Shown here: positions 1 to 43,253 of the stretch, piece by piece
How positions within the stretch are numbered: the stretch's first letter is position 1
Layout: each line of letters begins with the position of its first letter
Assembly: GCA_017535945.1 (NCBI GenBank)
Contig: JAFXTJ010000010.1
Span: 1 to 43,253 of the forward strand
Direction: 5' to 3'
Length of the DNA stretch: 43,253 bases
Source: Lachnospiraceae bacterium
GTDB taxonomy: Bacteria > Bacillota > Clostridia > Lachnospirales > Lachnospiraceae
Notes under the pieces: generated by a model
Database searches by the model: none
The model's input: only the letters and a program-made list of their open reading frames with translations
Told to the model about the DNA's origin: nothing
Translations under genes and position numbers: made by a program

Positions 1-207
1 ACCGTATTTCGCGACGATCTCCCGGCGCACATAGTCCTCATCACCCGGTGCCGCCACCAGGATCAGTTCCTCCACAAAGCTGTGCTGGAAGGTGTTCAGG
101 GCATAGACCATGAGCGGCTTCCCCGCCAGCTCCAGATACTGCTTCTTTACCTTGCCTCCCATCCTGCTGCCGCTTCCGCCGGCTAAGAGGACAGCCGCCG
201 TCTTCAT
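1..207 (-). CDS. ispD: 2-C-methyl-D-erythritol 4-phosphate cytidylyltransferase, N-terminal part
   Basis: Only the first 69 codons lie in the window; the gene runs off the left edge. The protein opens MKTAAVLLAGGSGSRMGG and continues KVKKQYLELAGKPL, the nucleotide-binding signature of the IspD nucleotidyltransferases (glycine-rich loop, Arg, then KQY). IspD makes CDP-methylerythritol from MEP and CTP in the cytosolic MEP isoprenoid pathway. The ATG at 207 overlaps the tsaD stop codon (ATGA), so it is probably translationally coupled to tsaD. A related sugar-alcohol cytidylyltransferase (TarI/ribitol type) has the same loop and cannot be fully excluded from 69 residues. The presence of ispH near the other end of the window fits the MEP reading. 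Confidence 0.85.
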   Translation of the reverse strand, partial: MKTAAVLLAGGSGSRMGGKVKKQYLELAGKPLMVYALNTFQHSFVEELILVAAPGDEDYVRREIVAKYG

Positions 208-1259
208 GTCTGTTTCCCCGCGTGATAGCGTCTCTCCCTGGTGCCGAGGGACAGATTGGGCTCGGCGTTGAGCGCCAGGTCACTGCGCACGCCGCGCAGA
301 TACGCATAATAGCCCGCCGCGCCGATCATGGCGGCATTGTCCGTGCACAGTACGGGCCGCGGCCGGATAAAGGTGAGACCCCGTTCCGCACAGGCGGTCT
401 CCAGGCGCTCCCGCAGGCAGGAATTGGAAGCGACTCCGCCGGCGATCGCAAGCGTCCGGATCCCCGTCTCCTCCGCGGCCGCGAGCAGATGCTCCGTCAA
501 AACCTCCACCACGGCGCGCTGGAAGGAAGCCGCGATATCGGATACGCGGGGTTCCTCTCCCGCCATCCGCTGTCTGTTGAGTTCGTTCAGCACCGCCGAT
601 TTGAGCCCGCTGAAACTGAAATCATAACCGCCCTCCGAGATCTTCGCCTGCGGAAAGGCATAGGCCGTATCATTTCCCTCTCTTGCCGCGCGGTCAACGG
701 CCGGTCCGCCCGGATACCCCAGCCCCAGCGCACGGGCGACCTTGTCAAAGGCCTCCCCGGCGGCATCGTCCCTGGTCTGTCCGAGGATCTCATATACGCC
801 GTAGTCCGCCACCCGGACCAGATGGGAATGTCCGCCGGAAGCCACCAGACACAGAAAAGGGGGTTCGAGCGAGGGTTCTTCGATATAGCAGGCACTGATG
901 TGCCCGTCGATATGATGGACGCCGACAAGCGGAAGTCCCGCGGAATAAGCGAACGCTTTGGCAAAGGACACCCCCACCAGGAGCGCTCCCACGAGACCCG
1001 GACCGCAGGTCACCGCCACGCCGTCCAGACCGGACAGGGTGACGCCCGCTTCACGCAGCGCCTGTTCCACGCAGGGCACGACCGCCTCCACATGTTTTCT
1101 GGATGCGATCTCGGGTACCACACCGCCGTAAAGCGTATGGATATCGATCTGGGAGGATATGATGTCCGAGAGGACTTCCCGTCCGTTTCTTACGACGGCT
1201 GCCGCCGTCTCGTCACAGGAACTCTCGATGGCAAGGAGCGTGACGTCATTACTCATCAT
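204..1259 (-). CDS. tsaD: tRNA N6-adenosine threonylcarbamoyltransferase TsaD
   Basis: TsaD transfers the threonylcarbamoyl group from its adenylate to A37 of ANN-decoding tRNAs (t6A), working with TsaB and TsaE in the cytosol. The 351-residue length is normal. The N terminus LLAIESSCDETAAAVV (about 8-23) and the metal-binding HHIDGH (H116 and H120) are hallmarks of the ASKHA-fold Kae1/TsaD family, and a phosphate-binding GGVASN block lies near residue 275. Two consecutive ATGs (1259 and 1256) are possible starts; family alignments favour a start in this area. The gene overlaps the upstream small membrane-protein gene by 11 nt and the downstream ispD by 4 nt, so it sits inside an operon that also holds tsaE and tsaB. 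Confidence 0.97.
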   Translation of the reverse strand: MMSNDVTLLAIESSCDETAAAVVRNGREVLSDIISSQIDIHTLYGGVVPEIASRKHVEAVVPCVEQALREAGVTLSGLDGVAVTCGPGLVGALLVGVSFAKAFAYSAGLPLVGVHHIDGHISACYIEEPSLEPPFLCLVASGGHSHLVRVADYGVYEILGQTRDDAAGEAFDKVARALGLGYPGGPAVDRAAREGNDTAYAFPQAKISEGGYDFSFSGLKSAVLNELNRQRMAGEEPRVSDIAASFQRAVVEVLTEHLLAAAEETGIRTLAIAGGVASNSCLRERLETACAERGLTFIRPRPVLCTDNAAMIGAAGYYAYLRGVRSDLALNAEPNLSLGTRERRYHAGKQT

Positions 1260-1815
1260 TCGTCACCGTCCAGCCGAAGATCTTCCAGCGGCCGCTCTCC
1301 TCCTCGCGCCGGAGCACAAACAGATAATTATTCGCGTAGAGCTGGCTGCCCTTGCGCATCGTGACCATGCAGTTGACGTAGGAGACATCATGCCCCTCGA
1401 CATAGCCCGTCACCACCTCGGCGGCACTCTGCACGCGGTATGTGGAGAGTGTATAGCCGTCCGTCTTCTTGCGGTTGATCTCCTGGATCAGGCTTCCCTC
1501 ATAATCGAACTGGTTATTCAGCAGATCCGTGTCGAACAGGGTCGCAAGCTTGGCTCCCAGTTCCCGTACCTCGTCCTGCGAGGCCTCTTCCTCATAGAGC
1601 GCCTTGTAGATCCGGCAGAAATTGCTCACGACTTCGCGGGCCGTGGGCGGGTAATTCGACTCCATGTCGATGAGGAGCAGATCCTGGATCTCCCCTACCG
1701 TCACGGGTTCCTCCGAGGAGGAGGCATTGCGGTTCAGATAGCCGTAGTACACCGCCACGCCGATCGCCGCCGCGCAGAGTAAGAGGAGCAGTCCTTTTTG
1801 TATCCCGGATTTCAT
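1249..1815 (-). CDS. small single-pass membrane-anchored protein, function unknown
   Basis: I do not recognise this 188-residue protein. It has a short basic N terminus (MKSGIQK), one hydrophobic segment at about residues 8-27 and then a soluble, probably extracytoplasmic domain. That domain begins with a helical acidic stretch and ends in beta-rich sequence with aromatic residues (NNYLFVLRREEESGRWKIFGW), which resembles small SnoaL/NTF2-like or lipoprotein-type folds but not closely enough to name. No lipobox Cys is present, so the hydrophobic segment looks like a signal anchor. The ATG overlaps the RNase Z stop by 4 nt and the 3' end overlaps tsaD by 11 nt. It is embedded in the t6A/RNase Z run but nothing in it suggests RNA work. 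Confidence 0.8.
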   Translation of the reverse strand: MKSGIQKGLLLLLCAAAIGVAVYYGYLNRNASSSEEPVTVGEIQDLLLIDMESNYPPTAREVVSNFCRIYKALYEEEASQDEVRELGAKLATLFDTDLLNNQFDYEGSLIQEINRKKTDGYTLSTYRVQSAAEVVTGYVEGHDVSYVNCMVTMRKGSQLYANNYLFVLRREEESGRWKIFGWTVTNDE

Positions 1816-2747
1816 TCCCCCGTGCCTTCCTCCGGATACGCGAGATCCACACTGCGGCCGTCCTTTGCGGCCACCGTGTTCTCAAAGATCTTCTGTGCAC
1901 GATGCACATACTCCGCCGGATGGTTTAACGACGGAGAATAATGTGTCAGCCACAGTTCCTTTACCTGTGCCTCCTTTGCGAGCGTTGCCGCCTCGGTAAA
2001 GGTCATGTGTTTTTTCTCCCTTGCCTGTTCGTCCTTATCCGGCTCGCCGTACATACCCTCGCAGATAAAGAGGTCCGCATGATCTGCATTTTCGGCAATG
2101 CTCTTCGTCGGACGCGAGTCGGTCGTATAGGTGAGCCGCAGTCCCCGGCGGGCGGGCCCCAGCACCATTTCGGGCGTGAGTGTCCTTCCCTCGGGCGTCG
2201 TGAGCGTTTCGCCGTGCTGTAAGCGGTTCCAGTATTTCACATCGATCCCCTGCGCCGTGGCCCGGTCCGCATCAAAGCGGCCCGCGCGGGTCAGATCGAA
2301 GCGGTAGCCGTAACAGGTCACATTATGATTGACCTTAAACGCCGTGATCGTGAATGCTTCGTTTCCGGCGAGCGGGATCGTCTCCGTGGGCTGTGTCAGC
2401 TCGTGGTAGACGATCGGAAAAGGGATCTCCGGCGCGATCACGCGCAAGGCACCGACCACCCTTTCCAGCCCTTTCGGGCCGATCATAGTGAGCGGTGTAT
2501 CCTTTTCCGCATTGCCCATGGTGAGCAGCATCCCCGGCAGTCCGGAGATGTGGTCCGCGTGGTAATGCGTAAAACACATCACATCGATGGGTTTGGGGCT
2601 CCAGCCCTTTTTCCGCATGGCGATCTGGGTCGCCTCCCCGCAATCCACCAATATGCTCGTGCCGTTATATCTGAGCATCAGCGAGGTGAGCCACCGGTAT
2701 GGCAGCGGCATCATCCCGCCGGTTCCCAACAGACAAACCTCGATCAA
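1812..2747 (-). CDS. rnz: ribonuclease Z (tRNA 3'-end endonuclease)
   Basis: RNase Z cuts the 3' trailer from tRNA precursors lacking an encoded CCA. The 311-residue protein has the metallo-beta-lactamase fold of the family: CLLGTGGMMPLPYRW at residues 5-19, the zinc motif HYHADH at 61-66, and further His/Asp ligands near the C terminus (LTHYSPS). The length is that of the short bacterial form. The start is a TTG at 2747: no ATG is available before the conserved LGTGG strand, and a G-rich ribosome-binding stretch lies about ten bases upstream inside the tsaB-rimI stop region. The gene follows tsaB-rimI by one base and overlaps the next gene by four, so tRNA processing and tRNA modification genes are co-expressed here. 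Confidence 0.95.
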   Translation of the reverse strand: MIEVCLLGTGGMMPLPYRWLTSLMLRYNGTSILVDCGEATQIAMRKKGWSPKPIDVMCFTHYHADHISGLPGMLLTMGNAEKDTPLTMIGPKGLERVVGALRVIAPEIPFPIVYHELTQPTETIPLAGNEAFTITAFKVNHNVTCYGYRFDLTRAGRFDADRATAQGIDVKYWNRLQHGETLTTPEGRTLTPEMVLGPARRGLRLTYTTDSRPTKSIAENADHADLFICEGMYGEPDKDEQAREKKHMTFTEAATLAKEAQVKELWLTHYSPSLNHPAEYVHRAQKIFENTVAAKDGRSVDLAYPEEGTGE

Positions 2748-2748
2748 G

Positions 2749-3999
2749 TCAAAAATCCCCCCGCAGCCAATAGATCACGGCGTCCTCCGACGGGCGCTCA
2801 TAAAACCCCGGCCGCCTTCCTTCCGGGACAAATCCGCATTTCTCATAAAGCCCTGCTGCCGCCGTGTTTCCGGCCCGGACCTCCAGGGTGCAGTCACCGA
2901 TCCCGAATGATCTCCTGCCTTCATGGATCAGCTGGCGCAGCAGCTTTTCTCCGATCCCCTGCCTGCGGAACACGGGTTTCACGCAGACATTGGTGATCTC
3001 GCCCTCCCCGCAGACAGCGCGGATCCCGGCATGCCCGATCTGTGCACCGCCCGATTCCGCCATGAGATACAGCGTATCCCTGCGTGCCACGGCATCGCCG
3101 AACAGAGTGCCGGACCAGGCTTCCTGTCCCAGACACTCCTCCTCCAGCAGGACACCCTGCTGCACATCCTGCGCCGTCATCCTGCGGATCACGATCTCAC
3201 GCAGCTGTTTCTCCGGTTCCCGTTCCTCCTCCGCAGGCTCCGCGGTCTGTCCGGAGACTGCGGCAGCCGCTGCCGCCGCTTCCCGCTCCGCCTGGGAAGG
3301 ACGCAGATAGACCGGCGTAAAGGCAGCCGCCGATACGCCTTTTCCCGCCGCCATCAACACGCCGGCAAGATCCGCGAGTGCAGCGGCACTCTGTCTGCAC
3401 CGGAAAGCGGGCGCCTCCCGGTACGGCACCGTGCACTTCTCCCGGATGATCTCCCGGACAACCGGCACGCCGTCGCCCAAAAACGTCACAGTCTCACCTA
3501 TCTCATTGATCCGTGAGAGGACTTCCTGTGCCGGCACCGCCGCCGCAGGCATGAGTGTCTCCATGGAACGGAGTGTTTCCCTGTTTCCCGGATCCGTCCC
3601 GTCACAAATCTCCCGAAACCGGTACAGCGCCGTATACACCTGCCGGCGTCTGGCATCCATCATCGGACAGATGATCCCGGGCGTCCCGGACATCTGCCAG
3701 GCCATGGCATCCAGCGTGGGCACCGGAATAACAGGGATCCCCAGCGCAAAAGCCATACCCTTGGCTGTGGACGCACCGATCCTGAGGCCCGTAAAGGACC
3801 CGGGACCCTCCGCCACGGCGATCGCGTCCAGTGTATGCAGATCCAGATCCAGCGCCCGCGCCATGGCATCCAGCATGGGCATCAGCATCTGGGAATGCGT
3901 CTTCTTATGATCGGTCTTATACTCCGCCTGGATGCGTCCGTCTTCGGCGACCGCGACGGCGCATACCAGACCCGAAGTGTCGATGGCCAGGATCTTCAT
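2749..3999 (-). CDS. tsaB: TsaB-RimI fusion: t6A scaffold subunit plus ribosomal-protein-type N-acetyltransferase
   Basis: The 416-residue product joins two proteins usually encoded separately. Residues 1-235 are Tsa[11 protein letters not shown] at the start, EGPGSFTGLRIG at 64-75 and the DARRRQVYTALY block at 115-126. TsaB binds TsaD and TsaE to form the t6A-transferring complex. An Ala/Glu-rich linker (about 236-266) leads to a GNAT domain (267-416) with the acetyl-CoA loop RRQGIG at 345-350 and the AAGLYEKCGF block typical of RimI, which acetylates the N-terminal amine of ribosomal protein S18 in E. coli. tsaB and rimI are neighbours in many Firmicutes and fused forms are known. The gene overlaps tsaE by 4 nt (ATGA). 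The acetyltransferase substrate in this organism is inferred. Confidence 0.95.
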   Translation of the reverse strand: MKILAIDTSGLVCAVAVAEDGRIQAEYKTDHKKTHSQMLMPMLDAMARALDLDLHTLDAIAVAEGPGSFTGLRIGASTAKGMAFALGIPVIPVPTLDAMAWQMSGTPGIICPMMDARRRQVYTALYRFREICDGTDPGNRETLRSMETLMPAAAVPAQEVLSRINEIGETVTFLGDGVPVVREIIREKCTVPYREAPAFRCRQSAAALADLAGVLMAAGKGVSAAAFTPVYLRPSQAEREAAAAAAAVSGQTAEPAEEEREPEKQLREIVIRRMTAQDVQQGVLLEEECLGQEAWSGTLFGDAVARRDTLYLMAESGGAQIGHAGIRAVCGEGEITNVCVKPVFRRQGIGEKLLRQLIHEGRRSFGIGDCTLEVRAGNTAAAGLYEKCGFVPEGRRPGFYERPSEDAVIYWLRGDF

Positions 4000-4451
4000 G
4001 CCGGTCCTCCCTGACGCAGTGTAATGCGGCGGCAGTCCTCCCCCCGCTCCGGCCGTCTCTCAAAGATCACTTCTCTCGTCCGCGGCGGCAGGAGTTCCCG
4101 GATCCGGGAAGCCCACTCGATGAGGCATACCCCGTCACCGAAAAGATACTCGTCAATGCCGATCGCGTCCGCTTCTTCCGGATCCGTGAGCCGGTACACA
4201 TCAAAATGGTAAAGCGGCAGCCGCCCGCCCTCATGGATCTGCAGGATCGTATAGGTCGGGCTCACCACATCTTCGGGATACGGGACATGCAGTCCCGCCG
4301 CGAATCCGCCGGCAAAAGCGGTCTTCCCCGCCCCGAGTTCACCCGTGAGCGCGTAAACATCGCCCGGCTGCGCATCCTGTGCGATCTCGCCGGCGATCCG
4401 CCTGGTCTCTTCCACAGAGCCGGATTCCCAGATCCGCTCCCCGTCATTCAT
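3996..4451 (-). CDS. tsaE: tRNA threonylcarbamoyladenosine biosynthesis ATPase TsaE
   Basis: TsaE is the small P-loop ATPase that cycles the TsaB-TsaD complex during t6A formation. The Walker A motif GELGAGKT lies at residues 37-44, followed by the family block VVSPTYTI and the LYHFDVYRL segment. I placed the start at the ATG at 4451, which overlaps the glycosyltransferase stop as ATGA and has a GGAAAG ribosome site just upstream. An in-frame ATG at 4475 would add eight residues and a longer overlap. The resulting 151 residues match the family length. With tsaB-rimI and tsaD this gives three of the four t6A genes; TsaC/Sua5 is not in the window. Confidence 0.95.
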
Positions 4452-5161
4452 GCTTTCCGATAGCGCAGGATGCAATAGATCGCCCGGAATCCGTCCCGTA
4501 CACCGATCTTCTTGCCCTCTTCACTCGTACGCGGCGCATAGGAGATCGGCACCTCCTTGATCCGCACGCCCATCCGGGCCAGCTTGGCGGTGATCTCCGG
4601 CTCAAAGCCGAACCGCTGTTCCACGATATCGATGGACTGGATGATCTCCCGTTTGAACGCCTTATAGCAGGTCTCCATATCCGTAAGCCCCAGATGCGTG
4701 AACCGGTTGGAAAGCCAGGTCAGCACCAGATTGGCCATACGGTTGGCGAAATATCCCTTGCGCTTGGAATGAAGGAAACGGGAGCCGTAGCATACATCAC
4801 ACTCTCCCGCGAGGATCGGCGCGCAGACAGCCGGATATTCATCGGGATCATACTCCTGATCGGCATCCTGCACGATGACGATGTCCCCGGTGGCATGCGC
4901 AAAGCCCGTGCGAAGCGCGGCGCCCTTGCCGCCGTTGACCTCGTGATAGACGATCTTGCTCACCAGGGGACGGATCTTCTCTTCCAGGATCTGTCTCGTC
5001 CCGTCGGTGCTCATATCATCAACAATGATGATCTCCTTATTCTTTACGGGCGATGCCAGCACTCTCTGCACGATCAGTTCGATGCCGTCCCGCTCGTTGT
5101 AACAGGGGATCACGATGGATAAAGTAAAGTCTTCTGCATTCATAACACTTAATTCTAACAT
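4448..5161 (-). CDS. family 2 glycosyltransferase (dolichyl/polyprenyl-phosphate sugar synthase type)
   Basis: This 237-residue protein is a compact GT-A glycosyltransferase. [13 protein letters not shown] (about 14-26), [12 protein letters not shown] (44-55) and the metal-binding DAD at 99-101 are GT2 signatures. The order and spacing match the DPM1-like group that moves a sugar from a nucleotide donor to a polyprenyl phosphate, including the later block [13 protein letters not shown]. Unlike many bacterial members there is no C-terminal pair of membrane helices, so it is probably soluble or peripheral. Two starts are possible: ATG 5161 and ATG 5143 (MNAEDF), and neither has a clear Shine-Dalgarno site. 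The gene lies 15 nt after ribU and overlaps tsaE by 4 nt. Donor and acceptor cannot be read from the sequence. Confidence 0.88.
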
Positions 5162-5176
5162 GGAGCGACAAAAAAC

Positions 5177-5938
5177 TCAATCGCCAACCGATGCCCCTCC
5201 GTTTTCATCCTTATGGGATTCCCGGGCCTTCATCACGGAAGAAAGCCTCTTATATACGAGCACGGTGATCAGCGAGACCGCGCCGCCTTTCAGCAGATTG
5301 AGAGGGGCCACGGCGAGGATCACAAAGGTCGTGACGTCCGTGATCGCCCCGTTGATCTTGCTCCCCATCTCGATGATCGCCTCCATCGGCATCCCGAAGA
5401 GCGCGGAAAACGCGGGGAGCAGGTAGACCGCATTGAAAACGGCGCCGAATACGGTCATACACAGGGTGCCCAGCACGCAGGAGACAATGGCCGTTTTCCT
5501 CGTCTTCCGGAAATGATAGAACACGCTCGCCGGCAGGACAAAGCTCACTCCCACCATGAAATTGGCCAGTTCCCCGACAAATGCTGTACTCGTGCCCTTG
5601 ATGCAGAGTTTGATGAGGATCTTGATGAATTCGATCATCACTCCCGTGACCGGCCCGTAGGCAAAAGCGCCGATGAGAGCCGGCAGCTCCGAGAAATCCA
5701 TCTTGTAAAAGACGGGAGCAAAAAAGACCGGAAAATCCAGGCAGAACAGGATCGCCGCGATCGCGGAGAAGAGCCCGATAAAGACGATCCGCCTCGTGGA
5801 AAGGATCCGCTCCCTGTCGTTCGAGGTGCTCCTGACAGCCCGTTCAAACGCCACGGCGATCAGCGTGAAGAAAGCGACCACCACAAGCGAAATGCACACA
5901 AAGGCGGCATTTTTGGCTAAAGTTTCAAGCATAGACAT
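5177..5938 (-). CDS. ribU: riboflavin ECF transporter S component RibU
   Basis: RibU is the membrane subunit that binds riboflavin and docks on a shared EcfA-A'-T energy module. The 253-residue protein has about six hydrophobic segments. It carries the RibU signature in two parts: FPVFFAPVFYKMDFSELPALIGAF, about one third in, and TSTAFVGELANF further on. A further hydrophobic N-terminal helix (about residues 10-32) precedes the usual core. The start is the ATG at 5938, five bases after a perfect AGGAGG (5949-5944). An in-frame ATG at 5956 lies inside the FMN riboswitch (in the GTCCGGATGG 3' strand) and is rejected. The riboswitch directly upstream supports the substrate call: flavin should repress expression. 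No EcfA/T gene is in the window. Confidence 0.95.
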   Translation of the reverse strand: MSMLETLAKNAAFVCISLVVVAFFTLIAVAFERAVRSTSNDRERILSTRRIVFIGLFSAIAAILFCLDFPVFFAPVFYKMDFSELPALIGAFAYGPVTGVMIEFIKILIKLCIKGTSTAFVGELANFMVGVSFVLPASVFYHFRKTRKTAIVSCVLGTLCMTVFGAVFNAVYLLPAFSALFGMPMEAIIEMGSKINGAITDVTTFVILAVAPLNLLKGGAVSLITVLVYKRLSSVMKARESHKDENGGASVGD

Positions 5939-5947
5939 TTTAACCTC

Positions 5948-6083
5948 CTGTCCCATCCGGACTATACCGTCGGCACCGGGATCTCACCGGTTCGGCCGCC
6001 GGGTCATTTCGGCGGTTTGCAGGCTGTCCGCACGGTCTGCGCGGGATCACTGCCGGTCGGGGATCACACCCTGTCTCCAGTGT
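5948..6083 (-). promoter_or_regulatory. FMN riboswitch (RFN element) controlling ribU
   Basis: On the minus strand the leader reads GGAGACAGGGTGTGATCCCCGACCGGC..., then AACCGGTGAGATCCCGGTGCCGACGGTATAGTCCGGATGGGA. These are the conserved blocks of the FMN aptamer: the GGG(C/A)AGGGTG start, the CGACCGGC(A/G)GT helix, the GGTGAGATCCC helix and the near-invariant GCCGACGGTATAGTCCGGATGG 3' end. The aptamer ends only a few bases before the ribU AGGAGG, and no terminator hairpin with a U tract fits between them. Control by hiding the ribosome site is therefore more likely than transcription termination (inference). Confidence 0.96.
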
Positions 6084-6261
6084 TACTATTCACAGGCGAC
6101 CGGTAAGCAGAAAGAGCGCAAGCTTGCTTGCAGGCGAATTTCTGCTTGCCGGTCGGGCCTGCGAAGCAGGAACCCCACCCACATGAGCAGACTTAGTGCG
6201 AAACACGAAAAAGGTCGCGGAGCGACCGTGTGCGAATGTGGGTGGTCTGTGAATAGTAACA
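6081..6261. repeat. 181-bp element with perfect 15-bp terminal inverted repeats and internal hairpins
   Basis: The ends are TGTTACTATTCACAG (6081-6095) and its exact reverse complement (6247-6261). Inside are, in order, a 17-bp stem with one G-U pair when read on the plus strand (6097-6113 with 6139-6155) enclosing GCAAGCTTGC, a small CCTGC/GCAGG hairpin (6158-6170), and a 10-bp perfect stem CCACCCACAT/ATGTGGGTGG (6175-6184 with 6236-6245). The last of these encloses a GGTCGC/GCGACC hairpin (6213-6227). The whole can fold as a closed multi-way junction. It contains no convincing coding frame. The left end abuts the FMN aptamer. It could be a MITE-like mobile element or a structured RNA; I do not recognise the family. 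Confidence 0.8.
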
Positions 6262-6264
6262 GTA

Positions 6265-6321
6265 TATCACATTTCCAGTTGTTAATACCATATCGCTTTG
6301 CAAGCGAAAGAATATGTGATA
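6265..6321. repeat. second nested inverted repeat next to the 181-bp element
   Basis: TATCACAT (6265-6272) pairs with ATGTGATA (6314-6321). Between them a second hairpin, TCGCTT-TGC-AAGCGA (6293-6307), is centred near the same point. The pair lies between the 181-bp element and the plus-strand gene at 6382. It could be an operator for a dimeric regulator or a transcript hairpin in the leader of either neighbour. Confidence 0.55.
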
Positions 6322-6325
6322 AACT
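6298..6325 (+). promoter_or_regulatory. possible sigma-A promoter for the gene at 6382
   Basis: TTGCAA (6298-6303) and TAAACT (6320-6325) are separated by 16 bp, giving a predicted start near 6332 and a leader of about 50 nt. Each box matches the consensus in four of six positions, so the call is tentative. It overlaps the right half of the inverted repeat at 6265-6321. Confidence 0.35.
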
Positions 6326-6381
6326 ATGTTTTGCGCGCCTCAGGCGCCTTAATCGTCTCAGTCTGCAGAAAGGGAACCATT

Positions 6382-6969
6382 ATGGAATTCAAACAGGTAG
6401 CGGAAACCAGCTCGCTCAAGATGATCGGAAATGTGGAAAACGCCATCAAGATGCGCGATGTCGCCTCAAAATGCAAACTCGTGGGCACGGACAACGGCTT
6501 AAAGATCGAATGCAATTACACCGGTCCCAATGCCACGCAGTATCTCACCTTTATCGAAAAGCACCGGGAGGATCTGACGGAGTATCTGATGAACCCCGAC
6601 GCCATGGATTTCTATGACTGGATGGAGACCAGCCATCAGACCCAGCTGAAACTGAAGAAGCACGAAAAGGAGAATCTGGTCCTCGGGGTGACCTTTGATC
6701 CGGAGACCCAGATCCTTGAGACCGGGATCATGGATGACAACCTGACCGTCAAGCTGGGAGCGCCCCTGATGAAGATCCGCATCAATGACTATGACCGGGA
6801 ATCCTTTAAGCTGCGCATCTACAATATGCTCCTGCTGGCGGATGAGATCGCGCTCGCGATGGGGAATATGGGACTCCGGCAGATGGCCAATATCGAGATG
6901 GTCAAGACCTACATGTCGGATATCTATGACAAGTATGTACTCCCGAAGCCGCAGAACAACTACGAATAA
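6382..6969 (+). CDS. unrecognised soluble protein, 195 residues
   Basis: I do not recognise this family. The start is the ATG at 6382 (MEFKQVAETSSLKMIGNV), preceded by AAAGGG eight bases upstream. The same frame is open further upstream but only through non-ATG codons in the hairpin region. The protein has no signal peptide or membrane segment, is rich in charged residues and looks mixed alpha/beta. Basic KLKKHEKEN near the middle is followed by a hydrophobic LVLGVTFDPETQILETGI strand pair, a helix (FKLRIYNMLLLADEIALAMG) and a tail ending PKPQNNYE. It is one of only two plus-strand genes in the window and stands alone, with a strong terminator 28 bases after its stop. Confidence 0.85.
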   Translation: MEFKQVAETSSLKMIGNVENAIKMRDVASKCKLVGTDNGLKIECNYTGPNATQYLTFIEKHREDLTEYLMNPDAMDFYDWMETSHQTQLKLKKHEKENLVLGVTFDPETQILETGIMDDNLTVKLGAPLMKIRINDYDRESFKLRIYNMLLLADEIALAMGNMGLRQMANIEMVKTYMSDIYDKYVLPKPQNNYE

Positions 6970-6996
6970 GCAGAAGCATGATCGACAAAAAACAGA

Positions 6997-7024
6997 CCGC
7001 CGGGCCTTAAGCCCGGCGGTTTTC
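6997..7024. terminator. bidirectional Rho-independent terminator
   Basis: A perfect 9-bp GC stem CCGCCGGGC/GCCCGGCGG (6997-7005 with 7011-7019, loop CTTAA) is followed on the plus strand by TTTTCGTTT and on the minus strand by TCTGTTTTTTG. It ends the plus-strand gene at 6382 and, from the other side, the glyS-alaS-proB run. Confidence 0.93.
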
Positions 7025-7026
7025 GT

Positions 7027-7827
7027 TTACAGTTTCTTCCCCGCGAACAGCGTCCCTATGATCTTGCAGTCCACGATGTCGTAGAGCTTCTCGGGTTTCC
7101 GGCCGTTGGTGATGAACATGTCCACCCCGTGGCTCATGGCATATTCCGCCGCGTCGAGTTTACTGATCATGCCGCCGGTCCCGCGGTTGGTGCTCGTCCC
7201 CTCTGCGAGTGTGCGGATCCCGTCATCGATCCGCTCCACGCGGCTGATGAGCCGGGCATCCGGATGCGTCTGCGGATTGGCGTCATAGAGCCCGTCGATA
7301 TCCGTCAGCACCACCAGCGTCGCCGCATCGCAGAAGACCGCCACGATCGCGGAGAGCATGTCATTGTCCGAGAAGAGCATCTTCTCCGACTGGATCTCCC
7401 GGTGGCTCACGGAATCATTTTCATTGACGATGGGGATGATCCGGTTCTCGAGCAGCGCCTCAAAGGTGTTGGTGAGATTCTGCCTGCTCTCGGCCCCCTC
7501 GATATCCTCCCCCGTGACCAGGATCTGTCCCGTGATCTTGCCGTACTCGGCGAAGAACCGGTCATAGAGATGGATCAGTTCGCACTGCCCGACGGAAGCA
7601 GCCGCCTGCTTCATCCGGACCTCCTGCGGCTTCTGCGCGAGGCGCATCTTGTTGGCCCCGACCGCGATCGCGCCGGAAGAGACGAGGATCACATCGTATC
7701 CGAGATTCTGCACCCCGCTGATCGTGCGGCATAAGAGATCCAGCTGTCTGAGATCGGCTTCTCCGTTTGCATTGGTGATCGAGGAGGTCCCGACCTTGAC
7801 CACGATCCGGTTCTTTTTCAGTGACAC
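7027..7827 (-). CDS. proB: glutamate 5-kinase, short form without PUA domain
   Basis: ProB phosphorylates glutamate to gamma-glutamyl phosphate, the first step to proline. The 266-residue protein has the amino-acid-kinase fold: IVVKVGTSSI at 8-17, LVSSGAIAVGANKM near 48-61, the substrate loop IIPIVNENDSV, and LTDIDGLYDANPQ and GTGGMISKLDAA in the nucleotide half. It ends right after the kinase domain, so the C-terminal PUA domain of the E. coli-type enzyme (about 367 residues) is missing; short forms are known in other bacteria. It lies 18 nt after alaS and ends just before the bidirectional terminator. proA is not adjacent, which is unusual since proB and proA are often paired. Confidence 0.95.
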   Translation of the reverse strand: MSLKKNRIVVKVGTSSITNANGEADLRQLDLLCRTISGVQNLGYDVILVSSGAIAVGANKMRLAQKPQEVRMKQAAASVGQCELIHLYDRFFAEYGKITGQILVTGEDIEGAESRQNLTNTFEALLENRIIPIVNENDSVSHREIQSEKMLFSDNDMLSAIVAVFCDAATLVVLTDIDGLYDANPQTHPDARLISRVERIDDGIRTLAEGTSTNRGTGGMISKLDAAEYAMSHGVDMFITNGRKPEKLYDIVDCKIIGTLFAGKKL

Positions 7828-7845
7828 TGTCTGATCCTCCCGTCC

Positions 7846-10503
7846 TTACGCACCAAGCTGCGCTGCCAGTATGCCCTCGCAGGCTGCGATGGCTTCATCG
7901 ATCCCCGCGGGATTCTTGCCGCCCGCCTGCGCCATATTGGGCCGGCCGCCACCGCCGCCGCCCACCATGGGCGCGATCTGCTTGATGAGATTCCCGGCGT
8001 GGACACCTTCCTTTATCGCGTCATCGGTGACCATGACCGCGAGGTTCACCTTACCGTCAGCCTCGGAGAAGAGGACGACCACACCCTTGCCGAGTTTCTG
8101 CTTCCATTCGTCGCACAGCTCACGCAGTCCGTTCATATCCGCACCGGGGATCTGCATGGCCAGGAGTTTCACTCCCTTCACCTCTTTGATCCGGCTCTGG
8201 GCATCTCCCATGGCATCCCTGGCCTGTCTGGCGCGCAGGCTCTCATTCTCCGACTTCGCCCCCTTGAGTTCCTCCTGGAGCTTGCGGATCGCCGCAGCAA
8301 GAGTATCCGGTGTGGAGCGCAGCAACCCGGCCGCCTCCGTGAGCAGTCTGTCCCTGCCCTCATACCAGGCATAGACGCGATCTCCGGTGATCGCCTCGAT
8401 CCTGCGCACGCCTGCCGCGACACCGCTCTCGGAGAGGATCTTGAAGCGTCCGATCCTGCCGGTGGAGGAGACATGCGTACCGCCGCAGAGTTCGATCGAA
8501 TAGCCGCCCATATCCACCACGCGGACCTCGTCCGCGTATTTCTCTCCGAACAGCGCCATGGCGCCGGTCTTTTTGGCCTCCTCCAGGCTCATCACACGGG
8601 TGACGACGGCGAGATCCTCGCCGATCTTCTCATTGACGATCGCTTCCACGCGCGCGATCTCGTCCGGCGTCAGCGCCTGCGGATGCGAGAAGTCAAAGCG
8701 CGTGCGCTCCGCGTCCTGATAGGAGCCGGCCTGCTCCACATGGTCCCCCAGCACCTCCCGGAGTGCCTTCTGCATCAGATGGGTGGCGCTGTGGTTCGCA
8801 CAGATCGCCGCGCGGTTTGCGGGATCCACGGCCAGTTCCACGGTATCTCCGCTCTTCATGCTGCCCTGCTTCATAACGCCGATATGCGCGATCTTCCCGC
8901 CGGATACATGGACCGTATCCCTGACTTCAAAGACGGCGCTGCCGTCCGCGGAAGTGATCCGGCCGATATCGCCGGTCTGTCCGCCCATCGTCCCGTAGAA
9001 AGGTGTCCTCTCCGCGACGATGCTTCCCTCCTGCCCTTCCTGCAGGGTATCGCGGACTGCTTCCCCATCCGCGATCGCGAGGATCCGGGCGCCGCAGGTG
9101 AGGGTATCGTATCCTTCAAAGACGCAGCTCCCCTCCACGTGATCGTAGACATCCGCGCCCACGGTGAGCTTCGCGGAAAAGCTGCTGCCCTCTCTCGCCT
9201 TTTTCTTCTGCTCCTCCATGGCTTTTGCGAATCCGGCCTCATCCGTGGTCAGCCCCTCTTCCGCGGCCAGCTCCGCCGTCAGTTCCATCGGGAACCCGTA
9301 GGTGTCATAGAGGAAGAACGCATCGGCACCGCCGATCTCCTTTTTGCCCGCCGTCCTCGTCTCCTCCAGGATCTTGCGGAATTCGCGCATGCCGTTCTCC
9401 AGCGTCGCCTCGAAGCGCTCGATCTCGCGGGAGAGCTCATCGAGGACAAAGGTGCGGTTCTTCACGAGCAGCGGATAACTCCCGGAGTAGACGCGGTCGA
9501 TATAGATGGAAGCGAGTTTGATGACATCCTCCCGCTTCATCTTCAGGGTCCTCGCGTGACGGATCGCACGCCGGATCAGTCTGCGCAGGATGTAACCCGC
9601 ACCGGTATTGGACGGGACGAGTTTCGCCTCATCGCCGATGAGCATCACGGAGGTCCGGATGTGGTCGGCCAGGATCCGCATGGAACGGGTCTTCTTCTCA
9701 TCCGTCCCGTACTTTATGCCGCTCGCTTCCTCGATCCAGGCGATCGCCGGCGCAAACAGATCGATCCGGTACACATCCCTGCTGCCGTTTAAGAACGCAA
9801 GGATCCGCTCCAGTCCCCAGCCGGTATCCACATTCTTCTGTGCCAGCGGTGTCAGATGGCCGTCCTGATGCTTCTCGTACTGCATGAACACATCGTTGCC
9901 CAGCTCCGTGTACTTGCCGCAGGAGCAGCCGGGGCCGCAGTCCGGGCCGCAGGCCGGGCGGTCGTCGATATAGAACATCTCGCTGTCCGGACCGCAGGGG
10001 CCGTATTCGAGTCCCCACCAGTTATCCTCGGCCGGCAGGTAGAAGACATTCTCCTTCTTAAAGCCGGAGGCGATGCGGAACTGCGCGCCCTCCTCATCCC
10101 GGGGGGCATTCTCATCGCCGGCGAAGACCGTTGCCGCCAGATGATCCGCGTCAAAGCCGAAGACCTCCGTCAGCAGTTCATAACTCCACTTGCAGCGTTC
10201 CTCCTTGAAATAGTCCCCGAGGCTCCAGCTGCCCATCATCTCGAAGAAGGTGACATGGCTGGCATCGCCGACGGAGTCGATGTCGTTGGTGCGCACACAC
10301 CCCTGCACATTGCACAGCCTCGTACCCTTGGGGTGCTTCTTGCCGAGCAGATACGGCATCAGAGGCTGCATCCCGGCGACATTGAACATGACGCCCGTGG
10401 AGCCGTCCGACACCAGCGACACCGCGCCGCAGTCCGTATGGCCGCGGTCGATGTAGAACTGCTTCCAGGTCTTTCTTAACTCATCGGAGGTAAACTGTTT
10501 CAT
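7846..10503 (-). CDS. alaS: alanyl-tRNA synthetase, divergent form with a Cys-rich insertion
   Basis: AlaRS charges tRNA-Ala with alanine. All parts of a full-length enzyme are here in 885 residues. The class II catalytic domain is N-terminal. The editing domain carries FYGTMGGQTGDIG (about 502-514) and its zinc ligands HSATH (571-575) and C673/H677 in CGGTH. The C-terminal DHHA1 domain has a Gly-rich VGGGGGGRPNMAQAGG stretch. The catalytic half differs from common clostridial AlaRS: motif 2 reads NVQGCVRTNDIDSVGDASH then TFFEMMGSWSLGDYFK, and a loop with C185, C189, C193 and C195 (CGPDCGPGCSCG) precedes NDVFMQY. I associate this subtype with Patescibacteria-like and some Firmicute sequences (from memory). 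AAAGGAGT precedes the ATG. It lies 28 nt after glyS with no T-box leader. Confidence 0.95.
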   Translation of the reverse strand: MKQFTSDELRKTWKQFYIDRGHTDCGAVSLVSDGSTGVMFNVAGMQPLMPYLLGKKHPKGTRLCNVQGCVRTNDIDSVGDASHVTFFEMMGSWSLGDYFKEERCKWSYELLTEVFGFDADHLAATVFAGDENAPRDEEGAQFRIASGFKKENVFYLPAEDNWWGLEYGPCGPDSEMFYIDDRPACGPDCGPGCSCGKYTELGNDVFMQYEKHQDGHLTPLAQKNVDTGWGLERILAFLNGSRDVYRIDLFAPAIAWIEEASGIKYGTDEKKTRSMRILADHIRTSVMLIGDEAKLVPSNTGAGYILRRLIRRAIRHARTLKMKREDVIKLASIYIDRVYSGSYPLLVKNRTFVLDELSREIERFEATLENGMREFRKILEETRTAGKKEIGGADAFFLYDTYGFPMELTAELAAEEGLTTDEAGFAKAMEEQKKKAREGSSFSAKLTVGADVYDHVEGSCVFEGYDTLTCGARILAIADGEAVRDTLQEGQEGSIVAERTPFYGTMGGQTGDIGRITSADGSAVFEVRDTVHVSGGKIAHIGVMKQGSMKSGDTVELAVDPANRAAICANHSATHLMQKALREVLGDHVEQAGSYQDAERTRFDFSHPQALTPDEIARVEAIVNEKIGEDLAVVTRVMSLEEAKKTGAMALFGEKYADEVRVVDMGGYSIELCGGTHVSSTGRIGRFKILSESGVAAGVRRIEAITGDRVYAWYEGRDRLLTEAAGLLRSTPDTLAAAIRKLQEELKGAKSENESLRARQARDAMGDAQSRIKEVKGVKLLAMQIPGADMNGLRELCDEWKQKLGKGVVVLFSEADGKVNLAVMVTDDAIKEGVHAGNLIKQIAPMVGGGGGGRPNMAQAGGKNPAGIDEAIAACEGILAAQLGA

Positions 10504-10531
10504 CGGGTACTCCTTTTACACGCTTTTCTTA

Positions 10532-11941
10532 TCAGAAATCAAACTTGTCCGCGAAATACGCCGTCAGCTGATCGATCGCCACACGCTCCTGCTCCATCGA
10601 ATCGCGGAAGCGGACCGTCACCATATGGTCCTCTTCGGAATCGAAATCGTAGGTCACGCAGAACGGCGTCCCGATCTCGTCCTGACGGCGGTAGCGCTTG
10701 CCGATATTGCCGCGGTCATCGAACTCGCAGTTCCACTTCTTCGAGAGCATGGCGTAGATCTTCTCCGCCCCCTCGTTCACCTTTTTGGACAGAGGGAGCA
10801 CACCGATCTTGACCGGTGCGAGCGCCGGATGGAAGTGCATCACGGTACGCATATCCGGTTTGTCCTCCGTGCCGATATTCTCCTCATCATAGGCGGCACA
10901 CAGGAACGCGAGCACGACGCGGTCCGCGCCGAGCGAAGGCTCCACGACGTACGGGATATACCGCTCGTTCGTCTCGTCATCAAAGTAGGTCAGATCCTCG
11001 CCGGAGGTATTCTGATGCTGGGTCAGGTCGTAATCCGTCCGGTCGGCGATGCCCCAGAGCTCGCCCCAGCCGAAGGGGAAGAGATACTCGATGTCCGTGG
11101 TCCCCTTGGAATAGAACGCCAGCTCCGCCGGATCGTGGTCACGGAGCCTGAGTTCCTCCTCCTTCAGTCCCAGAGAGAGCAGGAAATCGCGGCAGAATCC
11201 GCGCCAGTACTTGAACCATTCCAGATCCGTATCGGGCTTGCAGAAGAATTCCAGCTCCATCTGCTCGAATTCCCTCGTGCGGAAGGTGAAATTGCCGGGC
11301 GTGATCTCGTTGCGGAAGGATTTTCCGATCTGTGCGATGCCGAAGGGCAGCTTCCTGCGGCTGGTGCGCTGCACATTCTTGAAATTGACGAAGATACCCT
11401 GGGCGGTCTCGGGACGCAGATACACCGTATTCTTGGCGTCCTCCGTGACCCCCTGGAAGGTCTTGAACATCAGGTTGAACTGCCGGATATCCGTGAAATC
11501 ATGCTTGCCGCAGGAAGGGCAGGGGACATCGTTGTCCTCGATAAACTGCTTCATCTCCTCCTGGGACCAGCCGTCGACGCTCGACGTCAGTTCGATCCCC
11601 TTTTCCTTTGCAAAATTCTCGATCAGCTGATCGGCGCGGAAACGCTCATGGCACTGTCTGCAGTCCATCAGCGGATCGGAGAAACCGCCCAGATGGCCGC
11701 TGGCTTCCCAGGTCTTCGGGTTCATCAGGATCGCGCAGTCCACGCCCACATTATAGGGAGACTCCTGCACGAATTTCTGCCACCAGGCGCGTTTCACATT
11801 ATTTTTGAGTTCCACGCCCAGATTGCCGTAATCCCAGGTATTTGCCAGTCCGCCGTAAATCTCGGATCCCGGGTAGATGAAGCCGCGCCCCTTGCAGAGC
11901 GCGATAATCTTGTCCATGGTTTTTTCCTGTGCCTGCATCAT
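10532..11941 (-). CDS. glyS: glycyl-tRNA synthetase, homodimeric type
   Basis: This class II enzyme charges tRNA-Gly. The 469-residue protein is the alpha2 form (not the GlyQ/GlyS tetramer): [22 protein letters not shown] at 18-39, a zinc-type insertion with C94-x2-C97 and C141-x2-C144, motif 2 [22 protein letters not shown], and a C-terminal anticodon-binding domain starting near [14 protein letters not shown]. The start at 11941 (first of two adjacent ATGs) follows AGGAGG by eight bases. It comes after a lipoprotein gene with a 38-nt gap and before alaS, so two alanine/glycine synthetases share a transcript. No T-box is present in front of it. Confidence 0.97.
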
Positions 11942-11979
11942 GTTCTTTCCTCCTGCCTGTGATAGGTCTGCTCCGGCTC

Positions 11980-12591
11980 CTATTTCTCCAGCAGCACCGC
12001 CCCTCTCCCTTCGGTGGCGGAAAAATCCGCCTCGTAGTCGGAGATGAGCTGCACGCCTTTGGTATATGCAATGATCTTGTAGGGAGTGACGATACGATCG
12101 TGACCGTCCGTGAAGACCACATGGTGATTCTTGTCCCCGTCGCTCACGGCATACTCCGCACCTTTCCCGTCCGTGAGCTTTGACGGCATTTCAAAGCCGC
12201 GGAAGGCCGCCTGTCTGAGCGTGCCGTAATAGAGGTTTTCCTGTGTGAAGCCGGCATAATCCTGCGGTGTGGCATAGTACGTCTTCATCCGTACCTGCTC
12301 TCCCTTTTTCGTGATCCCGTCCAGGGTCACCGGCGCATCCCCGCCGGGGATAAGATGTCCCGTGTTATATGCCGCCACTTCCGCTTCCACAGTGGCTTTC
12401 AATTCTTCGATCTGATAATAGGCTTCGCTGAAGTCCTCGACCACGACCTCGGTGACATGTCCCTCCCTGTCAATCCCGATCGTCGTTGTGTCGGCGCCTT
12501 CCCCGCTCCATGTACCGCCGCCGCACCCGGACAGCCAGACCGCCGCGGCAGCGGATGCAAGCAGCACCGCCGCTTTCCTGTAGTTCTTCAT
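11980..12591 (-). CDS. lipoprotein, function unknown
   Basis: The N terminus has Lys/Arg residues, a hydrophobic core and the lipobox LSGC with the modified Cys at residue 23, followed by a Gly/Ser-rich tether. The remaining 180 residues form a secreted domain I cannot assign. It starts with a glycine/threonine strand region ([20 protein letters not shown]), where the small repeats recall DUF-type clostridial lipoproteins. It then has a helix ([21 protein letters not shown]) and a beta-rich end. A good promoter (12640-12668) drives it and the downstream glyS-alaS-proB follow without a terminator. Its link to the synthetases is therefore transcriptional only. Confidence 0.85.
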
Positions 12592-12639
12592 ATTATTGAC
12601 GTTCTCCGAACGGATCAGTTCATCATTCCACGAAAAACC

Positions 12640-12668
12640 ATTCTATCAGAGGTATTCCGCGCTTGCAA
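12640..12668 (-). promoter_or_regulatory. sigma-A promoter for lipoprotein-glyS-alaS-proB
   Basis: On the minus strand TTGCAA (12668-12663), a 17-bp spacer and TAGAAT (12645-12640) give a predicted start near 12633, about 40 nt before the lipoprotein ATG. A weak GGAG lies in that leader. Confidence 0.65.
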
Positions 12669-12687
12669 GAGCGAACCGCAACGATTT

Positions 12688-13332
12688 TTATACGGTTTCC
12701 GCCATCTCCAGGCTTTTGAGCGGCCTGTCGATGTATTTCCTCCGAAAATGCGCCGCGATCCTGCGGAGTTCGGAGAGCACCTCCTCGCTCACGGTAAAGG
12801 TATAGAGGCGTTCGATCGGGGTCCGCGCAATAAAATCCATCGCATACCGCGTGGATTCCTGCCAGTTTCCGTCCGGAATGCCGGGGTACTGTCCGTCGAT
12901 CATGAGTGCACGGATCTCATAGACGGCTCTCACCAGGAGCCTGTCCGGTTTTCCGTTCTCCAATGCCTTGAGGGATTGATAAAGAAGGGCGAGGAGCGCC
13001 CTGTCATCGGCATTCTCCCGCCCGTAATAGTCCGCAAGCTCCAACAGGAGCATTCCGGTGAAATAGTTCTCCAGATCGCCGCGCACACCCTCGAAATAAT
13101 TCAGGATCTCGGCTTCTTCGACATTATAGGCATCCCTGCCCTCATACAGCCGGAAAGTCCCGAAATGCAGCGGCTGCATGGCTGCCGCGAGGCGGTTCTT
13201 CGGCCGCTTGGCGCCGCGGGCAAATGCGGTGATCTTGCCCCGCTCCAGCGTGAGGATCGTGGTGCGCTTATCATATTCTCCCACAGGGCGTTCGTTCAGG
13301 ACGATCCCTCTGAGTTCTATCCTTCCGTCCAT
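12688..13332 (-). CDS. recO: DNA repair protein RecO, short form
   Basis: RecO anneals single strands and loads RecA with RecF/RecR in gap repair. The protein has the N-terminal OB-fold (ELRGIVLNERPVGEYDKRTTILTLERGKITAFARGAKRP, residues 6-44) and the helical domain containing YFTGMLLLELADYY. At 214 residues it is about 30-40 shorter than usual. The Cys-x-x-Cys zinc finger that normally sits in the C-terminal half is absent; no Cys pair is visible. The ATG lies inside the era 3' end (16-nt overlap). The recO-era pairing is common in Firmicutes. Confidence 0.92.
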   Translation of the reverse strand: MDGRIELRGIVLNERPVGEYDKRTTILTLERGKITAFARGAKRPKNRLAAAMQPLHFGTFRLYEGRDAYNVEEAEILNYFEGVRGDLENYFTGMLLLELADYYGRENADDRALLALLYQSLKALENGKPDRLLVRAVYEIRALMIDGQYPGIPDGNWQESTRYAMDFIARTPIERLYTFTVSEEVLSELRRIAAHFRRKYIDRPLKSLEMAETV

Positions 13333-14261
13333 AGACCGAAATTCTTCAGCTGCCTTACATCATCGCGCCAGTTGCTCCTGACCTTGACGAAGATCTGGAG
13401 ATTCACGGGGCAGTCCAGGAGTTTTTCGATATCCAGACGCGCCGCTTTTCCGATCTCCTTCAGCTTGCGGCCGTTCTTCCCGATGATGATGCCCTTGTGG
13501 CTCTCCTTCTCGCAGACAATGACTGTCCGGATATCGCAGATCGTCGCACCCGTCTGACCCGGTGCCGCCTTCTTCTCCCGGTAGTGCATGGTCTCCGTCA
13601 TCACAGCGATCCCGTGCGGTACTTCATCATCCAGAAAACGCAATGCCTTCTCCCGCACGATCTCCGCAACGATCTCCCGCTCCGGCATGTCCGTGAGCGC
13701 ATCCTCGTCATAGAGGGCTTCACCGTACGGCAGCCGCTGTCTGAGGGCATCCCTCAGCGCGTCGATCCCCTCTCCTCTGAGAGCCGACACCGCCATGCAA
13801 AGGGCAAACGGAAAAGCCTGTGCCGTGCGGTCCGTGCGTTCCCGCACCTCCTGCGCTTCCAGACCGTCCGTTTTGTTGAGGACGATGATCACCGGCTGCT
13901 TCACATGCGCCAGTTCTTCGCCGATCGCCTGCTCCTCTTCTCCGATGTCAGCCCGTGCCTCCAGAAGCCACAGGATCACATCCGCATCCCGCTTCACTTC
14001 ACCGGCGATCTTCATCATCCGCTCCCCGAGACGGTTGGCCGGCTTGTGGATCCCCGGGGAATCGAGGAAGATCATCTGGCAGTCGTCACAGGTCACGATG
14101 GTCCGGATCCTGCCGCGGGTCGTCTGCGGCTTACCGGAGGTGATGGCCACCTTCATCCCGATCAGACGGTTCATGAGGGTGGACTTTCCCACGTTCGGCC
14201 TGCCGATGAGTGCGATAAAGCCTGTGCGAAAGCCGTCCGCGACGGCCGTACCGTTATTCAC
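13317..14261 (-). CDS. era: GTPase Era
   Basis: Era is a membrane-peripheral GTPase needed for 16S rRNA maturation and 30S assembly. The G motifs are clear: GRPNVGKS at 20-27, DSPG after a hydrophobic strand, and NKTD. The KH RNA-binding domain is C-terminal (GIIIGKNGRKLKEIG). Length 314 is normal. The start is a GTG at 14261; the first ATG in frame lies beyond the P-loop, so GTG is the only reasonable choice. It overlaps the DUF4349 gene by 8 nt and recO by 16 nt, so translation is probably coupled. Confidence 0.96.
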   Translation of the reverse strand: MNNGTAVADGFRTGFIALIGRPNVGKSTLMNRLIGMKVAITSGKPQTTRGRIRTIVTCDDCQMIFLDSPGIHKPANRLGERMMKIAGEVKRDADVILWLLEARADIGEEEQAIGEELAHVKQPVIIVLNKTDGLEAQEVRERTDRTAQAFPFALCMAVSALRGEGIDALRDALRQRLPYGEALYDEDALTDMPEREIVAEIVREKALRFLDDEVPHGIAVMTETMHYREKKAAPGQTGATICDIRTVIVCEKESHKGIIIGKNGRKLKEIGKAARLDIEKLLDCPVNLQIFVKVRSNWRDDVRQLKNFGLWTEG

Positions 14262-15411
14262 CGGCCGGAGGGACAGGCGGTGCCGGAGGCGTCGGCGGTA
14301 CGGGCGGTTCCGGCGGGATCTTTCCGCTCTTCATCGCCTTTTCGCGTGCCTTCGCCGCCTTTTTGGCCTCTTTTTCACGCAGTTTTGCGACCTTCGCCTG
14401 CTCTTTTGGTGTGAGCGGTCTGCCCGTTCCGTTCTCGGCAGCCGCCGCACGCTTCTTCAGACCGCTGCCCCTGCAGACACCCACGATCTTCACGATGACA
14501 AAGATGACGACCGCCCAGACGATGAGCTGCGGGATGTGCGTGACAAACCAGACGAAGAAGTCACGGAAGCCCTCGATCACCGAGTCGAGATTCTCCTTAA
14601 ATCCCGCGCCGATCTCCTCCCACAGGGTATCGGGTTCCTCCTCGGGGATCGTGTACTCCTTGACCTCCTCGATGCTCAGGTAGACCGTGCTGTAATTGAT
14701 CTTATTGTCATAGGTGCGCAGTTTGGACTCCATGCTGTCGATCTGGTACTGCACATCGGTGAGTCTTTCTTCGATGGTGAGCATATCCTCGATGGTCTCG
14801 GCGCCCTCCATGAATTTCAGGAGGCGCTCCTCCTCCGCCTTGAGCATCCGCTTGTGGGATTCGATATCCGCGTAGGAGAGGGTCACATCCTCCATGCTCT
14901 TGCTCTGGTTGGTGATATTGGAGCGCTCCTGCACATCGCTGACAAAGCCCGGGAGATTGGGTGCCGGGATGCGGATCGTCATGTCCGCGTTGCGGGACTG
15001 CCGAACCTTATCCCCGTAGGTGCGCATGCTCCCGTTGTAGATATTGCTGGATTCGATATAGCCGCCGAGACCGTCCACCTTATGCTCGATGAACGCGAGC
15101 AGCGTATCCATGTCATCGGTCTCTGCCGAGATATTGAGCGTCGTGATGAGTTTTCTCGAGGAATCCTTGAGCGCATTGCTCTTGGCATCCGCCTCGCTCA
15201 TCTCATAAGAGCTGCCGCTCGAGCCGCCCTCATCCCAGGCTTCCTCCGCGGCCGCGTCATAGAGCGCGTCGGTCTCATATGCATAGGCACCGGCGGCCTC
15301 CATCGGCGCCTCCGCTTTCATGGAGGCACTGTCCGAGCTCCCGCAGCCGGCAAGAGCCACCGTCATCGCCGCCGCAAGGAACAATCCCTGTAATCTCCTG
15401 TTTTTCTTCAT
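14254..15411 (-). CDS. DUF4349-type lipoprotein with charged and proline-rich tail
   Basis: A lipobox LAGC (Cys23) follows a typical signal peptide. After a Ser/Glu/Ala-rich linker comes the DUF4349 region: RKLITTLNISAETDDMDTLLAFIE, then GGYIESS, NADMTIRIPAPNLPGF, a coiled-coil stretch (MLKAEEERLLKFMEGAETIEDMLTIEERL) and the INYSTVYLSIEEV strand. A hydrophobic segment (about 297-320, IPQLIVWAVVIFVIVKIVGV) anchors the C terminus. The tail past it, KEQAKVAKLREKEAKKAAKAREK, then PPEPPVPPTPPAPPVPPAGE, would be cytosolic. DUF4349 proteins are widespread Gram-positive envelope proteins of unknown function. SD GGAGGAG precedes the ATG, immediately after a GC hairpin. Two genes upstream, the 682-residue membrane protein has a very similar kind of tail. 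Confidence 0.9.
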   Translation of the reverse strand: MKKNRRLQGLFLAAAMTVALAGCGSSDSASMKAEAPMEAAGAYAYETDALYDAAAEEAWDEGGSSGSSYEMSEADAKSNALKDSSRKLITTLNISAETDDMDTLLAFIEHKVDGLGGYIESSNIYNGSMRTYGDKVRQSRNADMTIRIPAPNLPGFVSDVQERSNITNQSKSMEDVTLSYADIESHKRMLKAEEERLLKFMEGAETIEDMLTIEERLTDVQYQIDSMESKLRTYDNKINYSTVYLSIEEVKEYTIPEEEPDTLWEEIGAGFKENLDSVIEGFRDFFVWFVTHIPQLIVWAVVIFVIVKIVGVCRGSGLKKRAAAAENGTGRPLTPKEQAKVAKLREKEAKKAAKAREKAMKSGKIPPEPPVPPTPPAPPVPPAGE

Positions 15412-15423
15412 GTTCTCCTCCCC

Positions 15424-15469
15424 GGCCGGTCCCGGCCGTTCAGCGTCTCATGAGCCGGCTAACGGCTCA
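15424..15469. other. two short GC hairpins between the M16 gene and the DUF4349 gene
   Basis: GGCCGG-TC-CCGGCC (15424-15437) lies just before the DUF4349 ribosome site. TGAGCCG-GCTAA-CGGCTCA (15451-15469) ends at the stop codon of the M16 gene. Neither is followed by a U tract on the minus strand, so they look like transcript hairpins (mRNA processing, stability or translation) and not terminators. Confidence 0.45.
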
Positions 15470-18384
15470 ACGGATGCAAACAATGCTTCATGCGTTCTGA
15501 TCTTGTCTTCACTGCCCACAACACAGATGAGGCCGTCCGCGACGACGGCATCCAGAACGGGAGCCAGTGCACGGATATCCTCCTCCTGTACATCCAGGAT
15601 CTCGTCACGGCGCTTCTGACGCTGCTCTTCCGTCAGACCGGACAGATAGATCCCCATGGCCGCCGCTCCCTTGGCGCTGGGTGTCTTGGGCGCGTCCAGA
15701 TCCGACAGCGTCCCGATCAGGTACTGCGTCATCGTGCGCTCATCCGCCGTAAAGGAGCGGACATAATCCGCCGCCTCACGGAACACCTGCAGGCTCCTCT
15801 CCAGATGCGGATCACGATAACTCACAAAGTACGCATCGCCGCCCCTGCGGTAAGCACTGGAGCAGCCGTAGGCGCCGCCCTTCACCCGGATGTTCTGCCA
15901 GAGATAGCCGTAGCCCATGATCACCCGGAGCACCTGCAGTGCGCCGGAGTACGGGACGCCGTGCTTCCGGAAATTACCGGCCAGCGCGACATACTGCACC
16001 TGTCCGGGCGTGGTGTAGGCCTGCGGTCCCTCTGAGAATTGCGGGAAGACAAAGGTCCGGTCCGCGGGCATGCTGCTGCGGGAGACCTCCAGTCCCGCGG
16101 TGAACGCTTCCAGCTGCTCCTGCACGGCCGCATCCGCTTCCGCGCCGGTCGACGTCACATCCAGCAGCAGGTTCTCCCTGCGGAAGATCATCCCGGAAAG
16201 TGCGGAGAAGATGTCCGCGAGCCTCTTTGCGCCCGCTTCGTCCCGCACGTCGACACAGAGCTGTTCCAGAAGCCGGAGCGCGCTGACGCCGCTCAAGGCG
16301 TCCGATACCGCCGCCCTGTCGGAGATCGGCGCCAGTGCCCGCATCGCCGCGGTGAGATTGCCGGAGGATGCGAGAACACTGCGTCCCCTCGTCCTGGTCT
16401 CCTCAAAGATCTCCTTCAGACGGACGGGATCGTCAAAACGCGTGGACGCGATGATCTCTCGCGCCAGTTCAAACGCATCGGCGATATGCTCATTCAGCAC
16501 CTTGGCGTTGATCTCAAATTTCAGACGGAATTTTTCCGTATCTCCGACCGGATAGGAATTGATCCCCGGACCGATGCCGCCGGTGCGGATGTTGATCTCA
16601 TTGGCAAGCTCCCCGTAGGTGTGCTCCGCCGTATCCATCATCCCGAGAAGGGAACGCAGGACCCCCGCATAGGGCAGATACTCTCTGGGCAGTCCGTCCA
16701 AGTCAAAGGCAAAGGTCAGATAGACGATCCCGTTGGTGGACACGTCGTGATACAATACCGGCACGTCCGCGCAGGCGGTCTCTCTGGTGGGATAATGCTC
16801 GATGCCGCGCCGCATGTCCTCCCGCTTCAGCATCGGGATCCTGGCCAGATCCGCCGGATCATCCGGTTCCTCCTGCCAGGCTTTGAGAGACGCGGTTTCC
16901 GCCACGATCCTGTCGATCTCCTCTTTTGTGAGGGACTCCTTATATGCCGCCAGTTTCTCCTTAAGCGCCGCCTCGCGTTCCTCGGTGAGTCCCTTCTTCG
17001 GGGTCAGCAGGACCACGCTCCTGTGCGGGTTATCGATCAGATACTTCTTCGTCAGTTCCTCGAAATAGCGGCCCTCGACCTCTTTTTTCAGTTCCTTGTA
17101 GATCTCTCCGGATTCGATGTGGATCCAGGGCAGCATATCGTCATAGAGCCAGCTGTCCAGCATCTGCAGACCGTAAAGCAGTCCCTTGGGATAACGGCCG
17201 AAGTCGGCCTCCCGGTATTTGAATTCCGCGTTGTTCAGCGCCGCCAGAAGCGCTTTTTTGTCAAATCCCTTTTCCACCTGCTCCGCGAGCGTTGCGGAGA
17301 TGATCCTGAGGAATTCCTCCTTCTGCTCCGGATCGGCGTTCTTGGCAACAATGGAATAATAGGGCTGACGGATCCCGGCATCCCAGGTGCCGTACACCTC
17401 CTGTCCGATGCCCGCATCGATGAGCGCCTTGCGGATCACGGCCCCCGGCGAGGCGCACAGAGCGTAATCGATCGCGTCAAAGGCGATCGTGAGCTTGGGA
17501 TCGAGACTCGTCCCGACCGAAACATTCCAGGCGAGGTACGTCTTCTTCCGCTCATCCTCTCCCGCCAGGACCGGATAGGGGCAGACAGTCTCCCGGGCCG
17601 CGTCAAACGGCTCCTGCAGACCGACCTCCGAATCAACGTGCAGCGCGTCAAAATGAGACAGATAGGCTTCGTCCAGGAAAGTGAGCCGTTCGGTGAAATC
17701 CATATCACCGTAGAGATAGATATAGCTGTTGGAAGGATGATAGTATCTGCGGTGGAAATCGAGATAATCCGCGTAGGTCAGATCGGGAATGAACTCCGGA
17801 TCGCCGCCGGATTCGATGCCGTAGGTGGTATCCGGATAAAGAGAGGTCGTGATCTGTCTGTCGAGCACGTCATCCGGAGAGGAAAAGGCGCCCTTCATCT
17901 CATTGTAGACCACGCCGTTGATGGTGACGGGGTCCTCCGCCGTCTCCATCTCGTAATGCCAGCCCTCCTGCCTGAAGATCCGCTCCTCCCTGTAGATATC
18001 GGGATAGAACACCGCGTCGAGATAGACGTGCATCAGGTTGGCGAAATCCTTATCGTTGCAGCTGGCCACCGGATATACCGTCTTATCCGGATAGGTCATC
18101 GCATTCAGAAAAGTATTCAGGGATCCCTTTGCCAGCTCGATAAAGGGATCCTTAACGGGGAATTCCCGCGAACCGCACAGCACGGTATGTTCGATGATAT
18201 GCGCCACGCCGGTGGAATCCTCCGGCGGTGTGCGGAACGCGATGTAGAAGACTTTATTCTCGTCATCATTGGAGAGCAGCGCCACTCTGGCACCGGTCTT
18301 TTTATGCTTCAGCAGCAGACTCTCGGAATTCAGATCCTCGATCCGCCTTTTCTCGACCACTTCATATGCTTCCGGGATCTGCAT
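15448..18384 (-). CDS. M16C metalloprotease (PreP/Cym1/insulinase family)
   Basis: The inverted zinc motif HIIEH is at 62-66, with the third ligand E162 in VVYNEMKGAF, the spacing expected for M16 peptidases. The 978-residue length and the motifs RTPPEDSTGVAHIIEH and KGSLNTFLNAMTYPDKTVYPVAS place it in the M16C presequence-protease group, whose members have four homologous domains closing round short peptides. The C-terminal half keeps the RxxYG-type substrate block (RVKGGAYGCSSAYRRGG). No signal peptide is visible, so it is likely cytosolic and degrades peptides. It starts 14 nt after the membrane-protein gene with AGGAGA in front. Confidence 0.94.
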   Translation of the reverse strand: MQIPEAYEVVEKRRIEDLNSESLLLKHKKTGARVALLSNDDENKVFYIAFRTPPEDSTGVAHIIEHTVLCGSREFPVKDPFIELAKGSLNTFLNAMTYPDKTVYPVASCNDKDFANLMHVYLDAVFYPDIYREERIFRQEGWHYEMETAEDPVTINGVVYNEMKGAFSSPDDVLDRQITTSLYPDTTYGIESGGDPEFIPDLTYADYLDFHRRYYHPSNSYIYLYGDMDFTERLTFLDEAYLSHFDALHVDSEVGLQEPFDAARETVCPYPVLAGEDERKKTYLAWNVSVGTSLDPKLTIAFDAIDYALCASPGAVIRKALIDAGIGQEVYGTWDAGIRQPYYSIVAKNADPEQKEEFLRIISATLAEQVEKGFDKKALLAALNNAEFKYREADFGRYPKGLLYGLQMLDSWLYDDMLPWIHIESGEIYKELKKEVEGRYFEELTKKYLIDNPHRSVVLLTPKKGLTEEREAALKEKLAAYKESLTKEEIDRIVAETASLKAWQEEPDDPADLARIPMLKREDMRRGIEHYPTRETACADVPVLYHDVSTNGIVYLTFAFDLDGLPREYLPYAGVLRSLLGMMDTAEHTYGELANEINIRTGGIGPGINSYPVGDTEKFRLKFEINAKVLNEHIADAFELAREIIASTRFDDPVRLKEIFEETRTRGRSVLASSGNLTAAMRALAPISDRAAVSDALSGVSALRLLEQLCVDVRDEAGAKRLADIFSALSGMIFRRENLLLDVTSTGAEADAAVQEQLEAFTAGLEVSRSSMPADRTFVFPQFSEGPQAYTTPGQVQYVALAGNFRKHGVPYSGALQVLRVIMGYGYLWQNIRVKGGAYGCSSAYRRGGDAYFVSYRDPHLERSLQVFREAADYVRSFTADERTMTQYLIGTLSDLDAPKTPSAKGAAAMGIYLSGLTEEQRQKRRDEILDVQEEDIRALAPVLDAVVADGLICVVGSEDKIRTHEALFASVEPLAGS

Positions 18385-18398
18385 GGGTTGTGTCTCCT

Positions 18399-20447
18399 TT
18401 ACACGTCGAAGTCATCCTCTCCGTTAATATCAAAATCAAAGTCGTCCTGTCCGTCCGCGTTGATCACCGTGTTGCGCACCAGATTCGGTCTGGTCGTCAG
18501 AGGCTTCTCCGGTTTTTCGGCAGCCGCCAGTGCGACCCATGAAGCATCCGGAGCCTTGGCCGCCTCGGCAGGTTCAGGCTGCGGTACGGCCACTGGAGGA
18601 ACCGGCGGAACCGGAGGTACCGGCATAACGGGAGGCACAGGGACCGGAGCAGCAGCCGGCACGGGCACAGGTCCTGCGACAGGTACCGCTGCGGGGATCT
18701 CCGGGGCGTCAAGCAGGCCGCGGCTCCTCAGGTAATCATCCAGCGTTGTCCCGGGCGGGATCGCACCGGTCTTCAGCGCGTCATCATAATCATCCTCCGC
18801 CTCATCCATCAGTTTCCGGCGTTCCTTCTCCGCTTTCTTCGCCTCTTTGGCGGCGAGTTTCGCTGCCTTTGCCTCTTCTTTGGCCTGCAGCTTCTTCGCC
18901 TTTTCCATCGCCTTCTGCTCGGCCTTGCTCATGGCCGGCATGGCCTCGGGTATTGCCTCCGGTATCATAGCCTCCGTGCCGGGCATACCGGCCGTCTCCG
19001 GGTTCATTGTCTGATCCGCATATCCCTGTGCCATCTGTGCATCCTCCTGCGTGCGATCCAAGCCAAGCATCACGCCGTTTGCGGGTTCCATGGACGGATA
19101 CATCTCCGCCTCTCCTTCATCCTCCGGATTCATGGCAGGCAGTACCATCCCCTCCGGAACAAGGGGCAGTGCCTCCGGTATTTCCTCAGGCATAGCCTGC
19201 ATCGGTGCTTTTGCGACCATGGGAGCCGCCACACAGGCGATGCTGATCGCGATCACCGTCGCATAACCGAAGCACAGCAATTCCTGGGAATTGAGTTTTG
19301 TCGCGCCGAAAAGCGGTACAATGAGCGCCGAAACCAGGAAGAACACCAGCCACAGCGAAGTGCGGTCCGTTCTCCTGTCCCTCCAGAAAGTGACGATGAT
19401 AAAGGCCATGGTCGTCACCAGCACGATATAAACGGGATAAACATCTACCGGCAGATGGAAGATCAGCACCGTGTTCGTGTTACGGAAGTAATTTTCCATA
19501 TAGTACCCGAAGGTCCAGCGCAGCTCGCTCAGCCCGCCTCCGGATACGATCAGCAGGATCACAAAGGTCACGAGGGAGACCAGAAAGATCAGCACGAGAC
19601 GGAGTGCCTCCTGTGCCCTGTCGCAGTATGGAAGGGCAAATGCAAAGAGCAGCGGCACCCACAGGATGACCGTTGCGAAGTCCGCAAAGAACACATAGCC
19701 CAGGAACAGGCCGAGCACCGCGAACCAGAGGATCTGCCAGACTTTGTTGTAGGAATCCTTTGCGTCAAAATGCAGATAAACGGCGATCAGCAGGAGTGCG
19801 ATCGCGAAAAGCATGAACAGCGCCGGCACGGAATCCAGATTGATGAGCCGCTCAAAGGGGGTGGGCGCAAAGCCCGTGACGGCCGCTGTCAGAAAGGCCG
19901 TGAGTTTTCCGGACAGAAGACGCACCGCGAAGTAAAAGGCCACGACCGCGATGGTCTGGATCAGTGCGATCACCACACCCGCCACAACGATCCGGTTGCC
20001 CGCGATCCTCAGGAAGATGCTCATGAGTCTGACCGTGATCGTCCCCGTCACATCGGTCAGGTCTCCCGCGTCCGCTCCGCCGATCATCGCCAGATCGAAC
20101 AGCCCGTCCGGATCGAAGATCTCCTCCGTATGCTTTGCGAGATACAGGATCCGCACAAGAAATGTGCCAAGCAACAGGATCCCGGCAAACACATCCCCGA
20201 TCAGTCCGGTCACCTGTGGATCCGGTGATACCCTCTCCCGGATGAAATCCGTCAGTCTCCCGCAGGCAAAAGCGATGAGGCAGACGGCCATGACCGTCAG
20301 AACGGTGAGTACCGCGGCGAGCAGGAGCCTGTATTCATCGGGCAGGATCCCGGAGACGTACCAGAACATCGTGATGAGCAGCGCCAGAAACGCAATGAAC
20401 GCGCCCCACACAAAGTGTCCGAACCAGTTTTTATGAAATGCCATCAT
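18399..20447 (-). CDS. polytopic membrane protein with long low-complexity cytosolic tail
   Basis: Residues 1-412 contain about 11-12 hydrophobic helices; the remaining 270 residues are a soluble tail. The membrane part has a large loop after the third helix (TEEIFDPDGLFDLAMIGG), an arrangement seen in GT-C glycosyltransferases (PMT/ArnT-like), but I see no clear catalytic signature and would not call the activity. The tail has three parts. The first is a Met/Pro/Glu-rich stretch. The second is an Ala/Lys/Glu helix (KAMEKAKKLQAKEEAKAAKLAAKEAKKAEKERRK in the raw frame, roughly 510-545). The third is a Pro/Val/Ala run with repeated PVPP units, ending in an acidic DDFDFDINGEDDFDV. The gene lies 6 nt after yebC. 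Confidence 0.85.
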   Translation of the reverse strand: MMAFHKNWFGHFVWGAFIAFLALLITMFWYVSGILPDEYRLLLAAVLTVLTVMAVCLIAFACGRLTDFIRERVSPDPQVTGLIGDVFAGILLLGTFLVRILYLAKHTEEIFDPDGLFDLAMIGGADAGDLTDVTGTITVRLMSIFLRIAGNRIVVAGVVIALIQTIAVVAFYFAVRLLSGKLTAFLTAAVTGFAPTPFERLINLDSVPALFMLFAIALLLIAVYLHFDAKDSYNKVWQILWFAVLGLFLGYVFFADFATVILWVPLLFAFALPYCDRAQEALRLVLIFLVSLVTFVILLIVSGGGLSELRWTFGYYMENYFRNTNTVLIFHLPVDVYPVYIVLVTTMAFIIVTFWRDRRTDRTSLWLVFFLVSALIVPLFGATKLNSQELLCFGYATVIAISIACVAAPMVAKAPMQAMPEEIPEALPLVPEGMVLPAMNPEDEGEAEMYPSMEPANGVMLGLDRTQEDAQMAQGYADQTMNPETAGMPGTEAMIPEAIPEAMPAMSKAEQKAMEKAKKLQAKEEAKAAKLAAKEAKKAEKERRKLMDEAEDDYDDALKTGAIPPGTTLDDYLRSRGLLDAPEIPAAVPVAGPVPVPAAAPVPVPPVMPVPPVPPVPPVAVPQPEPAEAAKAPDASWVALAAAEKPEKPLTTRPNLVRNTVINADGQDDFDFDINGEDDFDV

Positions 20448-20453
20448 AGCCGG

Positions 20454-21194
20454 TCATTCCGCGTCAGGCTCATCCCAGTTGTGATAGACGGCCTGCACAT
20501 CATCGTCATCATCCAGCATATCCAGGATCCGCTGCAGTCCCTTCAGCGCGGTCTCATCCGTGACCGTCACGTAATTCTGCGGGATCATGGTCACCTCAGC
20601 GGAGACGGTTTCGATCTTTGCTTCCCCGAGTGCCTGCACCACCGCCTGGAAATCATCGGGAGCGGTGAGGATCTCAAAGCTGTCCTCCTCCTCCTTCAGA
20701 TCCTCGGCACCGGCATCCAGCACCAGCATCATCAGATCGTCACCGCTCATCTCGCATTCTTCCTTATCGATGATGATCTGTCCCTTTTTGTCAAACATGA
20801 ACGAGACGCAGCCGGGAGTGCCGACATTGCCGCCGCCCTTGGAAAATGCCGCCCGCACATTGGCCGCGGTGCGGTTGGGGTTATCCGTGAGCGTGTCCAC
20901 GATGATGGCCGTGCCGCCGGGGCCGTAGCCTTCGTAGGTATTGTTCACGTAATTGACATTGCCGCCCTCGCCGGCCGCCTTCTTGATCCCGCGGTCGATC
21001 GTATCATTGGGCATGTTGTTCGCCTTGGCCTTGGCGATCACCGTGGCCAGCTTAAAATTATTATTGGGATCCGGGCCGCCCTCCTTGACCGCCACCGCGA
21101 TCTCGCGGCCGATGATGGTGAAGATCTTGCCCTTGGCCGCGTCGTTCTTTTCCTTCTTGTGCTTGATGTTGGCAAATTTGCTGTGTCCGGACAT
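20454..21194 (-). CDS. yebC: YebC/TACO1 family regulator
   Basis: MSGHSKFANIKHKKEKNDAAKGKIFT at the N terminus and the EGYGPGGTAIIVDTLTDNPNRT block are diagnostic for the YebC/PmpR/TACO1 family. Members were annotated as transcription regulators; recent work supports a role in translation at proline-rich stretches, which would be notable given the Pro-rich tails of two nearby genes (inference). Length 246 is standard. AGGAGGAG precedes the ATG. It follows the CorC-like gene by 5 nt and shares its promoter. Confidence 0.97.
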   Translation of the reverse strand: MSGHSKFANIKHKKEKNDAAKGKIFTIIGREIAVAVKEGGPDPNNNFKLATVIAKAKANNMPNDTIDRGIKKAAGEGGNVNYVNNTYEGYGPGGTAIIVDTLTDNPNRTAANVRAAFSKGGGNVGTPGCVSFMFDKKGQIIIDKEECEMSGDDLMMLVLDAGAEDLKEEEDSFEILTAPDDFQAVVQALGEAKIETVSAEVTMIPQNYVTVTDETALKGLQRILDMLDDDDDVQAVYHNWDEPDAE

Positions 21195-21199
21195 CGTTC

Positions 21200-22177
21200 C
21201 TACTCCTCCTGTGTCTCTGCGTGTTCTTCCCTGTCCTGCGTCACGATCGGGTCCTCTGCGGACTTTTTCCTCACCAGGACATTGGTGATCCTGTGATTCC
21301 TGACCTCGTTGATCCTGAATTCATAATTCCCGACATCGACCGAGAAATCCGTGCTACTCCCCTCCTCGGGGATCCCGTCCAGCCGGGCGATCAGAAAGCC
21401 GTTGAGCGTCTCGAAATTCTCTTCGTTAAAGTCGATCCCGAAATGCTTCTCCAGATCCGCCAGAGGCGTCCGCCCCTCGATCAGGAATTCGCCGGCGTTT
21501 CCCGTGGGCTCGATGGTGACCTCATCCTCATCATACTCATCGAGGATGTTACCCACGATCTCCTCCAGGATGTCCTCCATGGAGACCAGACCGGCTGTCT
21601 GTCCGTACTCATCGATGACGATGACCATCTGCGTCTTGCTCGACTGCATGCTGCGGAAGAGCTTGTCGATGTTCCTGGTCTCCGGAACAAACCGCGGATG
21701 CCGCAGCAGTCCTTTGATCTTGCGGATGGGGAGGTCATTGGCGTCCCCCTCGTACAGACGCTTCACCGCATCACGGATGTTGAGGATCCCGATGATGTGG
21801 TCGATGTTCTCCAGATATACGGGGAAGCGGCTGTTGTTGCCCTCCAGCATGAAATGCAGCGCCTCCTCAAGGGTCATGCTCCCGTCCACCGCCACGATGG
21901 ACACACGATTCGTCATGATATCCTGAGCCTGCTTATCGGAGAACTCAAAGATATTGGAGATCATGTCGGCTTCCGACGCCTCGAGAACCCCCTGCTCCTG
22001 GCCTTCGCTGACGATCGAGCGGATATCCTCCTCCGTCACGTCGGGCGCGCCCTTGAGCCTGCCGAGGATCCCGCTTAAGACCGATCGTTTGCCCGCGCGG
22101 GTTTTGTCCGGCTGCTGCCGGTCCGGTTCCTCGTTCGGTTTTTTCTGTTCAGCGGCCGATTTACTGCCGTCGTCCAT
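21200..22177 (-). CDS. CorC/HlyC-type CBS-domain protein without membrane part
   Basis: After a charged 40-residue N terminus the protein has two CBS domains (about 78-200: IMTNRVSIVAVDGSMTLEEAL, then RNIDKLFRSMQSSKTQMVIVIDEYGQTAGLVSMEDILEEIVG). A CorC_HlyC domain follows (about 225-310, with NFETLNGFLIARLDGIPEEG). It lacks the N-terminal DUF21 membrane domain of CNNM/YhdP-type transporters and so matches the soluble CorC group linked to Mg2+/Co2+ efflux. I chose ATG 22177 because GGAAGGAAAGG lies in front and an earlier frame opening at 22225 is upstream of the -10 box. A promoter at 22216-22244 serves it and yebC. Confidence 0.92.
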   Translation of the reverse strand: MDDGSKSAAEQKKPNEEPDRQQPDKTRAGKRSVLSGILGRLKGAPDVTEEDIRSIVSEGQEQGVLEASEADMISNIFEFSDKQAQDIMTNRVSIVAVDGSMTLEEALHFMLEGNNSRFPVYLENIDHIIGILNIRDAVKRLYEGDANDLPIRKIKGLLRHPRFVPETRNIDKLFRSMQSSKTQMVIVIDEYGQTAGLVSMEDILEEIVGNILDEYDEDEVTIEPTGNAGEFLIEGRTPLADLEKHFGIDFNEENFETLNGFLIARLDGIPEEGSSTDFSVDVGNYEFRINEVRNHRITNVLVRKKSAEDPIVTQDREEHAETQEE

Positions 22178-22215
22178 ATCCTTTCCTTCCTGGAGCACAT
22201 AAAAAATCAAATTAA

Positions 22216-22244
22216 ATGATAGCAAAACAAAGGGAGAGCGTCAA
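22216..22244 (-). promoter_or_regulatory. sigma-A promoter for the CorC-like gene and yebC
   Basis: TTGACG (22244-22239), a 17-bp spacer and TATCAT (22221-22216) on the minus strand. The -35 box contains the TGA stop codon of the J-domain gene. Predicted start near 22209, about 30 nt before the ATG at 22177. Confidence 0.75.
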
Positions 22245-23401
22245 GTACGGAACCGGCGCTTCGCCGCCTCATATTGTGCGTTGATCTCCTGCAGCGCGGA
22301 GGTGTCGCCGTCCTGGTTGTCCGGGTGATAGATCTTCACCAGGGAACGGTATTTCTTCTCCACACCGGCGAGATCTTTGCACCCGGCGAAGAAATCAAAG
22401 GAACTCTGCGCGGGATCCCGTTCCTCCGCCGATCTTCTTTCCCGCTCTCTTTCCCGCTCCCTGTCTCTGCCCTGTGTCCTGCTCCTTCTGCGTTCCCTGC
22501 CGTCCTCATCCTCCGCCTCGTACCATTGAAAGCTCCGGCGGCGGTCTTCCCGGCTCTCCCGTGTTCTTTCATACGCGTCGTCGGAGCGGTGTCCGTCCCG
22601 CGTTCTGTCCCGTCCGCCGGACGAGGCAGGTTCCTCATACGCTTCCCCGTCGTCGAAGCCGTCATCCTCCCCGTCCTCCGGCTCATCGTCATAATAGGCT
22701 TCCAGCCAGCGCTGTCTGCGTGCGCGCCGTTCCTCCCTCTTCCTGCGGGGACGCTCTTCATAGACCTCCCCGTCGTCGTCCTCCTCTTCCTCTTCTCCGC
22801 GGTACCCCCTGCCGTAGGTGTCATTCTCGAATTCATCCGCATGCCGGCGCAGCCAGTCATGGTAGGTCCGCTCATAATGGCGGTCGGCCCGCGCGGGGAA
22901 CAGGAAATAATATCGGTCCCTGATCTGGGTAAAGGGTGTCTTGCGGGAGATGATCCCGTAAAGCAGCGATACGACGATCTCCGCCGCGAACACGACAGGG
23001 ATCACCGGCAGGAGCGCGATCACGCCGTGTGCCAGAAGCAGTGCGATCAGTACGGGAATGCCGAGGATCACGGCAGCCAGAATGATCACGATCCCCAGGA
23101 TCCCGGGAAGCGAGCGGTAAAGATCCCCGATGAACAGGATCAGCGCGCCAAAGGAATGCAGGAAAGGTTCTCCCGCGGGATGATACGGGAACTGCGGCGG
23201 GAGCAGATCCGTCCCGGTAAAGGAAAACGCGACCAGATACACACAGACAGCGGCCAGTGCGATCCCCGACACGGGCAGGAGCGAGAGCAGCAGGCGGCAG
23301 ATCCGCCAGATGAACTTCAGCAGAAACAGGATGACGGATACCGTCCCCTTGAGCAGTGCGACACATACCGTGACGATCGCGGTCACAACCAGATTGATCA
23401 T
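22241..23401 (-). CDS. membrane-anchored J-domain protein with a charged linker
   Basis: The order is the reverse of a normal DnaJ. Three or four hydrophobic helices occupy residues 1-165. Then comes a very acidic/basic low-complexity linker (about 195-330: runs of Glu/Asp then Arg/Glu, such as RDRERERERERRSAEE). Last is a J-like domain of about 50 residues with HPD at 359-361 (KKYRSLVKIYHPDN) and the following QEINAQYEAAKRR helix. The HPD triad is what stimulates Hsp70 ATPase, so the tail probably recruits DnaK to the membrane. No Gly/Phe or zinc-finger region exists (type C). The start at 23401 follows alr by a 4-nt gap. The client is unknown. Confidence 0.9.
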   Translation of the reverse strand: MINLVVTAIVTVCVALLKGTVSVILFLLKFIWRICRLLLSLLPVSGIALAAVCVYLVAFSFTGTDLLPPQFPYHPAGEPFLHSFGALILFIGDLYRSLPGILGIVIILAAVILGIPVLIALLLAHGVIALLPVIPVVFAAEIVVSLLYGIISRKTPFTQIRDRYYFLFPARADRHYERTYHDWLRRHADEFENDTYGRGYRGEEEEEDDDGEVYEERPRRKREERRARRQRWLEAYYDDEPEDGEDDGFDDGEAYEEPASSGGRDRTRDGHRSDDAYERTRESREDRRRSFQWYEAEDEDGRERRRSRTQGRDRERERERERRSAEERDPAQSSFDFFAGCKDLAGVEKKYRSLVKIYHPDNQDGDTSALQEINAQYEAAKRRFRT

Positions 23402-23405
23402 GGCG

Positions 23406-24551
23406 TCAGCTGTTCAGCACGATCCGTGGCACGCGTTCACTGATATCGCAGACCAGTTCATAATTGAAACGCCCGCTCAGATCCCCGAGTTCCTGGGCCG
23501 TGATCTCCTCCCGGCCGTCCCTTCCGATCAGCGTGACCGGATCATCCTCCGAAGCCTCCGGAATGTCCGTGATATCGACCATCATCTGATCCATGCAGAT
23601 GCGTCCCAAGATCGGCGCGCGTCTGCCGCGGATCAGGACTTCTCCCCTGTTGGAAAGACTCCGGGGATAACCGTCCGCATAGCCGACGGGGATCGTGGCG
23701 ATCCGCGTCGGAGCCGCCGCGACCCAGGTGCCGCCGTAGCTCACGGGTGTGCCGGCGGGGATCTCTTTTACGCATACGACATGGCTCTTCAGTTCCAGCA
23801 CGGGCTGCAGCGGGAGACTGCTCAGATCCGTTTCCTCCGAGGGCGCGAGACCGTACATCGTGATGCCCGCCCTGGCCAGATCCTTGGACTTGTGGTGCAG
23901 GGCGATCATACCGGCGCTGTTGTCGCAATGCACCATAGGGATATCGATCCCCTCGCCGGACAGCCGTTCCACGAATCCTTCAAAGGTCCTGACCTGTTCC
24001 TGAGCGGAGGTGAGATCCTTCTCGTCCGCCCGTGCAAAATGCGTGAAGATCCCTTCCAGTTCGATCCCCTTGGCCTGCCAGGCCTTCCGCACAAATTCCG
24101 CTCCGTTCCCGTCGGGACGGACGCCGATCCGGCTCATACCGGTATCGACGGCGACGTGGACCAGCGCATTCTTCCCCACCCGTTCCGACGCGGCCTGCAG
24201 CTGCTCCAGCGTGTCTCCGCGGAAGACCGTCATCCGGATCTCGCGGTCGATGAGGGCTTCATAGGCATATTCCCAGGTGTAGCCCAGGATCATCAGCGGT
24301 TTGCGGATACCGGCATCACGCAGCGCGATCGCCTCTTCCGCTGTAGCCAGCGCATACCCCCACACGCCTTCCTCCCGTTCCAGAGCGTGCGCGATCGCGG
24401 AGGCGCCGTGTCCGTAACCGTTGGCCTTCAGGACGGCCAGCAGTTTTGTCCTGCCGGGCAGGATCTGCTGCATGGCATGCAGGTTGGCCAGCAGCCTGTC
24501 CATATGGATATACACCGCTGCTCTGGCGGTACGTTCCAGATATTTCTTCAT
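23406..24551 (-). CDS. alr: alanine racemase
   Basis: Alr interconverts L- and D-alanine for peptidoglycan using PLP. The PLP-binding lysine is K42 in LAVLKANGYGHG, and the second catalytic residue is Y272 in VSYGGTWVA. The GICMDQMMVD-type block (RICMDQMMVDITDI) is near the C terminus. At 381 residues it has both the TIM-barrel and C-terminal beta domains. It overlaps the nnr stop by 4 nt. The pairing nnr-alr is common in Gram-positive genomes. Confidence 0.97.
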   Translation of the reverse strand: MKKYLERTARAAVYIHMDRLLANLHAMQQILPGRTKLLAVLKANGYGHGASAIAHALEREEGVWGYALATAEEAIALRDAGIRKPLMILGYTWEYAYEALIDREIRMTVFRGDTLEQLQAASERVGKNALVHVAVDTGMSRIGVRPDGNGAEFVRKAWQAKGIELEGIFTHFARADEKDLTSAQEQVRTFEGFVERLSGEGIDIPMVHCDNSAGMIALHHKSKDLARAGITMYGLAPSEETDLSSLPLQPVLELKSHVVCVKEIPAGTPVSYGGTWVAAAPTRIATIPVGYADGYPRSLSNRGEVLIRGRRAPILGRICMDQMMVDITDIPEASEDDPVTLIGRDGREEITAQELGDLSGRFNYELVCDISERVPRIVLNS

Positions 24552-26137
24552 CTGAGGATCTCCCCCAACCCGTCGATCAGATCCGAAGCGGTCATGGCGT
24601 ACTGTCCCTTCTTCGCCGCCGCCCCGTCTCCGGCCAGTCCGTGGATATAACTGCCGGCTGCGGCCGCATCCATGGCTTCCATGCCGGCCGCGGCAAAAGC
24701 CCCGATGATCCCCGCGAGCACATCCCCGCTCCCGGCTGTCCCCATTCCGGCGTTGCCTGTGAGATTCAGGATCACGGTCCGCATACCGGCCTGCGCCGTG
24801 TACGACCGGGCGCCTTTGCAGAGCACCGTGCAGAACAGCTCCTGTGCCAGATCCTGCGTTTTCTCTTCCGTATGCCGGGCGGCCTCCGAAGCGCCGATCC
24901 CGGCGAGCCTCGCAAACTCCGCGATATGCGGTGTGAGCACCGGCCAGCAGGCCTCGCCGCGGTAACCGACCGCCAGTTCCTTAAGCTGCGGGTCCAGGGC
25001 GATCATGTTGCAGGCATCGGCATCCAGGACCAGCGGCAGCCTGCCGTCCGACAGGATCTCCGTCAGGATCCTCACCGCGTGCCTGTCCGTGCCGAGACCC
25101 GGTCCCGCCACACAGGCAGTGGCCCACTTCAGGCCCTCCCGCAGCAGTTCGCCGATGCGGTCCTCCGGCATCTCCTCATCCCAGCAGTCGACAATGGCTT
25201 CCGGCACCGCGGACAGGATCGCCGTACGGTTTTTCTTTTCCGTAAAGACACGTACCATGCCCGCTCCCGCGGCAAAGGCCGCCCGGGCGCACAGGATCGC
25301 CGCGCCCCCGGTGTGTCCGTTCCCCGCAGCGATCAGGAGCTTTCCGAAACTCCCCTTATGACCGGCCGGATCCCTGGCCGGCAGAAGCTGCCGCGGATCT
25401 TCATCAAAAGCAGCCAGGACCGGCAGTTCTCCCAGAAAGCTTTCCTCCGTGATACCGACATCCGCCACACGGATCTCTCCCGCACAGGAGGCCCCCGGGT
25501 AAAGCGTGATGCCCCGTTTTCTGAAACCCATCGTGAGGGTCAGATCGGCGCGGACCGCCATTCCCAGGATCTCGCCGGTATCCGTATCGAGACCGGACGG
25601 CAGATCGATGCTCAGGATCCGCGGCGCATGCGCTCCGTTCTCCCGCAGCTGCATCATCAGCGCGACCGCCGCGGAATACACACCGGAAAGAGGGCGCGAG
25701 AGCCCCACACCGAAAAGCGCGTCCACGATGTAGTCAAAACGCGCGCCGGTCACCATGCGGACCGCTTCCGCGTCCGCCGGTTCCTGCATCCGGATGAACG
25801 GCACATCGTACTTCATGGCGATATCCAGCTGCTTCACGGCTTTTTCCCCGTAGGAGGACACATCTCCGACGGTCACGAGCAGCACCGCCGCACCCATCGT
25901 ATGGAGGATCCTTGCGGCAGCGATGCCGTCCCCTCCGTTCCCGCCGCCTCCGACGAAAACAAGCACACGCGGAAGTCCTTTTCCTCCGGCAGCCGCGTAT
26001 TCGTTCTTCAGGGTCTCCGTCACGCACAGCGCCGCCCGCTCCATCAGGACTTCCCATCCGATGCCGTAGACCTCCTGTGTGCTGCGGTCTGCCTGCTGCA
26101 TTTCCTTTTTGCTGACGATATATTCCATACCCGTCAC
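24548..26137 (-). CDS. nnr: bifunctional NAD(P)H-hydrate epimerase/dehydratase
   Basis: This repair enzyme restores hydrated NAD(P)H. The N-terminal epimerase (about 1-220) shows VGGGGNGGDGIAAARIL and IDLPSGLDTDTG. The C-terminal ADP/ATP-dependent dehydratase (about 240-525) has KGSFGKLLIAAGNGHTGGA, AGPGLGTD and the ribokinase-like TAGSGDVLAGIIGAF. Length 529 fits the two-domain form. Two starts are possible: GTG at 26137, overlapping the coiled-coil gene stop, and ATG at 26128 (MEYIVSKKEM), which agrees better with the family N terminus. Confidence 0.95.
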   Translation of the reverse strand: MTGMEYIVSKKEMQQADRSTQEVYGIGWEVLMERAALCVTETLKNEYAAAGGKGLPRVLVFVGGGGNGGDGIAAARILHTMGAAVLLVTVGDVSSYGEKAVKQLDIAMKYDVPFIRMQEPADAEAVRMVTGARFDYIVDALFGVGLSRPLSGVYSAAVALMMQLRENGAHAPRILSIDLPSGLDTDTGEILGMAVRADLTLTMGFRKRGITLYPGASCAGEIRVADVGITEESFLGELPVLAAFDEDPRQLLPARDPAGHKGSFGKLLIAAGNGHTGGAAILCARAAFAAGAGMVRVFTEKKNRTAILSAVPEAIVDCWDEEMPEDRIGELLREGLKWATACVAGPGLGTDRHAVRILTEILSDGRLPLVLDADACNMIALDPQLKELAVGYRGEACWPVLTPHIAEFARLAGIGASEAARHTEEKTQDLAQELFCTVLCKGARSYTAQAGMRTVILNLTGNAGMGTAGSGDVLAGIIGAFAAAGMEAMDAAAAGSYIHGLAGDGAAAKKGQYAMTASDLIDGLGEILR

Positions 26138-26823
26138 TTCTTTCCCATTTCTCTCAGGATCTCCTGGTTCATCATGCCGGCCCGGGAGTTGATATCCATT
26201 GTCCGGATCGGATGCTGCTTCTCCGGATCATAGTTGATATCAAAGATCTCCATCACCTCCGCGCCGAAGATGTTGTGCATGTAGGAATAGAGATTGAAAT
26301 TCTCGACCTCCTTCTCCTGTTTCTCGATGACCTGCTTCTTGAGCTGCGCACGGATCCCCGTGATCCACTCGTCGATCTCCTCGATCCGCTCGCTGTTGTC
26401 ATGCAGCTTCTCATAGCAGATCTCCATGGAGAGTATCATCAGTTTGAGATTCTTATGATAGATCTCTCTCGGCAGGCCGATCTGTTCATCCTGATATTCT
26501 TCCAGCCGCTCATTGCACTCATTGATGAGCCTGGTGTGATCGTCGAGATCCTTCGCCGCCCGGGAGCGCTCCCCCTCCCGCATGACGCGGTCACGGAGTT
26601 CCATGATTTCCCCCATGAGCTTCTTCTTCAGCGCCTTTACCTTGCGCTCATCGTCCCTGAGCCTGGCCTGGCGGCTCATCAGCTCCGTGATCTCGTCCGC
26701 GAGCGCGGCGATCTCCGGCGTCTTCTGCCGCTGTGTGAACAGCCTGTGCCAGCGGTTGTCGAGGACCAGGACCGGCAGGTCCTTGCCCTCCAGCGCCTTG
26801 CGGAATTCTCTCTCATCTGCCAT
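26134..26823 (-). CDS. coiled-coil protein, function unknown
   Basis: I do not recognise this family. The 229-residue protein has no signal peptide or membrane helix and is mostly charged helix: long heptad-like stretches from about 40-95 (EITELMSRQARLRDDERKVKALKKKLM) and 100-175. The last part, about 190-229, is less regular (FGAEVMEIFDINYDPEKQHPIRTMDINS). The opening block LPVLVLDNRWHRLF looks like a buried strand and turn. It lies 29 nt after the SGNH gene and overlaps nnr by 4 nt. It could be a cytoskeletal or scaffold protein; nothing fixes a role. Confidence 0.8.
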   Translation of the reverse strand: MADEREFRKALEGKDLPVLVLDNRWHRLFTQRQKTPEIAALADEITELMSRQARLRDDERKVKALKKKLMGEIMELRDRVMREGERSRAAKDLDDHTRLINECNERLEEYQDEQIGLPREIYHKNLKLMILSMEICYEKLHDNSERIEEIDEWITGIRAQLKKQVIEKQEKEVENFNLYSYMHNIFGAEVMEIFDINYDPEKQHPIRTMDINSRAGMMNQEILREMGKK

Positions 26824-26852
26824 GGAGTACTCCTTCCCGTCAAAACCGGCCC

Positions 26853-28400
26853 TCAGCCGGAGATCTCATCCACATCGATCCCCCGCTGCGGGAGCAGTGA
26901 TTCATATACATCAATATACGCCGCATCGACGATCACATCCAGTACCGCGTCATACACGAGGATATTGGCTCCGTTGGTATCCGTCGTGCAGTCCGTCGTG
27001 CCGACCCGTACCCGGTCCGTGCAGGCCCCGTCTTCGTCCGGTCTCCGCTCCGCCGTAACGGGACGCCTCCCGCATCGGGACACATAGCTGCCCTCTCCCG
27101 CGCCGGAGGCATAGCTCAGAGCGCCGTTCTCCAGGACAAAGCACCCGCCTTCGAGATAAGCCTGACGGCTGATCCCCAATGCTGCAAGGGATGGCGCATA
27201 CGCATCCTCCCCCTGTGCATTATAGTCTCCGTCGAGCGTGATGACGGTCACGTATCTGTCTGCCGATCCCGCGAGGATCTCCAGATATTCGTTGATGTCT
27301 CCGGCACGGGCCAGCCGCAGGAAATCCGCACGGTCCTCCAGATACCGCGCATCCAGATCCCACTCCGCGTAGGCCGGATCCCCTCTGTGATCGGGGAAGG
27401 TGTAGTGCTCCGTCAGCCACCGCTCCAGCCAGGTCATCAGCTTCGCGGAGCCGTTGTTGTTCAGATGCCCGGAATCCCGGAAATCCGTGGCAAAATCGAT
27501 GCCGGTCTCCCCGTAAAAGGTGTTGAAATTCAGATACGGCACATTCCTTTCGGCACACAGATCCGCCACGTAATTCTGCACCGCCATGTTGTGCCCGCCG
27601 CCCTCGGCGCAGGGCGCGCAGTACAGGAGCAGGTTCACGCCCTTTTCCCCGCACAGATCCATGATCTTCACGAGGGCTTCCGGACCGATCCCCTGCGGAA
27701 CACTCCGTTCATCCGTCGGCTCCGGCGGCAGCTGCGGCGCGCATTCATCACTGCCCAGATACCCCTTCCGGAACCAATACCTGTTCCTGAAATTATCCTC
27801 TCCCAGGCTTTCGTATCTCGTATGCAGGATCGGCAGCTTGAACAGGAGCGCTCCGGCGAATTCGTCATCCAGTCCGTAAGCCTGCTTCTGCGAGCGGATC
27901 ACTTCCGCGTAATCGGCCGACCATTTCAGGTCGAGATCCGTGCGGTAGAAATTGCCGAGTTCCGTCACATATCTGCCCTGTGCCTCATCATAGGCCGGCA
28001 GGGCGACATTAAAGGTCTCCACCATGACGAGCTGCGGATGCTGTGTCTTAAGCGCCTCCCGCACGTAATACCAGGTATTGTCAAAAGACTGTGCGCCCGC
28101 CGTCAGGGTGTACGAAGCGATCCCCGTATCCTTCCACAGCCTGCTGTTGTCAAACGTGCAATGGGAATGGCTGCTGCCGAACACCATGAGGTCGATCGAT
28201 CCGCGCTTTGCGGCATAGAAATTCCTGAGGCCCCCGCCGCCTCCCTGCCCGCGGTAGCCGAACACACCGTAGAGACCGCGGAAGGCAATGAGCAGCACCG
28301 CAAAAAACAGCAGACAGCGGACCGCGATCCCGGTCTTTGTCGATGACGTCCTGTTTTTCTCTTCTGTCTCCAATGTCTCCGTCCCGTCAGAAATTCGCAT
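26853..28400 (-). CDS. membrane-anchored SGNH-like protein of the MBOAT cassette
   Basis: A single N-terminal helix (about 24-46) anchors a 465-residue extracytoplasmic domain. The fold signatures are SGNH/GDSL-like: MVFGSSHSHCTF with GSSH at 75-78 (block I) and DSGHLNNNG with D309 and H312 (block V), the Ser-His-Asp arrangement also used by DltD and AlgJ/AlgX. Such proteins hand acyl groups from an MBOAT partner to a surface polymer or remove them. The C-terminal 170 residues beyond the SGNH fold are a separate unidentified domain with Cys pairs. ATG 28400 overlaps the MBOAT stop by 14 nt; a TTG at 28421 is a poorer alternative. Position with MBOAT and carrier protein makes it the likely DltD counterpart. 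Confidence 0.85.
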   Translation of the reverse strand: MRISDGTETLETEEKNRTSSTKTGIAVRCLLFFAVLLIAFRGLYGVFGYRGQGGGGGLRNFYAAKRGSIDLMVFGSSHSHCTFDNSRLWKDTGIASYTLTAGAQSFDNTWYYVREALKTQHPQLVMVETFNVALPAYDEAQGRYVTELGNFYRTDLDLKWSADYAEVIRSQKQAYGLDDEFAGALLFKLPILHTRYESLGEDNFRNRYWFRKGYLGSDECAPQLPPEPTDERSVPQGIGPEALVKIMDLCGEKGVNLLLYCAPCAEGGGHNMAVQNYVADLCAERNVPYLNFNTFYGETGIDFATDFRDSGHLNNNGSAKLMTWLERWLTEHYTFPDHRGDPAYAEWDLDARYLEDRADFLRLARAGDINEYLEILAGSADRYVTVITLDGDYNAQGEDAYAPSLAALGISRQAYLEGGCFVLENGALSYASGAGEGSYVSRCGRRPVTAERRPDEDGACTDRVRVGTTDCTTDTNGANILVYDAVLDVIVDAAYIDVYESLLPQRGIDVDEISG

Positions 28401-29937
28401 AGATAAATGACTGCATATCAAAGCCCGGCCCGTAGCAGCCGTATACGATCACAAAAAACAGCAGGCCGATGATCAGGATCCACCGGAGCGGCGGATTCTG
28501 TCCGGAAAGCCAGTCCGTGAGGGACATCTCCCTGTGCGCACACAGCAGTCCGGCTGCGGCGAGGATCGCCAGTGCCAGGATGAGGATATGGATCTCCGTC
28601 ACGGACAGTCCCAGTTCATACAGGGAGCCGTCAAACAGGACCCAGGGATTATACGTAAAAAAGCTTTTCCACAGGACAAATCCGCTGTGCAGATCCTGTG
28701 CCCGGAACATGGAAAGCCCCAGTGAGAAAAACGCGAACGTGCGGATCCGGCAGAACAGGCGATAGCTGTCGCAGTCCCGGTTGATCCTGAGGAGCCCTGC
28801 ACACCGGACAAAGACCGGTGACAGGATCTGTCCGGCGACGATGATCCCGCCCTGCAGCAGACCCACGCCGAAGATGTATTTCCATTCCCCGCCGTGCCAG
28901 AAGCCGACCATGAACCAGGAGATCATGAGCGCGCAATACATCGGCAGTTTTTTGGCGAAATCCGCACCCGTCCGCTTCCCGAGCCTGTCCCGGGAGAACT
29001 TCCCGAACCGTCTCCACAGATCCGTCTTCAGCACCGGGTACAGGATGTACTGTCTGAGCCACGCACCGAGCGTGATATGCCATCGTCTCCAGAACTCCTC
29101 CAGCGTCAGCGACATAAACGGCAGCGAGAAGTTCTCCGGGAGCGTGATCCCCATCATCCGGGAGACGCCCAGGCAGATATCGATGCATCCGGAGAAGTCC
29201 GTGTACAGCTGCAGCGTGAACAGAAAGACCGCCAGGACCGCATAGGTCCCGCGGTATACGTCAGGTTCCGCATAGACCGTATTGACGATCACCGCCAGCC
29301 GCTCACTGATCACCAGCTTTTTGAAAAAGCCCCAGAGGACCCTCTGTGCGCCGGCAGTGATATTCCGGTAGGAGATCGCGTGACCCTCCGTGATCTCCCG
29401 GTAACTGTCATTGTATTTGACGATGGGCCCCGAGGTCAGCAGCGGGAAGAAACCGGCAAATGCCGCAAACCGCAGGGGATTTTTCTCCGCCCGCTCCGTC
29501 TTCCAGTAAACCTCCAGCACATAGGAGATCAGGACCAGTGCGAAATAGGAAATGCCGAGCGGCGTAACCCCCGACAGGACCGGTGCCGTCAACGGCGCAC
29601 CGCCCGTCAGGCGGTCCGGCAGCAGGTTCAGCAGCCAGACGAAAAAGCGGTTCTCCTTAAGCGCAAAGAGGATCCCCGTAAGGCAGATCACGCTGCCGAA
29701 TGTCACAACGCGATCCGCACCCGTCCGTTCTTCATGCCCGTTCAGATACAGCGCCGCCCCCCAGGACAGCACGATCATGAAGAGCATGACCGACACCGCC
29801 GGCAGGGAATCCGCCCTGACAATAAAAAAAAGATCCGCTGCCAGCAGAGGCACGAAGCGGTAGCGGATCGGAAACAGATAATATAATACGAGGCTGGCCG
29901 CCGCGAAGATCAGAAAATCAACGGAAGTCAATGACAT
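28387..29937 (-). CDS. MBOAT family O-acyltransferase (DltB/AlgI-like)
   Basis: A polytopic protein of 516 residues with about ten hydrophobic segments. The MBOAT core is clear: the SYREITEGHAISYRNI loop, LQLYTDFSGCIDICLG (242-257), EFWRRWHITLGAWLRQYILYP (281-301) and the catalytic histidine H348 in FWHGG. MBOATs of the DltB/AlgI kind pass an acyl group from a cytosolic thioester carrier through a tunnel to a lumenal acceptor. Here the carrier would be the ACP three bases upstream. GAAAGGACA precedes the ATG. The acyl group cannot be read from this protein; see the FkbH-like gene. Confidence 0.95.
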   Translation of the reverse strand: MSLTSVDFLIFAAASLVLYYLFPIRYRFVPLLAADLFFIVRADSLPAVSVMLFMIVLSWGAALYLNGHEERTGADRVVTFGSVICLTGILFALKENRFFVWLLNLLPDRLTGGAPLTAPVLSGVTPLGISYFALVLISYVLEVYWKTERAEKNPLRFAAFAGFFPLLTSGPIVKYNDSYREITEGHAISYRNITAGAQRVLWGFFKKLVISERLAVIVNTVYAEPDVYRGTYAVLAVFLFTLQLYTDFSGCIDICLGVSRMMGITLPENFSLPFMSLTLEEFWRRWHITLGAWLRQYILYPVLKTDLWRRFGKFSRDRLGKRTGADFAKKLPMYCALMISWFMVGFWHGGEWKYIFGVGLLQGGIIVAGQILSPVFVRCAGLLRINRDCDSYRLFCRIRTFAFFSLGLSMFRAQDLHSGFVLWKSFFTYNPWVLFDGSLYELGLSVTEIHILILALAILAAAGLLCAHREMSLTDWLSGQNPPLRWILIIGLLFFVIVYGCYGPGFDMQSFIYANF

Positions 29938-29940
29938 GGA

Positions 29941-30180
29941 TCATGTCCTTTCCAGGATCATGTCGACCATCTCCCCGACATTTTTAAACTTGTTCACCTC
30001 GCCGATGTTGAATTTCAATCCGAATTCATTCTCCACCGCAAAGATGAGATTGATATGCTCCATGGAATCCCAGCCCTTCACATCCGCCGCCGTGGTAGCG
30101 TCACTGACACGGATCCCATCGATGTCAAAAACACGTTCGAACACGCCGTTCAGGCGTTCGTATACCTCTTCCCTCGTCAT
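29941..30180 (-). CDS. acyl carrier protein
   Basis: A 79-residue four-helix carrier. Ser39 in GWDSMEHINLI is the phosphopantetheine site, with the DSM(D/E)H form typical of stand-alone ACPs in secondary pathways, not the DSLD of fatty-acid AcpP. The start follows AGGAGG inside the fkbH-like gene by about seven bases. It sits 5 nt after that gene and 3 nt before MBOAT, so one carrier most likely serves this pair only. Confidence 0.95.
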   Translation of the reverse strand: MTREEVYERLNGVFERVFDIDGIRVSDATTAADVKGWDSMEHINLIFAVENEFGLKFNIGEVNKFKNVGEMVDMILERT

Positions 30181-30185
30181 GTACC

Positions 30186-31973
30186 CTATGCCTCCTCCGT
30201 CCGGATCACATCGTTCTTATCCGTATACCCGCCGCGGATATCCAGTTCCCATGTCGTGTTCCCGGAATCCTCCGATGCGATCAGCGTATACCCCATATCG
30301 GCGAAAAAGTCCCTGACCATTCCGTTCTTCGCCGTCGGCAGATAATAGCCCAGGATCCTGCCGACACCGCGCTCTCCGAGCCGGTGCACAAGCTCATCCA
30401 TCATAGCATATTCCATATTCCGTTTCAAGACGCGGCAGCTCATGAGCCAGAGCTCGATATGGCACACATCCCCTTCGATCCGTCCGATCGCGAGAGATAC
30501 CACGCCGTTATCCCCGAAACGATCCGCAAGCCGGCCGCACAGCGTGATATACCGGTCATCCGCGGCGATCTCCTCGATCTCACTCTGCGTATAGCGCCTG
30601 GTCGTCAGATTGAACTGGTTGCTCTTATTGGTGAGCTGAGCGATCCGTGCCATGTAGAGCGGCTCGAACGGCGTGATCTCCGCCCGCATCTGCAGGCTGA
30701 CCAGGTATTCCCTGTAATCGGTAAAGGAGGCGCGCAGGCGTTGTCTGCCGGCGTTCTCCCGGTACATGTCGTTACGGCGTCTGTCATCCTCCGAGAGGGT
30801 CGTGACCTCGAAAAACCCGCTCCTGTCGATGACACCGATCATGTCACAGGGACGGTCAAAATCCGGTGCGCTGACGCCGGGGATCTGTTCGCGGACGATG
30901 TGGCGCTCCGCCGGGTTGTCATCCACGAATACCAGGCTTTCTGGCAGAAGGTTCAGCTCATCGGCGATCTCGCGGAAATTCCGGTCTTTCGGTTCCCAGT
31001 TGGCCCTGATACAGATGAAATCCTCTTCGGACAGGCCGCTGTCCGGGTGCTTCAGACCGGCGAGCGCGTTGGCCTCATCGTTCTTGGAATCGATGTTCAG
31101 CAGGATCCCCAGCTTCTTCAGCTGAGCCAGATAAGACTGGAATTCCGAATAGATCTGCCCCTCCGGTTCCTCCGGACCGAGCACGATATTCTCCGGACCG
31201 TCATCGCCGATCACACCGCCCCAGAGTGTATTGTCAAGATCCAGGACCAGTCCCTTTTTATTCTTCCCGTAGATCGACCGGATGATCCGTGCGGTCTGAT
31301 AAGACAGTACCGGGATCGCCGGGACCGCGACGGCATATTTGTACATGTGCCAGTAGAACGGATCGGACCATTCCCTGAGCCCGTAATCCCCGGACAGATA
31401 ATCCAGATCCAGCAGGTAAAAATTCTCATGGGACGCGGCATAAGCGGCAAATCCGGCATTCAGGCGGTTGATGAAGCTGACTCTTCCGTGCGGATCCGTA
31501 GCATCCCTGTTGCCCATGAGACGCCAGTACGGCTTCTCGAAATTATTCTGGATCACCGGGCAGTGATAGACCTCCGCCAGATGATCCCACATGGCGGTGA
31601 ATTTCTCCGTCTGTGCCGTAAGCAGCGCATCGATGTCATCCGCGGGATCGTCAAGTGACGGATAAGTGTCGATATTGCGGTTGGAGGTGCAGATATAGAT
31701 CAGATCGGGGGAGAATACCTCCAGCGCGGGATTGGGGAACATGGCCTCCTGATAATACTGATTGTAGGCGGACTCATAAAAGACCGGCCGGATCCCGGCA
31801 TCCAGCAGGAACAATTCCAGGACCTGCACGATATCTCCGGTCGTATAGCCGCCCAGCACCGCGATCTTCTTATCGGTATAGGTGACGCCTTCCCTCTCCA
31901 GCAGCCTGCGGCGCAGCCTTTTCTTATTCTCTATGATCTCCCTGCCGTTAAAGGGATACTCCAGTTCCTTCAT
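30186..31973 (-). CDS. FkbH-like HAD-family enzyme (probable three-carbon acyl loader)
   Basis: The 595-residue protein is an FkbH homologue. Residues 1-235 form a non-catalytic-looking alpha/beta N domain. The HAD domain (about 236-385) has D245 and D247 in VLDLDNTLWGG and VDDNPAE near 350. The C-terminal domain has LTNKSNQFNLTTRRYTQ (447-463) and C513 in MSCRVLKRNME, a GNAT-like fold in FkbH. Characterised FkbH enzymes of polyketide pathways take D-1,3-bisphosphoglycerate, remove phosphate and load a glyceryl group on an ACP. The neighbouring ACP and MBOAT suggest the same loading here. It lies 16 nt after rnfB; a G-rich stretch is the only ribosome-site candidate. Confidence 0.9.
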   Translation of the reverse strand: MKELEYPFNGREIIENKKRLRRRLLEREGVTYTDKKIAVLGGYTTGDIVQVLELFLLDAGIRPVFYESAYNQYYQEAMFPNPALEVFSPDLIYICTSNRNIDTYPSLDDPADDIDALLTAQTEKFTAMWDHLAEVYHCPVIQNNFEKPYWRLMGNRDATDPHGRVSFINRLNAGFAAYAASHENFYLLDLDYLSGDYGLREWSDPFYWHMYKYAVAVPAIPVLSYQTARIIRSIYGKNKKGLVLDLDNTLWGGVIGDDGPENIVLGPEEPEGQIYSEFQSYLAQLKKLGILLNIDSKNDEANALAGLKHPDSGLSEEDFICIRANWEPKDRNFREIADELNLLPESLVFVDDNPAERHIVREQIPGVSAPDFDRPCDMIGVIDRSGFFEVTTLSEDDRRRNDMYRENAGRQRLRASFTDYREYLVSLQMRAEITPFEPLYMARIAQLTNKSNQFNLTTRRYTQSEIEEIAADDRYITLCGRLADRFGDNGVVSLAIGRIEGDVCHIELWLMSCRVLKRNMEYAMMDELVHRLGERGVGRILGYYLPTAKNGMVRDFFADMGYTLIASEDSGNTTWELDIRGGYTDKNDVIRTEEA

Positions 31974-31989
31974 CAGTCACGGCCCCCGC

Positions 31990-32787
31990 TCATCCGATGA
32001 CGCGGATCCCGTTCTTGGGACATTTCTCCGTGCACAGGCCGCAGTGGGTACATTTCTCCTGATCGATGCGGGCCACATTATCCTCCACGGTGACGGCACC
32101 GGCCGGGCAGTTTTTCGCACAGATCCCGCAGCCGACACATCCGACTTTGCAGGCCTTCATGACAACGGGCCCCCTGGCCTTTGAACTGCATGCCACGGCA
32201 TGTGTCGCATGATACGGGATGAGATCGATGAGATGTCTGGGACAGACGGCGATGCATTTCCCGCAGGCTTTGCAGGCTTCCCTGTCGACCACGGCCACGC
32301 CGTTTTCCACATGGATCGCGTCAAACGGGCAGACCTGCACACAGGTGCCGCCTCCGAGGCAGCCGTATTCACAGGCCTTCGGCCCCGCCCCCGGCGCCTG
32401 ATCGATGACACGGCAATCCGGCGCGCCGATGTATTCATATTTCACTTCGGTCTGTTCCGTCGTGCCGGCACAGTGGACAAACGCCACCATGCGCTCGCTG
32501 TTCCCGGCCTCGACGCCCATGATCCCCGCGATCACTGACGCGACCGCCTCGCCGCCCACCGGGCACTGCCCCACAGGGGCCTCGCCTTTTGCGATGGCAG
32601 CCGCCAGTCCCGAGCAGCCGGGAAAGCCGCAGCCGCCGCAGTTATTTCCGGGCAGTGCCTCCAGCACCGCCACTTCTTTCTCATCCACCTCCACATGGAG
32701 TTTGTTTGAGGCGATCCCCAGGAACAGGCCGATGAGCAGTCCCGCACCCGCTACGATCGCCACCGATAACAGAATTCCGCTTACCAT
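31990..32787 (-). CDS. rnfB: Rnf complex iron-sulfur subunit B
   Basis: RnfB receives electrons from ferredoxin. The protein starts with one membrane helix, then NNCGGCGFPGCSG (first cluster region), and ferredoxin-type motifs near 150-265: CLGGGTCVQVCP, CKACGKCIAVCP, CVGCGICAKNCP and CTHCGLCTEKCP. This is a longer multi-cluster form typical of anaerobe Rnf. I chose ATG 32787 (265 residues) because AGGAGG lies five bases upstream, overlapping the rnfA stop; a longer in-frame opening begins 13 codons earlier. Confidence 0.96.
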   Translation of the reverse strand: MVSGILLSVAIVAGAGLLIGLFLGIASNKLHVEVDEKEVAVLEALPGNNCGGCGFPGCSGLAAAIAKGEAPVGQCPVGGEAVASVIAGIMGVEAGNSERMVAFVHCAGTTEQTEVKYEYIGAPDCRVIDQAPGAGPKACEYGCLGGGTCVQVCPFDAIHVENGVAVVDREACKACGKCIAVCPRHLIDLIPYHATHAVACSSKARGPVVMKACKVGCVGCGICAKNCPAGAVTVEDNVARIDQEKCTHCGLCTEKCPKNGIRVIG

Positions 32788-32797
32788 AGCTGCCTCC

Positions 32798-33388
32798 TCA
32801 CCCGCGCAGGCCGGAGAATCCCACAAACGCGATGGCCATGAGACCGGCCGTCAGCAGGACCATGGGCATTCCCTGGAAGGACTCCGGGATATCGTTGAAT
32901 TCCATCTTCTCTCTGAGCCCGGCGAGGATCACGATCGAGATCGTGAAACCGACCGCCGTCGCAAAGCCGCAAACGATGCCTTCGAGGATGCTGTATTCAT
33001 TCTGGACATTTAAGAGCGCCACGCCCAGCACCGCGCAGTTGGTGGTGATGAGCGGCAGATAGACCCCCAGCACCTGATAGAGCGAACGAACATACTTCTT
33101 GAGGAACATCTCCACAAACTGGACCAGCATGGCGATCACCAGGATAAAGACGATCGTCTGGAGATAGATCAGGTCCAGCGGCAGGAGGATGAATTTATAG
33201 ATGAGTCCGCAGACGGCGGACGCCACCGTGATGACGAAGATGCAGGCGCCTCCCATGCCGGCCGCCGAACTGATCTTCCTGGAGACCCCCAGAAACGGGC
33301 ACAGGCCCAGGAACCGGCTGAGCACCACATTGTTCACCAGCGCGCTGGTCACCATGATGGAAAACAGGATCGCGATCGTCGAGCTCAT
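32798..33388 (-). CDS. rnfA: Rnf complex membrane subunit A
   Basis: A 196-residue protein with six hydrophobic helices. The N-terminal ALVNNVVLSRFLGLCPFLGVS block and the later LITTNCAVLGVALL are the RnfA/NqrE signatures, each carrying a Cys (CPF, TNC) that binds a membrane-buried iron-sulfur centre in known structures. The start overlaps rnfE by 4 nt (ATGA). Confidence 0.97.
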   Translation of the reverse strand: MSSTIAILFSIMVTSALVNNVVLSRFLGLCPFLGVSRKISSAAGMGGACIFVITVASAVCGLIYKFILLPLDLIYLQTIVFILVIAMLVQFVEMFLKKYVRSLYQVLGVYLPLITTNCAVLGVALLNVQNEYSILEGIVCGFATAVGFTISIVILAGLREKMEFNDIPESFQGMPMVLLTAGLMAIAFVGFSGLRG

Positions 33389-34098
33389 GCTTCACCTCCG
33401 TTTCGGACTTCTCTGCCCTTCCCGGCCTGCTTTCTCTTGATCCGGTTCATGGCCGCGATCAGGAAAGCCAGTACGAAAAAGGCTCCGGACTGCATCACAA
33501 AGATCGAGACCGGCTGATACATGCCGAGGAAGGTCCCGACCGGTCCGGGGACGATCGTGCCGTCTCCCAGGAGCTGTATTTCAAAAGCTGTCCCGGCGCC
33601 GATGAGTTCCCGGAAGAGCCCCATGATCGTGATCGCGCAGGTAAAACCGAGCCCCATCCCGAGTCCGTCAAAGAAGGACGGGATTGCGCCGTGCTTGGAA
33701 GCGTATGCCTCGGCTCTGCCGAAGATGATGCAGTTGACCACGATCAGCGGGATATAGACGCCCAGCGCCTCATTGAGCGCCGGAAGATACGCCTGGATGA
33801 TCAGCTGCACCAGCGTCACAAAAGACGCGATGACCACGATAAAGGCCGGGATCCGCACCGTATCGGGGATGATCCTGCGCAACAGCGAGATCATCAGATT
33901 GGAAAGCGCCAGCACCGCCGTGGTCGCCAGCCCCATCGTCAGGCCGTTCACCGCCGATGTAGTGACCGCAAGCGTAGGGCACATGCCCAGCATCAGAACA
34001 AATGTCGGATTCTCCGTGATCAGACCGTTGAAGAAGCGCTCTGCGGAGGAATCCGCCCGAAGTCCCAGCGCGCCTTTTCTTCCTTCGCCGCTCATCAT
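33385..34098 (-). CDS. rnfE: Rnf complex membrane subunit E
   Basis: RnfE is the pseudo-symmetric partner of RnfA. The protein has six helices with NGLITENPTFVLMLGMCPTLAVT and LIVVNCIIFGRAEAYASKH, each again with a Cys in the paired positions. Length 237. AGGAGG lies four bases before the first of two adjacent ATGs (34098, 34095). It overlaps rnfG by 4 nt and rnfA by 4 nt. Confidence 0.97.
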   Translation of the reverse strand: MMSGEGRKGALGLRADSSAERFFNGLITENPTFVLMLGMCPTLAVTTSAVNGLTMGLATTAVLALSNLMISLLRRIIPDTVRIPAFIVVIASFVTLVQLIIQAYLPALNEALGVYIPLIVVNCIIFGRAEAYASKHGAIPSFFDGLGMGLGFTCAITIMGLFRELIGAGTAFEIQLLGDGTIVPGPVGTFLGMYQPVSIFVMQSGAFFVLAFLIAAMNRIKRKQAGKGREVRNGGEA

Positions 34099-34700
34099 GA
34101 CACCTCCTTAAGGACCTGTTCGTAGTACAGCAGCCCCGCGTTGACCCCGTTCGTGATCGCCCGCGTGGTGATCGTCGCGCCGGAGATCGCATCCACGGTC
34201 TCGGGCAGCGTATCCGCCGTCTTCGTCACGGTAAAGTGCGCAGGCGGGATCTTCACATCATCAAACTGCGGTACCAGCACCCGGCCGGCGTTCATCCCCA
34301 GACCCGGTGTCTCATTGATGGAGATGAGCGAGATCCCGTTGACCATCCCGTCACCGGTCACGCCCAGGATCCAGGTAATCTTATCGCCGTATCCCATGGA
34401 GGTGATCCGGAGGGCATAGCCGTCCTTGCGCCCGTTCACCATGGCGACCTTAACATCGTCGATCGTGACCCCGGCAAAGGCATCATTCTCCGCCAGGAGC
34501 CCGGCGGCTTTTTCCCTGTCAAACCCTTCAAATTCTTCAAAGGAGGCATCCGGATACGCCTCCGCATTGGCCTTCTGCTCCGCGATCATCTCCTGCTGCC
34601 GGATGGGCTCCTTGGTCACCTCGTAAACGGTTCCCAGCAGTCCCCCCGCCACGAGCGTGATGACGAACAGGATGAGCGCGTTCTTCACGGTATCTTTCAT
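34095..34700 (-). CDS. rnfG: Rnf complex FMN-binding subunit G
   Basis: One N-terminal membrane helix (about 8-27) is followed by an FMN-binding domain. The flavinylation motif Dxx(S/T)GAT is present as D170-A-I-S-G-A-T176, with T176 the expected covalent FMN site added by ApbE (apbE is not in the window). GYALRITSMGYGDKITWILGV is the substrate-side strand pattern. Overlaps rnfD by 4 nt and rnfE by 4 nt. Confidence 0.97.
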   Translation of the reverse strand: MKDTVKNALILFVITLVAGGLLGTVYEVTKEPIRQQEMIAEQKANAEAYPDASFEEFEGFDREKAAGLLAENDAFAGVTIDDVKVAMVNGRKDGYALRITSMGYGDKITWILGVTGDGMVNGISLISINETPGLGMNAGRVLVPQFDDVKIPPAHFTVTKTADTLPETVDAISGATITTRAITNGVNAGLLYYEQVLKEVS

Positions 34701-35683
34701 GCCTCATCCGCCTCCTTTCCCGTCTTCTTCACCTTAACGGGTTTCGGGATGCCGAAGGCCCGCGGCAATGTGCACTTCTCGATCAGCGGCACCAGGAGAT
34801 TCCCCAACAGGATCGCATAGGAGACGCCCTCTGCGGGCGTGCCGAACATGCGGAAGATCCCGGTCATGAGACCCAGGAAAAGTCCGTAGATATACTTGCC
34901 TTTATCCGTAATGGGGCTCGTGACATAATCCGTTGCCATGAAAAAGGCACCGAGCATCAGACCGCCGCCCGCGAGCTGTGCGGAAAGATAACTGGGATCG
35001 AACCCCTCGCCGCGCAGAAGCCGCACGATCACGACAAAAACGGCAAAGGACACGATATAGGTACCGGGGATCCTGAGATCGATGATCCCCAGCAGGATCA
35101 GGATGCAGGCGCCGATGACGATCGCGATCATGGACGTCTCGCCGATGGTACCGGGTATATTGCCGGTGACCATATTGAGGACATTGACGCTCTCGCCGTT
35201 TTTGATCATCGCGAGCGGTGTCGCGGTGGATACCGCATCCAGCGGAAATCTGGTCATCGCCGCCGGAAAGGAGATCAGCAGGAAGCACCTGCCCGCCAGT
35301 GCGGGATTCATGAAATTCTGACCGAGGCCGCCGAAGAGCATCTTCACCACCACGATGGCAAAGATACCGCCCAGCACCGGCACATACCAGGGTGCCGTGG
35401 AAGGCAGGTTCATTCCCAGGAGCAAGCCCGTGACCACGGCGGAAAGATCGCCGACGGTCACCGGTTTCTTCATGGCCTTTTCATAGATCAACTCGGACAA
35501 TACCGTGGAAAGTACGGACAGCGCGAGTACGATGAGCGCGCCGACCCCGAAACGGTATATGCCGTAGCCGGCCGCCGGCAGCAGAGACACGGCGACCCAG
35601 AACATGATATTCGAGGTTGTCACCCCGCTTCGGACATGCGGATTGGATGAAACCCTGCGCAGACCGGTATTTGTATCACTCAT
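34697..35683 (-). CDS. rnfD: Rnf complex membrane subunit D
   Basis: A 328-residue polytopic NqrB/RnfD protein. The block SNIMFWVAVSLLPAAGYGIYRFG, MLFGGLGQNFMNPALAGRCFLL and the flavinylation-type sequence DAVSTATPLAM (about 150-160) mark the family; its Thr normally carries FMN by a phosphoester. GFDPSYLSAQLAGGGLMLGAFFMATDYVTSP is the C-terminal family block. It starts 6 nt after the rnfC stop. Confidence 0.97.
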   Translation of the reverse strand: MSDTNTGLRRVSSNPHVRSGVTTSNIMFWVAVSLLPAAGYGIYRFGVGALIVLALSVLSTVLSELIYEKAMKKPVTVGDLSAVVTGLLLGMNLPSTAPWYVPVLGGIFAIVVVKMLFGGLGQNFMNPALAGRCFLLISFPAAMTRFPLDAVSTATPLAMIKNGESVNVLNMVTGNIPGTIGETSMIAIVIGACILILLGIIDLRIPGTYIVSFAVFVVIVRLLRGEGFDPSYLSAQLAGGGLMLGAFFMATDYVTSPITDKGKYIYGLFLGLMTGIFRMFGTPAEGVSYAILLGNLLVPLIEKCTLPRAFGIPKPVKVKKTGKEADEA

Positions 35684-35689
35684 GATCCC

Positions 35690-37006
35690 TTATTTCCTCC
35701 TCTTCGCAAGCTGGATCCTGCGCATCCCCTTGATGAGCTGCGTCAGCTGTCTCCTGGCCGGACAGATGTAGCTGCAGCAGCCGCACTCGCAGCACTCCAT
35801 CCCGTATTCCGCGAGGAAGCGCTCCTCCTGTCCGTGTTCCACGGCATCCGCGAGATTCCTGGGGATCAGCAGTTCGGGACAGGCTTCCACACATCTGCCG
35901 CAGTTGATGCATGCACTCGGTTCCAGACGGGCCACTTCATCCTTTGTCAGGCAGGTGATCGCCGAAGCCGTCTTGGTGGTCGGCACATTCAGATCAAAGA
36001 TGGCAAATCCCATCATGGGTCCGCCGGAGATGATCTTGGCGGGCTCCGTCACAAAACCGCCGGCATCCTCGATCAGATCCCGGTAGTTCATGCCGATCCG
36101 CACCTTATAATTCCGGGGATCCGTGATCGCATCGCCGGTGATCGTGACGATGCGTTCCATGAGAGGACGTCCCTCCCGGACCGCCCTGGCGACCGCACAG
36201 AGTGTGTCCACATTGTCCACGACGCAGCCGGCGTCCGCGGGCAGCATGGAGGAATTGATCTTGCGTCCCGTGCAGGCATAGATGAGCATGCGCTCCGCGC
36301 CTTCGGGATACTTCGTCTGGACCTCCATCACGGAGATCGCGGGATCGTTGCCGAGTTTTTCTCTTAACAGCACCGCCGCGTCGTGTTTGTTGTCCTCCAC
36401 GGCGAGGATCCCCCTTGCATTGGGGAACAGGCTCACCGCGATGCGCAGGCCGTCGATCAGCAGCTCCGGTTCCTCGAGCATGCGCCGGTAATCGGAGGTC
36501 AGATACGGCTCGCATTCGGAACAGTTGGCGATGACATAGTCGATCTTATCCGGTTCTTTGGGAGAGAGCTTGACGGCGGTCGGGAAACCGGCACCGCCCA
36601 TGCCGACCACGCCGGCTTCGCGGATGAGGTCGATCTTCTCCTGCGTCGTCATCTCCTCCACCGGCTTCATCACGGGCCATTCGATCTCTTCATACTGCCC
36701 GTCATTCTCCACGATCACGGAATCCACCATGGCTCCCGTGACGACACGGCGTTTCTCGATCGCCTTCACGGTGCCCGAGACCGTCGCATAGACGGGTGCG
36801 GAGACAAAGCCTCCCGCCTCGGCGATCTTCGTACCGACAAGTACACGGTCGCCCGGCTGTACAACAGGCTTCGCGGGCGCACCGATATGCTGGGACACCG
36901 GGTAGACCAGTTCACTGCCCGGCAGAATGGTCTTGATGGGTTTATCCTTTGTAAGATCCTTCCCTTCCGGCGGATGGATCCCGCCGAAAAATGTCCGATT
37001 TGCCAT
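35690..37006 (-). CDS. rnfC: Rnf complex NADH-binding subunit C
   Basis: RnfC is the peripheral subunit that reduces NAD+. Length 438 is the compact form without the long repeat tail found in some proteobacteria. GVVGMGGAGFPTAVKL is the NAD/FMN-binding block, followed by ECEPYLTSDYR. Two ferredoxin motifs CINCGRCVEACP and CCECGCCSYICP lie near the C terminus (about 380-425). First gene of the rnfCDGEAB run. A -10/-35 pair and AGGAGAGG precede it. Confidence 0.97.
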   Translation of the reverse strand: MANRTFFGGIHPPEGKDLTKDKPIKTILPGSELVYPVSQHIGAPAKPVVQPGDRVLVGTKIAEAGGFVSAPVYATVSGTVKAIEKRRVVTGAMVDSVIVENDGQYEEIEWPVMKPVEEMTTQEKIDLIREAGVVGMGGAGFPTAVKLSPKEPDKIDYVIANCSECEPYLTSDYRRMLEEPELLIDGLRIAVSLFPNARGILAVEDNKHDAAVLLREKLGNDPAISVMEVQTKYPEGAERMLIYACTGRKINSSMLPADAGCVVDNVDTLCAVARAVREGRPLMERIVTITGDAITDPRNYKVRIGMNYRDLIEDAGGFVTEPAKIISGGPMMGFAIFDLNVPTTKTASAITCLTKDEVARLEPSACINCGRCVEACPELLIPRNLADAVEHGQEERFLAEYGMECCECGCCSYICPARRQLTQLIKGMRRIQLAKRRK

Positions 37007-37053
37007 TTCCTACCTCTCCTGAACCGTTTTTCGCGCAAAAACCAACGCATAAC

Positions 37054-37082
37054 ATTATAGCGTGCCCGTATGGAAATTTCCA
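37054..37082 (-). promoter_or_regulatory. sigma-A promoter of the rnf operon
   Basis: TATAAT (37059-37054, perfect -10) with TGGAAA (37082-37077) 17 bp upstream on the minus strand. Predicted start near 37047, giving a leader of about 40 nt before rnfC. The -35 box is half of a perfect palindrome. Confidence 0.8.
37071..37082. promoter_or_regulatory. palindromic operator candidate in the rnf divergent region
   Basis: TGGAAATTTCCA is a perfect 12-bp palindrome. Its right half is the rnf -35 box, and it ends 13 bp before the -35 box of the plus-strand promoter. CCAACG (37042-37047) and CGTTGG (37093-37098) form a wider inverted pair around the same region. A regulator bound here could affect both directions. 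Confidence 0.5.
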
Positions 37083-37094
37083 CCATTTTTTCCG

Positions 37095-37123
37095 TTGGCG
37101 AAACAGCGGATCTATACTAAAAT
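37095..37123 (+). promoter_or_regulatory. sigma-A promoter for the RNase H-like gene
   Basis: TTGGCG (37095-37100), a 17-bp spacer and TAAAAT (37118-37123). The -10 ends only six bases before the ATG at 37130, so transcription would begin at or next to the start codon. Confidence 0.7.
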
Positions 37124-37129
37124 GAGATC

Positions 37130-38353
37130 ATGATCACGGTCAGGAAACAATTCAGCGGACCGGCTTTCGGCTTCGCGGAGAGAGGCACGTCCCGCATCGA
37201 ACGCCCCCTTTTCTTTGATATCGAGACAACGGGGCTGATCGCGTCACGGTCCCGGATCTACCTGATCGGCTGTGCGAGAGCGCTCCCCGATACCGAAGCC
37301 CCGGACGGATACGAACTGCTCCTCTTCTTCGCGGAGACGCCCGGGGAGGAACGGCAGGTGATCCTCGCTTTTCTGGAAACGGCCGCGGAGGCCGACACAC
37401 TGGTCCATTACAACGGGGAACGCTTTGATCTGCGGTTTCTCCGTGAACGCATCGAAGCACTGGGGCTGGCCGCGGAGGAACACTGTGCGGATCTGCTGCG
37501 CGCCTATTCCTCTCTGCAGAGCCTGGACCTCTACCGTTTCGTCAAAGACCGGACCGCAGCGCTCGGTCTGCCGGACGGCAGACTGCGCAGCGTGGAACGT
37601 CTTCTGGCGGTCAGCCGCGGAGACGATACCTCCGGCGGCGAACTGATCCCCGTCTATCTGGAATATGTCTCCCGCCCGTCATCCGCCGCGCTTGACCGGC
37701 TCCTGCACCATAATGAGTCGGATGTGATCGCGCTGGTAAAGCTGTCCGTCCTGCCGCCCTGTCTCGATTATCTCGACGGAGGTTTCCGGCAGGCCCGTCT
37801 ATGCGGTATTTCGGAGCACCCTTACCGCTCGCTCGACGGACAGCCCGGGCGGGAGCTGTTCCTCGATCTGTCGCTGTCCGGACTGTCCCTGCCCGCACCG
37901 CTGTGTGTGCACCGGGACGGATTCTTCCTAAGGATTGAGGGAGATGCCGGCCGCCTGCGCGTGCCGGTGACGGAGGGCGAACTGAGATACTTCCATCCCG
38001 ATCCGGAGAATTATTACTATCTGCCTGCGGAGGATATGGCGGTCCATAAGAGTGTCTCTTCGTTCGTCGACAAAACGCACCGCGTACGGGCCACGAAGGC
38101 GAACTGCTACACAAAAAAGCGCGGGACTTTTCTGCCCCTGCCCACACTCCCGGCCGCGGCCGGCACACCGCCGTTTTCCTGCGTTCTCCCGCGCTTCCGG
38201 TCCGCATATGATTCCGCACCCGAGTATATCGAATATCACCCGGAAAATGAAAAGGACATGAACGATTATCTCGTCCATGTCCTGTCCTGTCTCGCTTCCG
38301 GGAATGTCAGACCTTCGCGGGCTTCTCGTAGAAAAACGACCCCTTCCGCGTAA
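37130..38353 (+). CDS. RNase H-like (YprB-type) exonuclease-fold protein
   Basis: The 407-residue protein contains the RNase_H_2/YprB-type DEDD exonuclease fold: PLFFDIETTGL (D30, E32) and the YLIGCARALPD strand, then LVHYNGERFDLRFLRERI, and HHNESDVIALVKLS, which supplies the last His/Asp pair. Such proteins are thought to process nucleic acid; the substrate is unknown. The C-terminal 190 residues are not recognisable, with a basic KTHRVRATKANCYTKKRGTF stretch late in the protein. No ribosome site precedes ATG 37130, which fits the leaderless layout. The last 47 bp overlap the convergent cheR, and the cheR terminator is embedded in its coding sequence. Confidence 0.9.
   Translation: MITVRKQFSGPAFGFAERGTSRIERPLFFDIETTGLIASRSRIYLIGCARALPDTEAPDGYELLLFFAETPGEERQVILAFLETAAEADTLVHYNGERFDLRFLRERIEALGLAAEEHCADLLRAYSSLQSLDLYRFVKDRTAALGLPDGRLRSVERLLAVSRGDDTSGGELIPVYLEYVSRPSSAALDRLLHHNESDVIALVKLSVLPPCLDYLDGGFRQARLCGISEHPYRSLDGQPGRELFLDLSLSGLSLPAPLCVHRDGFFLRIEGDAGRLRVPVTEGELRYFHPDPENYYYLPAEDMAVHKSVSSFVDKTHRVRATKANCYTKKRGTFLPLPTLPAAAGTPPFSCVLPRFRSAYDSAPEYIEYHPENEKDMNDYLVHVLSCLASGNVRPSRASRRKTTPSA
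38241..38283 (-). terminator. Rho-independent terminator of cheR inside the convergent gene
   Basis: On the minus strand a 13-bp stem including one G-U pair (AGGACATGGACGA with TCGTTCATGTCCT, loop GATAA, 38253-38283) is followed by TTTCATTTTCC. It lies 24 bp beyond the cheR stop and within the last 40 codons of the plus-strand gene. Confidence 0.75.
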
Positions 38354-39113
38354 ATCCGATATCCCTGTACTGAACGATCTGCTCCGTGCTGCCGATGAAG
38401 AGATATCCCTGCGGCATGAGCGAAGCAAAATACTTGCGGAAGATATCGTCCTTAGCCTCCTCGGTGAAATAGATCAGCACGTTGCGGCAGACGATCAGAT
38501 GCACATCCTGCGGATAGGGATCCCTGAGCAGATTGGCCTGGCGGAAGTCCACCCGTCTCTTGATCTCATCGGAGATGATATACTTGTCGCCGTCTTTGAC
38601 AAAGTACTTATTCTTGAACTCCGCGGGAACACCGTTCACGCTCTTGGCATCATACATCCCGGCCTTGGCCTTGCGCAGTGCTTCGGCATCGAGATCCGTC
38701 GCCGTGATCCGGATCATGTCCATCGGTACATGCTTGGACAGGAGCATGACGATCGTATAGGGCTCGTCCCCGGTGGAACAGGCCGCGCTCCAGATCTTCA
38801 GACGTTTGCCGAAGCGTTCGATCAGCGACGGGATGATCTGCTCATCCATGAGCTTCCACTGATCCACATTGCGGTAGAACTCCGAGACATTGATCGTCAG
38901 GTGCTCGACAAAATCATTGAAGAGCTTCTTATCCGACTTGATCCCCTGCACGAACGCGTCATATCCGTTGAAGCTGTTCTTGCGGATCATATCGTTGATC
39001 CGGCGCTTCATCTGCGCTTCCTTGTAGGAGCTTAAGTCGATCTTCGTCAGTTCAAAGATCTGCTTCTTGAATTTCTCGTATGCGGGATCCTTTTGCAGCG
39101 GTTCAGTGGGCAT
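38307..39113 (-). CDS. cheR: chemotaxis methyltransferase CheR-type
   Basis: CheR methylates glutamates of chemoreceptors with S-adenosylmethionine. The N-terminal helical domain (about 15-75, KRRINDMIRKNSFNGYDAF) and the methyltransferase domain are both present: LTINVSEFYRN, WSAACSTGDEPYTI (the usual GEEPYS is GDEPYT here), ITATDLDAEAL, and IVCRNVLIYF. Length 268 is standard. No other chemotaxis gene is near, so a role in a regulator system other than flagella is possible. AGGAGG lies eight bases before the ATG, with its own promoter at 39156-39184. Confidence 0.96.
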   Translation of the reverse strand: MPTEPLQKDPAYEKFKKQIFELTKIDLSSYKEAQMKRRINDMIRKNSFNGYDAFVQGIKSDKKLFNDFVEHLTINVSEFYRNVDQWKLMDEQIIPSLIERFGKRLKIWSAACSTGDEPYTIVMLLSKHVPMDMIRITATDLDAEALRKAKAGMYDAKSVNGVPAEFKNKYFVKDGDKYIISDEIKRRVDFRQANLLRDPYPQDVHLIVCRNVLIYFTEEAKDDIFRKYFASLMPQGYLFIGSTEQIVQYRDIGFTRKGSFFYEKPAKV

Positions 39114-39155
39114 ATTTCTGTCCTCCTGTCAGTGTGTGGATGCTCACGACATTCT

Positions 39156-39184
39156 ATTTTACTCCATTTCACACCGTACCGCAA
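39156..39184 (-). promoter_or_regulatory. sigma-A promoter of cheR
   Basis: TTGCGG (39184-39179), 17-bp spacer and TAAAAT (39161-39156) on the minus strand; predicted start near 39149, about 36 nt before the ATG. It does not resemble the flagellar sigma-D consensus (TAAA, GCCGATAA). It sits just past the S1-gene terminator. Confidence 0.7.
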
Positions 39185-39192
39185 CGGATAGC

Positions 39193-39229
39193 GCAAAAAT
39201 AAAGAGCATCCGTATCACGGATGCTCTTT
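39193..39229 (-). terminator. Rho-independent terminator after the S1-domain gene
   Basis: Perfect 13-bp stem AAAGAGCATCCGT/ACGGATGCTCTTT (39201-39229, loop 3) followed on the minus strand by TATTTTTG. Confidence 0.92.
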
Positions 39230-39259
39230 GTCAGTTCCTGTAAAGAAGTCTCCCGCGTC

Positions 39260-40426
39260 TTATTCCTCGGCGGGTGCCTCCCCGGCTTCCTCAGCGGGTG
39301 CCTCGGTGCCCTCTTCGGCGATGACCTGGTCGATGTCAACGGTCTCGGCCTCATCATCAGCCGCATTGTCCGCCTGCAGCTCCTTGATGCTCAGGCTGAT
39401 CTTGCGGTCCGCCTCATTGAAGTCCACGATCTTGGCCGTGACTTCCTGGCCGGTCTGCAGGACATCGGAAGGCTTGTCGATGTGCTCCTTGGCGATCTGG
39501 GAGACATGCAGCAGAGCGTCAATGCCGGGCTCAAGCTCGACAAACGCGCCGAAATCGGCCATACGCGCCACGCGTCCGGTGACCACATTGCCGATCGCAT
39601 ACTTGGAGGAAGCATCCTTCCAGGGATTCTCGTCCTCAAACTTGCGGGACAGCGCGATCTTGGAACCGTCGATATTCTTGATGAGGACCTTAACGGTATC
39701 GCCGACCTTGAAGACCTTCTTGGGATTCTCCACGCGGCCCCAGCTCATCTCGGAGATATGAAGCAGTCCGTCCGCTCCGCCGAGATCGATGAACGCGCCG
39801 AAATCCGTCACGTTCTTCACGACACCCTCGACCACATCACCGATCTGGATGGTCTCGAAGAGGGCCTTGGCCTTCTCCTGCTTCTCCGCCAGGATGAGCA
39901 TCTTGCGGTTGCCGATATAACGGCGTCTGCGTGGATTGTACTCCGTGACGACGAACTGGATCTCCTGACCGGCATACTTGGTCAGATCCTTCTCATAGGC
40001 ATCGGATACGAGGCTCGCGGGGATGAAGATCCGCACTTCCTCGACGACAACGACGAGGCCGCCGTCCAGAACCTGTGCCACCGTGGCAGTCAGGACCTCT
40101 TTGTTGTTGAAGGCATCCTCGATGCGCTTGTTGCCGCGGTCGAGAGCCAGCCTCTTGTACGAAAGGATGACCATGCCGTCGGAATCTCCGGCCTTTAATA
40201 CCTTAACATCCATCTCGTCGCCGACCTTGACCACGGTCGTGAGATCCAGCGAATTGTCATTGCTGTACTCATTGCGTGTCAGGATACCATCGGATTTATA
40301 CCCGATATTGAGGATGATCTCCTCCGGCTTGACACCGATGACCGTGCCCTTGACGATCTCACCCGTGTGGATCGTCTTAAACGACTCGTCCACCAGTTCA
40401 ATGAAACTCTTGTCCTGATCTGACAT
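39260..40426 (-). CDS. rpsA: S1 RNA-binding domain protein (30S ribosomal protein S1 type)
   Basis: Four S1 domains in 388 residues: about 18-90, 105-170, 190-260 (VKNVTDFGAFIDLGGADGLLHISEMSW) and 275-345 (RMADFGAFVELEPGIDALLHVSQI). The last 40 residues are an acidic Ala/Glu tail. This is the short clostridial type of S1, half as long as in E. coli, and binds mRNA at or near the ribosome. An AGGAGG inside ispH lies nine bases before the ATG at 40426. The ispH stop at 40398 is 29 nt inside this gene; many Clostridia carry the two as one fused protein. Confidence 0.93.
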   Translation of the reverse strand: MSDQDKSFIELVDESFKTIHTGEIVKGTVIGVKPEEIILNIGYKSDGILTRNEYSNDNSLDLTTVVKVGDEMDVKVLKAGDSDGMVILSYKRLALDRGNKRIEDAFNNKEVLTATVAQVLDGGLVVVVEEVRIFIPASLVSDAYEKDLTKYAGQEIQFVVTEYNPRRRRYIGNRKMLILAEKQEKAKALFETIQIGDVVEGVVKNVTDFGAFIDLGGADGLLHISEMSWGRVENPKKVFKVGDTVKVLIKNIDGSKIALSRKFEDENPWKDASSKYAIGNVVTGRVARMADFGAFVELEPGIDALLHVSQIAKEHIDKPSDVLQTGQEVTAKIVDFNEADRKISLSIKELQADNAADDEAETVDIDQVIAEEGTEAPAEEAGEAPAEE

Positions 40427-41270
40427 ACTTTACAACCTCCTCGATGATCTTTTGCGGAGTGGATGCCCCCGCTGTTATTCCCACCCTGCTGACCCCTTCC
40501 GGAAACGCATCCGGCAGATCCGCAGGAGTATGGACATAGTAGGTGTGCGGACATGCCGCGCTGCAGATCTCGTAGAGCTTACGCGTATTGGAACTGGCCG
40601 CATCCCCCACGACGATCATCGCATCAACGCCCGCAGCAAGGCTTTCCGCCTCCCGCTGACGCTCACCCGTCGCGTTACATACCGTATCCGCAACGTTAAC
40701 ATCATACTCTTTCCCACGGACAATTTCAACAATTTCTTGAAATTTATTCACGCGAAATGTAGTCTGCGCGACCACTGTCACGGGGCACCCCGCCGGGAGG
40801 TCCAGTCTGCGTGCATCTTCCGGCGTCTCGAGCACGATCACTCCGCCCCGCTCCGGATCCGCCCAGCTGACGATCCCCTGCACCTCCGGATGCTTCGGAT
40901 CGCCCACCACGAGTATGGTGCGCCCTTCCGCACTCTCCCGCGCCACGATCTCATGGATCCGCTTCACGAACGGACAGGTGGCGTCGATGACCACGGCACC
41001 GCTTGCGGCAATGGCCTCTCCCACGTCCTTCGGGATCCCGTGCGCACGGACGACCACACGGTCTCCCTCGCCGAGCCCCGATACTTCGCCGATGACCGAT
41101 ACCCCTCTGGCGGCAAATTCCCCCACCACGGTATCATTGTGGATGATCGGTCCCCACGTATGGAGACTCCCCTGACGGTCCTCCTGCTGCAGTTCCTTCT
41201 CCAGCAGTTCGACCGCCCTGCGGACGCCGAAGCAGAAGCCCGCATGCTTTGCGAGGATGACTTCTCTCAT
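40398..41270 (-). CDS. ispH: 4-hydroxy-3-methylbut-2-enyl diphosphate reductase
   Basis: IspH is the last MEP-pathway enzyme, making IPP and DMAPP with a [4Fe-4S] cluster. The three cluster cysteines are visible: C13 in HAGFCFGVRRA, C99 in DATCPFVKRIH and the third in DTVCNATGERQ. The block VRAHGIPKDV and the ITAGASTPQKIIEEV end are diagnostic. Length 290 matches free-standing IspH. It overlaps cmk by 4 nt (ATGA) and the S1 gene by 29 nt in a different frame. Confidence 0.97.
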   Translation of the reverse strand: MREVILAKHAGFCFGVRRAVELLEKELQQEDRQGSLHTWGPIIHNDTVVGEFAARGVSVIGEVSGLGEGDRVVVRAHGIPKDVGEAIAASGAVVIDATCPFVKRIHEIVARESAEGRTILVVGDPKHPEVQGIVSWADPERGGVIVLETPEDARRLDLPAGCPVTVVAQTTFRVNKFQEIVEIVRGKEYDVNVADTVCNATGERQREAESLAAGVDAMIVVGDAASSNTRKLYEICSAACPHTYYVHTPADLPDAFPEGVSRVGITAGASTPQKIIEEVVKYVRSGQEFH

Positions 41271-41941
41271 GCGCGCCGGCCCGTCTTCTCCGCGTAGATC
41301 GCGAGGATCCGTTCCACCGCTTCGTCGATGTTCAGATCCGAAGTGTCCAGCAGCACCGCATCATCCGCCTGTTTCAGAGGCGAGATCTCGCGGTTCTTAT
41401 CCCGTTCATCCCGTTCCTCGATGTCCCGTCTGATCTGATCCTCGTCCGGTGTCTCCCCCTTGGCCTGCAGTTCCAGGAACCGTCTGTGCGCCCGGACGGC
41501 GGAGCTGGCCGTAAGATAGATCTTGCACTCGGCCTGCGGAAGCACGACGGTGCCGATATCCCGGCCGTCCATCACCACATCCGTGGTCCTCGCGAGCTCC
41601 TGCTGAAGCGCCACGAGCCGTTCCCTGACCCTGCCGACGGTGCTCACGGCGGATGCCGTGTTGCCCACCTCCTCCGTGCGGATGAGCCCGTTCACATTCT
41701 CGCCGTTCAGCACGACGATCTGCTCGCCCGCCTCATGACGGATGGAGATATCGGCTCTGAGGGACGCCGCGGCGACCGCCTCCTCATCCGTGATATCCAC
41801 CCGCTCCCGCAGCATGTAGAGAGCCATTGCCCGGTACATGGCACCGGTGTCCACATAGATGAACCCCAGTGTCTTCGACACGCGTTTTGCCACAGTGCTC
41901 TTGCCCGCTCCGGCGGGCCCGTCGATCGCGATCGCTGCCAT
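41267..41941 (-). CDS. cmk: cytidylate kinase
   Basis: CMP kinase phosphorylates CMP and dCMP. P-loop GPAGAGKST at residues 8-16, YVDTGAMYRAMAL next, VVMDGRDIGTVVLP near 130, and the LID segment RRDIEERDERDKNR. Length 224. It follows the flavoprotein gene by 13 nt and overlaps ispH by 4 nt. Confidence 0.97.
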   Translation of the reverse strand: MAAIAIDGPAGAGKSTVAKRVSKTLGFIYVDTGAMYRAMALYMLRERVDITDEEAVAAASLRADISIRHEAGEQIVVLNGENVNGLIRTEEVGNTASAVSTVGRVRERLVALQQELARTTDVVMDGRDIGTVVLPQAECKIYLTASSAVRAHRRFLELQAKGETPDEDQIRRDIEERDERDKNREISPLKQADDAVLLDTSDLNIDEAVERILAIYAEKTGRRA

Positions 41942-41954
41942 CCTGTCCTCCTTT

Positions 41955-43253
41955 TCAGATCTGTTCCGTATCGTCTTCCTGCAGCGCTTCCGCTGCGCTC
42001 ACTCCCGCAAGCCGCCCGGTGGACCAGGCGATCTGCAGATTATATCCGCCGGTCAGGGCGTCCGTATCCAGGATCTCGCCGGCAAGATAAAGTCCCCTGA
42101 TGATCCGCGACTCCATCGTATGGGGGTCGATCTCCCGCACATCCGCGCCGCCCCGCGTCACCACGGCCTCCTCATATCCCCGTGTCCCGGTGACCGTCAT
42201 CGGGACAGCCTTGATGAGAGCCGCGAACGCCTGCCTCTGTTCCCTGCCGATATCACAGGCCCTGGTCATCGGCGGGATCCCCGAGAGTTCCGTCATCACC
42301 GGCACCAGCTTCGCCGGGAACAGCGCGTCAACGGCATTCTTAAACGCCTTCCCGCGGTTTTCCTCAAATTCCCTTATGAGTCTTGCATCCAGCTGCTCCG
42401 CGGTCAGCGCAGGCTTTAAGTCCAAAGAGAGGTTCACCTCACCCATCTCCCTATGATAATGCGCGCTCGCGGATAATACAAGAGGTCCGCTGATCCCGAA
42501 ATGCGTAAAGAGCATCTCCCCCTGCTCCTCAAAGAGCGGCTTCTTCCGTTCCGGGACGCGCATGGACAGCCGCACATTCTTCAGGGAGAGCCCCTGCAGC
42601 CTGCCGCAGAATTCCTCCCGGATCACAAAGGGCACGAGAGACGGTTCACAGGGGATCAGGCGATGCCCGAGTTCCTCCGCCATCCGGTATCCGTCGCCCG
42701 TGGAGCCCGTGGCCGGATAGGATCTCCCGCCGGTCGTCAGGATGACGGCATCTGCGGGAACCCGCTCGCCGCTTGTAAGGAGCAGTCCCGTCACACGCCC
42801 CTGTTCCGTCAGGATCCGCTGCACACCCGCCCGGAAGCGGAAGCGCACGCCGGCCTCTTCGCATCTGCCCGTGAGCGCACGGATGACATCCGAAGCATGA
42901 TCGGAGCGGGGAAAAGCGCGCTGCCCCCGTTCCACTTTGGACGGGCATCCGCTCTCCTCAAAAAAGGCAAAGGTGTCCTCCGGAGGAAATGCATAGACCG
43001 CGCTGTAAAGAAAACGGGGATTGGTCACGACTCCCTGCAGGAATTCCTGCGGCGGCCGCATATTGGTGAAGTTGCACCGGCCCTTGCCGGTGATGTAGAT
43101 CTTCTTCCCGGCCTTCTCATTCTTCTCATAGACCGTGACAATCGGCGCGGCATCGCCGGACGGAAAAGAAGCCGCAGAAAAAGCCGCCATCAGACCGGCG
43201 GCTCCGCATCCTGCGATCGCTATGTGTTTACGGGATCCTTCGCTGTGATCAGA
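41955..43253 (-). CDS. HI0933/BaiN-family FAD flavoprotein, 5' end outside window
   Basis: The frame is open beyond ATG 43190 to the right edge. The 21 codons there include IAIAGCGAAGL, the FAD-binding GxGxxG loop of this family, and no start codon. So the true start is past position 43253 and this is a partial gene (432 residues visible). Other family marks are GKKIYITGKGRCNFTN, TTGGRSYPATGSTGDGY, THFGISGPLVL and LYLAGEILDTDALTGGYNLQIAWSTG. The family includes BaiN-type oxidoreductases and YhiN; the substrate is not known from sequence. It is upstream of cmk in the run. Confidence 0.93.
   Translation of the reverse strand, partial: SDHSEGSRKHIAIAGCGAAGLMAAFSAASFPSGDAAPIVTVYEKNEKAGKKIYITGKGRCNFTNMRPPQEFLQGVVTNPRFLYSAVYAFPPEDTFAFFEESGCPSKVERGQRAFPRSDHASDVIRALTGRCEEAGVRFRFRAGVQRILTEQGRVTGLLLTSGERVPADAVILTTGGRSYPATGSTGDGYRMAEELGHRLIPCEPSLVPFVIREEFCGRLQGLSLKNVRLSMRVPERKKPLFEEQGEMLFTHFGISGPLVLSASAHYHREMGEVNLSLDLKPALTAEQLDARLIREFEENRGKAFKNAVDALFPAKLVPVMTELSGIPPMTRACDIGREQRQAFAALIKAVPMTVTGTRGYEEAVVTRGGADVREIDPHTMESRIIRGLYLAGEILDTDALTGGYNLQIAWSTGRLAGVSAAEALQEDDTEQI

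Follow-up and report, generated by a model that had tools for sequence, protein, structure and literature searches.

Acylation of surface polymers at the membrane is known for acetyl and D-alanyl groups. In the latter case, DltB moves the D-alanyl group from D-alanyl-DltC across the membrane; the AlgI/AlgX, PatA/PatB and WssH O-acetylation systems include, to our knowledge, no dedicated carrier or loader. Characterized FkbH enzymes hold their acyl group on a cysteine, and the bryostatin-type FkbH loads D-lactyl. In the excerpted account of PMC9558356, the O-acetylation systems are named with MBOAT and SGNH parts only and, as excerpted from PMC7489565, FkbH relatives load a glyceryl group from 1,3-bisphosphoglycerate onto an acyl carrier protein (ACP). 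In tetronate, methoxymalonate and aeruginosin-type glyceryl loading, FkbH and its ACP feed assembly lines. Literature searches found FkbH together with an MBOAT only in aeruginosin-type papers, nothing on HAD-IIIC together with an MBOAT, and no description of an FkbH-ACP-MBOAT-SGNH surface machine. Suomilide clusters hold an MBOAT too, for which the available portion of PMC8609519 proposes sugar acylation (with hexanoate), not glycerate transfer.

Here, we analyzed a stretch of 43,253 nucleotides from a Lachnospiraceae bacterium (contig JAFXTJ010000010.1; hereafter, the window), in which genes for an FkbH homologue, an ACP, an MBOAT and an SGNH-fold protein form one tight run on the minus strand (31973-26853). 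A preliminary description of this DNA had recognized the four adjacent genes, the gaps of 5 and 3 nt and the 14-nt overlap between the MBOAT and SGNH genes, all of which we confirmed. The set shares with DltABCD a carrier protein, a DltB-homologous MBOAT, a probably anchored final transferase and the organization in one tight operon, but has FkbH in place of the DltA ligase. With the glyceryl-loading systems of the tetronate, methoxymalonate and aeruginosin type, it has in common the FkbH family, the ACP and the conserved residues, whereas its outlet would be a membrane acyltransferase. We propose, with a probability of roughly 0.65, that the cassette O-acylates the cell surface in a dlt-like manner but relies on a different loader.

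The FkbH homologue (595 aa; 30186..31973, minus strand) comprises FkbH_N, HAD-IIIC and C-terminal domains, belongs to the FkbH family according to TIGR01686 (258 bits, cut-off 146.65) and is homologous to the solved structure of BF1531 (3slr; E = 1.5e-46). Its HAD-IIIC domain contains D245, D247, K297, D351 and D352, and the C-terminal domain holds C513; the four aspartates and the cysteine are invariant in an alignment of 16 relatives and shared by five FkbH encoded on plasmids. All six residues are common to the window protein and a Methylosinus FkbH that lies in a FabH-FkbH-ACP-E2-like-hydrolase-PKS run, which matches the tetronate glycerate-utilisation operon as outlined in the excerpts of PMC7489565. 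The ACP (79 aa; 29941..30180, minus strand) scores over the PF00550 cut-off and carries the phosphopantetheine site at Ser39, and this serine is present in all 86 ACP matches of related loci, where domains were called with small local HMMs. By analogy, the window FkbH is proposed to load D-glyceryl from 1,3-bisphosphoglycerate onto the ACP, and it may load a cargo other than glyceryl.

The MBOAT (516 aa; 28387..29937, minus strand) is a member of its family according to PF03062 (59.5 bits, cut-off 27), contains the histidines H287 and H348, the latter invariant in 18 aligned sequences, and is homologous to the solved DltB structures 8jem and 6bug (E = 2.2e-19); with 136.6 bits against a cut-off of 375 for TIGR04091, the DltB equivalog, it falls below the equivalog level. 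The SGNH-fold protein (515 aa; 26853..28400, minus strand), assigned from alignment, an AlphaFold model and a structure match, starts with one long helix (residues 13-47), probably a membrane anchor, followed by the SGNH domain (~48-336) with G75, S77, D309 and H312 and by a strand-rich extension (~383-506). The AlphaFold model supports the SGNH fold with its Ser and Asp-x-x-His, and the structure match of residues 48-336 indicates a fold like that of PatB; the 50 structure matches listed include neither a DltD nor an AlgX chain, which does not argue against kinship to either. These matches span residues 48-336 only. The C-terminal extension has a motif that may be ILEI/FAM3-like; when six such SGNH extensions were compared with Pfam, only that of locus L086 matched, weakly and below the cut-off (E = 0.0079), and the window protein had no match.

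In the window genome, which is 82% complete, no DltA was detected over the cut-off (the best match reaches 53.9 bits against 559.85), and there is none in the cassette; DltD (PF04914) has no match in this genome or among the SGNH-protein matches. Membership in the Dlt system was ruled out on the cut-offs for DltA, DltB and DltD. An atypical D-alanylation, in which D-alanine or another amino acid would be carried and activated by a ligase encoded elsewhere, would fit the homology of the MBOAT to DltB, the AMP-ligases in some of the sister operons described below, and the alanine racemase gene alr (24551-23406) downstream of the cassette. We consider it very improbable: alr is a common housekeeping gene, domain searches found no amino-acid activating domain in FkbH, and the missing DltA and DltD matches also speak against this alternative.

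If the cassette is instead a machine with an FkbH loader, FkbH would take D-1,3-bisphosphoglycerate, the HAD site would remove the phosphate and the glyceryl group would be held on C513, by analogy with characterized FkbH enzymes, and then passed to the Ser39-phosphopantetheine of the ACP. At the inner face of the membrane, the ACP would hand its acyl group to the MBOAT, which, like DltB, would carry it to the other side. Outside the membrane, the anchored SGNH protein, as the proposed final acyl transferase, would act in the manner of PatB or DltD and place the group as an ester on a polymer hydroxyl outside the cell. The acceptor is presumably a glycan; no polymer gene adjoins the cassette, and nothing in the window marks the acceptor as a wall polymer.

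In a quick tree of 120 MBOATs, the window protein belongs to a clade of 26 rows (support 99), all from FkbH loci, with 23 FkbH-linked rows and 3 that are far from FkbH or on the opposite strand; this clade lies within a larger clade of ACP-type MBOATs (support 84). In a careful tree built from 50 selected rows (16 FkbH-linked members of the 26-row clade, 14 of the 27 sister MBOATs, 18 of 37 other MBOATs and 2 from Alphaproteobacteria), the window MBOAT is inside both the ACP-type clade (100/99) and the FkbH clade (100/98). The sister MBOATs, that is, the larger-clade members from FkbH-negative genomes, are often found in AMP-ligase-ACP-MBOAT-SGNH operons. An ACP adjoins 20 of the 27 compared to none of the 37 other MBOATs, as scored with an ACP model widened with matches from these same loci, and an SGNH gene is near 24. 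The sister operons differ from the window set: 13 of 27 have an AMP-binding ligase and 4 a PLP decarboxylase-like gene, and the remaining ones show no loader within the 1.5-kb flank. SGNH genes are also near 9 of the 37 other MBOATs, a sample that leans to the Pfam type because it consists of 30 MBOATs with high Pfam scores, taken from as many genomes, and of 7 from the window genome. The nesting of the FkbH clade among the sister MBOATs is what one would expect if a dlt-like machine had exchanged its loader.

A first tree had hinted at an exclusive FkbH-linked MBOAT family. This idea was dropped after a reverse search, in which 63 of 70 FkbH-negative genomes yielded a match with E of 1e-30 or better, most of the best 30 being from the sister group; accordingly, the claim was narrowed to a nested FkbH-linked clade. 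Of the 44 FkbH-linked MBOAT rows of the quick tree, 29 belong to the larger clade, 23 of them to the 26-row clade; the 15 outside the larger clade, 11 of which group with the other MBOATs, argue against a single coupled FkbH-MBOAT family and imply that some of the links may be mere neighbourhood.

The set of four families, whose co-occurrence the preliminary description had proposed to check, recurs. The same genome carries a second FkbH, ACP, MBOAT and SGNH set on contig C67 (56%, 57%, 37% and 28% identity to the window proteins, respectively). A survey of 299 phylum and 397 family genomes gave 108 FkbH loci once three own copies and all rows below the cut-off had been set aside (the FkbH tree has 104 rows). 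An MBOAT lies on the same strand within 5.5 kb of FkbH in 40 of these, whereas about 1.1 would be expected from the MBOAT density in 40 such genomes (241 in 129.9 Mb). Within 5 kb of the 80 nearest FkbH relatives, whose loci partly repeat genomes of the 108, there is an ACP in 77 cases, an MBOAT in 51 and an SGNH gene in 28. Among the 20 best-scoring of 40 non-own FkbH places over the cut-off in the genus, 18 have both MBOAT and SGNH within 6 kb, 15 of them on the same strand. FkbH, ACP, MBOAT and an SGNH-like gene also occur together on S. meliloti pSymB and in Rhodobacteraceae SC52.

However, the contrary case named in the preliminary description, FkbH and ACP without an MBOAT, is found as well. 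Among the 88 ACP-bearing loci, 50 have no MBOAT nearby on the same strand, and 42 of these 50 are flanked on each side by 5.5 kb of sequence or more. Three close kin of the window FkbH (L089, L092 and L107) stand in FkbH-ACP-MaoC-SDR loci and have no MBOAT in view. The genomic data lend good support to the central claim of that description, a dlt-like system in which FkbH replaces the adenylating enzyme. The MBOAT-free loci make FkbH-ACP look like a general loading module for which MBOAT-SGNH is one outlet.

MaoC and VOC genes are each near FkbH in 21 of the 108 loci but never together (Fisher p = 0.011, with independence overstated given that the loci are related to each other). Conserved residues in these families and in SDR are MaoC D35 and H40 (22/22), SDR Y151 and K155 (20/20), and VOC H5 (26/26) and E52, H76 and E125 (25/26). 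These genes bring up an alternative in which the machine is the same but MBOAT-SGNH transfers a tailored three-carbon acyl group, lactyl or epimerised or O-methyl glyceryl, made by enzymes encoded elsewhere in the genome. The C67 set includes MaoC and SDR genes and may make lactyl, and all 18 MBOAT loci of the genus sample carry VOC or MaoC, so that the bare form in the window is unusual. Furthermore, the FkbH loading domain is tabulated as converting 1,3-bpg and ACP to D-lactate-ACP in the part of PMC7901079 that we draw upon. With respect to the window copy, we find this alternative unlikely, although a tailoring gene elsewhere in the 82%-complete genome is possible. The 5.5 kb around the window FkbH contain no MaoC, SDR, VOC or GNAT match on its strand, which favors plain glyceryl. 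Eight of the 80 relatives (L209, L210, L212, L228, L233, L247, L249 and L251), some of them cut by contig ends, repeat the window gene order and likewise show neither MaoC nor SDR nor VOC in view, and the bare four-gene order is seen in L032 and L091 as well. Plain D-glyceryl, from homology and context, is accordingly our best guess for the cargo. The MaoC-SDR pair beside FkbH-ACP, absent at the window copy, would be a stand-alone counterpart of the bryostatin-type system, a likeness that pertains to proposed chemistry.

Of the 108 loci, 18 have a GNAT gene near FkbH, and these bear on another possibility, namely, that FkbH-ACP serves cytoplasmic N-acylation of sugars, with MBOAT-SGNH being an independent neighbour that performs acetyl-CoA-dependent O-acetylation. 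The C67 set sits in a pseudaminic-acid gene cluster, adjoining a pseudaminic acid synthase that scores over its cut-off; in the passages available from the two sources, N-glyceroyl pseudaminic acid is known from Tannerella (PMC9912281), and cj1302, an fkbH-domain gene, lies in the flagellar glycan locus of C. jejuni (PMC7099621). The SGNH genes near other MBOATs and the 11 linked MBOATs that group with these point in the same direction. Nevertheless, GNAT and MBOAT share none of the 108 loci (Fisher p = 1e-4, with independence again overstated by the relatedness of the loci), there is no GNAT near the window copy, and the window MBOAT is in a clade often found beside ACP genes, unlike the 37 other MBOATs; we therefore deem such independence quite improbable here.

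Together, the mutual exclusion of MaoC and VOC and that of MBOAT and GNAT suggest a tailoring slot and an outlet slot. More tentatively, and with rather less than even confidence, we envisage a modular three-carbon acyl code of bacterial surfaces, composed of an FkbH-ACP loader, optional tailoring and one of two outlets. Under this code, the absence of tailoring would yield glyceryl, MaoC with SDR lactyl, VOC epimerised glyceryl, and a methyltransferase O-methyl glyceryl; MBOAT-SGNH would form ester bonds outside the cell and GNAT amide bonds inside. Such a code would have originated when FkbH replaced the AMP-ligase of a dlt-like machine and, separately, joined other MBOAT lineages, including those of Alphaproteobacteria. 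If this is the case, the ester content of the surface would be coupled directly to the pool of 1,3-bisphosphoglycerate.

With a loader that draws on a glycolytic intermediate, glyceryl or lactyl esters would join the known surface acyl groups, and many of the FkbH, ACP and MBOAT genes in Lachnospiraceae-type genomes could be assigned a function. The system also makes it readily testable whether any small acyl group on a carrier protein is acceptable to DltB-like MBOATs.

The cassette is preceded by rnf genes and followed by an ORF of no clear family, nnr and alr. The rnfB neighbourhoods of eight same-genus loci, seven of which extend 700 nt or more past rnfB and one only 108 nt, contain no FkbH match, and the GC content of the cassette is 57.5% compared to 59.7 and 60.2% in the flanks; these observations are suggestive of a gain by insertion at the rnf site. 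A promoter scan found 5 candidates versus 5.4 in shuffles, and a scan for terminator-like elements found 13 versus 7.1.

A quick tree covering 120 MBOATs placed those of the window cassette and of a second set on contig C67 of the same genome within a 26-row clade (support 99) that comprised 23 rows linked to FkbH (same strand, within 5.5 kb) and 3 rows far from FkbH or on the opposite strand. When 70 FkbH-negative genomes were searched with a profile of the FkbH-type MBOATs, 63 had a match with an E-value of at most 1e-30, and the best 30 MBOAT matches of these genomes were fetched for the tree. Of these, 27 joined the FkbH-linked rows in a 59-row clade (support 84) that contained none of the 37 other MBOATs. 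Within 1.5 kb of the 27, ACP is encoded in 20 cases and SGNH in 24; 13 have an AMP-binding ligase as a neighbour, and 4 have a gene resembling a PLP decarboxylase. ACP flanked 0 of the 37 other MBOATs at this distance. In a careful tree of 50 chosen MBOAT rows, the ACP-type clade was recovered with support of 100/99, and the FkbH clade was nested within it (100/98). Because of this nesting and the ACP and ligase neighbours of the sister MBOATs, the cassette looks like a dlt-like ligase-ACP-MBOAT-SGNH machine in which the ligase was replaced by FkbH. The preliminary description had placed FkbH in the position of the dlt adenylating enzyme, which appears to fit both the MBOAT trees and the sister ligase-ACP operons, and we put the probability of the best overall explanation, dlt-like surface O-acylation with FkbH as the loader, at roughly 0.65. 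Loci L162-L191, from FkbH-negative family genomes, include dlt-like arrangements in which ACP, MBOAT and SGNH are accompanied by an AMP-ligase or by a gene resembling a PLP decarboxylase.

In the quick tree, 15 linked MBOAT rows lay outside the 59-row clade. Four of these, all short and coupled to FkbH-ACP, grouped together (support 100). They reached 164-192 bits against the DltB model, a closer match than that of the window MBOAT but still below the cut-off of 375; the other 11 were dispersed among other MBOATs and may be simple neighbours of FkbH. An Alphaproteobacterial pair (100/99) grouped among other MBOATs in the careful tree. Further MBOAT lineages, namely the four short ones and this pair, are also coupled to FkbH-ACP.

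FkbH above the cut-off was present in 10 of 299 phylum genomes, 82 of 397 family genomes and 33 of 61 genus genomes. Among the 108 above-cut-off loci from the phylum and family searches (copies of the window genome excluded), the same strand within 5.5 kb of FkbH carried ACP in 88, MBOAT in 40, SGNH in 22, MaoC and VOC in 21 each, and SDR and GNAT in 18 each. The 40 loci with MBOAT compare with about 1.1 expected by chance, given a density of 241 MBOATs per 129.9 Mb in 40 genomes that carry FkbH; the probability calculated for this excess is not to be taken literally because the loci are akin and glycan clusters collect such genes. Counting against the explanation, 50 of the 88 FkbH-ACP loci have no near same-strand MBOAT; FkbH and ACP without MBOAT is a case that the preliminary description had named as refuting. 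Among the 80 FkbH proteins of a named collection that are most closely related to that of the window, ACP was nearby in 77 cases, MBOAT in 51 and SGNH in 28, and in Acetivibrio ethanolgignens (L248) FkbH, ACP, MaoC, SDR, MBOAT and SGNH are consecutive. The 20 genus loci with the highest scores included 18 in which MBOAT and SGNH lie no more than 6 kb from FkbH, in 15 cases on its strand; 14 carried VOC and 4 MaoC. At genus loci L315, L317 and L331, ACP, VOC, MBOAT and SGNH lie on the strand opposite FkbH. In the FkbH tree, all 41 MBOAT-linked rows, including those of the window and C67, belonged to a single 74-row clade, together with 22 rows without MBOAT and 11 that were cut, and none was among the 30 others. 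The 9-row set holding the window FkbH was itself mixed (3 with MBOAT including the window, 4 without, 2 cut), and the FkbH-ACP loader seems to be common to several outlets.

The window genome (2.65 Mb, 82% complete) contains 10 MBOAT matches and 3 FkbH. The C67 set (L014 5281-13106) consists of genes for a pseudaminic acid synthase (493 bits against a cut-off of 340), ACP, MaoC, SDR, MBOAT, SGNH, a PseG-like protein scoring below its cut-off, and FkbH, inside which the contig ends. Identity to the window proteins is 56% for FkbH, 57% for ACP, 37% for MBOAT and 28% for SGNH. The third FkbH, on contig C18 (L013 1294-3237), is divergent (about 28% identical to the window FkbH), has R in the position of K297 and is surrounded by glycosyltransferase-like genes; neither ACP nor MBOAT was found near it.

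In tetronate and methoxymalonate biosynthesis, FkbH is described as producing glyceryl-ACP (PMC7489565). The Methylosinus FkbH, which lies in a tetronate/methoxymalonate-type run of FabH, FkbH, ACP, E2-like, hydrolase and PKS genes, shares D245, D247, K297, D351, D352 and C513 with the window FkbH. Because no MaoC, SDR, VOC or GNAT was found within 5.5 kb of the window FkbH on its strand, we chose D-glyceryl as its probable cargo. MaoC and VOC (21 loci each) never occurred together in the 108 related loci (Fisher p 0.011), nor did GNAT and MBOAT (p 1e-4, for the same related loci), which suggests a tailoring slot filled by MaoC or VOC and an outlet slot filled by GNAT or MBOAT. The VOC proteins were assigned to Glyoxalase_4, and we take them to resemble acyl-thioester epimerases. 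The bryostatin loading module is a precedent for lactyl loading. MaoC would dehydrate glyceryl-ACP and SDR would then reduce the product to lactyl-ACP; lactyl-ACP from FkbH loading has a one-line precedent in PMC7901079. Methyltransferase genes adjoin FkbH, ACP and VOC at L104 11497-12210 and L292 9261-10229, perhaps yielding O-methyl glyceryl.

Outside the phylum, Sinorhizobium meliloti pSymB carries consecutive genes for MBOAT, a GGS/DxxH protein, ACP and FkbH close to capsule genes, and a Rhodobacteraceae SC52 plasmid carries ACP, FkbH, MBOAT, an SGNH-like protein and VOC consecutively, adjoining sulfation genes. Judged by their motifs, the S. meliloti and SC52 proteins look like SGNH proteins; the local SGNH model gave 19.4 bits for the latter and no match for the former. 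The pSymB GGS/DxxH protein (L290 5728-6957), which is annotated as a TonB-dependent receptor, resembles an SGNH partner of the adjoining MBOAT. In S. meliloti 1021 (NC_003078.1 631256-632394), the FkbH match was pieced together from two parts and was single in the other listed strains. Among the other plasmid matches inspected, the annotation shows no MBOAT at the FkbH-ACP of Niveispirillum, Methylosinus and Paroceanicella, and the record of a Subdoligranulum plasmid is without annotation at the FkbH site.

Membership of the window cassette in the Dlt system was rejected, as neither a DltA above its cut-off nor a DltD match was found in the 82%-complete genome and the MBOAT scored below the DltB cut-off. 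No description of an FkbH-fed MBOAT-SGNH system was found in the literature searched, mostly outside subscription papers. The C-terminal extension of the window SGNH (26856-27365), possibly a sugar-binding domain, also occurs in some relatives and in an FkbH-unlinked SGNH of the same genome (L018). The SGNH-like proteins at L053 11716-12804 and L071 17859-19124 have Cys (GNC, GDC) in place of the expected catalytic Ser.
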